The position numbers and the translations under genes were made by a program. This document shows, one piece after another, positions 1 to 64,000 of a DNA stretch of 64,000 nucleotides (its first letter is position 1; every line of letters begins with the position of its first letter). This DNA comes from Actinomycetota bacterium (GTDB lineage: Bacteria; Actinomycetota; Acidimicrobiia; Acidimicrobiales; Ilumatobacteraceae), in NCBI GenBank assembly GCA_005790505.1, contig SXUP01000009.1:1-64000 (forward strand). Direction: 5' to 3'. Below the pieces are notes generated by a model. The model ran no database searches and was not told where the DNA came from. It worked only from the letters and a program-made list of their open reading frames with translations.

Positions 1-1407
1 GAACTGCGCGGGTTCGCGCATCGTGTCTCGGGTTCATTGATCGATCGTTTTGCGAGCACACTGCCATTTGCGCTCACTAACGCACAAACGCGAGTGATTC
101 AAGAAATCAGCAACGATCTTGCGCTGGCCCGTCCGATGCATCGTTTACTGCAGGGTGATGTTGGAAGTGGCAAAACTCTTGTTGCGGTACACACCATGTT
201 GTGCTCTGTTCAAGGAGGACATCAAGCAGCAATCATGGTCCCCACGGAAGTATTAGCCGAACAACATTCCAGCAGTATTCACCAATTGCTCAATGGGCTG
301 CAAATACCAGACGATACAAACTTGCTTGGCGACCGTCCGCTAAGCGTTGAACTGCTCACAAGTCGAGTGACCGGCGAAGCGAGAAGAAAAATACTTGCCG
401 GCGTGGCCGATGGCACCGTTGACATTTTGATTGGTACTCATGCCCTTATTCAGGAATCAGTAAAATTTTCCAGTCTCGGGGTGATCGTGATTGACGAACA
501 ACATCGGTTTGGCGTGGAACAACGTGCCGCATTGCGAGACAAAGCCGTCAACAATCCCAATGGTTCAATGCCTGATGTATTAACCATGACAGCGACACCA
601 ATTCCCCGCACAGCGGCGCTGACGGTCTATGGCGATCTAGATGTCAGCGTGCTTGATGAACTCCCGCCAGGTCGCACACCGATTGCAACACGGTGGGTCA
701 ATGGAGGTCTCGCAGAAAAAGGGATGTGGAATGATGTTCGCCTGCGTCTTGCTGATGGTCAACAAGCATATGTTGTGTGCCCATTAATTGATGAGAGCGA
801 AAAATTAGAGGTCGCCTCAGCTGAAAGAACATTTGAAGAACTCCAAAGAGGTGAACTTAAGTCGCTGAGAGTTGGTCTATTGCATGGACGCATGGCATCG
901 CTTGAAAAAGAGTCGACGATGAACGCCTTTCGGGCTCGTGAACTAGATGTTTTGGTTGCGACGACCGTGATTGAAGTAGGTGTTGATGTTCCAAACGCAA
1001 CTGCGATGATTATTCTTGATGCCGATCGTTTTGGAATTGCGCAGTTGCACCAATTGCGTGGGCGAGTCGGCCGTGGAGCCATCTCTTCTGATTGCTATTT
1101 GGTCACATCCGCCCAAGAGCCGAGTCCACGCGTAGAGGCACTCGTGGCAACAACAGATGGATTTGAACTAGCTGAAATTGATCTTGACCTGCGTGGGGAG
1201 GGGGCCATCAAGGACACACGGCAAAAGGGTCGAAGTGATCTTAATTTGGCCTCCTTGCGTCGTGACCGTGATTTAATCGAATTAGCACGCAGTGCTGCCT
1301 TTGAAATTGTTGATGCTGATCCATTACTCACAACACACGCCACCTTGCGGGACGAATTGGAATTACTTTTAACTGAAGAAGAAGTTGAGTTCTTGTTCAA
1401 AAGCTAG
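1..1407 (+). CDS. recG: ATP-dependent DNA helicase RecG (3' part, truncated by window edge)
   Basis: The reading frame is open from base 1, so the N-terminal wedge domain lies outside the window. Visible are the helicase motifs: Walker A GDVGSGKT at about bases 154-177, the DEQHRFG box typical of RecG (DEQH rather than DEAD), the TATPIPRT motif, and the C-terminal helicase domain with VIEVGVDVPNA and QLRGRVGRG. RecG remodels stalled replication forks and Holliday junctions. It is followed closely by rsmD, as in many actinobacteria. The C-terminus ends normally. Family assignment is secure from the motifs. Confidence 0.97.
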   Translation, partial: ELRGFAHRVSGSLIDRFASTLPFALTNAQTRVIQEISNDLALARPMHRLLQGDVGSGKTLVAVHTMLCSVQGGHQAAIMVPTEVLAEQHSSSIHQLLNGLQIPDDTNLLGDRPLSVELLTSRVTGEARRKILAGVADGTVDILIGTHALIQESVKFSSLGVIVIDEQHRFGVEQRAALRDKAVNNPNGSMPDVLTMTATPIPRTAALTVYGDLDVSVLDELPPGRTPIATRWVNGGLAEKGMWNDVRLRLADGQQAYVVCPLIDESEKLEVASAERTFEELQRGELKSLRVGLLHGRMASLEKESTMNAFRARELDVLVATTVIEVGVDVPNATAMIILDADRFGIAQLHQLRGRVGRGAISSDCYLVTSAQEPSPRVEALVATTDGFELAEIDLDLRGEGAIKDTRQKGRSDLNLASLRRDRDLIELARSAAFEIVDADPLLTTHATLRDELELLLTEEEVEFLFKS

Positions 1408-1423
1408 ATCTTGCGAATAAAAT

Positions 1424-1630
1424 CTAGAGGGTCGGCATGTCTCCGCTTTTTTCATCGTCAGCACCAGTGTCTTCTTCGGTCAGGGGCAGATACCAGACAT
1501 CGCGGCAGTCGCGGCAGCGATAAGAAACCACATCATCAACATTCCAGACTCCATCTTCTGGTGGGTGAGTAAGCAAATAACAAGGCCCGCCACAGTCAAC
1601 GCAGATAATGGACCCTTGGGGACTAATCAC
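1424..1630 (-). CDS. small zinc-ribbon-like protein (68 aa)
   Basis: This short frame has two Cys pairs, CVDCGGPC near residues 10-16 and CRDC near residues 39-42, separated by about 24 residues, followed by an acidic tail. That pattern suggests a one-zinc ribbon. The frame can be extended upstream, but the extension would run antisense through rsmD, so I chose the GTG at 1630, which leaves 18 bp to the divergent rsmD start. No function is known to me. It is convergent with recG (16 bp gap). A non-coding interpretation is possible but the Cys spacing argues for a real gene. Confidence 0.6.
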   Translation of the reverse strand: MISPQGSIICVDCGGPCYLLTHPPEDGVWNVDDVVSYRCRDCRDVWYLPLTEEDTGADDEKSGDMPTL

Positions 1631-1648
1631 TGACCTAGTCTGCTTTGT

Positions 1649-2194
1649 ATGAGAGTGGTTGCTGGTGACTGGCGAGGACGAAGAATCCAATCTCCTGAAT
1701 CCCAAACAACGCGACCCACCACGGACAAGGTGCGTCAAGCAATCTTCAACGCCCTCAACAGCAACGGGGTGGTGCAGGGCGCAAAAGTTCTGGATCTTTT
1801 TGCCGGTACGGGAGCAATGGGAATTGAGGCGCTGTCGCGAGGAGCAACGCACTGCACATTCATTGAAAATGATCGGGCCGCACTGGGAGTGCTTCGGCGC
1901 AACATCGAGGCGATGGGGGCAGCGAACTTATGCACGGTGCTGGAGATGGATGCCAGCACCCAAGGGGCACACGGACTTGAGGCTGACATCGTCATCGCCG
2001 ACCCACCATATGACTTCGGGCAGTGGGATCTCTTGCTGTCTGGGGTCTGTGCGCCACTAGTGGTGGCGGAGTCAAGTCGCGCCATTGTTGCCCCAAACGG
2101 CTGGGAAGTCACTCGGGAACGCCGATACGGGCGCACTGTCGTGACATTTTTGTGTCGTACGCCTGCCACAACAGGTACCGTAAATACAGTATGA
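1649..2194 (+). CDS. rsmD: 16S rRNA (guanine(966)-N2)-methyltransferase RsmD
   Basis: This Rossmann-fold methyltransferase of 181 aa has the SAM-binding loop DLFAGTGAMGIE at residues 49-60 and the catalytic DPPY at 118-121, which replaces NPPY in N2-guanine methylases. Known family role: methylation of G966 of 16S rRNA in the assembled small subunit. The start ATG gives RVVAGDWRGRRI, the expected N-terminus. The stop codon overlaps the coaD start as ATGA, so the two are probably translationally coupled; rsmD-coaD pairing is widespread in bacteria. Confidence 0.95.
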   Translation: MRVVAGDWRGRRIQSPESQTTRPTTDKVRQAIFNALNSNGVVQGAKVLDLFAGTGAMGIEALSRGATHCTFIENDRAALGVLRRNIEAMGAANLCTVLEMDASTQGAHGLEADIVIADPPYDFGQWDLLLSGVCAPLVVAESSRAIVAPNGWEVTRERRYGRTVVTFLCRTPATTGTVNTV

Positions 2195-2682
2195 GCGTTG
2201 TTTTATATCCCGGAAGTTTTGATCCATTCCACTTGGGACATCTTGATGTCGTCAATCAGGCAGCCGTGCTTTTTGGTGAAGTCATAATCGGGGTTATGCA
2301 TAATCCCGAAAAATCTTCTGCCACTTTCAGTGTCGATCAGCGAATCGCCATGATTGAAGAATCGGTCAAACATCTGCCATCAATCAGCGTGCAAGCATTT
2401 GCTGGACTAGCAGTTGATGCGGCCAAGTCCTGTCGGGCGCTGTGCATTTTAAAAGGTCTGCGCACCATGTCAGATTTTGAACTTGAACAACAAATGGCAC
2501 AAACAAACTTCTTAATTTCTGGAGTTCGAACGGTTTACGTTCCGTGTGCACCTGCGCTCGGATTCATTAGCAGTCGTTTCATTCGTGAAATTGCCCACTT
2601 TGGTGGCGACACATCAGCAATGGTGCCAAGCGCAGTGGGTAATGTCTTAAACAAGACATATCCACCTCGGAGCAAAAAATGA
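2191..2682 (+). CDS. coaD: phosphopantetheine adenylyltransferase
   Basis: The enzyme makes dephospho-CoA from 4'-phosphopantetheine and ATP in the CoA pathway. The 163-aa product starts MSVVLYPGSFDPFHLGH, containing the nucleotidyltransferase (T/H)xGH motif at residues 14-17, and carries the second nucleotide-binding motif ISSRFIRE near 126-133. The frame extends upstream within rsmD but the ATG at 2191 gives the conserved N-terminus and the ATGA overlap with rsmD. Its stop also overlaps the next start (ATGA at 2679). Confidence 0.96.
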   Translation: MSVVLYPGSFDPFHLGHLDVVNQAAVLFGEVIIGVMHNPEKSSATFSVDQRIAMIEESVKHLPSISVQAFAGLAVDAAKSCRALCILKGLRTMSDFELEQQMAQTNFLISGVRTVYVPCAPALGFISSRFIREIAHFGGDTSAMVPSAVGNVLNKTYPPRSKK

Positions 2683-3278
2683 GTGATGACGATTACGAAG
2701 ACTCTATTGACGCGACCTTCCCGCAACCTGTTCAGGCTCAGGCGCGTCTTGGCGACAGCGAGATACTGTTGCGACGCACGATAGATACCATTGTCACTGC
2801 TCCGAGCATGCCTCTTTCAAGCACCCCACGACTAGATCGGGATGAGCTGATTGAATTACTTGAAGAGGCCCTCAGTCGTTTGCCAGAAGAAATCCGTCAG
2901 GCTCGCTGGATGCTAAAAGAACGACAAGAGTTTCTCGAAAAAACCAAGCGTGAGGCGGATGAATTACTAGGTGCTGCTCGTCAACAAGCAGAACGATTGG
3001 TGCAGAGGACGGAAGTTGTGCGTGCCGCAGAGGCTCGGGCGCAACAAGTAATTGACGCAGCAGACGCAGAATCACGACGTCAGCGCAACGAAACAGAGGA
3101 TTTCCTTGATCAACGTTTGGGAAGTTTTGAAATTTTGCTGGACCGCCTAACAAAGACTGTTGCCAACGGTCGCCAACGATTGTCGATTGGGATCAATGTT
3201 GTCCCTGAGCAATCAGAACCTGCTCCAAGTGCCGAGGACTCGGGCACCTCTGGTTTTTTTGATCAAGATCGTTCTTAA
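2679..3278 (+). CDS. DivIVA-like coiled-coil protein (Rv2927c-type)
   Basis: This 199-aa protein has a basic/acidic heptad-rich stretch from about residue 50 to 160 (EELIELLEEALSRLPEEIR, then KTKREADELLGAARQQAERL) that predicts a long coiled coil without membrane segments. The position between coaD and the DUF177 gene is the same as that of mycobacterial Rv2927c, which is annotated as a DivIVA/ATP synthase B-like protein. A role in cell-pole or division-site organisation is an inference from that similarity. ATGA overlap with coaD indicates co-translation. Confidence 0.75.
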   Translation: MSDDDYEDSIDATFPQPVQAQARLGDSEILLRRTIDTIVTAPSMPLSSTPRLDRDELIELLEEALSRLPEEIRQARWMLKERQEFLEKTKREADELLGAARQQAERLVQRTEVVRAAEARAQQVIDAADAESRRQRNETEDFLDQRLGSFEILLDRLTKTVANGRQRLSIGINVVPEQSEPAPSAEDSGTSGFFDQDRS

Positions 3279-3296
3279 GCAAGAAGATAGCTTCCT

Positions 3297-3812
3297 ATGG
3301 CTACGCCACTAGTTGTCAACATCATCGAACTTTTACGTCGTCCCGGAACAATCAAGGATATCGACGCTTCAATTGCCGTCGCCGACTTTGATTTTGCAGT
3401 TGAACAAATCATCGATGTCGTTATTCCTGTCACCGTCCGTCTCGAATCCCTATCCAATGGCGTTGCCGTCACCGGTAGGGCTACTGCTCAATGGCAAGGA
3501 GTGTGTAGGCGGTGTCTTGGGCACATCAACTCAGAACTAATCGTTGAGTTTGCCGAGATGTACCAAGTAGTTCTCCAAGACCCTGATGCATTTGCAATAG
3601 AACAAGACCAGGTGTCGTTATTGCCCATGGTGCGAGAGAATATCCTGCTCGCTGTTCCTCTGGCTCCTACTTGTCGCGAGGATTGTCCGGGGCTATGTGG
3701 TCAATGTGGGGCCGACCTATCCGAGGGATCTTGTTCATGTGAGACAACCGCGCCAGACCCCCGATGGGCAGTTTTAGACACTCTCCGCGAGAACTTGACC
3801 AAAGATTCCTAA
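3297..3812 (+). CDS. DUF177 / YceD family protein
   Basis: This 171-aa protein precedes rpmF, the conserved position of the YceD (DUF177) family in nearly all bacteria. The C-terminal half carries Cys-rich segments (CRRCLG near residue 64, then CREDCPGLCGQCGADL and CSCE near 120-145) that look like a metal-binding ribbon, typical of the actinobacterial and plant members. In plants and E. coli members have been linked to 23S rRNA accumulation; that role here is inferred from family. The ATG at 3297 lies 18 bp after the previous stop. Confidence 0.88.
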   Translation: MATPLVVNIIELLRRPGTIKDIDASIAVADFDFAVEQIIDVVIPVTVRLESLSNGVAVTGRATAQWQGVCRRCLGHINSELIVEFAEMYQVVLQDPDAFAIEQDQVSLLPMVRENILLAVPLAPTCREDCPGLCGQCGADLSEGSCSCETTAPDPRWAVLDTLRENLTKDS

Positions 3813-3894
3813 GAAGCGTCAGTAATTGCCTCCTCCCGATAACATCTAGCCGTCCGTGGGACTCAAAGTCTCTTTCAGATCAAGGAAGACCGCC

Positions 3895-4080
3895 GTGGCC
3901 GTTCCCAAGAAAAAAACTTCAAAACGCAAAACTCGTGCCCGTCGTGCAAGCAACTGGCGCCTTGATGCCCCTTCTCGTAGTTTGTGCCCCCGATGTGGAG
4001 TGGCCAAGATTCCCCACACTGTTTGTTCAACATGTGGTTGGTACAAAGACCGCGTTGCAGTAAACGTCGCCGGCGAATAA
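3895..4080 (+). CDS. rpmF: 50S ribosomal protein L32
   Basis: The 61-aa product begins with the L32 signature AVPKKKTSKRKTRARR and has the zinc-binding CPRCG and CSTCG pairs, so it is the zinc-binding (C+) form. I chose GTG 3895 rather than an upstream ATG because the family always starts at this alanine and an AAGGAAG ribosome-binding site lies at about 3882. It sits between DUF177 and plsX, the standard order linking ribosome and lipid genes. Confidence 0.94.
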   Translation: MAVPKKKTSKRKTRARRASNWRLDAPSRSLCPRCGVAKIPHTVCSTCGWYKDRVAVNVAGE

Positions 4081-4110
4081 TTCACCGTTTGTTGTCGAGT
4101 AGTCCACGAC

Positions 4111-5091
4111 ATGTTGCCGATTGCCGTAGACGCAATGGGCGGAGACAATGCACCGCAAGCGATCCTGGCTGGAGCACTGCAGGCCGCCGAGTTAGGGATT
4201 CCCATCGTTCTCATTGGTCCGAATGATTTGGCCGGTGTCGGGTCTCTGCAACTAATTGCTGCTACCGAAGTCATAGAGATGCACGAAGACGCGGCGTCAT
4301 CTGTGCGCCGAAAAAAAGATTCCACGCTTGTTGTTGCAGCCAATGCCGTGCGGGAGGGGAAAGCCAGTGCAATGATTTCGGCTGGAAACACGGGTGCGAC
4401 GATGGCGAGTGCACTGTTGCGAATGGGGCGAATCTCTGGTGTCCAACGCCCGGCTATCGCTACGGCTATTCCAGTTCCTGGATCAACGCCTTGCGTACTG
4501 ATTGATTCTGGCGCAAACGCCGAAGTTCAAGCCGATTGGCTCGTGCAATTTGCTCAGATGGGAACCGTGTATTCACGACGACGTTTTGGAGTGGAAGCAC
4601 CTCGCATTGGCTTGCTTTCGATCGGAGAAGAACCTGGCAAAGGTGATTCTCTGCGCAAAGAGGCCTACGAACTGTTGAGTAATGAGTCAGGTTTGAACTT
4701 CATTGGCAATGTTGAGGGTCGCGACATGATGACTGGAGTTGTTGATGTCGTTGTGACAGACGGCTTCACCGGAAACGTCGCCCTGAAAACGATTGAAGGG
4801 ACAATCAAAACAGTGGTGAAGTCATTATTTGCTGCGTTTGCGTCGTCTCCGGAAAATCAGGTTCATGCCGATGCCTTAATGCCTGCGTTGTTGCCGATGT
4901 ATGAGGTTTTTGACCCCGACACCTATGGAGGTGCAATTCTGCTCGGGGTAAATGGTGTGTGCATCATCTCTCATGGCTCAAGCAGCGCCCGCGCAATTCT
5001 AAACGGAATAAAATGCGCCCAAGAAATGGTTGAAGTTGGAATGGTTGAAGAGATTCGCGCCGCTATCGCGGCGGCTACGCTATCCAATTAA
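4111..5091 (+). CDS. plsX: phosphate acyltransferase PlsX
   Basis: PlsX converts acyl-ACP to acyl phosphate, the donor for glycerol-3-phosphate acylation at the membrane. The 326-aa protein starts LPIAVDAMGGDNAPQAIL and contains the conserved SAGNTGATMA and VTDGFTGNVALK segments. Length and order (rpmF-plsX-acpP) are typical of the family. There is a 30-bp gap to rpmF and an 11-bp gap to acpP with a GGAG element before the acpP ATG, so the three are probably one transcript. Confidence 0.95.
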   Translation: MLPIAVDAMGGDNAPQAILAGALQAAELGIPIVLIGPNDLAGVGSLQLIAATEVIEMHEDAASSVRRKKDSTLVVAANAVREGKASAMISAGNTGATMASALLRMGRISGVQRPAIATAIPVPGSTPCVLIDSGANAEVQADWLVQFAQMGTVYSRRRFGVEAPRIGLLSIGEEPGKGDSLRKEAYELLSNESGLNFIGNVEGRDMMTGVVDVVVTDGFTGNVALKTIEGTIKTVVKSLFAAFASSPENQVHADALMPALLPMYEVFDPDTYGGAILLGVNGVCIISHGSSSARAILNGIKCAQEMVEVGMVEEIRAAIAAATLSN

Positions 5092-5102
5092 AGGAGTACA
5101 CC

Positions 5103-5378
5103 ATGTCTACATCTCTGCCTGATCGGGCAACTATTTCATTGACGGTCAGCGCCTGTCTTGCGACGGTGTTGGAAGTTGATGTTGGAACAATTTCTGAGAC
5201 ACAGCTCTTCAAAGAAGATCTCAACGCCGACTCATTGCACCTTGTTGAATTTTCCTATGAAATTGAGCGTATTTTCAGCGAGATGACGGGTGACTTCACC
5301 GTCAACGACGAAGACCTCGCGACACTTAAAACGGTTGGTGACACGGTCAACTATGTGTTCGCCGTCCTGCATCGGTAG
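5103..5378 (+). CDS. acpP: acyl carrier protein
   Basis: The small acidic 91-aa protein has the phosphopantetheine attachment motif N41-A-D-S44-L-H, where Ser44 would carry the prosthetic group. It has a slightly longer N-terminus than E. coli ACP. It follows plsX at 11 bp with an AGGAG ribosome-binding site and precedes rnc. Together with PlsX it supports fatty acid and phospholipid synthesis; no other FAS genes are visible in the window. Confidence 0.93.
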   Translation: MSTSLPDRATISLTVSACLATVLEVDVGTISETQLFKEDLNADSLHLVEFSYEIERIFSEMTGDFTVNDEDLATLKTVGDTVNYVFAVLHR

Positions 5379-5390
5379 CTCTGCCAGAAC

Positions 5391-6104
5391 ATGCAATCTG
5401 AGGAGCCTCAAGATCGTGCTTTGCTCTTATTGAGCGATCGCATCGGTCATACATTTTCAGACATTTCGCTGTTGCGAACCGCATTGGTGCACCGTTCTTG
5501 GTTGGCAGAAACCAAAGAGACGATCTCAAATGAGCGACTTGAGTTTCTAGGAGATGCTGTGCTGGGATGGGTGATTGCGGATTTTGCATACCATCGCCTT
5601 GGCGATAGTGCAGAAGGAAAACTGTCCGACCTGCGCCAAGCAGTCGTCAATGCGATTGCACTGGCCGAAATTGCACGTTCTCTAGATCTGGGGACTTATC
5701 TTTTTCTGGGTAAGGGCGAGGACAACCCCGGAGGTCGGGACAAAACATCTATTTTGTCGGATTGTTTTGAGGCGGTTATTGGCGCTGTTTACCTCGATGC
5801 AGGGGCAGATGCAGCATCACTTTTTGTTAGAAAGCATCTACTGGGGCGTATCGAAGAGGTAATTCCTAATCTTGACGCATTCGATCACAAAACACGTTTG
5901 CAAGAGATAACGGCTCGCCGTTCTCTCGGTGTTCCGATGTATCAAACATCAGGTGTTGGTCCCGACCATGACAAGGTTTTTACATCAGTCGTTCTGATCA
6001 ACGGCGAGGCTGCTGGAGCAGGAATTGGCAAGAATAAAAAAAGTGCAGAGCAAGAAGCAGCGCGACATGCATTCGAAGATCTGATGGCCAAGCCGGAAGC
6101 ATAG
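5391..6104 (+). CDS. rnc: ribonuclease III
   Basis: This double-strand-specific endoribonuclease processes rRNA precursors and structured mRNAs. The 237-aa product carries the signature NERLEFLGDAV at residues 47-57 with its catalytic Glu and Asp, a second acidic site in SDCFEAVIGAVYLD, and a C-terminal double-stranded RNA-binding domain ending in GKNKKSAEQEAARHAFEDL. It is followed by mutM at 2 bp. Family assignment is certain from the motifs. Confidence 0.96.
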   Translation: MQSEEPQDRALLLLSDRIGHTFSDISLLRTALVHRSWLAETKETISNERLEFLGDAVLGWVIADFAYHRLGDSAEGKLSDLRQAVVNAIALAEIARSLDLGTYLFLGKGEDNPGGRDKTSILSDCFEAVIGAVYLDAGADAASLFVRKHLLGRIEEVIPNLDAFDHKTRLQEITARRSLGVPMYQTSGVGPDHDKVFTSVVLINGEAAGAGIGKNKKSAEQEAARHAFEDLMAKPEA

Positions 6105-6106
6105 GA

Positions 6107-6958
6107 ATGCCCGAACTCCCAGAAGTTGAAACTGTCAGACGGGGGATTGAGATTTTGGCGGTCGGTCGGCATATCTCATCTGTCGAAGTAGGTCGTGAGA
6201 GATCCGTGCGGCGCGTCGGCCGTGAAGCAGTAATTCATGGCCTTACCGACACCACCATTGTCGATGCACGGCGGCGTGGGAAATATCTGCTCTTTTCTTT
6301 GGATACTGGTGACGCGATGATGATTCATCTGCGGATGAGCGGTCGAATATTGATTGACGAACCAAGCGTTGCTCGTCCGGCGCACACTCATGTGGTGCTG
6401 CATCTTGATCGGACATCATCTCAACCCCCCCATGAAATGCGTTTTGTTGACCCTCGCACATTTGGAGAAGTGGTCGTCTATGACCCGATTGAGGAATCAG
6501 GAGTGTTGCCAGAATTGGGTCGCATGGGGGTAGACCCAATTTGTGACAAGTTTGATGCCCTCATTCTGCAGACCGCACTGCACGGCCGCAGGGGTGCCCT
6601 CAAGCCATTACTTCTGAACCAGTCTGTTGTGGCCGGCATTGGCAACATCTATGCCGATGAGATTCTGCATCGCGCCAAACTGCGATGGAATCGCACCGCT
6701 GACACACTGACAAAGCCTCAAATCAGACTCCTTGCTGACGCAATTACAGATGTTTTGCAGACCGCCATAGCAGCAGGGGGATCAACGCTCAGCGACTCCC
6801 AATATGTCGATGTTGATGGACAGTTGGGTTCATTTCAAGATCAACACAGGGTCTACGGCCATGGGGGCGAAATATGTCGGACATGTGGAAAGGGCAGGAT
6901 CAGGCGGGTGATGGCGGCTGGAAGGTCTACATGTTTTTGCCCTCGTTGCCAGCGCTGA
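6107..6958 (+). CDS. mutM: formamidopyrimidine-DNA glycosylase
   Basis: This bifunctional glycosylase/AP lyase removes 8-oxoguanine. The N-terminus PELPEVETVRRG provides the catalytic proline (after Met removal) and Glu. The middle has the H2TH region with NIYADEIL, and the C-terminus a zinc finger with Cys257, Cys260, Cys278 and Cys281. Length (283 aa) matches the family. It lies 2 bp after rnc and before smc, an order shared with other actinobacteria. Confidence 0.96.
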   Translation: MPELPEVETVRRGIEILAVGRHISSVEVGRERSVRRVGREAVIHGLTDTTIVDARRRGKYLLFSLDTGDAMMIHLRMSGRILIDEPSVARPAHTHVVLHLDRTSSQPPHEMRFVDPRTFGEVVVYDPIEESGVLPELGRMGVDPICDKFDALILQTALHGRRGALKPLLLNQSVVAGIGNIYADEILHRAKLRWNRTADTLTKPQIRLLADAITDVLQTAIAAGGSTLSDSQYVDVDGQLGSFQDQHRVYGHGGEICRTCGKGRIRRVMAAGRSTCFCPRCQR

Positions 6959-6981
6959 AATATTGCCCTTGCTTTAGTTAT

Positions 6982-6990
6982 TTATCCACA
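6982..6990 (+). promoter_or_regulatory. isolated perfect DnaA-box sequence
   Basis: TTATCCACA, the E. coli consensus DnaA box, lies in the 82-bp gap between mutM and smc, about 50 bp before the smc start. It is a sequence match only; a 9-mer can occur by chance, but its position in a non-coding gap before a chromosome-condensation gene makes it worth recording. Confidence 0.35.
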
Positions 6991-7040
6991 GGCGCAACAA
7001 CTCAACTTCAGGTGTGGTTTTCCATTACTGTCAGAGTGTT

Positions 7041-10000
7041 GTGTTTTTGAAGTCACTTACTCTCAAAGGTTTTAAATCCTTCGCAGACACGACAGTGCTT
7101 GAGATGGAGCAAGGGGTGACGGTTGTTGTGGGTCCCAATGGCTCGGGTAAGTCCAATGTTGTGGATGCTATTGCTTGGGTGCTTGGGGCGCAGGCACCGA
7201 GTGCGGTGCGAAGTCAAAAGATGGAAGACGTAATTTTCAACGGGACGTCAAAACGCTCGGCGCTTGGGCGAGCCGAAGTGCTTCTCACAATTGACAACTC
7301 GGCAGGACTATTACCCATTGATTTTTCGGAAATAACGATTGGGAGAACCCTTTTTCGAAACGGTGAAAGTGAATATGCCCTGAACGGCGTCGAGTGTCGG
7401 CTTCTTGATGTTCAGGATTTGTTGTCTGATGCCGGAGTCGGTCGGCAACAACACGTCATTGTCAGTCAGGGACAAATTGATGCGGTCTTAAACGCCCGAC
7501 CTGAAGATCGGCGGGCAATAATTGAAGAGGCTGCTGGAGTCTTGAAATATCGCAAGCGCAAAGAGCGGGCAGAGCGTCGCCTTGACGGCACAGAAGCAAA
7601 CCTTTTGCGTGTGCAGGATCTGATTCGCGAGGTGCGCCGCCAACTGCGCCCATTGGAGCGACAAGCAGATGCTGCGCGCCGACATGGACAGATTGTGTCT
7701 GAATTACGCGACTTGCGTTTGTATTTGTCGGGACGCGAGATCGCCGCACTACGCGCGCAACTTTTGTCTCTAGCGACGGAAAAAAATCAAAGTGGGGAGA
7801 AGGAACAAGAAATCCGACGTCAACTTGGATCTTTAGATACCACGGTTATGAGTTGTGAATCTGAACTCTCTGCGCGTGGAGACAGCGGAGTAAGCGACGA
7901 ATTAGTCAAGGTGGAACAATTGCGTGAGCGCTCACGCGGATTATCAGCGGTGTTGGCAGAAAGACAGCGCTCAATGGAGCGGGATCAATTGTCTTTGATG
8001 GCCCAAGATATAGTCGCTTCACTGGAAGCCGAGGCAGCGCGTCTTCGCGCCGAACTCAATGAGGTCGAATCTGATTTAGTCGCCGCCGCACCAGAGAGCG
8101 ATGCCCTCGCCGCAGAAGAAGCCCAGTTCGCAAAACAGCGCACAGGAACGGGTGATGACTCTGAAAATCTTGATGCGACGACGACTGCTGCATCGGCTGC
8201 AGCCGAAGTTCGGGGCGAGTTGCGAACGGTTCGCAACACTGTCGAACTTGGATCAGGAGAAATCCAAAGACTCTCGACTCGTCTTGAACAACTCGTCTCA
8301 AGAGAAGCACACTTGACAGCTGACAGTGAGAGGCTTCAGCAAGAACTTGCAACCGCAGAAGAAGTACTTGAGCCACTGCGACTGAGTCTCGAAAAAACGG
8401 AGCGTCGTCGGACAGATTCCGAACTTGCATTAGATCTTGCGCTCGAGACTCGTGCTGATGCAGAGACGCGAAGCGCACACCTTTACGCGCGTCTTGACGC
8501 CATGAAGTCTGCGGCTGCACCCGCGAGGGCACGACATGCGGCCGAAAAGCTAGCCAATACCAGCGGCGTAACAGGTGCACTTATTGATCTCTTGGTCGTG
8601 GATACTGGCTGGGATGCCGCGGTGAAAGCTGCGCTCGGGGAGTTGGTGGCAACCGTGATTGTGTCAGATGCATCCGCTGCAGAGCGTGCCATGGTCGCTT
8701 TGCGGGCCGGAAACTTCGTTGGAGCAGTTCTGGCTTTAGATGGGCTGTTCGCAACTAAGGAGGAAATCGCAAACGGATCTCAATCGCTGCGTCAATATGT
8801 GCAAGTCGTGCCCGATGCGCCACATGAAGTCGGGGTTTTCCTAGATTCATTGTTTGCGCGAGTCGGATTTGTCGAGGAGTTAGACCAAGCGATTGTTCTG
8901 GCAATGGCCCAACCAGCAACTGTGATTGTCACACGTAGCGGCGATCGCCTCTCGCCAATGGGTTGGCGGATTGGCGCTGCTGATGACGCTGGTTCTCAAG
9001 AAGTCATTCAAGATGCACAAAACAAAGCAGCATCAGCACAACAAGACCTTGATCGATATTCATTGGACGTTGATGTTTGTCGTCATGAACTCTTGGCGGC
9101 ACGTCAGAGTCTTGCTGATGATCAGCGGGCATTAAATAATCAGAGTGCCATCGTCGAAGGTGCTTCAATCGCACTCACGCATGCTGTCAGCGACCGTCGT
9201 GTCGTAACCAGTGAGGCAAAGGTCATCTCTGACTCACTAGAGGACACTCGTCAAAGGTTGGTGCAACAGCAACAACGAGTGGCTGAACTTGAAGCCATCC
9301 TTCCCGCTCTTGAAGAGACAGAAGCCGCCGAATTCGCTGCCGCTCAAGAATTAGGACAGGCGCGAGCAGCCATAGAATCCAGGGCAACCTTGCTGCTTAT
9401 TCGCCGAAAAGATTTAGACGTGCGGATTGGTGGTCTGCGCGAACGAGAGCAATTCTTGCGAGTTCGCTTTGATGAAACAGAGCGGCGCCTAGAGACCAAT
9501 GCTCAAGCCCGTCGAGAAGCAGCGACACGACGCACACAAATTGAACGGGCAATATCAGCAGTTCAAAGACTTTCAGGTTTAGTGGCGGCTCATCGAGCTT
9601 CAACTGAAGCGCGCCTGATTGAATTGCAAGAGATCCGTCGTCGCCAAAGTGATGAGGTTCGCCAACTTGCGACACGTCTTGATGAAGCACGCCGCGCCCG
9701 TCATACAACCGAACAAGAACTCGAAGCTCATCGGGAACGCTCCCGTCGTGTCGAAATTGATGAGGCTGAGGCTCGGATGCGCCTTGAAGCAACGGTTGAA
9801 ACATTGCGTCGGGATCTCGAAGTTGAACCTGCGGTCGCCGAGGCTTCGCCTATGCCAGAGGTTCCCGAAGGCGTGACGCCAAGTGAACGCGCGCGAGCAC
9901 TGGATCGTGATCTGCGCCTGATGGGGCCGATAAACCCCCTCGCACTCGAAGAATTCACCGAGCTTCAAAAGCGCCATGAGTTCCTGGAAGAACAACTCAA

Positions 10001-10526
10001 CGATGTGCGCAACACGAGGCGAGAATTGATGCAAATCATCAAGGCTGTTGACGCCGAGATTCAAACCGTCTTTGCGGCCGCCTATGCCGACGTAAGTGAG
10101 AACTTCACGTTTCTCTTCAATATGTTGTTCCCTGGGGGTAAGGGTCGTCTTGTTCTTACCAATCCAAACGACATGCTCAATACGGGCATTGAAGTGGAAG
10201 CCTCGCCCCCTGGAAAAAATATCAAAAAGTTGTCATTGTTGTCGGGCGGCGAACGCTCACTCACCGCTCTTGCTTACTTATTTGCAGTATTTCGCAGTCG
10301 ACCTTCGCCGTTCTATGTGATGGACGAAGTTGAGGCCGCTCTTGATGATGTCAACTTGCACCGTTTTCTGGGACTTGTGCATGAGTTCCGACGTGATGCC
10401 CAACTGATTATCGTCAGTCACCAAAAACGCACGATGGAAGCAGGGGACTGTTTAGTCGGAGTAAGTATGCAACCTGGCGGTTCGTCAAAGGTCGTGACTG
10501 AACGCGCTACAACACCCCTGTTTTGA
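7041..10526 (+). CDS. smc: chromosome segregation ATPase SMC
   Basis: The 1161-aa product has the SMC layout: N-terminal Walker A GPNGSGKSN from residue 31, long charged coiled coils, a hinge near the middle (TGALIDLLVVDTGWDAAVKAALG), a second coiled coil, then the ABC signature LSGGERSLTALAYLF and Walker B FYVMDEVEAALDD. It acts with ScpAB, not encoded here, to compact and segregate chromosomes. I chose GTG 7041 because it gives FLKSLTLKGFKSF, the usual N-terminus; the frame is open up to GTG 7014, and TTG 7047 is another option. The gap to ftsY is 7 bp. Confidence 0.95.
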   Translation: MFLKSLTLKGFKSFADTTVLEMEQGVTVVVGPNGSGKSNVVDAIAWVLGAQAPSAVRSQKMEDVIFNGTSKRSALGRAEVLLTIDNSAGLLPIDFSEITIGRTLFRNGESEYALNGVECRLLDVQDLLSDAGVGRQQHVIVSQGQIDAVLNARPEDRRAIIEEAAGVLKYRKRKERAERRLDGTEANLLRVQDLIREVRRQLRPLERQADAARRHGQIVSELRDLRLYLSGREIAALRAQLLSLATEKNQSGEKEQEIRRQLGSLDTTVMSCESELSARGDSGVSDELVKVEQLRERSRGLSAVLAERQRSMERDQLSLMAQDIVASLEAEAARLRAELNEVESDLVAAAPESDALAAEEAQFAKQRTGTGDDSENLDATTTAASAAAEVRGELRTVRNTVELGSGEIQRLSTRLEQLVSREAHLTADSERLQQELATAEEVLEPLRLSLEKTERRRTDSELALDLALETRADAETRSAHLYARLDAMKSAAAPARARHAAEKLANTSGVTGALIDLLVVDTGWDAAVKAALGELVATVIVSDASAAERAMVALRAGNFVGAVLALDGLFATKEEIANGSQSLRQYVQVVPDAPHEVGVFLDSLFARVGFVEELDQAIVLAMAQPATVIVTRSGDRLSPMGWRIGAADDAGSQEVIQDAQNKAASAQQDLDRYSLDVDVCRHELLAARQSLADDQRALNNQSAIVEGASIALTHAVSDRRVVTSEAKVISDSLEDTRQRLVQQQQRVAELEAILPALEETEAAEFAAAQELGQARAAIESRATLLLIRRKDLDVRIGGLREREQFLRVRFDETERRLETNAQARREAATRRTQIERAISAVQRLSGLVAAHRASTEARLIELQEIRRRQSDEVRQLATRLDEARRARHTTEQELEAHRERSRRVEIDEAEARMRLEATVETLRRDLEVEPAVAEASPMPEVPEGVTPSERARALDRDLRLMGPINPLALEEFTELQKRHEFLEEQLNDVRNTRRELMQIIKAVDAEIQTVFAAAYADVSENFTFLFNMLFPGGKGRLVLTNPNDMLNTGIEVEASPPGKNIKKLSLLSGGERSLTALAYLFAVFRSRPSPFYVMDEVEAALDDVNLHRFLGLVHEFRRDAQLIIVSHQKRTMEAGDCLVGVSMQPGGSSKVVTERATTPLF

Positions 10527-10533
10527 GTTCACA

Positions 10534-11637
10534 ATGAATGCTTCTGAACAGCCACTGATACTCGCCCTCGTCGCACTCGCGCTGTCGTTTGGCATCGGAG
10601 CCATTATTGTGTCTCGCCGATCGTCGCGTGGGCGTGCACCACTTTCATTGAGTCCAGAAATTGAAGTCTTGGATGCTGAAGTGTCAAGCAACGCCGAACA
10701 AGTTGTCAAGGCTGAGGAAGTTGTAGCCGTAATTGAACCCCCGAATCTGAGGTCAAGCATCAGCAGAGCAAGATCATTGTTTTACACGGCATTCAGTGGC
10801 ATTCGCTCACGCAACACTATTGATGACAGTACTTGGCAAGAGCTTGAAGACACGCTTATTCGTGCTGACGTTGGTGTTCATTTAGCGCAAGCATTAATTG
10901 CTCCGTTGCGAGAGCAAGTGCGGGAAAAAAAAATAACGACACCAGAAGTGCTGATTGATGCATTGCGAGAGATGATGAAACAGCAACTCAGCAAGGCAGA
11001 TCGCTCCTTGCGCATCGACTTGACGGCGTCTCCGAGCGTGTGGTTATTTGTGGGGGTCAATGGCGTTGGTAAAACAACCACGATTGGCAAAGTTGGTGCT
11101 GCTCAGACTGCCCAGGGTCGAACAGTGCTAATGGCAGCAGGAGACACATTTCGTGCTGCAGCAGCAGAACAGTTGCAGACATGGGCCGAGCGTGCTGGTG
11201 CTGAATTTGTGCGTGGTTCAGAAGGGGGTGACCCGGCATCAGTTATTTTTGATGGCATCCAAAGTGCGGCTGCGCGGGGAATCGACCTTGTGCTTGGCGA
11301 CACGGCAGGGCGCCTGCAAAATAAATCTAACTTGATGGATGAGTTGCGCAAGGTCCGTCGCGTCGCAGACAAGGGTTTAGGTTCGGTCACTGAGGTGCTT
11401 TTAGTTATCGACGCGACCACCGGTCAAAATGGACTCGTTCAAGCGCGAGAGTTTGCCGCTGCAACTGATGTCACGGGTGTGGTGCTGACCAAATTAGACG
11501 GATCTGCCAAGGGCGGAATCGTTTTTGCGATTGAGACGGAAATGGGCATACCCGTCAAACTAGTGGGCCTTGGGGAGACAGTTCTTGACCTCGTGCCGTT
11601 TGTTCCTGCCGAGTTTGTTGATGCATTATGTGAGTAA
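10534..11637 (+). CDS. ftsY: signal recognition particle receptor FtsY
   Basis: FtsY docks ribosome-SRP complexes at the membrane. The 367-aa protein has an N-terminal transmembrane helix at about residues 8-26 (typical of actinobacterial FtsY), an acidic linker, and the NG GTPase domain with GVNGVGKTTTIGKVG, DTAGRLQNK and TKLDGSAKGG. It lies 7 bp after smc. The last bases overlap the start region of the downstream lipoprotein gene. Confidence 0.96.
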   Translation: MNASEQPLILALVALALSFGIGAIIVSRRSSRGRAPLSLSPEIEVLDAEVSSNAEQVVKAEEVVAVIEPPNLRSSISRARSLFYTAFSGIRSRNTIDDSTWQELEDTLIRADVGVHLAQALIAPLREQVREKKITTPEVLIDALREMMKQQLSKADRSLRIDLTASPSVWLFVGVNGVGKTTTIGKVGAAQTAQGRTVLMAAGDTFRAAAAEQLQTWAERAGAEFVRGSEGGDPASVIFDGIQSAAARGIDLVLGDTAGRLQNKSNLMDELRKVRRVADKGLGSVTEVLLVIDATTGQNGLVQAREFAAATDVTGVVLTKLDGSAKGGIVFAIETEMGIPVKLVGLGETVLDLVPFVPAEFVDALCE

Positions 11638-13003
11638 AATTAGATTTGTGACACTAAAAGTTGCTCTTTCTGCCACGGTTGCGGCCATCCTTTTGACATC
11701 TTGTGGACCTTCGATAGATGCCATTGAACTAGGTGGAGATGGTGCCCAGCGGACATCGCCAGTTGCAAACAACGATGCTGCAGAGTCAACCGAAAAGATG
11801 TGGGCTCCGTACCAAAATATGGTCTACACAATTGAAGGTGACCTCCCTGATCTTGGTGGAAGTAGCCAGTCATACGAATTTGTAAAGCAAAAGTTTTCTA
11901 CAGACAAGATTTCGTTGTTGGCGCAGTCTTTTGGGCTCAATGACAAAGTTGTGCTTGCACCGGAATCGAACGAAGAATACGCAAGTTACACGGTTGGAAG
12001 TGCGGATGGTTCGGATCCTGGTCTGTTTGTGAGTGGCGATGCCTCGTTGCTGTTCTGGTCGTACAACAACATGAGCATGTCTTCGCGCACTACCTGTTCA
12101 GTTGCTCCGAGTGATCCAAACTCTTCAGCCGACACAACCGTGGTTGCTCCTGATTGTGGCATGCCAGAAGCTCCGACAAATCTTCCCACCAAAGACCAAG
12201 CAATCAGCGCTGCTCAAGATCTGCTGAGCAACGGTGGCTTGAGCGTAAAAAATCTTCGTTTTGAGGTTTATGCCGATGAGTGGGGCGTCAACGTAAATGC
12301 AATCGAGCAAGTTCAAGGTTTCGATGTTCCACTTTCGCACAACGTGACATTTGGAGAGGACTCCAAAGTGAGTTACGCGAACGGACACCTTGTCACTTTA
12401 AAAAAATCCCAAAAGTATCCGCTCATTTCCACCACCGACGGCGTGAAGCGGCTGCAGGACTCGTTGATGACTTCTGGCTGCTCCTTTTGTCGGGGTGGGG
12501 TGGCCATGGAAACACAGACCAAGGAATCAATTTCTCCATCTGACTTGCCAGAAGTAGTTGTCAAAATTACTGGAGTTAAAAAATCGCTCGTCCTGATTTG
12601 GACGGCAAACGGGGTGCCGACATTGCTGCCCGGATACACGTACTACAACTCCGATGGCGATGTTGGGCAGGTGATCGCAGTGCAAGATAAATACATTAAA
12701 AAACAAGTTGTCCCGAGCCCTCAAGACACTGTTCCTGCCCCCGGTGTTGTCCCGAGCCCTCAAGACACTGTTCTTGCCCCCGGTGTAGATTCCGAACTTC
12801 TGAAATCAATCACAGAGGAACAAGCAGCAACGCTGATCGGACTCAGCGAAGAAGAAGCAACTCAGGCAGCAAAAGACAAGGGCTGGGTCATCAGAGTTGC
12901 CGCCCGGGATGGTGAGCAATTCATGTTGACCGAAGATTATTCGCCATCGCGCGTCAATATCGTTGTGGTCGCGTCACTCGTCACTGAGGTGACAGTCGGC
13001 TAA
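11621..13003 (+). CDS. lipoprotein with C-terminal I78/PASTA-like segment
   Basis: The N-terminus has basic residues, a hydrophobic stretch and a lipobox LLTSC, with the lipidated cysteine at residue 27 from ATG 11621. The body is a large extracytoplasmic domain of unknown fold. A Pro-rich linker with a 13-residue tandem duplication follows, then a C-terminal segment of about 60 residues (GLSEEEATQAAKDKGW, then SPSRVNIVVV) resembling the peptidase-inhibitor I78 family or a PASTA-like motif. It sits between ftsY and ffh, overlapping the ftsY 3' end by 17 bp; GTG 11630 and GTG 11648 are alternative starts. Function unknown; a secretion-linked envelope role is only contextual. Confidence 0.8.
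   Translation: MHYVSKIRFVTLKVALSATVAAILLTSCGPSIDAIELGGDGAQRTSPVANNDAAESTEKMWAPYQNMVYTIEGDLPDLGGSSQSYEFVKQKFSTDKISLLAQSFGLNDKVVLAPESNEEYASYTVGSADGSDPGLFVSGDASLLFWSYNNMSMSSRTTCSVAPSDPNSSADTTVVAPDCGMPEAPTNLPTKDQAISAAQDLLSNGGLSVKNLRFEVYADEWGVNVNAIEQVQGFDVPLSHNVTFGEDSKVSYANGHLVTLKKSQKYPLISTTDGVKRLQDSLMTSGCSFCRGGVAMETQTKESISPSDLPEVVVKITGVKKSLVLIWTANGVPTLLPGYTYYNSDGDVGQVIAVQDKYIKKQVVPSPQDTVPAPGVVPSPQDTVLAPGVDSELLKSITEEQAATLIGLSEEEATQAAKDKGWVIRVAARDGEQFMLTEDYSPSRVNIVVVASLVTEVTVG
12707..12784 (+). repeat. two-copy 39-bp in-frame tandem repeat
   Basis: Two adjacent 39-bp units (12707-12745 and 12746-12784) differ at a single base (CCT versus CTT) and encode VVPSPQDTVPAPG and VVPSPQDTVLAPG. They form the proline-rich linker between the body and C-terminal segment of the lipoprotein. 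Near identity suggests a recent duplication and possible length variation between strains. Confidence 0.9.
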
Positions 13004-13032
13004 TCCCACAATGCAGATAGCCTTGAAGTCTC

Positions 13033-14493
13033 ATGTTTGACTCCCTGAGTGAGCGCCTCCAATCAATCGTAAAACGAGTTCGGGGCAAAGGCCGCCTGAC
13101 CGAGGCCGATGTTGATGAGGTATTGGCAGAAATCAGAACTGCGCTTCTTGAGGCTGACGTCAATGTTGGAGTTGTTCGTGATGTTACAGCCCGTATTCGA
13201 GAGCAAGCGGTCGGGGCAGATGTGTCTCAAGCCCTCGATCCCGGCCAACAGGTCGTCAAAATTGTCAATGCTGAATTGGTTTCAATGTTGGGTGGAGAAA
13301 CGCTCAAGATAAATTACGCAAGTCATCCGCCAACCGTGGTGTTGATGGCTGGACTGCAAGGTTCCGGAAAAACCACAAGTGCTGCAAAGTTGGCACGTTG
13401 GTTTAAATCACAAGGTCGGCAGCCACTTCTTGTTGGTGCAGACTTGCAGCGACCTGCCGCAGTAGAGCAATTGCGTACTTTGGGCAATCAAATTGGCGTT
13501 GCTGTTTTTAGTGAACCTGGTGATCCTGTTACGACCGCAACGCGCGGCTTGGCGGAAGCAAAACGACTAGGCAAGGATGTTCTAATCGTCGACACGGCAG
13601 GGCGGTTGTCAATAGATGTCGACATGATGCAACAGGTTGCTGATATCTCGAGTGCTGTAAAGCCGAATTACACGTTCCTGGTTGTCGATGCCATGACAGG
13701 GCAAGATGCTGTCGGGGTTGCTCAGGCGTTTCATGAAACGCTGGCGATTGATGGCGTTATCTTGAGCAAACTTGACGGCGATGCACGAGGTGGTGCTGCA
13801 TTATCGGTCAAGCATGTCATCGGCAAACCGATTGCATTCGCCGCAACAGGTGAACGTATTGATGCATTCGAACAATTTCATCCGGACCGCATGGCCGGAC
13901 GTATTTTGGGCATGGGAGACATGCTTACGCTGATCGAACAAGCAGAGCAGGTTTTTGAAAAGGATGATGCTGAGCAAACAGCTGCACGAATGCTGGAGGG
14001 TCAGTTCACGCTGGAGGACTTCTTGGCTCAATTGCAACAATTAAAAAAAATGGGACCGTTGTCAGGGGTGATGGGGATGATTCCTGGCATGCCCAAAGAA
14101 ATGAAGGATGCCCAGATAGGCGACGACCAGGTAACCCTCACAGAAGCAATTATTCGCTCAATGACTCCAGGCGAAAGGGCGCGACCCGAGATGATCAACG
14201 GGTCCCGACGCTCCCGCATTGCGCTGGGGAGTGGTACGCAGGTAGCAGATGTCAACCGCCTCGTGAAGCAATTCTCCGAGATGCAAAAGATGATGAAAAA
14301 AATGGGTGCAATGAGCCAAGGTCGTGCAGGCAAAAACAGCAAGAACAGCAAAAGAAAAGGCAAAGATTCCAATCTCTCGTCCAAGGCAACAATGCGGCAA
14401 ATGGGAGACATGCTGGGTGGTTCGGGGCTCCCCGGAGTACCTGGCGGGCCTCCACGTGGCGGATTTCCGAACTTCCCGAACTTCCCGAACTAA
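13033..14493 (+). CDS. ffh: signal recognition particle protein Ffh (SRP54)
   Basis: The 486-aa protein has an N domain, the G domain with GLQGSGKTTSAAKLA, DTAGRLSID and SKLDGDARGG, and a methionine-rich M domain (KKMGPLSGVMGMIPGMPKEM) for signal sequences and 4.5S RNA. It pairs with FtsY 1.4 kb upstream. The C-terminus carries a Lys-rich stretch and a Gly/Pro tail ending in a three-fold FPN repeat from a 9-bp DNA repeat, which is beyond the core family. Confidence 0.96.
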   Translation: MFDSLSERLQSIVKRVRGKGRLTEADVDEVLAEIRTALLEADVNVGVVRDVTARIREQAVGADVSQALDPGQQVVKIVNAELVSMLGGETLKINYASHPPTVVLMAGLQGSGKTTSAAKLARWFKSQGRQPLLVGADLQRPAAVEQLRTLGNQIGVAVFSEPGDPVTTATRGLAEAKRLGKDVLIVDTAGRLSIDVDMMQQVADISSAVKPNYTFLVVDAMTGQDAVGVAQAFHETLAIDGVILSKLDGDARGGAALSVKHVIGKPIAFAATGERIDAFEQFHPDRMAGRILGMGDMLTLIEQAEQVFEKDDAEQTAARMLEGQFTLEDFLAQLQQLKKMGPLSGVMGMIPGMPKEMKDAQIGDDQVTLTEAIIRSMTPGERARPEMINGSRRSRIALGSGTQVADVNRLVKQFSEMQKMMKKMGAMSQGRAGKNSKNSKRKGKDSNLSSKATMRQMGDMLGGSGLPGVPGGPPRGGFPNFPNFPN

Positions 14494-14593
14494 AAATCTG
14501 GCGATATCTGTGGAGCAATTTGACTAAATCGTAGGGGTGCCCACCTGTTCACCGCTAGCCTCACCTAGACCTATTCAAGGAGTTTTTCTAAGC

Positions 14594-14863
14594 ATGACTG
14601 TTAAATTGCGCCTCACCAGAGTGGGGAAAACAAAGCAACCCCACTATCGCGTGGTCGCTGCCGACTCGCACCGCTCAAGAGATGGTCGCTTCATTGAAAT
14701 TCTTGGTCAATACAACCCTCGCACCGAGCCATCTACCCTCACCATTGACAACGCCAAGGCCATCAAATGGCTTCAGCAGGGCGCACAACCAACAGAGCGC
14801 GTGCGCAAGTTGCTCGAAATCAGTGGCGCATGGGCAGAGTTCACTGCCTCCAAAGCCAAGTAG
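14594..14863 (+). CDS. rpsP: 30S ribosomal protein S16
   Basis: The 89-aa product starts MTVKLRLTRVGKTKQPHYRVV, the S16 signature. I chose ATG 14594 over an upstream in-frame start because an AAGGAG ribosome-binding site lies at about 14577-14582 and the family begins here. It heads the rpsP-khpA-rimM-trmD-rplS group, a conserved ribosome assembly and tRNA modification operon. The 100 bp before it, after ffh, probably hold the promoter. Confidence 0.95.
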   Translation: MTVKLRLTRVGKTKQPHYRVVAADSHRSRDGRFIEILGQYNPRTEPSTLTIDNAKAIKWLQQGAQPTERVRKLLEISGAWAEFTASKAK

Positions 14864-14869
14864 TTCAAT

Positions 14870-15178
14870 ATGTCAGACTACGAAAACGACACCGATGACA
14901 ACAACGCAGTTGATGCAGCCAACGCCCAAGAGGCCCCGGTAGCGGTTGCGGTTCTGACACATATTGTAAAAAATATTGTTGATGATCCTGATGCCGTCAG
15001 CATCAGCACCTCTGTTGGTCGCGGTTCCAAATTAAGTCTTGATGTGAGTGTTGGTCCGGGTGACTTGGGGCGCGTAATTGGACGTCGTGGACGCACTGCC
15101 CAGAGTATTCGTACTGTCGTACGTGCTGCTGCAACTCAAGATGGCGTCGATGTCGACGTTGAGTTTATTGACGACTGA
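14870..15178 (+). CDS. khpA: KH-domain RNA-binding protein KhpA
   Basis: The 102-aa product has a single KH domain with the nucleic-acid-binding GxxG loop GRRG at residues 71-74. It lies between rpsP and rimM, the standard place for KhpA (YlqC). The family binds RNA, works with KhpB/Jag and affects cell division and translation in Gram-positives. A 25-residue acidic N-terminal extension precedes the domain. Confidence 0.9.
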   Translation: MSDYENDTDDNNAVDAANAQEAPVAVAVLTHIVKNIVDDPDAVSISTSVGRGSKLSLDVSVGPGDLGRVIGRRGRTAQSIRTVVRAAATQDGVDVDVEFIDD

Positions 15179-15181
15179 AGT

Positions 15182-15682
15182 TTGACTCTTAACGGCAACG
15201 ACATGTTGGTGGTTGGCCGAATTGGCAAGCCGCACGGTTTGCATGGGGATCTTGTTGTGTCTTTTACAACCGATCGTTCGGAGCGCTGGCAAGTTGGCTC
15301 CATTCTCAGTTCAAAAGTAGGTTCCCAAGAGCAAGTACTCACAGTGGAGTCCGCTCGTGCGCAGAGCGACAGGTGGGTCGTGCATTTCGTTGGGTACGAC
15401 ACTCGCAATGATGCCGAACGACTCGTAAATGCAGAACTTTTTGCCGAGCCAATTGATGACCCAAATTCATTGTGGGTGCATCAACTCATTGGCTCAGTTG
15501 TCGTAGACATGACTGGTCAGATACTTGGAGCATGTATTGCAGTAATTGATAATCCAGCGCATGCCATTTTGGAACTCGATAATGGTGGACTCATTCCGGT
15601 GACATTTATCGTCAATCACGCCAATGGTCGTACGACCGTGGATCCGCCAGAGGGTCTATTTGAAGATGAGTCGTTAGCGTGA
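15182..15682 (+). CDS. rimM: ribosome maturation factor RimM
   Basis: RimM binds S19 and helps mature the 30S head. The N-terminal barrel carries VGRIGKPHGLHGDLVV, and the PRC-barrel-like C-terminal half has LIGSVVVD and GLIPVTFIV. TTG 15182 is 3 bp after khpA; the ATG at 15203 (159 aa) is an equally good start because neither has a strong ribosome-binding site. It is directly followed by trmD. Confidence 0.92.
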   Translation: MTLNGNDMLVVGRIGKPHGLHGDLVVSFTTDRSERWQVGSILSSKVGSQEQVLTVESARAQSDRWVVHFVGYDTRNDAERLVNAELFAEPIDDPNSLWVHQLIGSVVVDMTGQILGACIAVIDNPAHAILELDNGGLIPVTFIVNHANGRTTVDPPEGLFEDESLA

Positions 15683-15689
15683 TGTCGTG

Positions 15690-16460
15690 ATGCGCATTGA
15701 TGTGTTTTCAGTATTGCCAGCGCTAGTGGATGATTTTTGCTCTGGCAGTTTGTTGGGAAAAGCGCGTGAAAACGGTGTTGTTAATCTTGGTGTCCATGAC
15801 TTGCGTGATTACACCCACGACGCTCACCGAACAGTTGACGATTCGCCCTATGGCGGTGGCGCTGGCATGCTATTGCGACCTGAGCCTATTTTTGAGGCGG
15901 TACGAGCCGTAAAGCCCCTGCGACCATTATTTTTGTTGAGTCCAAATGGTAAAAAATTTGACCAGGGATTTGCTCGCCATCTGTCCTCGTTACCTGGGTT
16001 CAGTTTGCTCTGTGGCCGCTATGAAGGTGTCGACCATCGGGTCCGCCAGAATCTGATTGATGGAGAAATTTCCATTGGCGATATGGTCTTGGCTGGTGGA
16101 GAAGTAGCGGCGTGCGTGGTCATCGAGGCAGTTACGCGATTGTTGCCTGGCGTCATGGGCAACGCCCAATCGCCCCTGTCGGAAAGTTTTGATGATCGTG
16201 GCTTGCTTGAGGAACCCCAATTTACGCGTCCAGTTGAGTTTGAGGGAATCTCCGTTCCAGAAATTTTGCGGAGCGGAGATCATGCCGCGATTGCGCGCTG
16301 GCGGAAGGCTCAAGCGCTCTGGCTCACCCAAACTTGGCGCCCTGACCTGATTATTGCTCGGGGTGGTTTAACCCCAGATGAGCAAATCTTGTTGGAAGCG
16401 GTAGCACCTCTCTCGTATCCTTTGCCCTTCACCTTTCCACCTGCCACCAGTGGCGAGTAG
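15690..16460 (+). CDS. trmD: tRNA (guanine-N1)-methyltransferase TrmD
   Basis: TrmD methylates G37 next to the anticodon and prevents frameshifting. The trefoil-knot motifs [13 protein letters not shown] and [13 protein letters not shown] are present. The start could be ATG 15690 or the adjacent GTG 15687; the former gives the usual MRIDVFS N-terminus. The C-terminus is a little extended after the usual end. It sits between rimM and rplS, as in most bacteria. Confidence 0.95.
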
Positions 16461-16501
16461 AGCGGTACACATTCTCCCCAATACCCGACGAAAGAAACAC
16501 C

Positions 16502-16849
16502 ATGAAGAACACAGACATTGTTGACAACCAGTACTTGCGCCAGGACATTCCTTCATTTAGTCCAGGCGACGAAGTCAAGGTGCATGTTCGCGTCGTTGAA
16601 AGTGGCAAAGAGCGTGTCCAGATTTTTCAGGGCAACGTCATTGCCATTAGTGGCTCTGGAGTTGCCGAGACATATACGGTGCGCAAACTTAGTTATGGCG
16701 TCGGAGTAGAACGAACATTCCCAAAACACAGTCCATCGGTGGCAAAAATTGAAGTTGTCCGCAAGGGAGACGTTCGTCGTGCCAAGTTGTACTACTTGCG
16801 CGACCGCACTGGTAAGGCTGCAAAGATTCGTGAGAAGCGTGACCGCTGA
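16502..16849 (+). CDS. rplS: 50S ribosomal protein L19
   Basis: The 115-aa protein has the L19 signature [11 protein letters not shown], followed by [16 protein letters not shown] and [11 protein letters not shown]. It closes the rpsP-trmD-rplS operon. A GAAAGAAA purine stretch precedes the ATG. The signal peptidase and RNase HII genes that often follow rplS in actinobacteria are absent here. Confidence 0.96.
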
Positions 16850-16887
16850 GTTAGAGAATACCTAGTGCTACAAACTCAGGGGTTGCG

Positions 16888-17196
16888 TTGAACACCGACG
16901 ATTTAGAGAATTTTGAGGCTGAGCGGGAGCTCAAACTTGCGCAAGAATATCAAGATGTGACGAGCATGTTTCGATATGCAATCGAGACGGAGCGCCGTTT
17001 TTATTTGGCAAACTCCGTTGATGTCACCGTCACAGGTGACTCGGCGCGACCCTTGATAGAGGTGGTTCTAAAGGACGCATGGGTATGGGATATGTATCGG
17101 AAGACCAGATTCATCCCCCAAGTGAGGGTGTTGAGTTTCAAAGACGTCAACGTGGAAGAACTCCCCGCAGACGCGCTCGTCGATCCAACAACATAG
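16888..17196 (+). CDS. DUF2469 family protein
   Basis: The 102-aa product matches the actinobacterial DUF2469 family (mycobacterial Rv2901c): ELKLAQEYQDV, YAIETERRFYLAN and AWVWDMYRKTRF followed by SFKDVNVEELP. The function is unknown. It usually sits in the rplS-rnhB-yraN region, as here. TTG 16888 is the likely start, with AGGGG about 10 bp upstream. Its 3' end overlaps the reading frame of yraN. Confidence 0.88.
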   Translation: MNTDDLENFEAERELKLAQEYQDVTSMFRYAIETERRFYLANSVDVTVTGDSARPLIEVVLKDAWVWDMYRKTRFIPQVRVLSFKDVNVEELPADALVDPTT

Positions 17197-17555
17197 CGAC
17201 TTCATTAAAATCAGTAGATGCGGCTCGCGCCCGAGGCAGATGGGCCGAAGAGTTAGTCGCTAGATGGTACGAAGGTCAAGGGTTTAAAGTCCTGGCCCGC
17301 AATTGGCGGATAAATAATGGCGAACTCGATGTCGTTGCACGCAAAGCAAACCTTGTCGTGGTCTGCGAAGTAAAAGCACGGGTCAACAATGATTTTGGTA
17401 CTCCGGCAGAGGCGATGACAGCGCGCAAACAGTTCGTGGTGCGACGAACCGCATTTAAATTCGTTCGCCAACATCAATTAGAAAACTGTGTGTTGCGATG
17501 TGATGTTGCCTGTGTTACCGGTACCGAACTTGAAGTGCTGATTGACTCGTTCTAG
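17079..17555 (+). CDS. yraN: YraN / UPF0102 family endonuclease-like protein
   Basis: The conserved part (ARARGRWAEELVARWY, NWRINNGELDVVAR, VVVCEVKAR) has the PD-(D/E)xK nuclease core of UPF0102. The only canonical starts (ATG 17079 and 17085) lie 118 or 112 bp inside DUF2469 and add about 38 residues that are merely a second-frame reading of that gene. An ATA codon at 17193, overlapping the DUF2469 stop as ATAG, would give a 120-aa protein, the normal family length. The start therefore remains uncertain while the family call is good. In actinobacteria this gene often precedes comM/dprA, which are not found here. Confidence 0.85.
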   Translation: MGMGYVSEDQIHPPSEGVEFQRRQRGRTPRRRARRSNNIATSLKSVDAARARGRWAEELVARWYEGQGFKVLARNWRINNGELDVVARKANLVVVCEVKARVNNDFGTPAEAMTARKQFVVRRTAFKFVRQHQLENCVLRCDVACVTGTELEVLIDSF

Positions 17556-17565
17556 AGATCAAGTG

Positions 17566-17760
17566 TCACTTGTTGCGTCCCCAACAACTCTTGTGCCAAT
17601 GTCTGCGCAGATCTGGAGCATCGGCCGGCACTGCAACAAGGTGCCCGGTTCCTCGTGGAATCATCTGATGACAACCGGGGCACACGTATTTTTTGAGTGC
17701 TTCATAGGGCTGAACACGTCTTATCTCAACTGCGCCATATGAGCCATCCCATAAACCCAT
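17566..17760 (-). CDS. small actinobacterial zinc-binding protein (CPGC...HWHxxCW)
   Basis: The 64-aa product contains CPGCHQMIPRGTGHLVAVP and RRHWHKSCWGR, a Cys-Cys-His-His-Cys pattern I recognise from a conserved short actinobacterial family often mislabelled ATP/GTP-binding protein. The ligand spacing suggests one zinc. It follows the small membrane protein gene at 17764 with a 3-bp gap on the same strand and is convergent with yraN. Function unknown. Confidence 0.75.
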   Translation of the reverse strand: MGLWDGSYGAVEIRRVQPYEALKKYVCPGCHQMIPRGTGHLVAVPADAPDLRRHWHKSCWGRNK

Positions 17761-17763
17761 TAC

Positions 17764-17901
17764 TCAGCCCAGCAACGCCCACGCCACAAGTGCAGCAGTT
17801 ATTGCAATCGCGGTAACGACAAACCAAATATCGGTCTTTCGTTCAACACGCCCTCGTTGCGGATCAAAGCCCATGAACCAAGTATCGCCGCTAATTTGCA
17901 C
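17764..17901 (-). CDS. small single-TM protein (45 aa)
   Basis: Reading leftward from GTG 17901 (or ATG 17874, 36 aa) gives a basic N-terminal part with GDTWFMGFDPQRGRVERK and one hydrophobic helix, WFVVTAIAITAALVAWALLG, at the C-terminus. The stop lies 3 bp from the start of the downstream zinc protein, so the two form a mini-operon. The charge pattern predicts a cytoplasmic N-terminus. No homologue recognised. Confidence 0.5.
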   Translation of the reverse strand: MQISGDTWFMGFDPQRGRVERKTDIWFVVTAIAITAALVAWALLG

Positions 17902-18143
17902 AATTCAACAAATTGAAATGGCTCCCACAATGACATGTGGGAGGCTGGTGCGTAGTTCAAAACCCCAGTGTTGATGGGGGAGCGGCTGGGGTTTCAGTAG
18001 ATGTTTAGAACGCCAAACACCGTTTCTTGGAATGCCTCGCACAAATTCGCATAGTGCGCTCCGGATGTTGATTTGGTGAGACAAAACTTGACGTATTGAA
18101 TTTGTAACGCCTGCTAGGGCTTAGTTAGGAAGACGATTTGTGC
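17902..18143. other. intergenic region with two inverted repeats
   Basis: This 242-bp gap follows the 3' end of the hydrolase gene. Two perfect inverted repeats are visible: an 8-bp stem at 17922-17929 / 17936-17943 with a 6-nt loop, and a 9-bp stem AAACCCCAG / CTGGGGTTT at 17960-17968 / 17986-17994. The second could act as a terminator for the leftward hydrolase transcript because TTTT follows the stem on the minus strand. A plus-strand TTGACG-18 bp-TGCTAG promoter-like pair lies at 18088-18117 and would read antisense into the hydrolase gene. Confidence 0.5.
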
Positions 18144-18839
18144 TTATTTGCGACGGAGAAATGCTAAGAGAGCAGAAGCTATTGCTTCAGGCTGCTCTGG
18201 CAACATCGCATGACCAGACCCGTTGATTTCGACAAGTTGTGCATGCGGGGCACACTCAGTTTGGTATCGACGCCCGTTCTCAACAGGCGCAATGGCATCT
18301 TGGAATGCCTGAATGACGAGCACGCGTGGAACAGTCGCAGACCACCAATCCTCTCGAGGCGTTGATGCAACAGCCCCCCTTTGGTACTTCATAATCTCTG
18401 GATACCAGCCATCTCTCCAACTGCTGGGGTCGTTGCCTTCGGCGAAAAATGCAGTGCGAACGGCGTCAAGATGAGCGCTGTCGCTCAGAGATTTGTCATA
18501 ACAGGAAAAAAGCACTTGCCACATCTCAACGGGTGGTTCCACAAGACCCCCCGCGGCTAACAATGTGAGCGATAAAACACGCCCTGGAAAATCGGCGGTG
18601 ATGCATCGAGATAGTCGGTTACCAAATGCATGACCCACCAAGTGAAATCTTTCAATTCCCAACTCGTCAATCTGTTGAATTGTGTCGAGAGCTAGGTCAT
18701 GAAGACTCGGACGATCAGAAAAGTGAGGTCGTGGTTCTATTGCAATGGGTCTAAAAGCGGCCTGATGCAGTGAATCTGAGAGCAAATCAAAGTCCGAGCT
18801 GGGGCGACCAAGAGATGGGATAAGAACAACAGATTCCAC
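18144..18839 (-). CDS. alpha/beta hydrolase fold protein lacking the nucleophile serine
   Basis: The 231-aa protein has the alpha/beta hydrolase pattern: nucleophile elbow G69-H-A71-F-G73, a later acid position Asp181 (QAFQDAIAPVENG) and His210 (GSGHAMLPEQP). The elbow residue that should be Ser, Asp or Cys is Ala71, so classic esterase chemistry is unlikely. It could be a non-enzymatic paralogue or a cofactor-free enzyme using His/Asp only, as some dioxygenases do. It is transcribed away from the exported protein at 18978. Confidence 0.85.
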   Translation of the reverse strand: MESVVLIPSLGRPSSDFDLLSDSLHQAAFRPIAIEPRPHFSDRPSLHDLALDTIQQIDELGIERFHLVGHAFGNRLSRCITADFPGRVLSLTLLAAGGLVEPPVEMWQVLFSCYDKSLSDSAHLDAVRTAFFAEGNDPSSWRDGWYPEIMKYQRGAVASTPREDWWSATVPRVLVIQAFQDAIAPVENGRRYQTECAPHAQLVEINGSGHAMLPEQPEAIASALLAFLRRK

Positions 18840-18977
18840 AGCAAGACGATAACCCCTGTTTCTTTTCGCATCTAGCTGGCGCTAGTAACCTTTAGATAGA
18901 TGACGCAAGGTGTGGCGGCAAATAACGCTCCACATTTCGAACCATCCCCTACAAATGGCTTGCTAGCGTTGTAAACG

Positions 18978-19553
18978 ATGATTCCTAAATTGGCATGTTG
19001 CGTGGTGGCGCTGGGGTCATTTGTCTTGCTGGCATCGCCTACCCGCGCCGCTGATGTTTCAAGCTGTCCGGCTCCGCCCGCCGCCGTGGGAGTTTTTGTT
19101 GGAGTGTTGGAGTCCCGTGACGACATCACGGGTACGTTCAGGATTGTTCAATTGCGAGCTGGTTCTCTGGAGGGATACACGACGCCCACTGCAGGCGCTT
19201 TGGTTGATATTCGCTACGGCAACGATGTCAAGTTTTTGTCGATTGGCGAGTCGTATTTAGTCGGTGCTGGAACTGATGCAGCAACACTCGTGCTTTCATC
19301 GTCCGTTCGTAAATCAGAGGCACTTTTTGGTGGCAACGAGATTGCTGGTGTTGACAACGGGGGGGAAAATTGCCCCAACCTTGAAAATCCCATTCGCACA
19401 CTGCACGTCGACGGCACCAGCATTGATTCAGGGATATTCACAAGTTTTTTTGACAGCAAAGTCTCCCTATCAATCGCTATTTTGGCACCATCACTGCTCT
19501 TTCTTGCAATATTGATTGCTCTGGTTTTGGGGCGCAGGGTGGTCAGGCAGTAG
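18978..19553 (+). CDS. exported membrane-anchored protein of unknown function
   Basis: The 191-aa product has a signal peptide (basic start, hydrophobic core, ASPTRAADV cleavage region near residue 24), an extracytoplasmic domain with two Cys residues that could pair, and a C-terminal transmembrane helix near residues 163-186 followed by a basic RRVVRQ tail. This is the layout of a type I membrane protein facing outward. No known domain recognised. It converges on rpe with an 11-bp overlap. Confidence 0.75.
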   Translation: MIPKLACCVVALGSFVLLASPTRAADVSSCPAPPAAVGVFVGVLESRDDITGTFRIVQLRAGSLEGYTTPTAGALVDIRYGNDVKFLSIGESYLVGAGTDAATLVLSSSVRKSEALFGGNEIAGVDNGGENCPNLENPIRTLHVDGTSIDSGIFTSFFDSKVSLSIAILAPSLLFLAILIALVLGRRVVRQ

Positions 19554-20229
19554 CGACAGCGGTTGCTCTGTCGCGAAGATCAGCGATGGCGTGGGCGAGT
19601 CCCTTGGGATCTTTAAACAATGCGCTTCCAGCGACAAAGGCATTCGCTCCCGCGGTTCGAGCAGCCGCAATCGTTGCTGCAGAAATTCCACCATCAACTT
19701 CAAGATCAATCGTGTCGGCGAGGCCTGCGTTGTTGATGAGTTCTCGTACCTTGCCGATTTTGGGTTCCATCGTTGCGATGTAACTCTGTCCACCGAATCC
19801 GGGATTCACAGTCATCACCAACACCAAATCAATCAAGTCCAGCACTTGTTCAATGATGTGGTGTGGCGTCTGTGGATTTATCGATACGCCAGCAGTTGCG
19901 CCCAAAGATCGAATTGATTCAAGCGTGCGGTGCAGATGAGTACACGCTTCAGCATGGACGATTAATCTAGAGCATCCTGCGTTGATAAATAGTGGCGCCA
20001 GTAAATCAGCGTCTACAACCATGAGGTGTGCCTCGAAAGGCAAAGATGTGTGTTGACGCGTGGAAGCAACCACATCAGGGCCAAACGTGAGATTTGGAAC
20101 GAACTGACCGTCCATTACATCCCAGTGAATGCGGTCGGCACCTGCGGCTTCAAGAGCGCGGATTTCGTCGCCGAGTCGGGAGAAGTCGGCAGGTAAAACA
20201 GACGGGGCAATTTGAATTGGTCTCGGCAC
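19543..20229 (-). CDS. rpe: ribulose-phosphate 3-epimerase
   Basis: Rpe interconverts ribulose-5-phosphate and xylulose-5-phosphate in the pentose phosphate pathway. The 228-aa TIM barrel has HWDVMDGQFVPNLTFGP, HLMVVD, MTVNPGFGGQSYI and EVDGGI, with the metal-binding His and Asp residues in place. The start ATG gives the expected IAPSVLPADFSRL N-terminus. It is divergent from the RNA methyltransferase gene, with a shared 62-bp promoter gap. Confidence 0.95.
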   Translation of the reverse strand: MPRPIQIAPSVLPADFSRLGDEIRALEAAGADRIHWDVMDGQFVPNLTFGPDVVASTRQHTSLPFEAHLMVVDADLLAPLFINAGCSRLIVHAEACTHLHRTLESIRSLGATAGVSINPQTPHHIIEQVLDLIDLVLVMTVNPGFGGQSYIATMEPKIGKVRELINNAGLADTIDLEVDGGISAATIAAARTAGANAFVAGSALFKDPKGLAHAIADLRDRATAVATA

Positions 20230-20291
20230 ACCTTTAGCCTACCGAATGATGAAGACACGAACGGGTGACTTTCACCTCGTACGCTATTGAA

Positions 20292-21476
20292 ATGGAATCC
20301 GAAGTACATCGCGTGCAGGTGGAGAAACTTGTTGCCGGTGGCGAAGGGCTCGCACGCCTCAAGGATGGTCGCGTGGTCTTTGTCCCCGCCGTTATTACGG
20401 GCGAAACAGTTGATGTACAACTAGTGGAGAAAAAGACCGACTTTGCCCGTGCGCTGCTGCACGGAATCATCGAGCCTTCACCCGCGCGCCGTCTGGCCCC
20501 TTGCCCTGAAGTCAATCGCGGATGTGGCGGATGCGATTGGCAACATATGAAACGTGAACAGCAGTCGTTGTCAAAAGCGGAGATTGTCAAGGAAGCATTT
20601 CAGCGCACCGCAAAACTGCTCGTAGATATTCCAGAAGCAATTGCGCTTCCTGACTCAGCTCGTCGAACCACGGTTCGTATGGTGGCGGGTGCTGACGGAG
20701 TTTTGGGATTTCGTGGTGCGGACTCTCACGATGTTGTGACCACGACAAACTGCATGATCGCCCACGAGGCAATCAATGAATTGTTGAGAACTCCTGTGCT
20801 CAAGGGGGCCGGAGAAGTCACTTTGCGAGTGGGTGCCAGAACCGGAGATTTGGCGGCTTGGTGCCATGAGGGTGAACTGACAGAGACTTTTCCCTCATCC
20901 GTCAAGCGTGGTGAGCGAGCAAAGGTTCGAGAAGTAATCGCAGGTCATCAGTTTCAAGTATCAATGGGTTCTTTTTTTCAGCCATCACCTGAGGCGGCTG
21001 AAATGATCGCCGACACCATTGTGGCTGGACTAGATGACCTTGGTACCGAAGGTGGGACGCTCGTTGATGCTTACGGAGGCATCGGGCTTTTTGCTGGATG
21101 TTTTGCCCATCGCTTTGACGAACTCGTTGTTGTTGAAAACAGCAAGTCGGCGTGTGGTGATGCAATCGTCAATCTCGCCGACTGTGCCGCCACGATTGTG
21201 GAATGCAATGTAGAACAGTGGCGCGCTACGGCGGCTGATGTCGTAATTGCTGATCCAGCTCGTGCTGGTCTTGGAAAAGCAGGTGTGCGGGCATTACTTG
21301 GTGCTCAGGCAACAGTTTTTATTTTGATTAGTTGTGATGCCGTTGCTGCTGCTCGCGATGTGGGGCTCCTTGCGGCAAGCGGCTACAACGTGCATTCAGT
21401 GACGGCGCTTGACTTGTTTCCCGAAACTCACCATGTTGAAGTCGTGTCGGTTTTGATGAAGTCTGCGAGAAACTAG
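20292..21476 (+). CDS. TrmA/RlmD-type RNA (uracil-5-)methyltransferase
   Basis: A TRAM domain (about residues 1-60 from ATG 20292) precedes a Rossmann methyltransferase. Cys71, Cys78, Cys81 and Cys154 match the C-x5/6-C-x2-C-x70-C iron-sulfur ligands of RlmD. The C-terminal part has VDAYGGIGLFAG, ADPARAGLG and the catalytic Cys in ISCDA. It should make m5U in rRNA or tRNA; the exact target cannot be fixed. GTG 20265 is an alternative start, nine codons upstream. Its stop overlaps the convergent acyltransferase gene by 4 bp. Confidence 0.9.
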   Translation: MESEVHRVQVEKLVAGGEGLARLKDGRVVFVPAVITGETVDVQLVEKKTDFARALLHGIIEPSPARRLAPCPEVNRGCGGCDWQHMKREQQSLSKAEIVKEAFQRTAKLLVDIPEAIALPDSARRTTVRMVAGADGVLGFRGADSHDVVTTTNCMIAHEAINELLRTPVLKGAGEVTLRVGARTGDLAAWCHEGELTETFPSSVKRGERAKVREVIAGHQFQVSMGSFFQPSPEAAEMIADTIVAGLDDLGTEGGTLVDAYGGIGLFAGCFAHRFDELVVVENSKSACGDAIVNLADCAATIVECNVEQWRATAADVVIADPARAGLGKAGVRALLGAQATVFILISCDAVAAARDVGLLAASGYNVHSVTALDLFPETHHVEVVSVLMKSARN

Positions 21477-23425
21477 CCCAAGCCAAGTATTTCAGAGGTC
21501 AGCCAGGATGCGACTTGGGTTTTGCCGCTATCACTCAGATGTAGTCCATCCCGACGAATCTCTCTGTCGCGTTTGGCGCCAATCGTCCCGACAAACGCAG
21601 GAAAGTCCCCAAATTCAACCCGTAGGCCAGCAGTTGCTTGCACGACTAAATCGTTAAGTGCATCGATGCGTGCGGGGTCATTTTGTGGTGTTATTTTCCG
21701 ATCAACGTGAGCACCACTTAGCCAAATCATTTTTGCACCTGTTGATGTCAAGACCTCGGTGGCGAGTCGGTATTCCCGCTTGACGTACTCATCAAAGTTG
21801 GCCTTCCCAACATGTGTCCATTCAGACCCAAGAGACGGCACAAGTCGGTCGCAGGCATCCCATGCCGTGATGTATCCAATTACAACATCGGGGCGGAACT
21901 GTGCCGCTGATGAGACCCACGAGATGACATCAGGGTCGCTCAGTTGTTCTGGGTCAACAGCGACGTCCCAGGCAGAACAAAGATCACCCACTTCGCCGAC
22001 TTCGCCACCGGGAATTCTTTTCAGGCCGTATCGCGTGATGACACAGCCATCATGCGACTTGTTGTAGACAACGATCTTTCCTTTGTTGGTTGTCGACCAA
22101 TCATTGAGTGCTTCACCAATTTGTTTGCTGACAGAGTCGCCAACAACAAGTATTCGCAACTCATCATTTGGAGATGATTCACTTGTCGGTATCAGAACCT
22201 GCTTTATTTCAACTGGTCTTTGAGCATTTGCACCCAGAAGCGCCGCGAATGTGACGCCAGTAATGGCGAGTACGGCACATGTCGCTGGCCAAGGGTGCAG
22301 TCTTCGAATTGAAAAAGGCATCCGACGACGCATTATTGGCTGCTCAATAAAATGAAAACTGAGCCCTGCAACCACGACTGTAAGCAGGAGACCAATTGCA
22401 AATCCACCCGTAGTTTCTAGGCGTCTTGGAGTGATTACGACAAGATAGATCGGCCAATGAAAGAGATAAACGCCATAACTGATTCTTCCAAGCCATCGCA
22501 ATGGACTCCACTGACAAAAAACATGAAGTGGTCCAGTCGATGGCTGGGAGATGGCCACAATCATGACTGCAGCAATAATTGCAATGCCCAAAAATCCTCC
22601 GTAATTGAACATCCACGAACTTTGTTCACTCACGGTGAATACAGAAATCACAAAAGCGATGACGCCGATATAGCCAGCAGTCAATGTCACGCCACGACCA
22701 ACTGTGGTGCGTGGATTGCCCCGAAGAAAAATAATTCCCGCCAATGCCATGCCGACGAATAATGCCTGAGCCCGCGTATCGGTGCCGTAGTAAACGCGGG
22801 TGGGGTCACCACCTGTGTATAAAACCGACATTGTTGCCCCTGATGCAAGAGCAAGTAGTGCACTCAAGGAAACAAGGACACGGACACCTTGGGAGCGAAA
22901 AAATTTAAGACAGAAAAGTAGAAAAAATGGTGCAAATAAATAAAACTGTTCTTCTATCGCAAATGACCAGGCGTGATACATCGGGGATGGATTGTCAAAC
23001 TGCTGAAAATATGAAACCCCGGAAAATATCTCAAACCAATTAGCGCTGTATGACAGCGTTGAGACAAGCGATCCAGTCCACCGCGCAGTAAGGGTCTGGT
23101 CCGCGCGGATGACTAGGTATAGAGCAAGAGATGTGCTGGCAATCAGCAGGGCTGGAAGGAGACGTCGCACCCGTCGACCGGCGTATGCCACGAGGTTGAT
23201 GTTTTCGGTGGAGCGCCATTCATGCAGCGCGATTGAAGTAATCAGATAACTAGAGATCACGAAGAAAACGTCAATAGCCAATATTCCGCCAGGCAAAAAA
23301 TCTGGTCGGGCATGAAAAATGATGGGGCCCAGCAGCACCAATAATCCCCGAAGGCCATCAAGACCAGGAATATAAGTAAGCCGATGTTGCTTGTTTTCTG
23401 GACTAGAGATGGGGGAGTCATTCAT
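21473..23425 (-). CDS. acyltransferase 3 with C-terminal SGNH domain (OafA/OatA-like)
   Basis: The 650-aa protein has about ten predicted transmembrane helices in an acyltransferase-3 domain (YIPGLDGLRGLLVLLG at the start, with His38 as likely catalytic residue), followed by an extracytoplasmic SGNH hydrolase domain with GDS at 429-431 and D626-G-L-H629. This two-part layout moves acetyl or similar groups across the membrane onto surface polysaccharide, LPS-like glycan or peptidoglycan. Substrate is not predictable. ATG 23425 is preferred; the frame continues to TTG 23458. Confidence 0.9.
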   Translation of the reverse strand: MNDSPISSPENKQHRLTYIPGLDGLRGLLVLLGPIIFHARPDFLPGGILAIDVFFVISSYLITSIALHEWRSTENINLVAYAGRRVRRLLPALLIASTSLALYLVIRADQTLTARWTGSLVSTLSYSANWFEIFSGVSYFQQFDNPSPMYHAWSFAIEEQFYLFAPFFLLFCLKFFRSQGVRVLVSLSALLALASGATMSVLYTGGDPTRVYYGTDTRAQALFVGMALAGIIFLRGNPRTTVGRGVTLTAGYIGVIAFVISVFTVSEQSSWMFNYGGFLGIAIIAAVMIVAISQPSTGPLHVFCQWSPLRWLGRISYGVYLFHWPIYLVVITPRRLETTGGFAIGLLLTVVVAGLSFHFIEQPIMRRRMPFSIRRLHPWPATCAVLAITGVTFAALLGANAQRPVEIKQVLIPTSESSPNDELRILVVGDSVSKQIGEALNDWSTTNKGKIVVYNKSHDGCVITRYGLKRIPGGEVGEVGDLCSAWDVAVDPEQLSDPDVISWVSSAAQFRPDVVIGYITAWDACDRLVPSLGSEWTHVGKANFDEYVKREYRLATEVLTSTGAKMIWLSGAHVDRKITPQNDPARIDALNDLVVQATAGLRVEFGDFPAFVGTIGAKRDREIRRDGLHLSDSGKTQVASWLTSEILGLG

Positions 23426-23510
23426 AGAAAGGTCAAGCCCGCTGCAGGTTAGCGACAATCAGCAATTGTTCAGCCGTAGAAAAACAAAACTGCGCGTGAT
23501 CCAACGACAG

Positions 23511-23583
23511 TGCGCCCTCTGGGGTTCGAACCCAGGACCTGCGGATTAAGAGTCCGTTGCTCTACCAGCTGAGCTAAAGGCGC
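23511..23583 (-). tRNA. tRNA-Lys (anticodon CUU)
   Basis: The 73-nt cloverleaf has a GCGCCTT/AGGGCGC acceptor stem, a D arm with AGCTCAGCTGGTAGAG, an anticodon stem-loop ending GGACTCTTAATCC and the TTCGAA T-loop. The discriminator is A; CCA is not encoded. Confidence 0.95.
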
Positions 23584-23661
23584 GTGCCGATAATCATAGA
23601 ACGAATGCTCAAAGATTAAGAATTACGCAGGCCTCAGTGATTTTGAGCCGATATTTTTTGG

Positions 23662-23736
23662 GGTGAACGAGGGGTCTCGAACCCCCGACCTCCAGGACCA
23701 CAACCTGGCGCTCTAACCAACTGAGCTACGCCCACC
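23662..23736 (-). tRNA. tRNA-His (anticodon GUG)
   Basis: The cloverleaf has anticodon loop TTGTGGT and the T-loop TTCGAGA. A genomically encoded G at 23736 would be the G-1 of tRNA-His and pairs with discriminator C73 at 23662, the histidine identity element. CCA is not encoded; the tRNA lies 78 bp from tRNA-Lys in the same orientation. Confidence 0.95.
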
Positions 23737-23879
23737 ATGACGAGCTTGTATTGTGCCACGCCTGGCTTAAAGAGCCAACTTTATTGCATCTTTCTTGATT
23801 TCTGTCTGTTTTTAGTAGGACTGGAAACTCCCTCTTGTTTTCACGATAGGATGATGACAATCCGAATAGGGGCTGATAA

Positions 23880-25253
23880 ATGAACGCGATATCTTCCGCG
23901 TTGCAGAACAACTTGGCAGAACGCGCCAAGAAAATAACTCGTCGCGAATTGCAGGTTTACGCTGACCGCACTCAAGCTTCGCAAGCAGCAAATCTGAGGG
24001 CCCGCAGGGTTCTGCCGTTGGGAGTTCCCTCAAGTTTTCAGGCCTATGACCCGTACCCAATCGTTGCAAAGCGTGCACAAGGTGCCTGGATTGAAGACAT
24101 TGACGGCAATCGTTATATTGACTTCAGCCTCGGCTTTGGCGCGTTGTTCGCAGGGCATTGTCATCCGCTTGTGCAAGATGCAATTGCCAGACAGATGAAC
24201 AATGGAACACTATTTGTTTCGCCGTGTGAAGCCAATGCTGACGTTGCAGATCTTCTCGTTGAGCGCTACGGGTTGCCCATGTGGCGTTTTACTAACTCAG
24301 GCACCGAGTCAACCATGGACGCCATTCGTGTTGCTCGCGCAATTACGGGGCGCGATCACATTGTCAAAGTAGAAGGTGGCTATCACGGGCATCATGATGA
24401 AGTCATGATTTCAATGAAGCCGGCACTAAATGCGGCGGGAGACGCCTCAAGCCCGAACAAGGTGCCAGCAACTGCGGGCATCACAAAAGCGGTACTTCAA
24501 GACACAATCGTTATTCCGTACAACGATCCTGAGGCACTAGATCGAGTGCTCAAATCAGGCACGGTTGCTTGTTTCATCGTCGAGCCAGCGTTGCAAAACA
24601 TCAGTATTTGTCTGCCCGATGACGGTTATCTGCAACAAGTTCGAGCAATTACTCAGAAGTATGGAACCATGCTCATTTTCGATGAGGTAAAAACCGGCAT
24701 TACTGCTGGATGGTCGGGGGCGACTGGTCACTTTGGGGTCACTCCTGATTTGGTATGTCTGGCTAAAAGTATTGGTGGTGGTTTACCGCTCGGAGCCTTC
24801 GGCGGCTCTCAAGAATGCATGGATCAAATCACTTCTGGCAAAGTGCTTCATTTGGGCACTTACAACGGAAATCCGCTCTGTATGGCCGCGGCAAAAGCGG
24901 TGCTTTCTCAAGTGTGCACACAAGAGGCAACTCTTCACGCGATTGCTCGTAATCAGAGCATCGTAGATGAATGTGATGCAATTATTGCCAGAACTGGAGT
25001 TCCTGCTCACACTGTCAAACTCGGGGCCAAGGCTTGTGTTACGTGGTCCGCTACTGTCGTGCGCAATTATCGTGATTACAAAGCGACTGATTTTGATCTC
25101 GCGTTTGCTCAGTGGCTGCATCACATCAACAGAGGATTGATGCTGCCCCCAGGTCTTGACGATCAGTGGCTATGTTCAATTATGCACACTGAGTCAGACA
25201 CGCGACGCGTTGCTGAAGTCTTCGAACAATTTGTTGATGAACTCATCGCCTGA
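23880..25253 (+). CDS. class III aminotransferase (glutamate-1-semialdehyde aminomutase-like)
   Basis: The 457-aa fold-type I PLP enzyme has the class III pattern: NSGTESTMDAIR, GGYHGHHDEVM, IFDEVKTG with the PLP-contacting Asp, and the Schiff-base Lys in LAKSIGGGLPLGAFGG. It resembles GSA aminomutase (HemL), but an N-terminal extension of about 40 residues and no other heme genes nearby make a stand-alone amine aminotransferase equally likely. Its 3' end overlaps the DUF983 gene by 17 bp. Confidence 0.85.
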   Translation: MNAISSALQNNLAERAKKITRRELQVYADRTQASQAANLRARRVLPLGVPSSFQAYDPYPIVAKRAQGAWIEDIDGNRYIDFSLGFGALFAGHCHPLVQDAIARQMNNGTLFVSPCEANADVADLLVERYGLPMWRFTNSGTESTMDAIRVARAITGRDHIVKVEGGYHGHHDEVMISMKPALNAAGDASSPNKVPATAGITKAVLQDTIVIPYNDPEALDRVLKSGTVACFIVEPALQNISICLPDDGYLQQVRAITQKYGTMLIFDEVKTGITAGWSGATGHFGVTPDLVCLAKSIGGGLPLGAFGGSQECMDQITSGKVLHLGTYNGNPLCMAAAKAVLSQVCTQEATLHAIARNQSIVDECDAIIARTGVPAHTVKLGAKACVTWSATVVRNYRDYKATDFDLAFAQWLHHINRGLMLPPGLDDQWLCSIMHTESDTRRVAEVFEQFVDELIA

Positions 25254-25692
25254 TTTTTTGGCAGTTCCTTCGTCACTTTCTCCGTTACGACCGTCAATCA
25301 TCCGAATGATCCTGCGCGGATTATTTCGCCGTTGTTCGTGGTGTGGTGGCAAAGGTGCTTTTTTTATCTCATGGTTCAAGAAAAATGATTATTGCAACAC
25401 CTGCGCGATGAGTTGGAAACGTAATTTGCAGGGTTTTGAGTTGGGTGCAGCCACGATGGGCGTATTCATCACTTTTGGGTCAATATTGGCCTGGATGGTG
25501 ATCGGTGGTGTGGCTGGATTTTCTGTCGTTGTTTTGTTGAGTGTGGCAGCCGTCTTGGCGGTTGCCCTTCCAATCTTGAGTTACCCAATCACCTACACCG
25601 TTTGGTTTGGTGTTGATTTGGCGATGCACGCCCCTGATGCAACCGACCTAGAGCAGGCCAAAGTCCGCCTGCTGGAATTGCCCTCAAAATAA
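25237..25692 (+). CDS. DUF983 family membrane protein
   Basis: The 151-aa product has a CSWCGGKGAFF and CNTCAMSW zinc-ribbon-like segment followed by two strong transmembrane helices (FITFGSILAWMVIGGVAGF and VVLLSVAAVLAVALPIL), the DUF983 layout. ATG 25237 overlaps the preceding aminotransferase. Family function is unknown; some members sit near cytochrome oxidase genes, which are not present here. Confidence 0.8.
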   Translation: MNSSPDFLAVPSSLSPLRPSIIRMILRGLFRRCSWCGGKGAFFISWFKKNDYCNTCAMSWKRNLQGFELGAATMGVFITFGSILAWMVIGGVAGFSVVVLLSVAAVLAVALPILSYPITYTVWFGVDLAMHAPDATDLEQAKVRLLELPSK

Positions 25693-25705
25693 TCGGTGAC
25701 AATGC

Positions 25706-25734
25706 TTGACCGAACACCTGTTCGTAGGTACTAT
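25706..25734 (+). promoter_or_regulatory. recA promoter with LexA (SOS) box in the spacer
   Basis: TTGACC (25706-25711) and TACTAT (25729-25734) are separated by 17 bp and form a near-consensus sigma-70-type promoter. The spacer holds GAACACCTGTTC at 25712-25723, a perfect GAAC-N4-GTTC LexA operator starting directly after the -35 hexamer. Bound LexA would block RNA polymerase; this is the expected SOS control of recA. It leaves a leader of about 175 nt before the recA start. Confidence 0.9.
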
Positions 25735-25777
25735 GTCTGTGTTCGAACAAACAGAACCCTTCTGGACCTGGCTCGCT

Positions 25778-25814
25778 CAGGGAATTAGTCGTTCAGCCAG
25801 AGCGACAATCCCTG
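25778..25814 (+). promoter_or_regulatory. stem-loop in the recA leader
   Basis: CAGGGA (25778-25783) pairs with TCCCTG (25809-25814), and the inner GTCG (25788-25791) with CGAC (25803-25806), giving a bulged hairpin in the 5' leader of recA. A role in mRNA stability or translation is only a suggestion. Confidence 0.4.
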
Positions 25815-25917
25815 CCACACCTGGTCTTTAGGGTTCGCTTCCACCACGGGAGCTTGGGCTCTCACATAGTCACCAATCATCAACACCAACAGTTGAATGT
25901 CAGAAAGGCACAACATC

Positions 25918-26967
25918 ATGAACGAACAGACACCAGAACGCGCCAAAGCCCTCGATGCGGCCCTTGCCAGCATCGAAAAGCAGCATGGTAAGGGCTCCAT
26001 TATGCGCATGGGAGAAAAAGGCTCCATGAATGTTGAGACCATCTCTACGGGCGCTCTACCGCTCGACTTGGCACTCGGAGTTGGCGGTTTGCCACGTGGT
26101 CGGGTCATCGAGATCTACGGTCCAGAAGCGTCCGGCAAATCCACGCTGGCAATGCATGTCGTAGCCGAGGCGCAACGCAATGGCGGAATCTGTGCCTACA
26201 TCGACGCCGAGCATGCCATGGACCCTTCCTATGCAAAAGCAATTGGTGTTGACATTGACCAACTGCTGATTTCCCAACCAGATACTGGTGAGCAGGCATT
26301 AGAAATTGCTGACATGTTGGTGCGCTCTGGAGCCCTTGATGTCATCGTTATTGACTCGGTGGCGGCTCTCACTCCGCGTGCGGAAATTGAAGGCGAAATG
26401 GGGGACAGTCACATGGGTCTGCAGGCACGTCTCATGAGTCAGGCATTGCGCAAACTCACGGCCAACCTCAATAAGTCCAAGACGGTTCTGATCTTTATCA
26501 ATCAGTTGCGTGAAAAAATTGGTGTGATGTTCGGATCGCCTGAAACCACCACTGGTGGTCGCGCGCTCAAGTTTTATTCGTCGGTGCGTCTTGACATTCG
26601 ACGGATTGAGGCAATCAAAGACGGTGTAGAAATTGTAGGTTCTCGTACACGTGTCAAAGTTGTGAAGAACAAAGTCGCTCCACCGTTCAAGCAAGCAGAG
26701 TTCGACATCATGTATGGCAAGGGCATCAGCCGAGAGGGCGCACTGCTAGACATCGCCGTTGAGATGGGCCTCGCTAAAAAAGCTGGCGCATGGTTTACAT
26801 ATGAGGGTGAGCAACTCGGGCAGGGGCGTGAAAATGCCAAGAATTATCTGGCAGAGCATCCTGAAATCATGATGGAACTCACTGAAAAAATTCGGTTAAA
26901 AGCAGGTGTCGGAGTTGCTACAGACGAGTTTTCTGTGGCTGACGACGCTCCAATTGAACTTGACTGA
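25918..26967 (+). CDS. recA: recombinase RecA
   Basis: RecA forms the ATP-dependent filament for homologous recombination and triggers LexA self-cleavage. The 349-aa protein has Walker [10 protein letters not shown] at residues 68-76, the L1/L2 region with [22 protein letters not shown], and the usual acidic C-terminus. ATG 25918 is preferred over an in-frame upstream ATG because GAAAGG at 25903-25908 is spaced correctly. No recX follows; the next gene is an unrelated exported protein. Confidence 0.97.
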
Positions 26968-27058
26968 GGCAAAGCGCCGAGCAAACTGAAGACTTTGAAT
27001 TCCCTAGCGACGAGTTGATAGCGTATTACTCAACTTATCCGCGTCATAGTTAGGAGAT

Positions 27059-28612
27059 ATGGTGAAGAAATTCGTCGTCCTTTTGTCCGTAGTTAGCGCC
27101 CTGGGTCTGGCGGCAACTGCTTCGCAAGCAGCAGAATTAGATCTGGGGATGCCTGACCAGTCTACTGAAGACCAGCCTTCTACTCAAAGGAGCACATGGG
27201 CAGATCTGCCAGGAGGTCTGACCTCGCGCCCATACGTCTCAAGAATATCTGTTATTAATGCGGGGGTTGAATCAGTTGTGCTTGAAAACGGAACAGCATC
27301 AACGAAAGCCTTACCTGCTGGAACGATAACTGCTGCAATTTCTGCTTTTAACTTGTGCAGAACAGGAAAAGCCCCCGTTCCTGGTGAATGCTACGCAACA
27401 CCGAATCGCATGGGTTTAACGGTTGGTTACCAAGTTCAGTCTGGACAGATGAATCGTGACTTCAGTAATCCTAAAGTGCCTTTATTGACACCTGTCAACG
27501 CTGACTCTGAATTTGACATCACGTTGGCCCTCAACACGTTGGGCAAAACACTGCGGTGGACATGGGCCAACGGTGTGCCTACATTCTGGAGCATCAAAGA
27601 TATTGGCACCGATTCAGCGACGCTTCGTGTTCGGTTGAAACCAGTTTTGACACCGGTAACTGCCAACGGTGGTGGTTGCTCGCAGGTGCCGGTAATGCCC
27701 TGTGAATTCACTTCGGCGACTAACAGCTATCTGGGAGCAAATTTGGTGCTCAGCCTCGATACAACGCTAGATGAGATTTTCACTGGAGCGCTCTTTGCTA
27801 GTACCCGCTCTTGGATGGGCTCAATGCAAACAATGTCGACTCAAGGCGGCGGTGGCGGCGGAAGCGGCGGTGGCGGCGGAAGCGGCGGTGGCGGCGGAAG
27901 CGGCGGTGGCGGCGGTGGCGGCGCTCAGGGTGTTCGGTCAGCGGCGGTAACAGTAGGTGAAAGTCAGTTGACTTATGGGGTCTCTGCGCCACTCACATGG
28001 TCGGATCAAAGCCCTAACGCCTCGTCATTTTCGGCGGTCTTGTCAGATGCGTCATTGCTGAACTTTTTTGGAGCGACTTCTGACGTAATCAGCACTGCCG
28101 AATTTCAAAGCGCTGCGTTGAACTTGTCGCGAAGTGACGGAGGCTCCCAAGGAGCGCCTGTATGGACTCGTTGGAGTGCTGATGTGCACGGCACGGATGG
28201 CTGGTTGATTACTATCCCTGACATTAAGTTCGTGGCTGCCGTATCAACTGCTGGCGTCAGGGCAGCGGCTCCTAAAGTTGCGCCTGCTGCGATAACTGTA
28301 AAGACCAAGTCCAAAGCGCCGACTGTGTCCGTGACTGTTTCGGGTAAAACTGCGCAAGTAGGAATCCGCTCTACAGTGAAGGTGTGTAAGACCTCGGTCT
28401 GTCGGGTTGTAATTACTTCGATCACCTCCAGCGTTGGAAAAAAGGCATCCAAACTTGCGACAGTGGCACTAAAAAAGTCGTCCTCTGTGTCGGGTAGTGC
28501 CACAGTGACGGGCGGAAAGATCAAGAAGAAATCACGCTTGTCAGTGGCGGTACAGAAAAAAGTCGGCAACCGTTGGCTTTATGTGACATCAACCGTGGTG
28601 ACAGTCAGGTAG
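27059..28612 (+). CDS. large exported protein with polyglycine-serine linker
   Basis: The 517-aa product has a signal peptide (KKFVVLLSVVSALGLAATASQAAE), an N-terminal domain of about 240 residues, a Gly/Ser linker at residues 263-288, a second domain of about 100 residues, and a Lys/Val/Thr-rich basic C-terminal domain (about 410-517) with repeated VTVSG and KKSRLSV motifs that look like beta strands of an Ig-like or adhesin domain. No membrane anchor or sorting signal is seen. AGGAG precedes the ATG. Surface or secreted structural role is inferred. Confidence 0.75.
   Translation: MVKKFVVLLSVVSALGLAATASQAAELDLGMPDQSTEDQPSTQRSTWADLPGGLTSRPYVSRISVINAGVESVVLENGTASTKALPAGTITAAISAFNLCRTGKAPVPGECYATPNRMGLTVGYQVQSGQMNRDFSNPKVPLLTPVNADSEFDITLALNTLGKTLRWTWANGVPTFWSIKDIGTDSATLRVRLKPVLTPVTANGGGCSQVPVMPCEFTSATNSYLGANLVLSLDTTLDEIFTGALFASTRSWMGSMQTMSTQGGGGGGSGGGGGSGGGGGSGGGGGGGAQGVRSAAVTVGESQLTYGVSAPLTWSDQSPNASSFSAVLSDASLLNFFGATSDVISTAEFQSAALNLSRSDGGSQGAPVWTRWSADVHGTDGWLITIPDIKFVAAVSTAGVRAAAPKVAPAAITVKTKSKAPTVSVTVSGKTAQVGIRSTVKVCKTSVCRVVITSITSSVGKKASKLATVALKKSSSVSGSATVTGGKIKKKSRLSVAVQKKVGNRWLYVTSTVVTVR
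27845..27922 (+). repeat. 18-bp tandem repeat encoding a (Gly)5-Ser linker
   Basis: The unit GGCGGTGGCGGCGGAAGC recurs three times and is flanked by partial copies. It encodes a 26-residue run of Gly with three Ser. It is a flexible inter-domain linker and a likely site of repeat-number change. Confidence 0.9.
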
Positions 28613-28641
28613 CACATTCTCCTGGATAGCCTGCTCTAGTA

Positions 28642-30060
28642 ATGAGCAGAAAATACGTTGTTCGAACCTTTGGCTGCCAAATGAACCAGCACGACTCCGA
28701 ACGAATAGCGGGATTGCTTGACGCCGAGGGCCTTGAGTCTGTTCAGGACGAATCTGATGCTGATGTCATTGTCTTAAACACATGTTGCATTCGAGAAAAT
28801 GCGGACAACAAGTTGTATGGAACCCTGGGCCATCTCAAAACATGGAAATCCCAAGATGAGGGTCGTCAGATTGTAGTGGCTGGCTGCCTTTCGCAAAAAG
28901 ATAAAAACTCAGTTCAAGTGCGTGCTCCGTATGTTGACGTTGTGCTGGGCACTCACAATGTGCATCGCATTACCGAACTAATGCAATATGCACGAACGAA
29001 CGGTTCGATCACAGAGATTTATGACGAAGCAGTGGAAGATGAGTACATCTTGTTTCCAAGTGCCCTACCAGCACGTCGGGGTACGTCGTATAACGCTTGG
29101 GTTACAATTCAAATCGGATGTGACAACACTTGCGCCTACTGCATTGTGCCAGCAGTTCGAGGTAAAGAAATCAGTCGCCCAATGGATGACATTGTGCGAG
29201 AAGTGACCGAGCTTGCAAGTCGCGGAGTTACTGAAATTACATTGCTCGGACAAAATGTGAACAGTTTTGGGCGCGACACCACGCTGCATGCGCGTCAAGC
29301 GGGCGGATCTGAACGAGTGCGACCATTATTTGCCGAACTGCTGACGGCAGCGGGTTCAGTTGGTGGCATCCGTCGAGTTCGCTTCATGAGTCCACACCCC
29401 AAAGATATGCGCAGTGACGTCTTGCAAGCAATGGCCAGCACCCCAGCCGTCGTTGAACACTTGCATTATCCTTTGCAGTCTGGCTCAGATCGCGTTTTGG
29501 CACTAATGCATCGTGGTTATACAGCTGATCGCTATCTTGAAAAATTGCGAGAAGCTCGCGCTCTGATACCTGATCTTGCTGTTACTTCAGATTTCATTGT
29601 CGGATTTCCCGGCGAGACGGAGGATGATTTTGTGAAAACTCTTGAAGTTGCAGCAGAGGCAGATTTTGATGCCACGTACCCATTTATTTTCTCCGCTCGG
29701 CCTGGCACGGAAGCTGCAGGGATGACGAGCAACTTTGTTGATCCCGATGTCATGGCAGAGCGGTTTGCTCGACTCAATCTGGTGGTCGAGCGAAGTGCTC
29801 TGCGAAAGCACCAGGACCGAGTAGGTCGAATCGAAGAAGTTGTGGTCGAAGGTCCGAGTCGCCGTGGTGAAAATGTGACGAGTGGTCGCACGCGCCAGAG
29901 CAAATTGGTGCACTTCGTTTCGCCTTCACCCCTGCGGGCAGGCTCGTACGCCTCAATAGAAATTACTCGCGGCGGTCGACATCACCTAGAGGGCGAACTG
30001 CGAGAGGTGTTGTTTGAATCTACTCACCGAGTATCTGTGCCTTTTAGTGTGGTCGTGTGA
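28642..30060 (+). CDS. miaB: tRNA-2-methylthio-N6-dimethylallyladenosine synthase MiaB
   Basis: MiaB adds the 2-methylthio group to i6A37 of tRNAs reading UNN codons. The 472-aa radical-SAM enzyme has the MTTase cysteines Cys12, Cys48 and Cys82, the radical SAM cluster Cys160-x3-Cys164-x2-Cys167, and a C-terminal TRAM domain. It overlaps miaA by 4 bp, and the two enzymes act in sequence on the same base. Family assignment is unambiguous. Confidence 0.96.
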   Translation: MSRKYVVRTFGCQMNQHDSERIAGLLDAEGLESVQDESDADVIVLNTCCIRENADNKLYGTLGHLKTWKSQDEGRQIVVAGCLSQKDKNSVQVRAPYVDVVLGTHNVHRITELMQYARTNGSITEIYDEAVEDEYILFPSALPARRGTSYNAWVTIQIGCDNTCAYCIVPAVRGKEISRPMDDIVREVTELASRGVTEITLLGQNVNSFGRDTTLHARQAGGSERVRPLFAELLTAAGSVGGIRRVRFMSPHPKDMRSDVLQAMASTPAVVEHLHYPLQSGSDRVLALMHRGYTADRYLEKLREARALIPDLAVTSDFIVGFPGETEDDFVKTLEVAAEADFDATYPFIFSARPGTEAAGMTSNFVDPDVMAERFARLNLVVERSALRKHQDRVGRIEEVVVEGPSRRGENVTSGRTRQSKLVHFVSPSPLRAGSYASIEITRGGRHHLEGELREVLFESTHRVSVPFSVVV

Positions 30061-30980
30061 CGCAACTGCAGGACTCACCACCAGTAGTGGTGTTGGGGCC
30101 AACTGCAAGCGGCAAGAGCGATGTTGCGATGGCCGTCGCGAGGCAGATGCAGGGACGCGTCAGTATCGTTGCAGCAGATGCAATGCAGGTGTACAGACGA
30201 ATGGACATCGGGACAGCAAAACCCACAGCAAAAGATCGTGCAGAAGTTGAGCACTTTTGCCTTGATCTCGCAGAGCCCCATGAGAGGTTCACGGTTGCTG
30301 CGTTTCAAGAGGCAAAACTCATCGCACTGGCCCAGATTGTCGAGCGGAACAAAAGAGCACTTGTCGTAGGAGGAACTGGCCTGTATGTCACCGCAGTTGT
30401 AGACGGGCTCTCGATGCCAGGTGAATGGCCCAAGATTCGTGCGGAACTTGAGGCCGTAGATGATGTCGGATTGCTAGTTGCTGAATTGCAATTACGAGAT
30501 CCACTCGCGCTTGAAAAAATTGAACCAAACAATAAACGCCGACTTGTTCGGGCTCTTGAGGTGTGTCGGGGAAGCGGCAGGGAATTCAGTTCTTTTGGTT
30601 CGGGCATTGCTGGTTTTCAAGCCAGTAGTGTGCGTCAGATTGGCATCCGTTGGAAACGTGATGTTCTGGCACAACGGATATCACAACGAGTGGCGAGCAT
30701 GATTGAAAATGGTCTGGTTGCAGAAGTAAAGGACCTCTTGAATGAGCCAAAACCATTATCAGCAACTGCTCGGCAAGCACTGGGTTATCAAGAAATTATC
30801 GACCATATCGAGGGCAAGCTCTCTCTTGATGAGGCATGCCAGCAGATTGCCCTGCGTACTCGGCAGTTCTCGGTTCGTCAAGAGCGGTGGTACCGACGAG
30901 ACCCCCGCATCGAGTGGGTAGACGTATCTGCAGATCCAGTGGGGCAAATCACTCCGTTGGTGATGGCTGCTTTGACATAG
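30057..30980 (+). CDS. miaA: tRNA dimethylallyltransferase MiaA
   Basis: MiaA attaches the dimethylallyl group to A37, the step before MiaB. The 307-aa protein has the P-loop GPTASGK at residues 14-20, the DAMQVYRRMDIGTAKP segment and GGTGLYVTAVVDGL. The GTG start at 30057 overlaps the miaB stop (GTGTGA), so translation is coupled. Length is normal. Confidence 0.95.
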   Translation: MTQLQDSPPVVVLGPTASGKSDVAMAVARQMQGRVSIVAADAMQVYRRMDIGTAKPTAKDRAEVEHFCLDLAEPHERFTVAAFQEAKLIALAQIVERNKRALVVGGTGLYVTAVVDGLSMPGEWPKIRAELEAVDDVGLLVAELQLRDPLALEKIEPNNKRRLVRALEVCRGSGREFSSFGSGIAGFQASSVRQIGIRWKRDVLAQRISQRVASMIENGLVAEVKDLLNEPKPLSATARQALGYQEIIDHIEGKLSLDEACQQIALRTRQFSVRQERWYRRDPRIEWVDVSADPVGQITPLVMAALT

Positions 30981-30994
30981 TGTTCGCAGGGGAT

Positions 30995-31801
30995 ATGAAG
31001 TACTCACTCACACATCATCATGGACTCGGAAACGATTTCCTGGTTTTTGACCTTGATCAGGGCACCCCACAGCAACAATGGCCCGACCTAGCGAGGCGTT
31101 GGTGTGATCGCAGTGCCGGGGGTGGCGCTGACGGGCTGTTGATACTGCACCGCAGATCAGCCACTGACTTGACGATGATTTTGTTCAATGCTGATGGCAG
31201 TCGCGCCGAGATGAGTGGTAACGGCATCAGGTGCCTTGTGCAAGCAGCGCATCAGAACAACGACCTTGGCGCCGGAACGCAATATACAGTTTCCACCGAT
31301 GCTGGCGAGCGCAAAGCAACGGTGTTGTCTGTGGCAATTGATGACACATTGCAGATTAGTGTCGACATGGGCACCGTCGAAGCAATCTCTGAGCCCACGC
31401 AATGGCAACTGATGGAATGTCATCCTGACCGACCGACTCGACATTTGTCGGTGGGGAATCCACATTCGGTGGTGGGTGTGGACGATGTTTCACTTGTTGA
31501 CTTGAAGTCACTTGGTGAAAAAGTACCGCACATTAATCTCGAAATCATCGAACCCGGACCCGAGCCACACGCCATCACGATGCGAGTTCATGAGCGTGGT
31601 GCAGGCATCACGCAAGCATGCGGTACTGGTGCGTGCGCCGCTGCTGAAGCAGCCTTGGCATGGGGTCTCGTTCCTCGCAGTACCCAAGAAGTACTCGTTC
31701 ACATGGACGGCGGAGACGCGCGCGTGCGCATTGACGACAATCGGCGTGCAATATTGATCGGACCATCGGTGTTTCTAAATACAGTCACGGTAAATGTGTG
31801 A
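30995..31801 (+). CDS. dapF: diaminopimelate epimerase
   Basis: DapF converts LL- to meso-diaminopimelate for lysine and peptidoglycan. The two catalytic cysteines are Cys80 (MSGNGIRC) and Cys209 (QACGTGACAAA). ATG 30995 has an AGGGGA ribosome-binding site and gives the correct HHHGLGNDFLV N-terminus; the frame is open further upstream inside miaA. The succinyl-DAP aminotransferase-like gene two genes downstream belongs to the same pathway. Confidence 0.95.
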   Translation: MKYSLTHHHGLGNDFLVFDLDQGTPQQQWPDLARRWCDRSAGGGADGLLILHRRSATDLTMILFNADGSRAEMSGNGIRCLVQAAHQNNDLGAGTQYTVSTDAGERKATVLSVAIDDTLQISVDMGTVEAISEPTQWQLMECHPDRPTRHLSVGNPHSVVGVDDVSLVDLKSLGEKVPHINLEIIEPGPEPHAITMRVHERGAGITQACGTGACAAAEAALAWGLVPRSTQEVLVHMDGGDARVRIDDNRRAILIGPSVFLNTVTVNV

Positions 31802-33120
31802 CTAATCCGTACCAAGAGGCACTCGGCGCAACGCTCATTGAGCGCACTAGACGAGAGCGAATCGTGCTTGTTGGTGTGACGCTAGGTGGTCGCAATGACG
31901 TAGAAACCGAAGAGGGGCTTGATGAACTTTCGTTACTGATTGACACTGCAGGTGCTGACGAAGCCGCACGCGTCACACAACGGCGCGAAGTCCCCGATTC
32001 AACGTGGTATATCGGCAAGGGAAAAGTAGATGAGTTGTACGAAGTTTGTCTCGCTCTTGACGCCGATACGGTTGTTTTTGATAATGAACTAACTCCAGCG
32101 CAACAGTTCAATCTAGAAAAAAGACTGGGACGAACAGCTCTCGACCGAACTGCTGTGATTCTTGATATTTTTGCCCAAAATGCCCACACGCTTGAGGGTA
32201 AAGCTCAGGTTGAACTCGCGATGTTGCGCTATCGACTCCCGCGATTGCGGCGAGGTGCTCGTGGTGGACTCTCTCAGCAAGGCGGAGGCATCGGTACGCG
32301 GGGTCCAGGTGAAACTCGACTGGAAGTCGATCGTCGTCGCATTATGGGTCGTATCACAAAACTTGAAACAGATCTCAAAGGTCTCCGCCAGACGCGGTTG
32401 CTCCAACGCAAGAGTCGGCGTCGAAGCGGGCTTGCCAGTGTCGTCATTGTGGGATACACAAATGCCGGTAAATCAACACTGCTAAACGCATTAACTCGCG
32501 CTGGAGTACTCGTTGAGGACCGTTTGTTTGCGACTCTAGATCCAACGACACGGCGTTTGGCATTGCCTGGCGGAGAGCCCGTCCTGCTCACCGACACGGT
32601 TGGTTTCGTGCGAGCCCTGCCGCACGGTTTAATCGAATCGTTCAAGAGCACGCTGGAGATTGCGGCCGAAGCAGACATGCTTGTCCATGTGGTTGATGCC
32701 AACGCGGTTCATCCTTTGCAACAAGTCACTGCCGTGCGAGAGGTACTTGCAGAGATTGAAGCAGATCAAGTCCCTGAATTTATTGTTTTTAATAAGTGTG
32801 ACTTGCTCCCAGATTTTGGCGCTTCACTTGTGGCAAATAATCCTGGCAGTGTGGCGATATCTGCAACACGACAATTTGGACTCGAGATATTTCTACGCAC
32901 ATTGGCAGATCGCATGCGTTCAATCACCACGGTGACCGAGTTGCTGATTCCCTACGACAGGGGAGACGTATTGGCATCTGTGCACCGAGAAGGAGAAGTA
33001 GTTTTAAAAGAACAAAATGATCAAGGCACTCTCGTGAGAGTGAGATTGTCCGATGCATCGGCGGGTCGCCTTCGAGAATTTGCCACCGGACGCGTGACCG
33101 ACAATATTAGGTTCCTATGA
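31798..33120 (+). CDS. hflX: ribosome-associated GTPase HflX
   Basis: HflX splits stalled 70S ribosomes after stress. The 440-aa protein has the N-terminal nucleotide-binding domain, the Gly-rich linker RRGARGGLSQQGGGIGTRGPG near residues 151-171, G1 GYTNAGKST at 219-227, DTVGF at 266-270 and the NKCD G4 motif. The GTG start overlaps dapF, and the stop overlaps the next gene, so the miaB-miaA-dapF-hflX-dapC run is tightly coupled. Confidence 0.95.
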   Translation: MTNPYQEALGATLIERTRRERIVLVGVTLGGRNDVETEEGLDELSLLIDTAGADEAARVTQRREVPDSTWYIGKGKVDELYEVCLALDADTVVFDNELTPAQQFNLEKRLGRTALDRTAVILDIFAQNAHTLEGKAQVELAMLRYRLPRLRRGARGGLSQQGGGIGTRGPGETRLEVDRRRIMGRITKLETDLKGLRQTRLLQRKSRRRSGLASVVIVGYTNAGKSTLLNALTRAGVLVEDRLFATLDPTTRRLALPGGEPVLLTDTVGFVRALPHGLIESFKSTLEIAAEADMLVHVVDANAVHPLQQVTAVREVLAEIEADQVPEFIVFNKCDLLPDFGASLVANNPGSVAISATRQFGLEIFLRTLADRMRSITTVTELLIPYDRGDVLASVHREGEVVLKEQNDQGTLVRVRLSDASAGRLREFATGRVTDNIRFL

Positions 33121-34238
33121 CAAATCCTTCTCCCGTTGGCTTTGTACCCCCGCCTTATCCATACGACCGCCTTGATGCCCTAGTTGCGTTGGCTAATTTG
33201 CATGACGGTGGCGTGGTTGATTTGTCAATCGGGACACCTTGTGATCCGCCGCTTGATTCGGTGATTGACGCGCTGTCAAGTTCTGGTGCCGAACGCGGTT
33301 ACCCACCAAGTATTGGTAGCGAAGCTCTGCGCCGCTCAATTGCGCGTTGGTTAGCCCGTCGCTTCAGCGTGGAAATCTCAACATCATGCCTTGCGGCATG
33401 TATTGGCTCAAAAGAATTTGTGGCGACGACTCCGCAGTATCTCCATCTGCGAACTCCGGATCGCGACACCGTTTTGTATCCGGCGATTTCATATCCAACC
33501 TATGAAATGGGAGCAAAGCTGGCGGGTCTGCGTTCTGTGGCAGTGCCAACTGATTCTCGCGGAAACCTGGACCTCGGAGCAATTTCATCAAGCGATCGCA
33601 GTCGAGCCCTGATGTTGTGGGTTAACAGTCCCAGCAATCCAACAGGGCAACTCGACGATCTAGGTGCTGCAGCTGCCTGGGGACGTCAGAACGGTGTTCC
33701 CGTATTTAGCGACGAATGTTATGCCGAGTTCACGTGGGATTCTGCCCCGCAATCAATACTGCAGCATGGACTAGATGGCGTAGTGGCGGTGCATTCGCTT
33801 TCTAAACGATCAAATCTGGCGGGAGTGCGTGTTGCTTTTTATTCTGGTGATGCAGATCTCGTGGACTATCTCAAAGAAGTCCGCAAGCACGCAGGATTCA
33901 TGGTTCCAGGCCCAGCCCAAGCAGCTGGTATCGCGGCCCTTGACGATGACGAACATGTGCGAGTACAGCGCAGTCGCTATCAAGCGCGGCTCAAGATGAT
34001 GTCGCAAGTTTTGACGCGGTGGTCTGGATGTGATGTGCCCATGCCAGCAGGTGGTTTTTATCTTTGGTTCGCCGTTAATGATGCTTGGGACTTTGCCGAG
34101 CGTTTGGCTCGTCAAGGTGGTGCTTTGGTCAGCCCCGGTGATTTTTATGGTGCAGAGGGTGCATCATTCGTGCGAGTGGCCGTGGTGCAACCCGATTCGC
34201 GTCTTGACCTAGTTGCACGTCGCCTCGGAGTCCAATAG
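33117..34238 (+). CDS. dapC: aminotransferase class I/II, probable succinyl-diaminopimelate aminotransferase (DapC)
   Basis: The 373-aa PLP enzyme has the fold-type I landmarks VNSPSNPTGQ, FSDECYAEF and the Schiff-base Lys in HSLSKRSNLAG. The N-terminus (VDLSIGTPCDPP) fits the actinobacterial DapC subfamily, and clustering with dapF supports a lysine/DAP role. Assignment to DapC rather than a generic aspartate-type aminotransferase is an inference. ATGA overlap with hflX. Confidence 0.82.
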   Translation: MTNPSPVGFVPPPYPYDRLDALVALANLHDGGVVDLSIGTPCDPPLDSVIDALSSSGAERGYPPSIGSEALRRSIARWLARRFSVEISTSCLAACIGSKEFVATTPQYLHLRTPDRDTVLYPAISYPTYEMGAKLAGLRSVAVPTDSRGNLDLGAISSSDRSRALMLWVNSPSNPTGQLDDLGAAAAWGRQNGVPVFSDECYAEFTWDSAPQSILQHGLDGVVAVHSLSKRSNLAGVRVAFYSGDADLVDYLKEVRKHAGFMVPGPAQAAGIAALDDDEHVRVQRSRYQARLKMMSQVLTRWSGCDVPMPAGGFYLWFAVNDAWDFAERLARQGGALVSPGDFYGAEGASFVRVAVVQPDSRLDLVARRLGVQ

Positions 34239-34256
34239 ACAATGTCCGATTATGTT

Positions 34257-34886
34257 TCAGAGACGGCGCATAACGGTAACAACTTTGCCATAAACCGAAA
34301 TCTCATCGTTGGTGTAGACCATGTTTTCAAAATCTGGATTTGACGGGATCAGGGTAACTTTGTTGGCCGAACGCTTATATGTCTTTACAGTGGCTTCATC
34401 TCCGGGAATACCAACCACGACGATGTCACCGTTGTCGGCGGTGGACTGTTGACGAGCAACAACAAAATCACCGTCCATGATTCCGACGCCGATCATGCTT
34501 TCTCCGCGGACGCGCAACATGAAGAGATCTCCGTCACCAGTGAAGTCTGTTGGTATCGGAATTAGATCTTCGACGTTTTGTTGCGCCAGTACATCTGTGC
34601 CGGCGGCAACATCGCCGATAAGTGGTACGTGTCGAGATGGTCGACGCTCCATGGCGATACCGCTGTTGGGGTCAAACCGAACTTCAATCGCACGGGGTTT
34701 AGTTGGATCGCGATAGAGATAGCCAAGGCGTTGCAATGTTGCGAGGTGGTTGTGCACGGTGGATGGGGAATTGAGACCCACAGCCTCGCCAATTTCACGC
34801 ACACTTGGCGGATAGCCCCGTTCTTGCATGTTCTGTTCAATGACATTGAGGATTTCGCGTTGGCGTTGAGTGAGAGTTTCTGACAT
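34257..34886 (-). CDS. lexA: SOS repressor LexA
   Basis: The 209-aa protein has a winged-helix N-terminus (QREILNVIEQNMQERGYPPSVREIG) and the S24 peptidase half. The self-cleavage bond is Ala95-Gly96, and the catalytic dyad is Ser130 (RGESMIG) and Lys168. I chose ATG 34886; upstream in-frame codons would read through the operators. It is divergent from the LysM gene, with four GAAC-N4-GTTC-like boxes between them, so it is autoregulated. Confidence 0.95.
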   Translation of the reverse strand: MSETLTQRQREILNVIEQNMQERGYPPSVREIGEAVGLNSPSTVHNHLATLQRLGYLYRDPTKPRAIEVRFDPNSGIAMERRPSRHVPLIGDVAAGTDVLAQQNVEDLIPIPTDFTGDGDLFMLRVRGESMIGVGIMDGDFVVARQQSTADNGDIVVVGIPGDEATVKTYKRSANKVTLIPSNPDFENMVYTNDEISVYGKVVTVMRRL

Positions 34887-34895
34887 GCAATGAGC

Positions 34896-34998
34896 GTACA
34901 CCTGTTCGTCTAGAAAGGCAAACACCTGTTCGGGGAACAAATGTTTGCAAATACTTGACACGAACGCCTGTTCGGGGCAAACTTACGAACACCCGTTC
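34896..34998. promoter_or_regulatory. four LexA boxes in the lexA / LysM divergent promoter
   Basis: Two perfect operators are GAACGCCTGTTC at 34962-34973 and GAACACCCGTTC at 34987-34998. Two one-mismatch sites, GTACACCTGTTC at 34896-34907 and AAACACCTGTTC at 34920-34931, lie nearer lexA. Spacings start-to-start are 24, 42 and 25 bp, close to integral helical turns for the outer pairs. A TTGACA hexamer lies at 34955-34960. The array should control both genes. Confidence 0.9.
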
Positions 34999-35072
34999 GC
35001 TATTGTCTTCTCTATAGCCATAAACCCCATACCCCATAACGAAATCCCCTAAACCCCCCCGAAAGGTCCAAT

Positions 35073-35459
35073 ATGTCCATTTTGCTTGATCCCCTGTTAA
35101 TTTCGCCAAATTCACCAGCCCATTCGAGATTTGTCCCTTCAAGATCTGCCCAATCAGGCCCTCGTCGGGTGCCAGCAGGAGCTTTTCGGCGCCGCCGCAT
35201 CGCTGTGATCGTTTTCAGCCTGTTTGTAGTCGCTTCTGGGGCATTGGCCACAACGGCATTAGCTGACAACCCATCTGGTGGCAGCCCAACAGGCCTTTAT
35301 CAAGGTGTCCCACGCACTGTGATTGCGGCTCCTGGCGACTCACTCTGGAACATCGCTAGGCGCATCGCTCCTACGGGCAATATCTCTTCTCTAGTTGAGC
35401 AATTGGTACGCCTCAACGGAGAACAAGTCTCCGTTGGGCAGATTATCCGAATCCCGTAA
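35073..35459 (+). CDS. SOS-linked LysM membrane protein (Rv2719c/DivS/YneA position)
   Basis: The 128-aa product has a basic cytoplasmic N-terminus, one transmembrane helix near residues 43-64 and an extracytoplasmic LysM domain at about 78-128 (PGDSLWNIARRIAP, VGQIIRIP). In mycobacteria, corynebacteria and Bacillus the gene divergent from lexA encodes an SOS-induced division inhibitor (Rv2719c, DivS, YneA). The same location, size and LexA boxes support that role here. GAAAGG precedes the ATG. Confidence 0.85.
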   Translation: MSILLDPLLISPNSPAHSRFVPSRSAQSGPRRVPAGAFRRRRIAVIVFSLFVVASGALATTALADNPSGGSPTGLYQGVPRTVIAAPGDSLWNIARRIAPTGNISSLVEQLVRLNGEQVSVGQIIRIP

Positions 35460-35533
35460 TCCATAAATCGCCATTCCCTGACCACTGCCTTTCACGGACT
35501 GGGGACTCTCAAAGCCTCCAAAAGTGCCGTACT

Positions 35534-36001
35534 ATGACTCTTATGTTGTGTCCAGTTTGCAGGCATGATGACACCAAAGTCATTGACTCACGACCCACGG
35601 AAGAGGGTGCCACAATTCGCCGCCGCCGCTCTTGTCCTGAGTGCAACTATCGATTCACCACCTACGAACGACTTGAGAGCGCCCCATTATTGGTGCTTAA
35701 ACGCTCAGGGGAACGAGTTGCCTTTGATCGCAACAAGGTGGCAACAGGTGTACAGGCTGCGTGCAAGGGAAGGTCTGTTTCAGACGAAGACATTGATGCG
35801 TTGGTTGATGCCGTCGAAGAAGAAGCACGTGCAGCAGCAACGGCCGGCAATGATGTCACAACATCCCTGATCGGACACGCTGTCCTAGACCAACTGCGTC
35901 GGCTTGATGAAGTGGCTTACATGCGTTTTGCCAGCGTCTATAAAAATTTCGATGGCGCTGCTGACTTCAGGCGTGAACTCGCGCTACTCAAACAGACGTG
36001 A
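35534..36001 (+). CDS. nrdR: transcriptional repressor NrdR
   Basis: The 155-aa protein has a zinc ribbon (Cys6, Cys9, Cys34, Cys37) and an ATP-cone domain for sensing dATP/ATP (LVLKRSGERVAFDRNKV). It represses ribonucleotide reductase genes through palindromic NrdR boxes; one is found upstream of nrdJ at 39413. ATG 35543 is a possible alternative start. The lexA-LysM-nrdR order matches mycobacteria. It is convergent with the RibD-like gene, overlapping by 14 bp. Confidence 0.95.
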   Translation: MTLMLCPVCRHDDTKVIDSRPTEEGATIRRRRSCPECNYRFTTYERLESAPLLVLKRSGERVAFDRNKVATGVQAACKGRSVSDEDIDALVDAVEEEARAAATAGNDVTTSLIGHAVLDQLRRLDEVAYMRFASVYKNFDGAADFRRELALLKQT

Positions 36002-36719
36002 TTTCTTTTCGTACGTATCGCACAAATGTGTGATCTATTGCCGAACATACATGACGCAGTTCAAAATAGTGCGGAACATCTGAGGAAGCGATTCTTAGAC
36101 CGTTGCCTCCGCTCAACAATGGCGCGAGACTCAAGTTAATTGCATCAACAACGCCAGCGTTCAGTAATTCTGTGTTAATTTGCGAACCTCCCTCTGCGTG
36201 CACAAAAGCAACGTTCAATTGAGCCAAAGCTTCCGCAAAATCAACTGATGTTTCACCGGCACGAATATGAGACACGCTGGGCGTCGGTGCAGAACGGGGG
36301 ATTACGAGCAAGCCCGACCCGCTTGTAAACAGATCTGTTGTTGTGTCAACATCACCAGTTCGCGACACAACTGCAATTCTTTGCCCCGCCTTGCGGGGAC
36401 GAGAGTAGGGCTCGGCACGCGCTGTGCCGGCCCCAACCAGTACAACATCAGCCGCCTCTCGCAACGCCAACAGCACCGCGCGGTCTTGGGGTGACCCAAG
36501 TGGCCCTGAGCGTCCGTCGGCACTGATCGCTCCATCTGGGGTTGCAATCATGCAAATTTCAACAGTGGGCAACCCGCTGTTATGGGCGTGGCGAGCAAAG
36601 CCATACATCTCGTGGATTGAGACTTCGTCAACAACAGGGAGTGGAAACAATCTGCGCACGGCGTCAGCATACGCAGGTAATTTGCTGGTTGGTTTGATGA
36701 CAAGGCAATGCTCTGGCAA
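35988..36719 (-). CDS. RibD C-terminal-domain reductase (dihydrofolate reductase-like fold)
   Basis: The roughly 243-aa protein has ICMIATPDGAISADGRSGPLG, GAGTARAEPY and the late EGGSQINTELLNAGVVDAINLSLAPLLSGG motif of the RibD_C/pyrimidine reductase family, which uses NAD(P)H. It lacks the deaminase half of true RibD. Substrate unknown: a riboflavin-pathway or F420-era reductase are options. I placed the start at TTG 36719; the frame continues to ATG 36797, which would overlap the divergent oxidoreductase. Confidence 0.8.
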   Translation of the reverse strand: MPEHCLVIKPTSKLPAYADAVRRLFPLPVVDEVSIHEMYGFARHAHNSGLPTVEICMIATPDGAISADGRSGPLGSPQDRAVLLALREAADVVLVGAGTARAEPYSRPRKAGQRIAVVSRTGDVDTTTDLFTSGSGLLVIPRSAPTPSVSHIRAGETSVDFAEALAQLNVAFVHAEGGSQINTELLNAGVVDAINLSLAPLLSGGNGLRIASSDVPHYFELRHVCSAIDHTFVRYVRKEITSV

Positions 36720-36759
36720 TGGTGATGTGTTTTGGGAAGGGGTGTGGCACAGTGGGCTA

Positions 36760-39024
36760 ATGGCTACTTCTTCCGTGGTTCGTACTGCCTTTCGCACCTG
36801 TCCACTGTGTGAGGCTGGTTGTGGTCTCGAGATTGATCTGGACGCGACCGATCAAATCGTACGCATTCGGGGCGACAAGGACGACGTCTTTAGTCATGGG
36901 TTCATCTGTCCCAAAGGGAGCACTCTCAAGCAAATTCACGAGGATCCAGACCGCCTGCGCCGACCATTGATGAAAAAAAATGGTGTGCATGTTGAAGTGA
37001 GTTGGGATGAGGCGTGGGAGGCAGTGCGAGATGGTTTTGCCAAGGTCATCGAATCGTACGGGCGCAATTCGTTGGCCGTGTATCTAGGAAATCCCGGCGC
37101 GCACAACTTGGGCGCAATGATGTTCAACAAAACAGTGGTGCAGAGTCTGGGGAGCTTCAATCGTTTTAGTGCCTCAACAGTTGACCAAATGCCAAAACAT
37201 GTCGCGGCAGGCTTCATGTTTGGAACTTCGGTGACGATCCCTGTACCAGATCTTGATCACACCGACTATTTGGTGCTGATGGGATCCAACCCATACGCAT
37301 CAAACGGGAGTGTTTGCACCGCCCCTGATTTTCCGGGACGACTTGAAGCAATTCGAGCGCGCGGTGGAAAAGTAGTGGTCGTTGACCCTCGGCGCACTCG
37401 CACAGCCGAGGAAGCCGACGAGTGGATTTCCATCCGTCCCGGTACGGATGGTTTGTTTTTGGCAGCAATTATCAATGTCTTGTATGCCGATGGCCTTGTT
37501 GATGTCGGCGATCACGTTCGTTCTTTTGTTTCCGGAATTGATGAGTTGGGTGCAGAATTAGTTGTTTTCACACCAGAACTAGTGGAGTCGGCAACAGGCA
37601 TTGGCGCAGATGTCACAAGACGCATCGCACACGAACTTGCTGCAGCGTCGACAGCCGTTGTCAATGGGCGTGTCGGAGTAAATACGGTGCTGTTTGGAAG
37701 CGTCAATGCATGGTTGGTTGATGCAGTAAACACTTTGACGGGAAATCTTGACAAGCGCGGTGGCGCGATGTTTGCCCTACCTGCAACGGGTGGACCAAAT
37801 TCACGCGGAACTGCCGGGGTCGGGAAAGGTTTCCGAACAGGCAAGGGAGTATCGCGCCTACGCAAATATCCCGAGGTGCTTGGTGAATTCCCAGTAGCCA
37901 CGCTGGCAGAAGAAATCACCACACCTGGTGCCGGACAAATACGCGCGTTAATCACGCTGGCAGGAAATCCAGTGTTATCCACCCCTGACAGTGGGGCGCT
38001 AGATGCGGCGCTCAGCCAACTCGATTTTATGGTGAGTGTCGATATTTACCTGAATGAATCATCACGACATGCAGATGTAATTTTGCCGCCGCCGTCACAT
38101 TTGCAGCGTGACCATTACGATCTGTTGTTGCTACAATTCGCCATACGCAATGTCGCTAATTACAGCGAACCTGTTCTTGCAATAGATCAAGACCAGCCGG
38201 ATGAGTGGGAAATACTTGCCAAGTTGGGTGGAGTATTGCAGACACTTGACGCGAGTATCGATCCTTGTGTGATAGATGACATCGCCATTGATGCGTTGGT
38301 GCAAGGCGCAGTAAAAACATCTAGTTCAAATATCTGTGGTCGTGATGCAAACGAGATCCTTGAAATTCTTGGCGCATCTGGTCGCCGTGGACCGGCGCGC
38401 ATGCTTGACTTCATGTTGCAGACGGGACCCTATGGTGCTGGTTTCGGGACGACAAAAGATGGCCTGTCTCTGCAAAAACTTCTGGACAATCCACACGGTG
38501 TTGACCTCGGAGAACTTGAATCACGTGTTCCAGAAATTCTGCGCACTCCAACTGGCATGATTGAATTATGCCCTGCTGAACTGCGAACAGATCTTGGCAG
38601 ATTGTTTGCATCAATTACGCAAGTAGATGATTCACAAATGCTGCTTATCGGAAGACGTCACTTGAAGTCGAATAACTCATGGATGCACAACATCAATGTT
38701 TTGACAAAAGGAAACTTGCGTTGCACATTGCTTGTTCATCCCGACGATGCGAAGCGACTAGGTTTGTCTGACGGGCTTAGTGCACGCATTACGAGTCGAG
38801 TCGGAACAATTGATGCACCAGTTGAAGTCACTGAATCAATTCGTCGTGGTGTTGTGAGCCTTCCTCATGGATGGGGACACGGTGTCGAGGGAACGCGCAT
38901 GAGTGTCGCCGCAAAAAAAGCAGGTGTGAACAGCAATGTTTTAACTGATTCCCAGTCTCTAGATCCGCTCTCAGGGACGTCTGTATTGAATGGGATCCCT
39001 GTTGTCGTGCAGTCGCTCGCCTAA
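36760..39024 (+). CDS. molybdopterin-dependent oxidoreductase (formate dehydrogenase/nitrate reductase family)
   Basis: The 754-aa product has an N-terminal [4Fe-4S] motif (Cys14, Cys17, Cys21, Cys50), the bis-MGD-binding segments (VVVDPRRTRTAEEADEWISIRPGTDGLF; LNESSRHADVILPPPSHLQRD) and a C-terminal molydopterin-dinucleotide domain. The position expected for the metal-ligating Cys/Sec reads SASTVDQ, so no Cys ligand is obvious. No electron-transfer subunit or Tat signal is nearby, so it is likely cytoplasmic. Substrate not predictable. The frame opens upstream, but ATG 36760 matches the domain start. Confidence 0.88.
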   Translation: MATSSVVRTAFRTCPLCEAGCGLEIDLDATDQIVRIRGDKDDVFSHGFICPKGSTLKQIHEDPDRLRRPLMKKNGVHVEVSWDEAWEAVRDGFAKVIESYGRNSLAVYLGNPGAHNLGAMMFNKTVVQSLGSFNRFSASTVDQMPKHVAAGFMFGTSVTIPVPDLDHTDYLVLMGSNPYASNGSVCTAPDFPGRLEAIRARGGKVVVVDPRRTRTAEEADEWISIRPGTDGLFLAAIINVLYADGLVDVGDHVRSFVSGIDELGAELVVFTPELVESATGIGADVTRRIAHELAAASTAVVNGRVGVNTVLFGSVNAWLVDAVNTLTGNLDKRGGAMFALPATGGPNSRGTAGVGKGFRTGKGVSRLRKYPEVLGEFPVATLAEEITTPGAGQIRALITLAGNPVLSTPDSGALDAALSQLDFMVSVDIYLNESSRHADVILPPPSHLQRDHYDLLLLQFAIRNVANYSEPVLAIDQDQPDEWEILAKLGGVLQTLDASIDPCVIDDIAIDALVQGAVKTSSSNICGRDANEILEILGASGRRGPARMLDFMLQTGPYGAGFGTTKDGLSLQKLLDNPHGVDLGELESRVPEILRTPTGMIELCPAELRTDLGRLFASITQVDDSQMLLIGRRHLKSNNSWMHNINVLTKGNLRCTLLVHPDDAKRLGLSDGLSARITSRVGTIDAPVEVTESIRRGVVSLPHGWGHGVEGTRMSVAAKKAGVNSNVLTDSQSLDPLSGTSVLNGIPVVVQSLA

Positions 39025-39043
39025 ACATCCCCGTCTGCCCTCG

Positions 39044-39159
39044 GCGTCCACAGGCAGAGTCCTTTATGCCCAAGTCATCCACAGTGCTATCCACCAAAAA
39101 AGCTGCGTTATCCCCCCAATAATGGGCTAATTCACATGCTTGTCCACTTCCAATCCACA
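39044..39159 (+). repeat. cluster of DnaA-box-like nonamers
   Basis: GCGTCCACA, TCATCCACA, CTATCCACC, TTATCCCCC, TTGTCCACT and CAATCCACA lie within 116 bp in one orientation. The actinobacterial consensus is about TTGTCCACA and the E. coli one TTATCCACA, so each copy has 1-3 mismatches. Regular direction and density argue against chance, but no in-cell role is proven. Confidence 0.55.
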
Positions 39160-39412
39160 GCAGAATTCCATAGATTGCAGTCGGTAATCGGCGGAGACGC
39201 CAGAGAGTTCATGGCTGACCAATGGGGCCCGGGGGGGTTCTGAACCTATGGATTCCTCTCTGGCGTCGAGGCCGTGACCCGCCCAAAGCCCGATGATTAG
39301 CAGGTTTCCCGTTAAAAAAAAGAAATTACCCGAGGGTCGTTGACACGGGTGTAACTACAGTGCTGTAATGTATCTACTGCTTGTGGGGTAGTTATAGATA
39401 AGGCAGTTAAAA

Positions 39413-39428
39413 CCACTATATGTAGTGG
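39413..39428. promoter_or_regulatory. NrdR box
   Basis: CCACTATATGTAGTGG fits the NrdR consensus (ACACTATATATTGTGT-like palindrome). It is near-perfectly symmetric and lies 46 bp before the nrdJ start codon. A convincing second copy at the usual three-turn spacing was not found. Confidence 0.75.
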
Positions 39429-39473
39429 GTCATAGGAATATTAGACTTAGAACCAAAGCAGAAAGAAGTAGCA

Positions 39474-42293
39474 ATGTCTCTCGCACCAGATCGCTTGACA
39501 ATCGGAATCAATCGTCACTACACCACGCCAGGCGTGCACCCGTACGACGAAGTTCAGTGGGAGCGGCGTGATGCTCGTATCTCAAACTGGAAAGACGGCT
39601 CTGTCGCTTTTGAGCAACTTGATGTCGAGTTTCCAGTCGGTTGGTCATTGAATGCAACCAACATCGTGGCCCAGAAATATTTCCGCGGCACTCCTGGAAC
39701 ACCAGAACGCGAAACGTCCTTTCGTCAAGTCGTAGACCGTGTAGCCAACACAATTTCTTCGTGGGGAATCGAAGGTGGTTATTTTGCCGATGAACAAGAA
39801 TCTGAAGCATTCTGCAACGAACTGAAGTACATCTTGGTAACCCAAACAGCAGCGTTCAACAGTCCAGTCTGGTTCAACATCGGAGTAAAGGGCGTGCCTC
39901 AGCAAGCCAGTGCATGTTTCATCTTGGCTGTCGAAGACACGATGGCTGGAATTCTCAATTGGTACCGCGAAGAGGGAACAATTTTCAAGGGTGGCTCTGG
40001 TTCAGGAATCAATTTGTCAAACATTCGGTCAAGCTATGAGCACCTCAACGGCGGTGGCACGGCATCAGGACCAGTTTCGTTTATGCGCGGGGCCGATGCG
40101 TCCGCCGGAACAATCAAGTCCGGAGGCAAAACTCGCCGTGCTGCCAAAATGGTGATTCTTAACGACAGTCATCCAGACATCGAAGAATTTATTTGGTGCA
40201 AAGTAAAAGAAGAACGCAAAGCACGGGTCTTGCGCGATGCGGGCTTTGATATGGATCTAGACGGCTCTGATGCATTCAGCGTTCAATACCAAAATGCCAA
40301 TAACAGTGTGCGTGTCACTGACGATTTCATGAACGCTGTCAAAGAAGACCGTGACTGGAACCTCAATGCAATCGCCGATGGTCGTCCAGTGCGAACCCTT
40401 AAGGCAAGAGATCTATGGCGTCAAATCGCGACCGCATCTTGGGAGTGCGCTGACCCAGGTTTGCAATTCGATACAACAATCAACAAATGGCACACCGCCC
40501 ATGCTGCTGGTCGCATCAACGGATCTAATCCATGTAGTGAATACATGCACATCGATAATTCGGCTTGCAATTTGGCGTCGCTGAACTTGATGAAGTTCTT
40601 GCAAGACGACGATCGTTTTGATGTCGACTCGTATCGCCACGTCATCGAGGTCATATTCACGGCCCAAGAAATCCTTGTCGGGCGTGCTGATTATCCGACA
40701 GAAAAAATCGGTGAGAACAGTCGTTTGTTTCGCCAACTTGGACTTGGTTACGCCAATATCGGCGCATTGTTGATGGCGTTGGGAATGCCCTATGACTCCG
40801 ACGGGGGTCGCGCCTGGGCTGGTGCGTTGACATCAATGATGACGGGACATGCCTATGCAACGAGTGCACGCATCGCAAGTCGGATGGGACCTTTCCCCGG
40901 CTTTGCCGAGAACGAGCGATACATGCTTAATGTGCTGCGAATGCACAAAGACGCCAATCTTGATATCTGCGACATCGATGTCGTGCAAGAAGACCTTGTC
41001 CGCGCCTGTATCGATTCATGGGACTCGGCGGTGCGAGATGGCGAAGAATTCGGCGTTCGCAACAGTCAAGCAACTGTTCTTGCCCCAACCGGAACCATCG
41101 GGCTGATGATGGACTGCGACACCACCGGAATCGAACCAGATTTAGGTCTCGTTAAATTCAAAAAACTAGTGGGTGGGGGCAATATGCAAATTGTCAATCA
41201 AACCGTGCCACGAGCTTTGCTTCGTCTCAATTATGAGGGACCAGTCGTGGAGCGAATCGTCGCCTACATCGACGAACACAAGACCATCGTTGGTGCACCT
41301 GACCTAAAAGCCGAGCATCTGCCAGTTTTCGCCTGCTCCATGGGTGACAATACGATTCATTACGAAGGGCATGTCCGCATGATGGCTGCAGCCCAGCCAT
41401 TTTTGTCCGGTGCGATTTCAAAGACCGTCAATATGCCAGAAGATGCAACCATTGACGACATCGAAGCGCTGCATATGTTGTCGTGGGAACTAGGCATAAA
41501 AGCGGTTGCCGTCTATCGGGACAATTGCAAAGTCGGTCAACCACTTTCCACCGCCAAAAAAGATAGTGAAGGCGCAGATGCCGCAACAGAAATCGTCGAG
41601 CGAGTAGTTGAGCGTGTCGTAATCAAGGCTGTTCGTCAGAAGTTGCCTCGCTCTCGTCGTGGTCGGACGTTTGAATTTCGAGTGGCTGACTGCAAAGGTT
41701 TTGCCACGATCGGAGAATACGAAGATGGTCGACCCGGCGAAATGTTTCTTACGGTCTCCAAGCAGGGGTCCACACTGAGCGGAATCATGGACGCGTTTGC
41801 CAAGAGCATTTCATACGGCTTGCAATACGGGGTGCCGTTGCGCGCATTCGTCGAAGCTTTCACGAATATGCGTTTTGAACCTGCTGGAATGACGGACGAT
41901 CCAGATATTCGCATCGCATCGTCGATCATGGACTACTTGTTCCGTCGCCTCGGGCTGGAGTATCTGTCCTATGACGAGCGAGCAGAACTGGGCATCTTTA
42001 GTCGCGATGAACGGCTACAACCCACATTGCCAGGCGTTGAAGAATCCATGATTGTCACAGATATGGGTTCAGAGATGGCCCCCGATCCAAAGAGCATTCC
42101 ATCAGTCAATGAGTTGATGACTCAAATTGACTTTGGCCTTGCTCCGGTTGCTCCGATATCAGATCATTCTGCCCCAGCCGGAATAAGGCGGAACATGGAT
42201 GCACCAATGTGTATGCAATGCGGGGTACAGATGCAGCGTGCAGGCTCTTGTCATGCATGTCCAAGTTGTGGAAGCACCAGCGGCTGCAGTTAA
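39474..42293 (+). CDS. nrdJ: adenosylcobalamin-dependent ribonucleotide reductase (class II, NrdJ)
   Basis: NrdJ reduces ribonucleotides to deoxyribonucleotides with B12 instead of oxygen or a glycyl radical. The 939-aa protein has the redox Cys148 (QASACFILAVEDT), the active-site loop Asn352-Pro-Cys354-Ser-Glu356, GGSGSGINLSNIR, and a C-terminal Cys-rich tail with CMQC and CPSC pairs that may bind zinc or relay electrons. No class I genes are in the window. It has its own promoter with an NrdR box. Confidence 0.96.
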   Translation: MSLAPDRLTIGINRHYTTPGVHPYDEVQWERRDARISNWKDGSVAFEQLDVEFPVGWSLNATNIVAQKYFRGTPGTPERETSFRQVVDRVANTISSWGIEGGYFADEQESEAFCNELKYILVTQTAAFNSPVWFNIGVKGVPQQASACFILAVEDTMAGILNWYREEGTIFKGGSGSGINLSNIRSSYEHLNGGGTASGPVSFMRGADASAGTIKSGGKTRRAAKMVILNDSHPDIEEFIWCKVKEERKARVLRDAGFDMDLDGSDAFSVQYQNANNSVRVTDDFMNAVKEDRDWNLNAIADGRPVRTLKARDLWRQIATASWECADPGLQFDTTINKWHTAHAAGRINGSNPCSEYMHIDNSACNLASLNLMKFLQDDDRFDVDSYRHVIEVIFTAQEILVGRADYPTEKIGENSRLFRQLGLGYANIGALLMALGMPYDSDGGRAWAGALTSMMTGHAYATSARIASRMGPFPGFAENERYMLNVLRMHKDANLDICDIDVVQEDLVRACIDSWDSAVRDGEEFGVRNSQATVLAPTGTIGLMMDCDTTGIEPDLGLVKFKKLVGGGNMQIVNQTVPRALLRLNYEGPVVERIVAYIDEHKTIVGAPDLKAEHLPVFACSMGDNTIHYEGHVRMMAAAQPFLSGAISKTVNMPEDATIDDIEALHMLSWELGIKAVAVYRDNCKVGQPLSTAKKDSEGADAATEIVERVVERVVIKAVRQKLPRSRRGRTFEFRVADCKGFATIGEYEDGRPGEMFLTVSKQGSTLSGIMDAFAKSISYGLQYGVPLRAFVEAFTNMRFEPAGMTDDPDIRIASSIMDYLFRRLGLEYLSYDERAELGIFSRDERLQPTLPGVEESMIVTDMGSEMAPDPKSIPSVNELMTQIDFGLAPVAPISDHSAPAGIRRNMDAPMCMQCGVQMQRAGSCHACPSCGSTSGCS

Positions 42294-42305
42294 AAAAACT
42301 CATTG

Positions 42306-43322
42306 ATGTCTCGTCGGGGTGTTGCTTGGGTAACTCTTGCAATTTTCGCCTTGATTATTCCATTCGGCAGCATGACTCGTGCTGCCACGGGGGGCTCCAA
42401 AGGTCGTGTTGTGTTGGCCTTTGGGGGAGATGTCAATTTTGAGCGCAGGTCGAAAGTACAAGGGCTTCGGGGAGGATTCAGCACGCTTCCTGACTTGCTG
42501 GGCGATGCCGATATCGCCATGCTCAATCTCGAAACTGCAATTACGACACGAGGTACTCCAGAAAAAAAGATGTATCAGTTTCGAGCCCACCCGCGGGTTT
42601 TGGAGTCCATGTTCCAAGCAGGTGTCGACGTTGTGTCGATGGCCAACAACCATTCAATTGACTTCGGAAGAAACGTAGGTCTTGTTGACACCTTGCAAGC
42701 ACGATCTAAATCCAAACTTGGAGTGATTGGAATAGGGGAAAACTTTGCTGATGCGTTTTCTCCCTATCGAAAAACAATCAACAACACGACCATCAGTATT
42801 TTTGCTGTCGCCGCAATGGGAATGCCGGGCAGTACTTCAAGCACATGGCCTGCAAAAAAAGATCGATCGGGAATGGTGTTGTGGCAATCTCATAAGTCGT
42901 CAATTCTCAAGGGAATCACAAAAGAATCAAAAAAGGCCGATATTGTCGCGGTTTTCATGCACTGGGGTGACGAATATGCGACCTGCCCCAATGGCACACA
43001 GAAATACATTGCTGATGAACTGTTCAAATCAGGAGCAGATGTCATTGTCGGGGCGCATCCACACATTATTCAAGGAACATCTTTCAACAAGAAAAAATTA
43101 ATCGCCTACAGTCTTGGCAATTTTTCTTGGTACGCGAATTACGCCTTGTCCGGGGCGTTGCTCAAGGTAAATATCGCTGGTGGTGAAGTAGTTGGTTATT
43201 CAATGACGCCCACAATTTGGGATCGCTACGGGTTGCCGATGCGGGCAACTGGCAGCCGTAAAGCAGACATTGAATCATTGATGAAAACAGCCAATGCCTG
43301 TCCTGGATTGCAGAGGAATTAG
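42306..43322 (+). CDS. CapA/PgsA-type metallophosphatase-fold exported protein
   Basis: The 338-aa protein has an N-terminal membrane/signal segment (VAWVTLAIFALIIPFGSMTRAAT) and the CapA domain: FGGDVNFERR, ADIAMLNLETAIT, DVVSMANNHSIDFG, FMHWGDEY and GAHPHIIQG, which supply the metal-binding Asp, Asn, His residues. Family members act in poly-gamma-glutamate capsule or other surface polymer handling. No capBC partners are nearby. The ATG follows TTG 42303 immediately and is preferred. Confidence 0.88.
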   Translation: MSRRGVAWVTLAIFALIIPFGSMTRAATGGSKGRVVLAFGGDVNFERRSKVQGLRGGFSTLPDLLGDADIAMLNLETAITTRGTPEKKMYQFRAHPRVLESMFQAGVDVVSMANNHSIDFGRNVGLVDTLQARSKSKLGVIGIGENFADAFSPYRKTINNTTISIFAVAAMGMPGSTSSTWPAKKDRSGMVLWQSHKSSILKGITKESKKADIVAVFMHWGDEYATCPNGTQKYIADELFKSGADVIVGAHPHIIQGTSFNKKKLIAYSLGNFSWYANYALSGALLKVNIAGGEVVGYSMTPTIWDRYGLPMRATGSRKADIESLMKTANACPGLQRN

Positions 43323-43378
43323 ACAATGTTCATTGGGTGTCACTATTTGGCGGGCAAGAGCGGTTACCGTACGCCTTA

Positions 43379-44185
43379 ATGGAAGCGCGTCTGATGACCT
43401 GGAATCTGTGGTGGCAATTTGGGCCATGGCGCGAGCGACAAGGGGCGATCTTGACCACGATTCGTCAAGAACAACCCGACATTGTTTGCCTCCAGGAAGT
43501 CTTTGAGCAAGAGGGTGGTCTCAACCAAGCGGCATGGATCGCAGAAGAGCTCGGACTTTATGTAGTTCATACGGAGGGGCCTTGGTATGACGGCACGAGT
43601 TTTGGCAACGCAATCTTGAGTCGCTGGCCATTGATCTCGTCGCAAGAACACCGTTTGCCACAAGTGGATGGACTTCCAGGACATCGCCGTGCCATTACTG
43701 CTGAAATCGACACTCCCTTTGGCCGTTGGTGGGTTGTAAGTACTCATCTGGATCACAAGTTTGATGCGTCAATAACTCGACTTGGACAATGTGAGGCATT
43801 GTGCTCAATCGTTGATTCCTTGCGGCGCGACCCAGAAAACGAATCACCTGTACTACTGGCTGGCGATTTCAATGCCGTGCCCGATAGCGATGAGATTCGA
43901 ATGTTGACGGGCCGACGTGAGCCGGCAATTTCGGGTCTTGTGTTCACCGACGCATGGGAAGTCGCCGGAGAGGGTGACGGATTTACATGGCGCCGCGATA
44001 ATCCCTACATTGCAAACAGCACTTGGCCCAATCGGCGACTGGATTATATTTTCGTGTCTTGGCCGCGGCCGAAGCCTCTGGGAAACCCACTTCGGGTGTG
44101 GCTCGCGGGTTGTCAGCCAGTGGACGGGGTGTATCCAAGCGACCACGCCGCACTCGTTGCAGACCTGCAGATGATCGCGTTATAA
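43379..44185 (+). CDS. endonuclease/exonuclease/phosphatase (EEP) family hydrolase
   Basis: The 268-aa product shows the EEP signature: MTWNLWW, IVCLQEVFEQ with the metal-binding Glu, STHLDHK, AGDFNAVPDSDE and the terminal SDHAALVAD pair. It has no signal peptide from this start, so it is probably cytosolic. Substrates in this family range from DNA to inositol phosphates and cannot be assigned. It converges on the P450 gene 18 bp away. Confidence 0.85.
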   Translation: MEARLMTWNLWWQFGPWRERQGAILTTIRQEQPDIVCLQEVFEQEGGLNQAAWIAEELGLYVVHTEGPWYDGTSFGNAILSRWPLISSQEHRLPQVDGLPGHRRAITAEIDTPFGRWWVVSTHLDHKFDASITRLGQCEALCSIVDSLRRDPENESPVLLAGDFNAVPDSDEIRMLTGRREPAISGLVFTDAWEVAGEGDGFTWRRDNPYIANSTWPNRRLDYIFVSWPRPKPLGNPLRVWLAGCQPVDGVYPSDHAALVADLQMIAL

Positions 44186-44203
44186 ACGTCGACTGAATCC
44201 TGG

Positions 44204-45457
44204 CTACCAGGCACACTGCATGCGCTTGATTCCGTTGATGAAGGCACTCTGCAAATAAGCGGGTTCGCCCGTGATGTGCATTGTTGGCATCCGACGACGT
44301 AATTCATCAAACATCACCATTATTTCGCGACGAGCGAGATTGGCCCCTAAACAAAAATGCGGTCCGCCGGCGCCAAAACCGATTTGTGTGGGTGATGGCT
44401 GGCGTGTGACATCAAAAGTGAATGGATTTACGAAAGCCCGTTCATCACGGTTGCCTGACGAGTACCACATAACTACTTTTTCGTTTTCCTTGATTGGCTG
44501 TCCATTTATTTCGGTGTCTTGAGTAGCGGTGCGACGGAAATGAATCACCGGCGTGGCAACACGGACAATCTCTTCGATGGCGGTCTTGGAATGTTGTTCG
44601 TAATTATCAAACCAGATCGCACGCTGGTCAGGATTATCGGTGAGCAATTTCATCCCGTGGCTGATGGCGTTTCTGGTCGTTTCGTTGCCAGCAACAACAA
44701 GCAGAATAAAAAATGAACCGAATTCCTGCGGGGTGAGGCGCTCTCCGTCAACTTCGGCGTGCATCATCGCTGAAGTCACGTCGTCAAGCGGATGGGCCAA
44801 ACGATCTTCGCCTAATGTCTGGGCATATTGGAAGATCTGCATTCCACATGAGATTAAATCTTCAATCGAACTGCCGAATTCCGGGTCGCCTACCCCAAGG
44901 ATAATGTTCGTCCACTGGAATATTTGCTTGTGGTCTTGTTCGGGAATTCCCATCATGTCGCAGATGATTTGCAACGGCAGCGCGGCGGCGACTTCTTCGA
45001 CGAAATCACATGAGCCAGATGGAAATTGTTCAAGCAGACGATCGACAACTTTTGCTGCCCTGATACGCACTTGGTCTTCAACGCGGGTGATTTCTTTTGG
45101 CGTAAAACCACGTGAGACAATTGAACGAAGCCGAAAATGCTTCGGGTCATCCATATTGATCATTGATCCGAAGAACTCGTTCATTTCGATAGGTAAATCC
45201 CCAATATTGGAGCCCTTGCCACTACAAAAAATCTCCGGGTTGCGACTGACGTGCCAGATATCTTGATGCCGCGTGAGGGCGCGGTATCCGGGGCCTCGTG
45301 GAAAAGGGGAGTCCTCAATCAAGAATTCTTCGAAATACTGAAAAGGTGATTCATCGCGCAATGTCTTGAAAGCGCCTTCCCGGAAACTACGGTCGGCAGT
45401 CCAGAACTCTGGGCTTGACAAATTGATATCACCGAGCGGTACGTGGGAAATTTCCAT
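44204..45457 (-). CDS. cytochrome P450
   Basis: The 417-aa protein has the I-helix oxygen motif AGNETTRNA, the ExxR in AIEEIVRVA, and the heme-binding loop FGAGGPHFCLG with Cys369. The actinobacterial soluble type is suggested by the absence of an N-terminal anchor. Similarity in layout to steroid- or fatty acid-oxidising CYPs of actinomycetes is only a hint. No ferredoxin or reductase is adjacent. ATG 45457 is preferred to 45484. Confidence 0.93.
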   Translation of the reverse strand: MEISHVPLGDINLSSPEFWTADRSFREGAFKTLRDESPFQYFEEFLIEDSPFPRGPGYRALTRHQDIWHVSRNPEIFCSGKGSNIGDLPIEMNEFFGSMINMDDPKHFRLRSIVSRGFTPKEITRVEDQVRIRAAKVVDRLLEQFPSGSCDFVEEVAAALPLQIICDMMGIPEQDHKQIFQWTNIILGVGDPEFGSSIEDLISCGMQIFQYAQTLGEDRLAHPLDDVTSAMMHAEVDGERLTPQEFGSFFILLVVAGNETTRNAISHGMKLLTDNPDQRAIWFDNYEQHSKTAIEEIVRVATPVIHFRRTATQDTEINGQPIKENEKVVMWYSSGNRDERAFVNPFTFDVTRQPSPTQIGFGAGGPHFCLGANLARREIMVMFDELRRRMPTMHITGEPAYLQSAFINGIKRMQCAW

Positions 45458-45515
45458 GATTAAAACTGTATTGCCCAGTGACACGCAAGGGCACTATTGG
45501 TCCTAGTTTTGGGGA

Positions 45516-45803
45516 GTGGCTGAGTTCACTTTTTTCGTTGATGCAGATCTGTACATCACATATGGAGCAGAGTTGCCAGCAACGGAGGCAGATCTTCAGG
45601 ATGCAGGCATTCGCAAAGTGGATATTCCCAATGAATATGGCGCCGACCTCGGCCTGCGTATTCCAGTGCGGGTCGAGGGAAGTGTTCAGGGACTGAGGTT
45701 TTATGCCTCTCTTCTTGGAATCCGCGACGAAATACAGTTGGAAGAACTTGATCGTGTCTTGAGAGCCGCTGAAGCCCGTGGTGAGGAATCGGCTGGTGAA
45801 TAA
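45516..45803 (+). CDS. hypothetical protein (95 aa)
   Basis: A GTG start gives a 95-residue acidic soluble protein with no recognised domain. It has a mixed beta/alpha pattern with VDADLYITYGAELPAT and a C-terminal helix rich in Glu and Arg. It is divergent from the P450 gene and lies 90 bp before the thiolase, so a shared regulatory link is possible. Confidence 0.6.
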   Translation: MAEFTFFVDADLYITYGAELPATEADLQDAGIRKVDIPNEYGADLGLRIPVRVEGSVQGLRFYASLLGIRDEIQLEELDRVLRAAEARGEESAGE

Positions 45804-45893
45804 GTGGCTCTGCTCGGCAATGGTGGTGTGGCCCTCTAATGGCTAGCGTGAGTGTCGTTCCAAAGTTTGGAACCTCAAACATCGGAGTCCCCC

Positions 45894-47096
45894 ATGCCTG
45901 AAGCAGTAATCGTCGCCACCGCTCGCAGCCCAATTGGCCGCGCTAATAAAGGTTCACTCAAGGACATGCGTCCTGATGACATGTCGGCACAAATAATTCG
46001 GGCACTTATGGCCAAGGTGCCACAAGTCAAAGCATCTGACGTGGAAGACCTGATGATGGGTGTTGGGCAACCCGCCGGAGAAGCTGGTTTCAATGTGGCA
46101 AGAATGACCGCCTTGCTTGCTGGTCTCGACAATGTTCCGGGTGTGACAGTTAATCGTTACTGCTCGTCAAGTTTGCAAACGATTCGAATGGCTGCTCACG
46201 CTATTCGTGCGGGGGAGGGCGATTGCTTTATCGCCGCTGGTGTAGAAACAGTTAGTCGCTATCAATTTGGTGCGTCAGACACCGCGCCAAACTCCATTTT
46301 TCAAGGGCCAGGCGAACGCACAAAGTTGCGCACCGCTGGCGGTCAACCAACATGGACACCTCAACAAGGAATCGCAGACGCATACATTGCAATGGGTCAA
46401 ACTGCAGAAAATGTTGTTGAGCTTGAGGGGGTGACTCGCCAAGAAATGGATATTTTTGGAGTTCGTTCACAAAATCTGGCGTGTGAACATGTCGATAACG
46501 GATTTTTTGAGCGAGAAATTACGCCAATCACACTGCCCGACGGAACAGTTGTATCAAAAGATGATGGCCCTCGCCCAGGAACAAATATTGAATCAGTCTC
46601 ACAACTCAAGCCCGTGTTTAGACCCGACGGCAGCATTACGGCAGGAAACGCGTGTCCATTGAATGACGGTGCAGCCGCCGTAATGGTCATGAGCGAAGCG
46701 AAAGCCAAGCAACTCGGCCTGACTCCACTGGCGCGAATTGTGTCGTCTGGAGTTTCGGGATTGAATCCTGAGATTATGGGTCTTGGCCCGATCGACGCAT
46801 GCCGTCAAGCACTCGCACGTGCTGGAATGACAATCGATCAAATTGACTTAGTCGAAATCAACGAAGCATTTGCTGCTCAAGTAATTCCCTCGGCCAAGCA
46901 CCTTGGAATCCCAATGAGCAAACTCAATATTCACGGTGGAGCGATTGCGCTTGGTCATCCGTTTGGGATGACTGGTGCCCGCATCATGGCGACATTGATC
47001 AATGGTTTGCAGTTTGAGGACAAAACTTTTGGCATGGAGTCAATGTGTGTTGGTGGTGGCCAAGGAATGGCCATGATTATCGAGCGTCTCAGTTAA
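45894..47096 (+). CDS. thiolase / acetyl-CoA acyltransferase
   Basis: The 400-aa thiolase-fold protein has the acyl-binding Cys90 (NRYCSSSLQT), GGAIALGHPFGMTGAR with the catalytic His, and the C-terminal Cys in CVGGGQGMA. It either cleaves 3-ketoacyl-CoA in beta-oxidation or condenses acetyl-CoA; neighbours do not decide. ATG 45894 gives MPEAVIVATARSPIG, the normal start. Its end overlaps the convergent MFS gene by 8 bp. Confidence 0.93.
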   Translation: MPEAVIVATARSPIGRANKGSLKDMRPDDMSAQIIRALMAKVPQVKASDVEDLMMGVGQPAGEAGFNVARMTALLAGLDNVPGVTVNRYCSSSLQTIRMAAHAIRAGEGDCFIAAGVETVSRYQFGASDTAPNSIFQGPGERTKLRTAGGQPTWTPQQGIADAYIAMGQTAENVVELEGVTRQEMDIFGVRSQNLACEHVDNGFFEREITPITLPDGTVVSKDDGPRPGTNIESVSQLKPVFRPDGSITAGNACPLNDGAAAVMVMSEAKAKQLGLTPLARIVSSGVSGLNPEIMGLGPIDACRQALARAGMTIDQIDLVEINEAFAAQVIPSAKHLGIPMSKLNIHGGAIALGHPFGMTGARIMATLINGLQFEDKTFGMESMCVGGGQGMAMIIERLS

Positions 47097-48282
47097 TTAC
47101 GCTGGCGGCAGGCTTGTCGCGCATCATCAGGGCAACCAGCCCCAATAAAACTGACATCGCAATAGCAGCAGAACCAAATGTGGTGATTGCTCCATAGCGT
47201 CCATAAATGATGGGGGCGATGAGTGACACGAGTGTTGCTGCCAGGAGATCACCCGCACCGAGAATGCCTTGTGCCGCACTGGCGCGTCCTGGCGGCGCTG
47301 CTGTTGCCATCAATGATTGGGCCGCAGGAATCGCAAAAGCCCCAACGACTCCCTCAAGACCCCCCATCAACACGATTGCCCATGATTGAGTGAGCAGGCC
47401 ATACGCAAACACGATGGGAGCGCACATCGAAATTCCAATCAGAACCATGCGTTGCGAACCATATTTATCCGACAGTCGACCTCCGCGTGCACCAAATGCA
47501 ATGAAAGGCAATGTATAGACCAGGAAAGAAAGTCCGACCATGAAGTTATTTCCACCGCGATCGGTGATGTATCTATCCCACAGCGAATCATAAATGCCGA
47601 CAGGAAGAAATAGTGTGAGTGATGCAAGTGCAGATGCACGCACACCGCGGTAACGCAAGAGTTCAAGACTTGGTTTGTTTGAAGATTGAGTCTTGGGCAA
47701 TGTTGGCAACTGGCGGGGAGCCATGAGCAACAAAACCAGGACAGCAAAGCCAGCAAAGACCAAGAAAGTCACACGCAGACCAAATGGCTCAATGAGTAGT
47801 GCACCGATGAGTGGTCCACCAGTGAAGCCAGCAAGTTCAACGCCACGCAGACGCCCCAAGCGTTCGGCAGCTTGTGAGGGATCGAGGTGAGCAGCGATTG
47901 CCCGAATCGCGGGCTGTGTGCACCCCATTGATGCACCAGTCAGACCTCGAGCAATAATCAAAACACCCAAAGATCCCCCAATGGCAAAGAGCCCTGAACC
48001 ACATATTGATATCACGAGCCCGATGATTACGAGACGCTTTGGATGTCCGCGATCGGCGAGCGGAGCAACGACGAGTTGCACGGCTAGTGATGCAACAAAG
48101 CCTGCTGCAGAAATGAACCCCAGGCCGGAGTCGCTGAAGTTGTACTTGTCTTGCAAATCCGAAAGTGCGCCAAAGATAATGCTGTTAGATGTCGCTATAC
48201 CAAAAGAACAAGCCAACAGAACTCCGATACCAAGCGTGAAATTACTGCGCTGTTTAGAGGTGAGATCACCAGGTTTGGGCAT
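47089..48282 (-). CDS. major facilitator superfamily transporter
   Basis: The 397-aa protein has about twelve hydrophobic helices and the MFS loop-2/3 motif ADRGHPKRLVIIG (D-R-x-x-R-R-like). A second such loop, GGRLSDKYGSQR, lies between helices 8 and 9. It resembles drug or small-metabolite exporters; the substrate is unknown. It starts 4 bp from the upstream hypothetical gene's end, likely in one transcript with it and the beta-lactamase-like gene. Confidence 0.88.
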   Translation of the reverse strand: MPKPGDLTSKQRSNFTLGIGVLLACSFGIATSNSIIFGALSDLQDKYNFSDSGLGFISAAGFVASLAVQLVVAPLADRGHPKRLVIIGLVISICGSGLFAIGGSLGVLIIARGLTGASMGCTQPAIRAIAAHLDPSQAAERLGRLRGVELAGFTGGPLIGALLIEPFGLRVTFLVFAGFAVLVLLLMAPRQLPTLPKTQSSNKPSLELLRYRGVRASALASLTLFLPVGIYDSLWDRYITDRGGNNFMVGLSFLVYTLPFIAFGARGGRLSDKYGSQRMVLIGISMCAPIVFAYGLLTQSWAIVLMGGLEGVVGAFAIPAAQSLMATAAPPGRASAAQGILGAGDLLAATLVSLIAPIIYGRYGAITTFGSAAIAMSVLLGLVALMMRDKPAASVIN

Positions 48283-48285
48283 GGG

Positions 48286-48744
48286 TTAGTAATCCCATTG
48301 GCGTGGTGGGTCAGCGCGAAGCCTGACGGTGTTGGCTTCATTAGGGTCGGTGTGTACACGAACAATATAAGTATTGCCACCGCTGTGAACTTCAGCGAGC
48401 GCCCATGTGTCATTGCTGTCTCGAAGCCCTGCGCCAAGCAAATAGATAGATGTAATCTCAAGGCCGGCAAGCACTGCTTCGGCCTGCCACAAGGCGCACA
48501 ACCCTTGACGCAAATCTGGGTCGTCAGCAAGATCAACGCCGTTGAGGACCAGTTCAATACTTGTGATTGAGACGATCTCAACTTCACTGGGGTCCACGAC
48601 GTCTCCAGGCAAATCATCATCAAAGATCACGACCAGTGGTCCATGAGAGGCGGCAATGGGACCTACTGTTCCGTAACGAACCATAGGAAGTCCGTTGTCG
48701 CACACTGTGCGCACGCACACCCGTTCACCAGTCATGAAGTTCAT
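48286..48744 (-). CDS. hypothetical protein (152 aa)
   Basis: The product has no recognised domain. It begins with a short segment reminiscent of SH3-like barrels (GERVCVRTVCDNGLPMVRYGTVG) and is acidic overall, with no signal peptide. Its ATG overlaps the stop of the upstream beta-lactamase-like gene (ATGA), so it is translationally coupled to it and precedes the MFS gene. Confidence 0.7.
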   Translation of the reverse strand: MNFMTGERVCVRTVCDNGLPMVRYGTVGPIAASHGPLVVIFDDDLPGDVVDPSEVEIVSITSIELVLNGVDLADDPDLRQGLCALWQAEAVLAGLEITSIYLLGAGLRDSNDTWALAEVHSGGNTYIVRVHTDPNEANTVRLRADPPRQWDY

Positions 48745-49562
48745 CTCGCGTACGCCGTCAGTACCGCGTCATTAAAAGTCGGCCAATACTGCATCCCCCA
48801 TTGGCTGAATTCCCCGTCAGACAACATGACGCACGCAATATCAGCAAGTGGGTCAACCCACAGAAATGTGCCACTACCACCGAAGTGCCCAAACGAACTT
48901 GTCGCGTTGCGATCCCCAAGCCAATGTGGATGCTTGGTTGATTTTATTTCGGGTCCGAGCCCCCATGCGCATGGTTCGAATTTTCCGACACCAGGAACAA
49001 CACCAGACAGTTCACTAAATGTTGATGATGTGAGTTCGGTAAATGTGCTGCGATCAATAAGTGAGGGTGAGCGCATTTCTTGTGCAAATAAAATCATGTC
49101 AGCAACCGTGGAATATATGTCCTTGGCTGGTGAGCCATCCAACTGGGTTGACTGCATACCTAGTGGCATCAATACCGCTTCAGACAAGTAGTCCTCAAAT
49201 GAAATTCCTGATTCTTGGGCGACATGTTGAGCCAACATGTCATAACCCGTGTTGGAATAAATTCTGCGTTGCTCGGGTCTTGCTACGGGCTCTGTTCCTT
49301 CAAATGGGTAACCCCCAGCATGGGCAAGCAGGTGCGCAACCGTGCAACCTTCCTGCCCCAATGGTGCATTAAGAGAAGTCGTTGCTTCTTCAATTGCTAT
49401 GTGAACCGCCCATGCGGTAAGTAACTTGCTCACGGAAGCAAGATGCAGGCGAATTGAAGTTGACCCTGCCGTATGCACGCCATCGCGCGAGATAATTCCG
49501 ACTCCATAGTGGGGGACCGGCCATGTTTTTGCTTGCGCAAAGACATCCCCTCGGATGACCAT
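48741..49562 (-). CDS. serine beta-lactamase-like hydrolase (class C / esterase family)
   Basis: The 273-aa protein has the penicillin-binding-protein fold motifs: Ser43-V-S-Lys46 (SxxK) and Tyr102-Ser-Asn104 (YxN). No export signal is seen from ATG 49562, which has a GGAAG ribosome-binding site, so it is probably a cytosolic esterase or peptidase rather than a secreted lactamase. The frame extends upstream over the DAHP synthase 3' end. The substrate is unknown. Confidence 0.85.
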   Translation of the reverse strand: MVIRGDVFAQAKTWPVPHYGVGIISRDGVHTAGSTSIRLHLASVSKLLTAWAVHIAIEEATTSLNAPLGQEGCTVAHLLAHAGGYPFEGTEPVARPEQRRIYSNTGYDMLAQHVAQESGISFEDYLSEAVLMPLGMQSTQLDGSPAKDIYSTVADMILFAQEMRSPSLIDRSTFTELTSSTFSELSGVVPGVGKFEPCAWGLGPEIKSTKHPHWLGDRNATSSFGHFGGSGTFLWVDPLADIACVMLSDGEFSQWGMQYWPTFNDAVLTAYAR

Positions 49563-49563
49563 T

Positions 49564-50919
49564 TCAGCTTCCAGCAGAGACGCGAATGAGTTCGGCAACA
49601 CGAAATGCCAAATCAAGTGACTGTCGCGCATTGAGGCGTGGGTCGCACACCGTCTCGTAACGTGAATTCAGATCGGCACTCGTCAGTTCGTCGGCACCAC
49701 CGAGGCACTCGGTAACGTCTTCGCCGGTCAGTTCAATATGGATTCCGCCTGGCCAAGTGTTCTCTGCTTTGTGGGCTCGTACGAAACCAGCAATCTCGGC
49801 AACTATTGAATCAAAGTGACGCGTTTTGTGTCCGGACGGATCAGTAAAGGTATTGCCATGCATGGGGTCACAAGCCCAAACCACCGGATGACCAGCGTCA
49901 TGCACGGCACGCAAAAGCGGACGAAGTTCTTGCTCGACGTTTTCGGCACCCATTCGACTGATTAGCGTGAGTCGTCCTGGAGAACGAGCAGGATTGAGTT
50001 GTTGGCAAAGTTCGAGAACCCAGTCTGGAGAAGTGCCTGGTCCGACTTTGCATCCAACGGGGTTTCCGACTCCACGCAAGAATTCAATATGGGCACCATC
50101 AAGTTGACGCGTGCGCTCGCCGATCCACAGCATGTGCGCTGAGCAGTCATACCAACCGCCCGTCAATGAGTCTTGACGCGTAAGGGCCTCTTCGTATTCA
50201 AGAATTAGAGCCTCATGGCTGGTGTAGACATCTACTTGATGTAGCGAAGGATTATTCTCTGTGTCCACACCGCACGCACGCATGAATTGCAAAGCACGCT
50301 CGATTTCGGAAGCGATTGACTCGTAGCGTCGACCTTCAGGGCTCGTCCCGACAAATTCCTGAGTCCATGCATGCACGCGATTGAGGTCAGCAAAGCCACC
50401 CTTCGTGAACGCTCGCAACAAATTGAGGGTGCTAGCTGACTGATGGTATGCCTGCACGAGTCGTTCGGGATTTGGTGTGCGCGCCTCTGGCGTGGTGGCA
50501 GGATCATTGACGATGTATCCCCGAAAAGATGCGATGCTGAGATCACCAATCATTTCGGTGTCACTTGAGCGCGGTTTTGCAAATTGACCAGCCATTCGGC
50601 CAACCTTGACTACTGGAACTCCCATTGAATAGGTCAGCACCACTGCCATCTGCAAGATAACGCGCAATTTTTCACGAATGTTATTGGCGGAGAATTCATC
50701 AAAACTCTCGGCACAGTCACCAGCTTGTAACAAGAAAGCATTTCCAGCAGCGACTTGAGCCAGTGATGCCTGTAACGAGCGAGCCTCACCAGCAAAGACG
50801 AGGGGAGGGAAAGATTTAACTTGAGAGAGTGCCTGGTCTAGTTCAGGTTGCGCGGGCCATACAGGCTGCTGTGCCGCTGGAAGCGCTTGCCACGATGAGG
50901 GAGTCCAACTGCGCGCCAT
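49564..50919 (-). CDS. aroG: class II 3-deoxy-7-phosphoheptulonate synthase (DAHP synthase)
   Basis: This enzyme condenses PEP and erythrose-4-phosphate, the first step to aromatic amino acids. The 451-aa protein is the plant/actinobacterial class II type, with AGDCAESFDEF, GRMAGQFAKPRS, KVGPGTSPDWV, WACDPMHGNTF and HIELTGEDVTECLGG carrying the metal and substrate contacts. It ends 2 bp before the beta-lactamase-like gene. Confidence 0.95.
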   Translation of the reverse strand: MARSWTPSSWQALPAAQQPVWPAQPELDQALSQVKSFPPLVFAGEARSLQASLAQVAAGNAFLLQAGDCAESFDEFSANNIREKLRVILQMAVVLTYSMGVPVVKVGRMAGQFAKPRSSDTEMIGDLSIASFRGYIVNDPATTPEARTPNPERLVQAYHQSASTLNLLRAFTKGGFADLNRVHAWTQEFVGTSPEGRRYESIASEIERALQFMRACGVDTENNPSLHQVDVYTSHEALILEYEEALTRQDSLTGGWYDCSAHMLWIGERTRQLDGAHIEFLRGVGNPVGCKVGPGTSPDWVLELCQQLNPARSPGRLTLISRMGAENVEQELRPLLRAVHDAGHPVVWACDPMHGNTFTDPSGHKTRHFDSIVAEIAGFVRAHKAENTWPGGIHIELTGEDVTECLGGADELTSADLNSRYETVCDPRLNARQSLDLAFRVAELIRVSAGS

Positions 50920-51001
50920 GGGCTAAGCCTTACCTGTCAGGCGGAGATCCGCAAAATGAATTAATCGAATTTGGACTACTGGCTCGCACCAGGGATATGC
51001 A

Positions 51002-51829
51002 CTAGGAGACGAGAATTCGCTCAGCGTCTTGACGCAGACCGTCCACGGCACGACTAACCAAACGCCGTGCAGCCTCAGCAGTGACGCCTAGATCTTCGCC
51101 AACTTCACGGAAACTCTTGCGCTCTCCATCAAGCATTCCAAAACGCGCTTCAACGGCGTAACGGGCACGCCCATCAAGGGTTCCGAGCAATTCGCTCAAT
51201 AGTTCACTGTCGACGAGGGCCATCACGGCATCTTCAGGAGTTCCCTGACCATTATCCATCAGGTCACCAAGAGTTGCATCACCGTCATCTCCGACCGTTT
51301 TGTCAAGAGAGACAGGCGTGGTTAGACGATGCAATTCAGCATTTCCCAGATCAAGAGTCTCGCCATCGCCTGACGCCTGACGCAATGCCGCGCGAAGACT
51401 TGCCGAGCGGTCACCCGGAATACGAATCAGGCTGGCCTTCTGGTCCAGAGCACGACCGATTGCCTGACGAATCCAGAAAGTGGCGTAGGTAGAAAACTTA
51501 AAACCACGACGCCAATCAAATTTGTCAACGGCATGCTCAAGGCCCAGGTTGCCCTCTTGGATAAGGTCCAACAAGTCCATTCCCTGTGGCAACGGATAGC
51601 GACGGGCAATTGAAACCACGAGGCGCAAGTTGGAGCGGATAAAGCGATCCTTGGCACGGGCTGCATTACGGAGATCTTTTTTTAGGGCTACTCCACGCTC
51701 ACCAGCGTCTATACGCGCAGCGGCGTCGCGTCCTGCTTCGATTGCCTTCGATAGATCACGCTCATCTTCGGCGTTGAGCAAAGCAACCTTGCCGATGTCA
51801 TTTAGATAGAGACCAATAGAGTCGTTCAT
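51002..51829 (-). CDS. RNA polymerase sigma factor (group 2 sigma-70)
   Basis: The 275-aa protein has region 1.2 (IGLYLNDIGKVALL), region 2 (LIQEGNLGLEHAVDKFDWRRGFKFSTYATFWIRQAI), region 3 and region 4 with a helix-turn-helix (SFREVGEDLGVTAEAARRLVSRAVDGLRQ). Without the long region 1.1 it resembles SigB/HrdD-type alternative principal-like factors of actinobacteria rather than the essential sigma. No anti-sigma gene is adjacent; targets are unknown. Confidence 0.9.
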   Translation of the reverse strand: MNDSIGLYLNDIGKVALLNAEDERDLSKAIEAGRDAAARIDAGERGVALKKDLRNAARAKDRFIRSNLRLVVSIARRYPLPQGMDLLDLIQEGNLGLEHAVDKFDWRRGFKFSTYATFWIRQAIGRALDQKASLIRIPGDRSASLRAALRQASGDGETLDLGNAELHRLTTPVSLDKTVGDDGDATLGDLMDNGQGTPEDAVMALVDSELLSELLGTLDGRARYAVEARFGMLDGERKSFREVGEDLGVTAEAARRLVSRAVDGLRQDAERILVS

Positions 51830-52077
51830 TTAATTACCATGTCTTTTGTCGAGTTGTTCTAATCCAGCGGGTTGCTAGACACAATTAGTTTCAGAACAAT
51901 GGGGGGGTATTGGGGGGAACCGTAAATTGCGAGCCCCCTACTATAGCACTATGCCGGGGGGCTAAATCAAGGGCTCAGGCAAATTATTTTCTGGGCTCAA
52001 GGTCCTTTGATTAAGAACCAGGTTAAGACCCCACAGCCCTTGTCTTGTATGGGTCCTGGAGTGAATACACTCTATTC
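51830..52077. other. divergent intergenic region with G-runs and an inverted repeat
   Basis: This 248-bp gap lies between the sigma factor and nadD. It has a 7-bp inverted repeat AGCCCCC / GGGGGCT (51932-51938, 51957-51963) framing TACTATAGCACTAT, which has -10-like elements on both strands, and G-runs at 51901-51907 and 51912-51917. A minus-strand TTGATT lies about 19 bp from TATAGT. It probably holds both promoters. Confidence 0.45.
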
Positions 52078-52680
52078 GTGACTCGTCGACTGGGAATTTT
52101 TGGGGGCACATTTAACCCCCCTCATGTTGGCCACGTGATTGCGGCTCTGAATGTGAAAAATGCCCTTGTTCTTGACATGGTGACTTTAATGGTGGCGGGT
52201 GAACCCTGGCAGAAGGCAAGCGGGGGCAATGTGGAGTCCCCAGGAGACCGTTTGGCAATGACTCACGCAGCAGTAAACGGCATTGCCGGACTTTATGTTG
52301 GTGATGATGAAGTTCTCCGCGGCGGACCAACCTATACGGTCGACACCCTTGAAAAAATTTCGCAGCAGCAGCCTGACACCGAATTATTCACCATCATTGG
52401 CGCCGACGCAGCACTTGGTCTTAAAACTTGGCACCGATGGGAAGAGATCACTTCATTATCGACTCTTGTTATTGTGAACCGCAATGCGATGGTTCTTGAC
52501 GACATAAATAATTTTGATGCGCAATGCGTGGTGATAGCCGATATAGATGCGTCAAGTAGCGAGGTTCGACGGCGCATAAGTCAGGGACAATCTGTTGACC
52601 ATTTGGTGGTTCCGTCTGTGTTGGAAATTATCAAGCAACGAAATTTGTATCAAGAAGCAGACGAAGCGATGGATAATTAA
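52078..52680 (+). CDS. nadD: nicotinate-nucleotide adenylyltransferase
   Basis: NadD makes deamido-NAD from nicotinate mononucleotide and ATP. The 200-aa product has GTFNPPHVGH at residues 10-19, TYTVDTLEKI, IGADAALGLKTWHRWEEI and the SSSEVRRRI motif. GTG 52078 is preferred because the protein begins TRRLGIFGGTF, close to the family start; the frame is open upstream. Its stop overlaps the next gene as TAATG. Confidence 0.94.
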   Translation: MTRRLGIFGGTFNPPHVGHVIAALNVKNALVLDMVTLMVAGEPWQKASGGNVESPGDRLAMTHAAVNGIAGLYVGDDEVLRGGPTYTVDTLEKISQQQPDTELFTIIGADAALGLKTWHRWEEITSLSTLVIVNRNAMVLDDINNFDAQCVVIADIDASSSEVRRRISQGQSVDHLVVPSVLEIIKQRNLYQEADEAMDN

Positions 52681-53915
52681 TGAGTGCAATCAAGGCACGT
52701 CGATATCGCCGCATGATGCTGGCGCTGGTGTTTGGGTTGGTGGGGGTCGTCCTGATTCCGACGGGCATCGTCATAGGTGCCAACTCATTGCTCAATAGCA
52801 AAGGCGGCAATAATGTTGCCGAGGAACCAGCTTTACAAATTCCGACCACACCCGCGGCTTTGCTGGTCGGCGTGAACGACTCAGACGAAGTGACGATGTT
52901 GGCGATGTTGGCGATTGCGCCAGGGGCGACTGGAGGCACAATCGTTTCGATTCCTGTTGGCGCCAATGCTGAGATCCCTAAGTCAGGAGAGATCCATCGG
53001 ATTGCAGATACATACAAGACATCAGGATTTGATGCGTTTGTTGTCGATGTCGAGGGGCTCCTAAATGTGACTTTTAGTGTCGCAGCCAAAGTAAGCATGC
53101 TTGACCTTGCTGCAATGCTCGCCCCTGTTGGAGAGCAGACCATGTTGATCGAAAAAGAAGTAATAAATACTGCACCCGATGGCTCCAACATCGTGATGTT
53201 GAACGCCGGACAACAGACGCTCACTCCGCAACAAATCGCTCAGGGTCTGATGGCGTCTGAGCAGGGTGTTCCTGAGGCTGATCGCCTCGGACGCATCAAA
53301 CTTTTATGGGCGACCGTTGCTAGTGCAATAAAAAAGACTCTGCCATCGGCGGTGCCCGCAACTGAGAGTACCGTGGTTTCACCATTTGTCATTCCAACAG
53401 ACATTGCGTCTTTTTTTGGTGCAGTGATAAGTGGGCCCGTTCAAGAGTGGCAATTAAACGGAACATTTGTCTCCGAACCCCAGCGCAACCCCGCCGCACT
53501 CGACTTGTATGACCTAGACGGAGGTGAAATCATCATGGTGATGGCAAGCGTCGTTCCGAGCGCCGTCACGGCTGGCAGCGCAATGATTTCTTTTATGATT
53601 GATAGCCCGTTTGAAGATGCCAGAATTACTCGCCAAGCAGTGCTTCGTCTTGCCTATATCGGCGCCAATGTCATCGTGGTGCGAGGAGTGGGGGGAGTGC
53701 CGGCAGCTCACACGGTCATTAAATACAACGATGAACTAGTGAGGAGTGATTTGGAGTTGTTCCCAACCTTGTTTGGTCCAATTGATTTCGATCAAACCAA
53801 TGAGCGAGTTGATGGAATTGATGCTCAATTGGTGTTGGGAGAAGATTTCCGTGCCTTTATCGGTAGCGCCCAGGGCGCAGTCATCGCGACGACAACTACG
53901 ATTGGGAGTTCATGA
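52680..53915 (+). CDS. membrane-anchored LCP-like (LytR-CpsA-Psr) protein with degenerate active site
   Basis: The 411-aa protein has a basic N-terminus, one transmembrane helix near residues 12-33, and two extracytoplasmic parts: an LCP-like fold (LLVGVNDSDEVTMLAM, VSIPVGANAEIP, FDAFVVDVEGLLN) and a C-terminal LytR_C-like domain. The Arg/Asp of RSDT and of SIPRDT that bind pyrophosphate are replaced, so glycopolymer transfer is unlikely. Actinobacteria often have LytR genes between nadD and rsfS. Its stop overlaps rsfS. Confidence 0.78.
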   Translation: MSAIKARRYRRMMLALVFGLVGVVLIPTGIVIGANSLLNSKGGNNVAEEPALQIPTTPAALLVGVNDSDEVTMLAMLAIAPGATGGTIVSIPVGANAEIPKSGEIHRIADTYKTSGFDAFVVDVEGLLNVTFSVAAKVSMLDLAAMLAPVGEQTMLIEKEVINTAPDGSNIVMLNAGQQTLTPQQIAQGLMASEQGVPEADRLGRIKLLWATVASAIKKTLPSAVPATESTVVSPFVIPTDIASFFGAVISGPVQEWQLNGTFVSEPQRNPAALDLYDLDGGEIIMVMASVVPSAVTAGSAMISFMIDSPFEDARITRQAVLRLAYIGANVIVVRGVGGVPAAHTVIKYNDELVRSDLELFPTLFGPIDFDQTNERVDGIDAQLVLGEDFRAFIGSAQGAVIATTTTIGSS

Positions 53916-54280
53916 CGGCCGTAGAGCAAAATGAAATTGACTCACGAGATTTGGCGATTGTGGCAGCCAATGCCGCTGATGGCAAGCAAGCAGATGACAT
54001 CATAATTTTGCCCGTTGGCGACATCTTGGCCATCACCGAGTATTTTGTCGTGGCCAGTGCTTCAAATAAACGTCTTGTGCGGGCGGTGGCAGACGAAATT
54101 CTTGGTGTTGTGCGCGCAACAACTGGTCGTTCACCGCTTAGATCAGAGGGTGCCAATGAACAAGAGTGGATCTTGATTGACTACGGCGACATCGTCGTGC
54201 ATATTTTTGGCGAGGAGACCCGCCGTTTTTATGAAATTGAGCGCCTTTATAAAGATGTTGTTCCCGTGAATTGGCGATAA
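53912..54280 (+). CDS. rsfS: ribosome silencing factor RsfS
   Basis: RsfS binds L14 and blocks subunit joining under starvation. The 122-aa protein carries the family motifs ADDIIILPVGDILAITEYFVVASASNKR and EWILIDYGDIVVHIF. It overlaps the LCP-like gene by 4 bp, following nadD as in most bacteria. Confidence 0.95.
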   Translation: MTAVEQNEIDSRDLAIVAANAADGKQADDIIILPVGDILAITEYFVVASASNKRLVRAVADEILGVVRATTGRSPLRSEGANEQEWILIDYGDIVVHIFGEETRRFYEIERLYKDVVPVNWR

Positions 54281-54336
54281 CTCGCGAGGTGCGTGGGGTA
54301 GAGGGAATAACGGTTGGTATTATTTGAAGCCCATTG

Positions 54337-54409
<73 letters not shown>

Positions 54410-54430
54410 CGATTCAATCATCGACATGGT

Positions 54431-55255
54431 TTAGCCAAATGCGCGAATTGCGCGAACTGCATTTCCGGCAGTGCGGAATTTACTGCGAGTTCCCTTACCG
54501 GTTTCTCCCTGTCCGCCATTGCTAAAAACTTGCGCCCAGGCGAAGTTGGTGCACATGCGGCCGATCTTGCAGGTGGCTCCTACTTCGCTTGAACTCCAGT
54601 AGGCCGAATCGACAAATGCACCAAGAGGCGGAGCATGTTTTTTTAGATTTGTATAGATCAGACCCAGTTCATCTTTGGAAGGCAGGAACCAATCAGAATA
54701 TGTACCGACGGTGAGGTTGGCCGCAAGTACTCCAGCACCTGTTGTACACGCTGGCGTGATGGAGTCAGCCGTACCCGTTGTCATGATGAGAGTATTATGC
54801 GCACCAAATCCAATGTCGGTGCTAAACGGGATGTCGTCAAGGGTGATGGCATGCGTTGTGTCAGAACACCATCCAGCATCCAAAGAGACATCAGTTGGCG
54901 CAACTTCTAAATAGATTCCACCAGCACTGATTCCGGCGACAGAATTAATGGCGGTGGGGGAGACATAGAAAACAATTCCGCCACTCTGAGTGATGTCTCC
55001 GATTTTGCAAGCACCGCCAGACGCACATGAGGCGACCGTTGGCGACGCGGGTTTTTTGACCCAGATAAGTTTTTTGCCCACCTTTGTGCACACCAGCGTT
55101 ACTTTTTTTCCCTTCGCTGTGTACGACATTGTTGTTTTGGCTTTTTTACAGGAGTCACCACTTCGAGCCGCAGAGGCGATGCTGGGGAGAGTGATTATTG
55201 AAACGAGGCAGAGCACCGCCGTAGCAGTAGGAACAAACCGGCGTGAGGCCCTCAT
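54431..55255 (-). CDS. secreted DUF1566/Lcl-like C-type-lectin-fold protein
   Basis: The 274-aa product has a signal peptide (RRFVPTATAVLCLVSIITLPSIASAA) and a C-terminal domain with GGIVFYV, YSDWFLPSKDELGLIYTNLK and AYWSSSEV, which match the DUF1566/Lcl family, whose members bind carbohydrates or act as adhesins. A short Lys/Cys-rich region precedes the domain. It starts at ATG 55255 and faces the sulfatase gene, 66 bp away. Confidence 0.82.
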   Translation of the reverse strand: MRASRRFVPTATAVLCLVSIITLPSIASAARSGDSCKKAKTTMSYTAKGKKVTLVCTKVGKKLIWVKKPASPTVASCASGGACKIGDITQSGGIVFYVSPTAINSVAGISAGGIYLEVAPTDVSLDAGWCSDTTHAITLDDIPFSTDIGFGAHNTLIMTTGTADSITPACTTGAGVLAANLTVGTYSDWFLPSKDELGLIYTNLKKHAPPLGAFVDSAYWSSSEVGATCKIGRMCTNFAWAQVFSNGGQGETGKGTRSKFRTAGNAVRAIRAFG

Positions 55256-55321
55256 GGCGAGACAATAACACTTCAGAGTAAGGCTGAAGTAAGAGCGTTG
55301 CGGCTGTGGCAAGATGTCTAG

Positions 55322-57025
55322 ATGACAAGAAGTTTTGATACTCACGACAAAAATGTGGTGGTTACTTCAGGAGGACAAAGAGTCCACAAGGACCACTTAG
55401 CCCAAAGCGACGTCATAAAGGCGCAGTTTGATGAGGTGCGATCAGGGGTTTGGTGTCTGATCGGAAATGGTCTATCGAACCAGACTTTTATTCAGGCACC
55501 TGAGGGCATTATCGCTATTGACACCGGTGAATCTGAAGAAGAAATGACAGAGGCGCTTCGTCGACTTCGACAAATTACCGACGCACCGATTGCTGCAGTT
55601 ATCTACAGCCATTTTCATTATGTTGAGGGAACCACCGCAGTGTTTAAGGAGGCAAATCATGTCACGCCACTGCCCATCTATGGACATGAGAAGATTGGGT
55701 ACAATAAATCACGCATCGGAGCAGAAATTGCTCCAGCGTATGTGCGCGGAATCGTAGAGCAGTTCGCAATTGCAATGCCAGCAGATGGCCCCGATGGAAC
55801 AGTAAATGTTGGTCTCGGATTTTGGTTTCGTAACCCAGCTTTTCAAACGGTGACTGCAGGCTATTTGCCAGTGACTCATCCAATCGGAGAAAGTGCGTCA
55901 CTCACTATTGCTGGTTTGCGTGTCGAAATGAAGCATTCGCCTAGCGACTGCGATGACTCAATCAATATGTATTTCTCCGAGATTGCAACGTGTGTTCACA
56001 ACTCGGTGTGGCCAACCGTATTCAATGTCTATGCGATTCGCGGAGAGGAATATCGAGACCCACGTGTATTGATACCTGGAGTTGACAACATTATTAATTG
56101 GGCACCTGAATACATGGTCGCGACGCACGGTCCGGCGTTAACTGGAAAAGACAACATTCTTGAGAAAGCAACTCGGTACAGAGACTCTTTGCAGTTCATG
56201 TGGGATCAAACCGTTCGAGCTATGAATAAGGGATGGACGATGGACGAGATCGCATCTGGCGTGACACTGCCAGCCCTCTATGACGAGGATTATCTCACGT
56301 CGGAAAGATATGGAGTTGTTGAGCATCACCTGCGTCAGATCTACATTGGGCTGCGCGGTTGGTTTGATGGGGATGAGTCCAAGTTGTTCCCACTCGAGCC
56401 TCTTGAGCGATACTCAAAACTCATTGATGGGTTCGGTGGACGTACAGAAGTGGCAAAGCAATCTAAAGATGCTTTGGCAAACAATGACATCCGATGGGCG
56501 ACCGAACTTGCCACGTGGCTTGTGAGATCCAAAGGCGCGACTACGAGTGACAGAGAATTGCTTGCCGCTTGTCTGCGCGTGATTGCAGAACGAACACCTG
56601 CAGCCAATATACGCAACTGGGCAATTACTCGAGCACGACATCTAGATGCTTCCTCTTCAATGGATCACTTCAACAATCACAATTTCTGGTCAAACACGCT
56701 CGATACGACTTCAAGTACCGACCTTGTGCACACGCTTCGGGTGTTGCTTGAACCATCTAAGGCCGAGGGCATTAATCACCATGTGGCGTTTCATGTAGGT
56801 GGAGAGATCTGTGGACTACATGTTCGCAATTGCATTGCTGTTCCAACTGATGGAAGTGGTGCCCCTAGCGTGGTGACGATGTCTCAAAAAACTTTGCATT
56901 CCGTTTTGGGCAGAGGTGGTTCTTGGTCCGCGCTGGTAGCCGATGGCTCGATTGTTTTCTCTGGAGATGCCATCATGATTGATCGAATTCGTTTGGCGAT
57001 AGATAACGCAGGTTTTTCATCTTGA
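55322..57025 (+). CDS. alkylsulfatase-like metallo-beta-lactamase protein with altered metal motif
   Basis: The 567-aa protein has the layout of SdsA1/BDS1-type alkylsulfatases: N-terminal MBL domain (GLSNQTFIQAPEGIIAIDTGE, then YSEIATCVHN and THGPALTG), a helical dimerisation domain and a C-terminal SCP2-like domain (residues 450-567). The family HxHxDH reads H97-F-H99-Y-V101-E102, losing the Asp and one His that hold the second zinc. Whether it still hydrolyses alkyl sulfates is uncertain. It overlaps the arylsulfatase by 4 bp (TTGA), suggesting coupled expression. Confidence 0.85.
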   Translation: MTRSFDTHDKNVVVTSGGQRVHKDHLAQSDVIKAQFDEVRSGVWCLIGNGLSNQTFIQAPEGIIAIDTGESEEEMTEALRRLRQITDAPIAAVIYSHFHYVEGTTAVFKEANHVTPLPIYGHEKIGYNKSRIGAEIAPAYVRGIVEQFAIAMPADGPDGTVNVGLGFWFRNPAFQTVTAGYLPVTHPIGESASLTIAGLRVEMKHSPSDCDDSINMYFSEIATCVHNSVWPTVFNVYAIRGEEYRDPRVLIPGVDNIINWAPEYMVATHGPALTGKDNILEKATRYRDSLQFMWDQTVRAMNKGWTMDEIASGVTLPALYDEDYLTSERYGVVEHHLRQIYIGLRGWFDGDESKLFPLEPLERYSKLIDGFGGRTEVAKQSKDALANNDIRWATELATWLVRSKGATTSDRELLAACLRVIAERTPAANIRNWAITRARHLDASSSMDHFNNHNFWSNTLDTTSSTDLVHTLRVLLEPSKAEGINHHVAFHVGGEICGLHVRNCIAVPTDGSGAPSVVTMSQKTLHSVLGRGGSWSALVADGSIVFSGDAIMIDRIRLAIDNAGFSS

Positions 57026-59367
57026 GCGATCCTGCTGGTTTGTCGCTACCAACGGCAACTCCGCCGTTTAGGGGTGTGATGGGTCGCACAATTGCCGATT
57101 CAACATTAAGTCCGCTGCCGATTACGCAAGCGCCAAAGGGCGCGCCAAACATTGTGTTGGTGTTACTGGATGACGTTGGCTTTGGCACATGCGGGACATT
57201 TGGTGGACCTGTTCCTACTCCTGCACTCGACCGAGTTGCAAAAAATGGACTGCGATACAACCAGTTCCATACGACAGCACTGTGTTCGCCGACTCGAGCG
57301 GCAATGTTGACTGGTCGCAATCACCACACCGTGCATATGGGCGGCATTCCCGAGGCTGCAAATATTTTTCCCGGGTACGACAGCGTGATCCCCAAGGAGG
57401 CTGCGTCGATAGCGGAGATTTTGCGCTTGTCAGGTTATTCAACTTCATGTTTTGGCAAATGGCACCTCACGCCATTATGGGAGCAGACTTTGGCAGGGCC
57501 GTTTGATAGATGGCCAACAGGAATGGGCTTTGAGCGCTTCTACGGAATCATCAATGCAGAAGCATCCCAGTGGGAGCCGCCCATGTTTGATCAGACCACT
57601 CCGATCATGCCCTATGAAGGTCGCGCCGATTATCACATGACAGAGGACATTGTTGATCAGGCGATCTCTTGGATGAATATACAAAAGGCTTCACATCCTG
57701 AACGTCCTTTTTTTACATATGTCGCAACAGGGGCGATGCATTGTCCACACCACGTCGCGCAGAAATGGATTGATAAATTCAATGGACATTTTGATGGTGG
57801 ATGGGACGCGTTGCGCACTGAGATATTTGAGCGGCAATTAGAATTTGGTGTGATTCCTGAAACGACGCTACTGACAGAACGACCCGCAGAGATTCCAGCA
57901 TGGGCCGACTACCCGGATCGCTATAAGCCCGTTGCAAGCAAGTTGATGGAAACTTTTGCTGGCTTCCTTGCTCACACTGATGCCCAAATTGGCCGATTGC
58001 TTGACGCAGTTGAGGCACTAGGCATTGAAGAGAACACGCTGTTTATCTATATAACGGGCGATAACGGTGCGTCTGCTGAGGGAACCATTCATGGAGCGTG
58101 GAGCGCACCGTCATTTCAAAATGGTGTTCCAGAAGACCCTGAGTGGCTGCTTGATCATATGGATGATTTCGGATCAGCACGCTGCGAGAATCATTACAAC
58201 GTCGGGTGGGCATGGGCACTCGATTCACCGTTTCAGTGGATGAAGCAAGTTGCCTCGCACTTTGGTGGGACACGCAATGCAATGGCCGTGTCGTGGCCAG
58301 TGGCAATAACAGATGCTGGCGGACTACGCGACCAGTTTCATCATGTGATTGACATCATGCCAACTATTTTGGCTGCAGCCGGAATCAAGATGCCCACACA
58401 CGTGAACGGAATCCGACAGATGCCCGTTGATGGCGTGTCAATGTTGTACACCTTTGATAATGCACTCGCGCTTAGCAGGCGCACAATGCAGTATTTTGAG
58501 ATGTTTGGCAATCGGGCCCTCTATCACGACGGTTGGATTGCGTCGTGCTACCACGGTCGAGTGCCCTGGAATCGTTTTGGTACATTTCCTTTTGATGGTC
58601 CAGAAGAGAAATGGGAACTGTATAACATCCAAGATGATTTTTCTCAAGGAAAAAATCTTGCGCAGGAATTTCCGCAGAAACTTCGTGAGTTACGGGCTAT
58701 GTTTGATGAGCAAGCCAAGCAGCACAATATTTATCCAATGCGCGAACCTGGCTCATCATTTGGTCTTGCCATGGTGCCGCCAGAGAGTCTGGGTGGGCTG
58801 AATAAATTTACTTACACGACTGACCACGTTCGTATGCCCGAAAGATCCGTTGTGAGTCTAAAGAACTGCTCCTTTCGTATCACTGCTGTCGTTGATGTTC
58901 TCAGATCGGGAGTAAGTGGCGTGATCGCGTGTCAAGGCGGAAACATGGCGGGGTGGTCCCTGTATGTTGACGATGATGGACATGTGGTGTATTTGTACAA
59001 CTGGCTGGGTCACGAACAATATGTGGCGCGGACAGCAACTTCGCTCACTGTTGGTCGCCATGAAATTATTGTTCACTTTGTTTATGATGGCGGATTCGGA
59101 GCTGGTGGTCACACTGTGCTTCTGATCGATGGTGTTGCGGCTGCGTACGCGCGCGTAGAGAAATCCGTCCCAATCGTGTTCTCAATGAGCGGTGAAACAT
59201 TTGACATCGGGCTAGATACTGGATCTCCAGTCGGTCCGTACCCGCATGTGTTCAGGTTTACGGGAGGGATAAAAGGCGTGACGCTTGAAAGGCTGTCTGA
59301 ACCCTCTCCTGAGATTGCCGCACTCATCGCAGATGGCGAGTTTCGCGCCAGTCTTGCAACTCAATAA
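57022..59367 (+). CDS. arylsulfatase (formylglycine-type sulfatase)
   Basis: The 781-aa sulfatase has the metal-binding D50-D51 (VLVLLDDVGFG), and C88-S-P-T-R92, the CxPxR motif in which Cys is converted to formylglycine, then GRNHHTVHMGG, GKWHLTPLW and TGDNGASAEGT. Size and motifs fit the PAS-type family. No signal peptide is seen, so it may be cytosolic. TTG start overlaps the previous stop. A formylglycine-generating enzyme must be encoded elsewhere, since none is in the window. Confidence 0.92.
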   Translation: MSDPAGLSLPTATPPFRGVMGRTIADSTLSPLPITQAPKGAPNIVLVLLDDVGFGTCGTFGGPVPTPALDRVAKNGLRYNQFHTTALCSPTRAAMLTGRNHHTVHMGGIPEAANIFPGYDSVIPKEAASIAEILRLSGYSTSCFGKWHLTPLWEQTLAGPFDRWPTGMGFERFYGIINAEASQWEPPMFDQTTPIMPYEGRADYHMTEDIVDQAISWMNIQKASHPERPFFTYVATGAMHCPHHVAQKWIDKFNGHFDGGWDALRTEIFERQLEFGVIPETTLLTERPAEIPAWADYPDRYKPVASKLMETFAGFLAHTDAQIGRLLDAVEALGIEENTLFIYITGDNGASAEGTIHGAWSAPSFQNGVPEDPEWLLDHMDDFGSARCENHYNVGWAWALDSPFQWMKQVASHFGGTRNAMAVSWPVAITDAGGLRDQFHHVIDIMPTILAAAGIKMPTHVNGIRQMPVDGVSMLYTFDNALALSRRTMQYFEMFGNRALYHDGWIASCYHGRVPWNRFGTFPFDGPEEKWELYNIQDDFSQGKNLAQEFPQKLRELRAMFDEQAKQHNIYPMREPGSSFGLAMVPPESLGGLNKFTYTTDHVRMPERSVVSLKNCSFRITAVVDVLRSGVSGVIACQGGNMAGWSLYVDDDGHVVYLYNWLGHEQYVARTATSLTVGRHEIIVHFVYDGGFGAGGHTVLLIDGVAAAYARVEKSVPIVFSMSGETFDIGLDTGSPVGPYPHVFRFTGGIKGVTLERLSEPSPEIAALIADGEFRASLATQ

Positions 59368-59436
59368 ACCGAGTTCCAATCACGGTTTTGTGCCTGCTTC
59401 ACCATGGTGGCGGGCCTTGGGTTCTACACTTGTAAA

Positions 59437-60474
59437 ATGTCGTCTTCGTTGCCCACCGCAAAGGTGGCAATCATCATGCGCACTTTTGAACGACCAGTGC
59501 TCTTGGCCCGTGCGATTGCGAGCGTACAGCAGCAGACATTTTCAGATTGGGTGCTGATTATTGTGAACAATGGTGGGGACCCACGAGCTGTTGATGCAAT
59601 CGTCAAAGTTGCAGGTACCTCTTTGAGTCATGGTGCCGCTCAAATTGTGACGCATCATTTTGAGACCTGCGTCAGCGGTGGGGCGGCTTCTAATGCCGGC
59701 GTTGCAATGTCCGAGTCGGACTACGTGGTGATGCAAGATGATTCCCAAACCTGGCATCCTGATTTTCTAAAAGTAACGGTCGGTATTCTGGATCAAAACA
59801 AGAGTGCGGCTGCAGCAGCAACAAGCTACAAACAAGTTCTTGAGACTCAACGGGCAAATCGGTTGTGGCCGATTCAAGAGTCACTTTCGGTCGTGGATGA
59901 TGGTCAGTTGACTTTTATTTCCCTTGTTGCGGGGCATGTTCCCCCTCCCGGCTCGGTGCTAATCAGGCGATCAGCAGCGCAAAAAATGGGGGGATTTGAC
60001 GAGTTGTTGCCTGCTCTTGATCATTGGGAATTTCTAGTTCGCATCGCCGAACAATCCGTGATTATGGCTGTTCCAGAAGATCTTGCACGGCATCACTCAC
60101 GATCTATTCGTAGCGACGAAGAAGCAGAAACTTCTCATGCCGATTCAAAGCTAAAGGAAATATCAGCACGTGATTTATTGATTGATCGTTGGCTTGGGGA
60201 GACAATGCCAAATGGACTCAACAAGGGCGAACTTGCACTGACAGCAGCGGGGGCGCGCCAAGCTGCCGAGGCTGTTCGGGCAATGGATGATTCGAATAAG
60301 CGCGTTGAAGGTCTTGAGCGCGTGGTGCGGGATCTGCAACTTTCGATGTCAGGTGATATTGCCCATCAACTGGCGCACATTATCCAACAGCGACGTCTGT
60401 GGCGACGTATTTTTAGGGTCGTTCTAAATCCAGCGCATGGGCTTCGCGCCATTAAACGCCTCATTGCTAAGTAG
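59437..60474 (+). CDS. family 2 glycosyltransferase
   Basis: The 345-aa GT-A fold protein opens with VAIIMRTFERPVLLARAIASVQQQTFSDW and has D101-D102 (MQDDSQTWHPDF) as the metal/nucleotide-sugar site, followed by GGFDELLPALDHWEFLVRIAE acceptor motifs. A coiled C-terminal end lacks membrane helices. It probably transfers a sugar to a surface glycan. It follows the arylsulfatase at 69 bp and precedes the HAD protein at 8 bp. Confidence 0.9.
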   Translation: MSSSLPTAKVAIIMRTFERPVLLARAIASVQQQTFSDWVLIIVNNGGDPRAVDAIVKVAGTSLSHGAAQIVTHHFETCVSGGAASNAGVAMSESDYVVMQDDSQTWHPDFLKVTVGILDQNKSAAAAATSYKQVLETQRANRLWPIQESLSVVDDGQLTFISLVAGHVPPPGSVLIRRSAAQKMGGFDELLPALDHWEFLVRIAEQSVIMAVPEDLARHHSRSIRSDEEAETSHADSKLKEISARDLLIDRWLGETMPNGLNKGELALTAAGARQAAEAVRAMDDSNKRVEGLERVVRDLQLSMSGDIAHQLAHIIQQRRLWRRIFRVVLNPAHGLRAIKRLIAK

Positions 60475-60482
60475 TCAACGAG

Positions 60483-62471
60483 ATGTCTCCAGAACTGGCA
60501 ATTTCTCCGTTTGATTTTTCGAGCGGTGAAATTAAAGTTTTATCGATAGATTTTTTCGACACTCTCATTACCCGTAGTGTGGCGCAACCAACACATGTTT
60601 TTGCAGCTCTGGAGCAGCGCATCATTGCTGACGGCCAACGCCATTACCAGGGCTTTGCTAGACGGCGCATCGAAGCAGAACGCGTCGCGCGTCAATGCCA
60701 ACAAGAAGTTGATGACAGGTGTGATGTAACGATTGAGGACATCTATCATCATCTCCAAGTAGCGCTTGGGCTGAACTACAAAGAGCGCGTCAGGCTGATG
60801 ACATTAGAGATGGATCTTGAGGTTGCGATGTGTCGGGGCGTTCCCCGTGCAATCTCACTTATCCAAAAAGCCCGTGAACACGGAGTGCGCGTGGTCGTAG
60901 TCAGTGATAATTATCTCCCCAGCGCACAACTATGGCGCATGGCCGAGTCCGCTGGCATCACGGGACTTGTACAACCAGACATTTTTGTGAGTTGTGAACA
61001 CGCTGGTATGAAATCAAATGGACACCTCTGGATGACGGTTCTGGATCAACTTGGTGTCGATGCGCATCAGATTTTGCATGTTGGAGACAACCCAGAAGCC
61101 GACGGCGTACAGGCCGAACGACAAGGAATCCGTGTCGTGGTCAACAGTGATCTGATCAGATCCCACCGAGCATCATTTAATTCGGCACCGAGTGTGATGA
61201 CGCATTCTCGGCTGGAGGCGCATGTGCGCGACGAGTTGTGTGGATACGACTGGAGCGTCGAAAGTGTCGTTGGCACCACAACTGTCGCGCTCATTATTGT
61301 CGATCAAATCCAGCGGGCGCGTGCTGCACTCGCCTCGACACCTGGGGCGACGGTTCACTTTGCCGCACGAGATGGATACTTGTCGCATCTGGTCTGGAAT
61401 ATTCTAAAGCGTGATGATCCAGCATTGCCCGATGCCGGATATCTGGCACTGTCGCGGTCCGTGATTTGGAGGGCGGCAATCAACGGGGCTTCTCAAACAG
61501 TGCAACAAAAAATGATCGGCAACGATGAAGTGCTGTCAGTTGAACGTCTGAATCGCCGTCTCGGATTTTCATTGCAGAGAAACGGCGCTGACGTCGACTT
61601 ACACGAAATGGTCAACGTGCATAGTGGGCGAGCCCTTATCCTTGCCAACGAGCAAAGGCTGGTTGAGTCGTCCCATGAGTTGCGCGCTCGTTTGTTGGGG
61701 TATCTGAAGAAGCAAGGATTGCTGGAAACTGGTCGTCATTTTGTGGTTGATCTGGGTTGGACTGGCAGTACTTTTGCTGATTTGGCAGATCTCGTAGAAC
61801 AGCAGAGCAATGGTGGCTCAATCATTGAAGGGATTTTTACTGGTTTGTACTGGGACGCAACAGCCCAACGAACTCGACTGGCGATGTCCTCGTCGGCAGT
61901 CAGTGATTTTTCAGGGATGAAAACAAATGTAATGTTGCTCGGATCACTCAAATTATTAGAAGCGCTGATGACTGCGCCACATGGCTCCGTGGTTAATTAT
62001 GAGGGTATTGAGAAAAATTTTGAGCCGGTCTTTGTCGATACCGAACCTGAACAACGGGCTTATCAGACAATTGTCGGACAAATTGGGGTGCGGGCATTCG
62101 AGACCGCGGTGCAAATACTTCAGTCCACTCATCCAAGTGGAGTGAGTGCAGCTGATGTTGATGGCGCGGCGGTTTGGGCATCAATTATGCAAATTGGACA
62201 TGATCCGCGACCAGAAGAAGCAGATCAACTTGGGATGATTTGTCATGTCTCGGCCATTGACCATGAGGGTGATGGAGAAAGGCTTGTTTTGCTTGAGCCA
62301 CCTGATATGGATTTAGGGAAAATTACATCGACGTTGATGCATGATAATTGGTGGCAGGGATCGTTGCGACGGTGGCAAAACGATCCGCTGCATTGTGATG
62401 TGGCAAATCAGATGCTCGAGATTTGGCCAGATGGCAATTGTGAATGGGTGAGACTGCTGAATAGTCAATGA
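60483..62471 (+). CDS. large HAD-superfamily protein of the glycan-cluster type
   Basis: The 662-aa product has an N-terminal HAD hydrolase domain (SIDFFDTLITR with D23 and D26; VVVVSDNYLPS; HVGDNPEADG) of about 240 residues, then a second half with HFAARDGYLSHLVW and HFVVDLGWTGSTFADLA. This combination is familiar from polysaccharide gene clusters, where its role is unclear. It is coupled to the LLM gene (ATGA overlap at 62468). Confidence 0.8.
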   Translation: MSPELAISPFDFSSGEIKVLSIDFFDTLITRSVAQPTHVFAALEQRIIADGQRHYQGFARRRIEAERVARQCQQEVDDRCDVTIEDIYHHLQVALGLNYKERVRLMTLEMDLEVAMCRGVPRAISLIQKAREHGVRVVVVSDNYLPSAQLWRMAESAGITGLVQPDIFVSCEHAGMKSNGHLWMTVLDQLGVDAHQILHVGDNPEADGVQAERQGIRVVVNSDLIRSHRASFNSAPSVMTHSRLEAHVRDELCGYDWSVESVVGTTTVALIIVDQIQRARAALASTPGATVHFAARDGYLSHLVWNILKRDDPALPDAGYLALSRSVIWRAAINGASQTVQQKMIGNDEVLSVERLNRRLGFSLQRNGADVDLHEMVNVHSGRALILANEQRLVESSHELRARLLGYLKKQGLLETGRHFVVDLGWTGSTFADLADLVEQQSNGGSIIEGIFTGLYWDATAQRTRLAMSSSAVSDFSGMKTNVMLLGSLKLLEALMTAPHGSVVNYEGIEKNFEPVFVDTEPEQRAYQTIVGQIGVRAFETAVQILQSTHPSGVSAADVDGAAVWASIMQIGHDPRPEEADQLGMICHVSAIDHEGDGERLVLLEPPDMDLGKITSTLMHDNWWQGSLRRWQNDPLHCDVANQMLEIWPDGNCEWVRLLNSQ

Positions 62472-63256
62472 TTATCGACATTCAATTCAACCAAGGGTCT
62501 TGCTCGTGGCCGGCGTTATCAGAAGCCACGCTTGTTGCCGAACAATCTGGGTTCAATACTGTTTGGGTTTTGGATCATTTTTCTGGCGCTCTGTTTGGCT
62601 CCGACTCAATGAAGGAGTGCTTCACCACATTGGGCGCACTCGCTGCTGTAACGCACTCTGTAAATGTTGGCGCCCTGGTAGCAAATGTTGCCAACCGAAG
62701 CGGAGGTCTTTTGGCCCTCGCCGCGTCATCAGTTCAAGATATTTCCGAGGGACGCTTTTTGCTTGGTATTGGGGCTGGTTCATCACCGCGCAGCGCATTT
62801 GCCGCCGAGCAACATGTGTTGGGCAACATTATCGAACCAGTGCTTGGGAGGCGACACGAACGCGTGGTTCAGACCATTGAGTTGCTGCGTGAGTTGTGGG
62901 CGAGCCAAAGAGATGCAAAGTATGTCGGGTTCGCCAAGACCACCAAGTCAATTCCCGTATTGATCGGGGTAAATAGTATTGCGCTTGCTCGTCTTGCAGG
63001 GCAGCATTCAGACGGTGTCAACGTGTGGGCAGGGCACGCCAAACGAAGTGAGATTCTTGGTGCAGCGCATTTGGCAGCCGTCAATCGACCAAATTTTATT
63101 ATGTCAGTGTGGTCCAAATGGGATGTCGCATTGCTCGACCCAAGCCATCCCCAGCGCAGGCAGTGGCAACACGAGGGAGTGAACCGTCTTGTATTGCAAT
63201 ACGGTGGCGAGCCCGATACCAACGATCTTGCGGTTGCAAAACAATTCCTTAAATAG
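62468..63256 (+). CDS. LLM-class flavin-dependent oxidoreductase (luciferase-like)
   Basis: The 262-aa TIM-barrel protein has SEATLVAEQSGFNTVWVLDHF, the GRFLLGIGAGSSPR motif and PVLIGVNSIALARLAGQHSDGV, as in F420- or FMN-dependent LLM enzymes of actinobacteria. Cofactor is not determinable from sequence alone, though the class is common in F420 users. ATGA overlap with the HAD gene. Its end overlaps the convergent PQ-loop gene by 8 bp. Confidence 0.87.
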   Translation: MIIDIQFNQGSCSWPALSEATLVAEQSGFNTVWVLDHFSGALFGSDSMKECFTTLGALAAVTHSVNVGALVANVANRSGGLLALAASSVQDISEGRFLLGIGAGSSPRSAFAAEQHVLGNIIEPVLGRRHERVVQTIELLRELWASQRDAKYVGFAKTTKSIPVLIGVNSIALARLAGQHSDGVNVWAGHAKRSEILGAAHLAAVNRPNFIMSVWSKWDVALLDPSHPQRRQWQHEGVNRLVLQYGGEPDTNDLAVAKQFLK

Positions 63257-63860
63257 TTTCGAGGTTTGCGACAACGGACTGATCAGAGGCGTGCCATTTT
63301 TGCGCCTTGATCAAGATATACACAACACATGGTCCAATGATCAGATTTGGAAGAGACACGATTGGATCGCGGACGGTGATGCCAAAGATGAGCCACGAAA
63401 TTGACGAAATCAAAGTTATTCGATAGCTGAGAACCGAAATACCGTGCAGGCTGTGTGAGCTGATGACGTGAATAGTTTGTGGCAAGATTCCAAAAGTACT
63501 CACCAAGATGGCCAGCCAGCCCACTGCATCAACAGAAATCGAGCGAGCACCAAGCATCAGCAAAATTCCCAAAATGCATGTGGCCGCAATGTGCAAGTGC
63601 TTGACTTTTTGATGTCTGGAAAGCTGCAAACAGATCAACAATCCCGCCACAAAGAATGAAATATTGCTGATATAAATCGGCGGACGATGTTCAAAAATTC
63701 CGTATGTCAGCCATAAAATTGAAGCAACCAGGCTGTACAGGTTCCCCGTGATTGAAAGACCGTGCGTTGAGTCGTGCCGATAGATGCGCCACACTTGGGG
63801 CCAGATAAATGACAGGCTGACAATCAGGCACCAAGCGCCAAGAACAGATGTGAATGACAT
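63249..63860 (-). CDS. PQ-loop / SWEET-like membrane protein
   Basis: The 203-aa protein has about six to seven hydrophobic helices and two PQ-loop motifs, WPQVWRIYRH near residue 20 and LPQTIHVISSHS near residue 126, one per three-helix repeat. Bacterial relatives (SemiSWEET) move sugars; substrate here is not known. It is transcribed toward the LLM gene and away from the partial gene at 63924. Confidence 0.72.
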   Translation of the reverse strand: MSFTSVLGAWCLIVSLSFIWPQVWRIYRHDSTHGLSITGNLYSLVASILWLTYGIFEHRPPIYISNISFFVAGLLICLQLSRHQKVKHLHIAATCILGILLMLGARSISVDAVGWLAILVSTFGILPQTIHVISSHSLHGISVLSYRITLISSISWLIFGITVRDPIVSLPNLIIGPCVVYILIKAQKWHASDQSVVANLETI

Positions 63861-63923
63861 GACTACCGAACGTGGCTTGGGACTTGACGAATGTATTCAC
63901 CCGTAATGAGAGGTGAGGACATT

Positions 63924-64000
63924 ATGAAATCAGCAGTTGCACGATTGCAGGCGACGGGGATATTCCAAACAACAGCAATTCGCAATAGGGCTTTGATGTC
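63924..64000 (+). CDS. unidentified coding start, truncated by window edge
   Basis: An ATG at 63924 with AGGTGAGGA about 10 bp upstream opens a frame, MKSAVARLQATGIFQTTAI, that runs off the window. An in-frame ATG at 63906 is an alternative. The 25 visible residues do not identify a family. Confidence 0.5.
   Translation, partial: MKSAVARLQATGIFQTTAIRNRALM

Follow-up and report, generated by a model that had tools for sequence, protein, structure and literature searches.

A probable one-metal relative of the type III alkylsulfatases, with a shortened HxHxDH motif, coupled to an S1 sulfatase in Acidimicrobiia

The window, a 64,000-nucleotide stretch of the genome of an Actinomycetota bacterium, contains two overlapping genes, the first of which (ORF1) belongs to a conserved clade of alkylsulfatase-like proteins carrying the motif HxHY in place of HxHxDH. 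From the residues retained and lost, ORF1 is likely (at roughly 55%) to be a one-metal enzyme derived from the type III alkylsulfatases and operating in the pathway of the neighbouring S1 sulfatase (ORF2). The features of the two genes are as follows.

55322 to 57025, forward strand: ORF1, HxHY-clade alkylsulfatase-like metallo-beta-lactamase-fold protein (ATG start, 567 aa)
55610 to 55630, forward strand: H97-F-H99-Y100-V-E-G103, HxHxDH minus two residues and with its last His changed to Tyr (translation, alignments)
55946 to 55957, forward strand: D209-x-D211-D212, with D209 opposite E303 of SdsAP, the third ligand of the retained site (alignments)
56000 to 56002, forward strand: N227, at the place of E322, the bridging Glu in SdsAP (alignments)
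56009 to 56014, forward strand: W230-P231, a clade-specific pair adjoining N227 (76-row alignment)
56024 to 56041, forward strand: N235 to R240 block, with N235 and R240 in at least 95% of both HxHY and canonical rows
56126 to 56128, forward strand: H269, which aligns with the lost-site ligand H367 of SdsAP and is conserved in HxHY and canonical rows alike
57022 to 57025, forward strand: TTGA, the last four bases of ORF1, in which its stop (TGA) overlaps the ORF2 start (TTG)
57022 to 59367, forward strand: ORF2, S1-type (formylglycine-type) sulfatase (TTG start, 781 aa)
57283 to 57297, forward strand: C88-S-P-T-R sulfatase signature, aligned to the P. aeruginosa arylsulfatase site, the Cys of which would become formylglycine

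The overlap of the two genes at a TTGA start, as originally observed, recurred in all five sequences checked (the window and its four nearest named relatives). No signal peptide was evident in ORF1, the N-terminus of which is not hydrophobic, or in ORF2, and no NCBIfam family scored above cut-off for either. Pfam searches placed ORF1 in the metallo-beta-lactamase superfamily (PF00753, Lactamase_B, 25.8 bits against 22.7) and identified the alkyl sulfatase dimerisation domain (PF14863, 2.2e-25, 90.1 bits against a cut-off of 26); the C-terminal domain (PF14864) scored 20.4 bits, below its cut-off of 27, and profile alignments to PDB chains span this region. The top fold matches of the ORF1 model were SdsA1, YjcS, SdsAP and Pisa1, the best being SdsA1 with a Z of 30.6 but an rmsd of 20.1 over 466 residues, and 8d2z was matched with a Z of 24.4 and an rmsd of 3.3 over 286 residues. 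Model confidence was low at residues 138-169 and 238-242, and averaged 61 across the 231-240 block that holds N235 and R240.

Translation of ORF1 bore out the reading H97-F-H-Y-V-E102 at the position of HxHxDH, but not the proposal that E102 stands for the lost histidine. When ORF1 was aligned by profile with five PDB alkylsulfatase chains, of which two are forms of Pisa1, a two-residue gap fell behind the second His, and MAFFT put it in the same place. Tyr100 thereby faces the final His of the motif, and the preceding x and D are lost; this residue-to-residue correspondence hinges on gap placement, which was the same in the aligners used. An alignment of 30 rows including the window's own (A1; other rows 47-95% identical) had HFHY in 29/29 rows that contain the motif region, and at position 102 varied between E, D, N, A, G and S. 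The register in which E102 replaces His was rejected on this variability and on the two-residue gap. A sequencing error set among canonical close homologues, which the original prediction had named as its possible undoing, is excluded by the same 29 rows; error, chance or gene decay, for which no supporting point was found, was rejected as having practically no likelihood given also a dN/dS of about 0.05. The HxHY protein is under purifying selection, dN being 0.03 against a dS of 0.5 for three close relatives and 0.07 against 1.4 for a fourth.

Matches to ORF1 at E <= 1e-80 were retrieved from 39 of the 395 genomes of the window's class, and 36 of the 37 in which the motif was readable carried HxHY; the exception was a canonical match in G716 (E 3e-87), and two further matches were fragments without the motif region. 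At the same threshold, a phylum-wide scan found matches in 8 of 396 genomes, all in the window's class, and one genome-collection scan gave four relatives at 86-95% identity. The Acidimicrobiia carriers include some lake bacteria. Genome searches covered the window's own phylum and, beyond it, plasmid records were searched, 161 of which had a match; the motif was read in four of these, and was HxHY in Vibrio fortis and canonical in Nitratireductor, Caballeronia and E. coli YjcS. When the motif was mapped onto a phylogeny, as had been proposed, the HxHY rows occupied one side of a single branch (support 100/96), and this split persisted after deletion of the motif columns (SH-aLRT 91, or 100 with four long rows also omitted). 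The predicted distinct subfamily is thus upheld, with one metal site dismantled. Searches of the open-access PMC literature returned no title that dealt with alkylsulfatases of an HxHY clade.

The zinc ligands of SdsAP (PMC5426288) are D196, H197, H367 and E322 at one site and H192, H194, E303 and E322 at the other. Counted along the alignments, H97, H99, D209, N227 and H269 of ORF1 lie opposite H192, H194, E303, E322 and H367, respectively. These positions were compared in a chosen set of 76 relatives, comprising 46 HxHY rows (query included) and 30 canonical rows, labelled by the motif itself, with the other columns, but not the motif, being independent of that label. All 46 HxHY rows combined the two-residue deletion and Y100 with N227, W230-P231 and D209, the last replacing a Glu ligand, whilst all 30 canonical rows kept HxHxDH together with Glu or Asp at 227. 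H97, H99, H269, N235 and R240 were common to both groups, and D209, D211 and D212 were all invariant in A1. That the remaining ligand regions are intact holds only in part, the bridging Glu being Asn227 in 46/46 HxHY rows. The lost site's ligand H269 nevertheless shows no variation, something that a simple one-metal reading would not require. N235 and R240 we take to be sulfate contacts.

In the mechanism that we favour, the ORF1 clade arose on the fold of the type III (SdsA1-like) alkylsulfatases by dismantling of one site, with the D and H of HxHxDH and the bridging Glu gone, whilst H97, H99 and D209 of the other site were kept and most likely hold one metal ion as a 2-His-1-carboxylate set. 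N227, Y100 and H269 would fill the space of the lost ion, N235 and R240 would still bind a sulfated or similar anionic ester, and ORF1 would act as an enzyme on the compound of the S1 sulfatase or on its desulfated product. From the alignments, 'mono-metal' appears to be the best-fitting reading of the HxHY subfamily; the one metal, its identity, the catalysis and the substrate are what we infer. Clade-specific residues elsewhere, namely H336 and Q339 (45/45 class HxHY rows) and E334 (96%), suggest a rebuilt active site. A more tentative proposal, of low probability, makes the clade a new class of mononuclear 2-His-1-Asp enzyme (iron, manganese or zinc) on the alkylsulfatase scaffold. Its chemistry would differ from two-zinc sulfate-ester hydrolysis and might, for example, be oxygen-dependent or that of a lyase, acting on the compound desulfated by its near-obligate S1 partner.

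Were a second metal held by replacement ligands (Tyr100, Asn227, His269, Asp211/Asp212 or His336), ORF1 would still be a dinuclear hydrolase. The invariance of H269, and the presence of Y100, N227, D212 and H336 in 45/45 class HxHY rows and of D211 in 96%, are in keeping with this arrangement, but that site has lost its bridging acid along with its two motif ligands, and the member from Vibrio fortis has Tyr in place of H336, so we regard it as unlikely. Zinc is seldom coordinated by Asn or Tyr. ORF1 also has F234 where 24 of the 30 canonical rows carry His, hence more is altered than a metal site and catalysis may be lost. Together with the loss of two motif ligands and the bridging acid, and with the coupling to one sulfatase, this would suit a non-catalytic binding or regulatory partner, retaining the fold and the anion-binding residues without substrate turnover, that presents or senses a sulfated ligand for the S1 sulfatase or complexes with it, a role with a precedent in class-C flavodiiron proteins, in which motif changes block metal binding (PMC7785958). 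Such a role is nevertheless doubtful, as a mere binder would need neither the invariant H97, H99, D209 and H269 nor the many other strictly conserved clade residues.

ORF2 matched PF00884 (2.3e-59) and, having this sulfatase domain with the C/S-x-P-x-R signature, is an S1 formylglycine sulfatase. Its D-D, K-x-H, H, D-N and K positions, presumably catalytic, align with those of S1 sulfatases (P. aeruginosa arylsulfatase; 7all). As these are in place and N235 and R240 are kept in ORF1, the predicted action of the pair on sulfated substrates is plausible.

The predicted coupling of the two genes was supported by both adjacency and co-occurrence. Among the 395 class genomes, 35 encoded both proteins, 3 the HxHY protein only, 2 the sulfatase only and 355 neither, a count that omits five genomes with a canonical match (G711, G716, G721, G737 and G739) and a partner fragment in G492 (61%; its addition gives 35/3/3/354), and that has two fragments without the motif region (G058 and G661) among its 38 HxHY genomes. 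At most two sulfatase candidates per genome were scored (E <= 1e-180), such that fragments may escape, and the co-occurrence count does not accept as partners the sulfatases matching at 42-49% identity, which occurred in 28 genomes, 26 of these lacking an HxHY match. The sulfatase directly followed the HxHY gene on the same strand in 27/38 genomes, lay on a different contig in six (one of these a 42% relative) and was absent from one, this adjacency count including the 42-49% sulfatases of G679 (beside its HxHY gene) and G809 (elsewhere). No partner sulfatase was located within 6 kb of the Vibrio fortis HxHY copy. Near-constant joint inheritance with one sulfatase suggests a one-metal enzyme or a binding protein of the same pathway.

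The surrounding genes were scanned against Pfam (30 proteins from 15 loci), using rough gene calls that missed ORF1 in some loci, and no shared pathway was discerned across the 15. Five loci (L083, L085, L091, L101 and L103) had PLP-dependent enzymes of differing families close to the pair, accompanied by a PAC2 protein in L083 and L103, which are from one genus. The neighbours in L085 resemble, as we take it, haem synthesis; L086 has a TetR-type gene upstream of the pair, and L087 and L089 have the same neighbour cluster.

No match to the formylglycine-generating enzyme (FGE; PF03781) scored over cut-off in any of 32 genomes of the window's genus, yet sulfatases there have C-x-P-x-R, which raised the idea that ORF1 is a maturation or chaperone factor for its partner, for example making its formylglycine. 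Six of the eight genus members without a detected HxHY protein (some of these genomes being incomplete) still have at least one C-x-P-x-R sulfatase, and six HxHY genomes do carry FGE (G082, G603, G634, G640, G698 and G773). Formylglycine maturation was rejected on these grounds as a general explanation, and is very improbable for ORF1.

HxHxDH is regarded as the hallmark of metallo-beta-lactamase proteins (PMC7785958, PMC10340364), and a conserved clade lacking both this motif and the bridging acid would be overlooked or misnamed 'alkyl sulfatase'. Nature here provides a test case for whether the alkylsulfatase scaffold can work with a single metal, and the S1 sulfatase partner renders the substrate findable.

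The closest known systems are the type III alkylsulfatases (SdsA1, SdsAP, Pisa1 and YjcS; SulfAtlas family S3), with which ORF1 has whole-length homology (E 8e-62 to 4e-50 against six PDB sequences), the metallo-beta-lactamase and PF14863 dimerisation domains, and the conserved H97, H99, H269, N235 and R240 in common. It differs from them in having HxHY for HxHxDH, Asn for the bridging Glu, an identity of about 20-25% and a dedicated S1 sulfatase neighbour; SdsAP, moreover, has a signal peptide (PMC5426288), and none is evident in ORF1. Entry to S3 is described in PMC5066984 as requiring HxHxDH and an identity to SdsA1 of 30% or more across some 600 residues; ORF1 falls outside on both counts, with HFHYVEG and its two-residue deletion and with 21-22% identity to SdsA1 entries in structural alignments. 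ETHE1-like persulfide dioxygenases combine this fold with one metal and a 2-His-1-carboxylate triad (PMC12856154), that of PaPDO being His71, His146 and Asp163 against the candidate H97, H99 and D209 of ORF1. The B2 metallo-beta-lactamases (NxHxDR) are enzymes with an altered motif 2 (PMC7785958); in these it is the first His that is changed and the Asp that stays, whereas ORF1 loses the Asp side and keeps both His of the other site. ORF2 shares PF00884 and C-S-P-T-R with S1 formylglycine sulfatases (P. aeruginosa arylsulfatase; 7all), but is longer (781 aa against 523-536 for these chains) and, unlike them, is coupled to an HxHY protein.

The alkylsulfatase-like gene with the altered metal motif (ORF1) and the S1-type sulfatase gene adjoining it (ORF2) were found to be arranged as follows:

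55322-57025, + strand: ORF1, metallo-beta-lactamase-fold protein, ATG start, 567 aa
57022-59367, + strand: ORF2, partner sulfatase, TTG start, 781 aa
ORF1 residues 97-103, + strand: motif H-F-H-Y-V-E-G, from the translated sequence

The end of ORF1 and the start of ORF2 share the bases TTGA, confirming the overlapping start in the original prediction. An opposite-strand ORF (54431-55345, - strand, 304 aa from a GTG) covers the first 24 bases of ORF1, and its real start may lie further inside. Pfam searches revealed an alkyl sulfatase dimerisation domain (PF14863, 2.2e-25) and a Lactamase_B domain (25.8 bits) in ORF1, with the C-terminal domain PF14864 scoring under its cut-off, and a Sulfatase domain (PF00884, 2.3e-59) in ORF2. 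The D-D, C-S-P-T-R, K-x-H, H, D-N and K positions of ORF2, which we take to be its catalytic residues, all aligned with a P. aeruginosa arylsulfatase chain carrying Ser at the Cys site. No hydrophobic N-terminus was found in ORF1 or ORF2. The genome is 2.0 Mb in size and 97% complete, and the four nearest named relatives are all metagenome-assembled genomes (two Ilumatobacteraceae, 'Baikal-deep', one Acidimicrobiaceae and an 'acIV' bin), on which basis the class is taken to be Acidimicrobiia.

The predicted replacement of HxHxDH, the motif of canonical type III alkylsulfatases, was read at residues 97-102, and the shortened HxHY form was present in 36 of the 39 genomes, out of 395 from the class, that matched ORF1 at E <= 1e-80; the others were one canonical protein (genome G716, 3e-87) and two fragments without the region. 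In a 30-row alignment of the window's protein with relatives of 47-95% identity, H97, H99, Y100 and G103 were invariant in the 29 rows containing the region, as were D209, D211, D212, N227, F234, N235, R240 and H269 in all 30. The altered motif is real and fixed. E102 had been proposed to stand where His was, but residue 102 varied (E, D, N, A, G or S) and is therefore not a replacement ligand; profile alignments with five PDB chains instead inserted a gap of two residues behind the second His, which brings Tyr100 against the final His of HxHxDH, and MAFFT gave the same gap and placement.

Of the two zinc ions of SdsAP, one has D196, H197, H367 and E322 as ligands and the other H192, H194, E303 and E322 (PMC5426288). 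Counted along the SdsAP alignment, the first set lies opposite a deletion, Y100, H269 and N227 of ORF1, and the second opposite H97, H99, D209 and N227. Besides ORF1 and other members of its clade, a 76-protein alignment took in E. coli YjcS, 27 canonical relatives found within the class of the window, and three proteins encoded on plasmids (Nitratireductor, Caballeronia, Vibrio fortis). All 46 HxHY rows lacked the x-D pair; in them Tyr takes the place of H197, Asn that of the bridging E322 and Asp that of E303, with a W-P soon after. HxHxDH was intact in all 30 canonical rows, where the bridging residue was E in 27 and D in three and the E303 position held E in 29 and D in one; F234 of the HxHY rows stands for a His found in 24 of the canonical rows. 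The D196/H197/E322 site is therefore gone except for H269, and the H192/H194/E303 site is kept as His-His-Asp. The proposal that other ligand regions remain thus held for H97, H99 and H269, common to both groups along with N235 and R240, but not for the bridging glutamate. Loss of the motif residues is coordinated with changes at other ligand positions.

Maximum-likelihood analysis placed the 46 HxHY rows on one side of a single branch (support 100/96), in agreement with the predicted motif-marked subfamily. Leaving out the motif columns and those around them gave the branch an SH-aLRT of 91, which rose to 100 when four long rows were dropped as well; the exact place of Vibrio fortis and of locus L070 is unsure, as both are on long branches. 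The HxHY gene is under purifying selection, with dN 0.03 and dS 0.5 against three relatives (~89% DNA identity) and dN 0.07 and dS 1.4 against a fourth.

The HxHY protein was encoded in 38 of the 395 class genomes (two as fragments; five genomes with canonical matches excluded), and the partner sulfatase, at >=59% identity with at most two candidates scored per genome, in 37. Both occurred in 35, HxHY alone in three (G679, G733, G809), the sulfatase alone in two (G614, G771) and neither in 355, these cases not being independent since the genomes are related. The sulfatase lay next on the same strand in 27 of the 38, with 2-35 bp separating the aligned ends; the order was reversed in one, the neighbours faced opposite directions in two, the sulfatase was on another contig in seven and absent in one. 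Among those seven, the G022 pair was split by a contig end, the G809 sulfatase was merely a 42% relative, and in G320, G698 and G758 no such sulfatase was found within several kb either side of the HxHY gene, hence linkage is not essential. Of genomes having only a 42-49% identity sulfatase, 26/28 had no HxHY match, which ties HxHY to a single group of sulfatases. Thirty further neighbouring proteins, from 15 loci, were scanned against Pfam and showed no shared pathway. PLP-dependent enzymes of different families, probably unrelated to the HxHY gene, were near it in five of these loci (L083, L085, L091, L101, L103). In one relative (L034:9701-12043) an in-frame stop splits the partner sulfatase into two parts, with aligned lengths of 602 and 170 residues, so the gene is either broken or misassembled there.

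Outside the class, Vibrio fortis plasmid pLMG21557 (L038:5827-7665) encodes an HxHY protein that shares the deletion, the Asn and the Trp-Pro pair. Neither an annotated sulfatase within 6 kb nor one by comparison with ORF2 was found there, which counts against coupling to a sulfatase. Further plasmid copies may exist, as the motif was read in four of 161 matching records. Genomes G603 (L067, L077) and G640 (L065, L076) each carry an HxHY copy and a canonical alkylsulfatase on one contig, forming a natural pair for comparison.

Cys-type (C-x-P-x-R) sulfatases are present in genomes of the window's genus, with at least four in G000. No FGE (PF03781) reached the cut-off in any of 32 genomes of this genus; across the order, 74 of 118 genomes have one; a radical-SAM maturase model reached only 23 bits in G000.

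ORF1 is homologous to type III alkylsulfatases, which were the top fold matches of its structural model, with a large overall rmsd (9-22 A) that may stem from domain arrangement or model error. Mean confidence over ten residues was 87-93 at 91-110, 201-230 and 261-270 and 61 at 231-240, falling below 50 at 138-169 and 238-242. The motif observation is real, conserved and coherent, and no title on an HxHY-type alkylsulfatase clade was listed in searches of the open-access literature. A single metal would be held by H97, H99 and D209, with Y100 and N227 occupying the emptied site, and N235/R240, whose counterparts presumably bind the anionic ester in known alkylsulfatases, may still do so. Of the two roles originally suggested, a mono-metal subfamily or a binding protein, a catalytic role seems more probable than simple binding, because the retained ligands and many clade-specific residues are invariant. 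According to PMC5066984, entry to SulfAtlas S3 rests on HxHxDH and 30% identity, neither of which ORF1 has. Precedents for altered sites in the superfamily include persulfide dioxygenase, whose single metal sits on a 2-His-1-carboxylate triad (PMC12856154), B2 enzymes, with an NxHxDR motif, and class-C flavodiiron proteins, which bind no metal (both PMC7785958).
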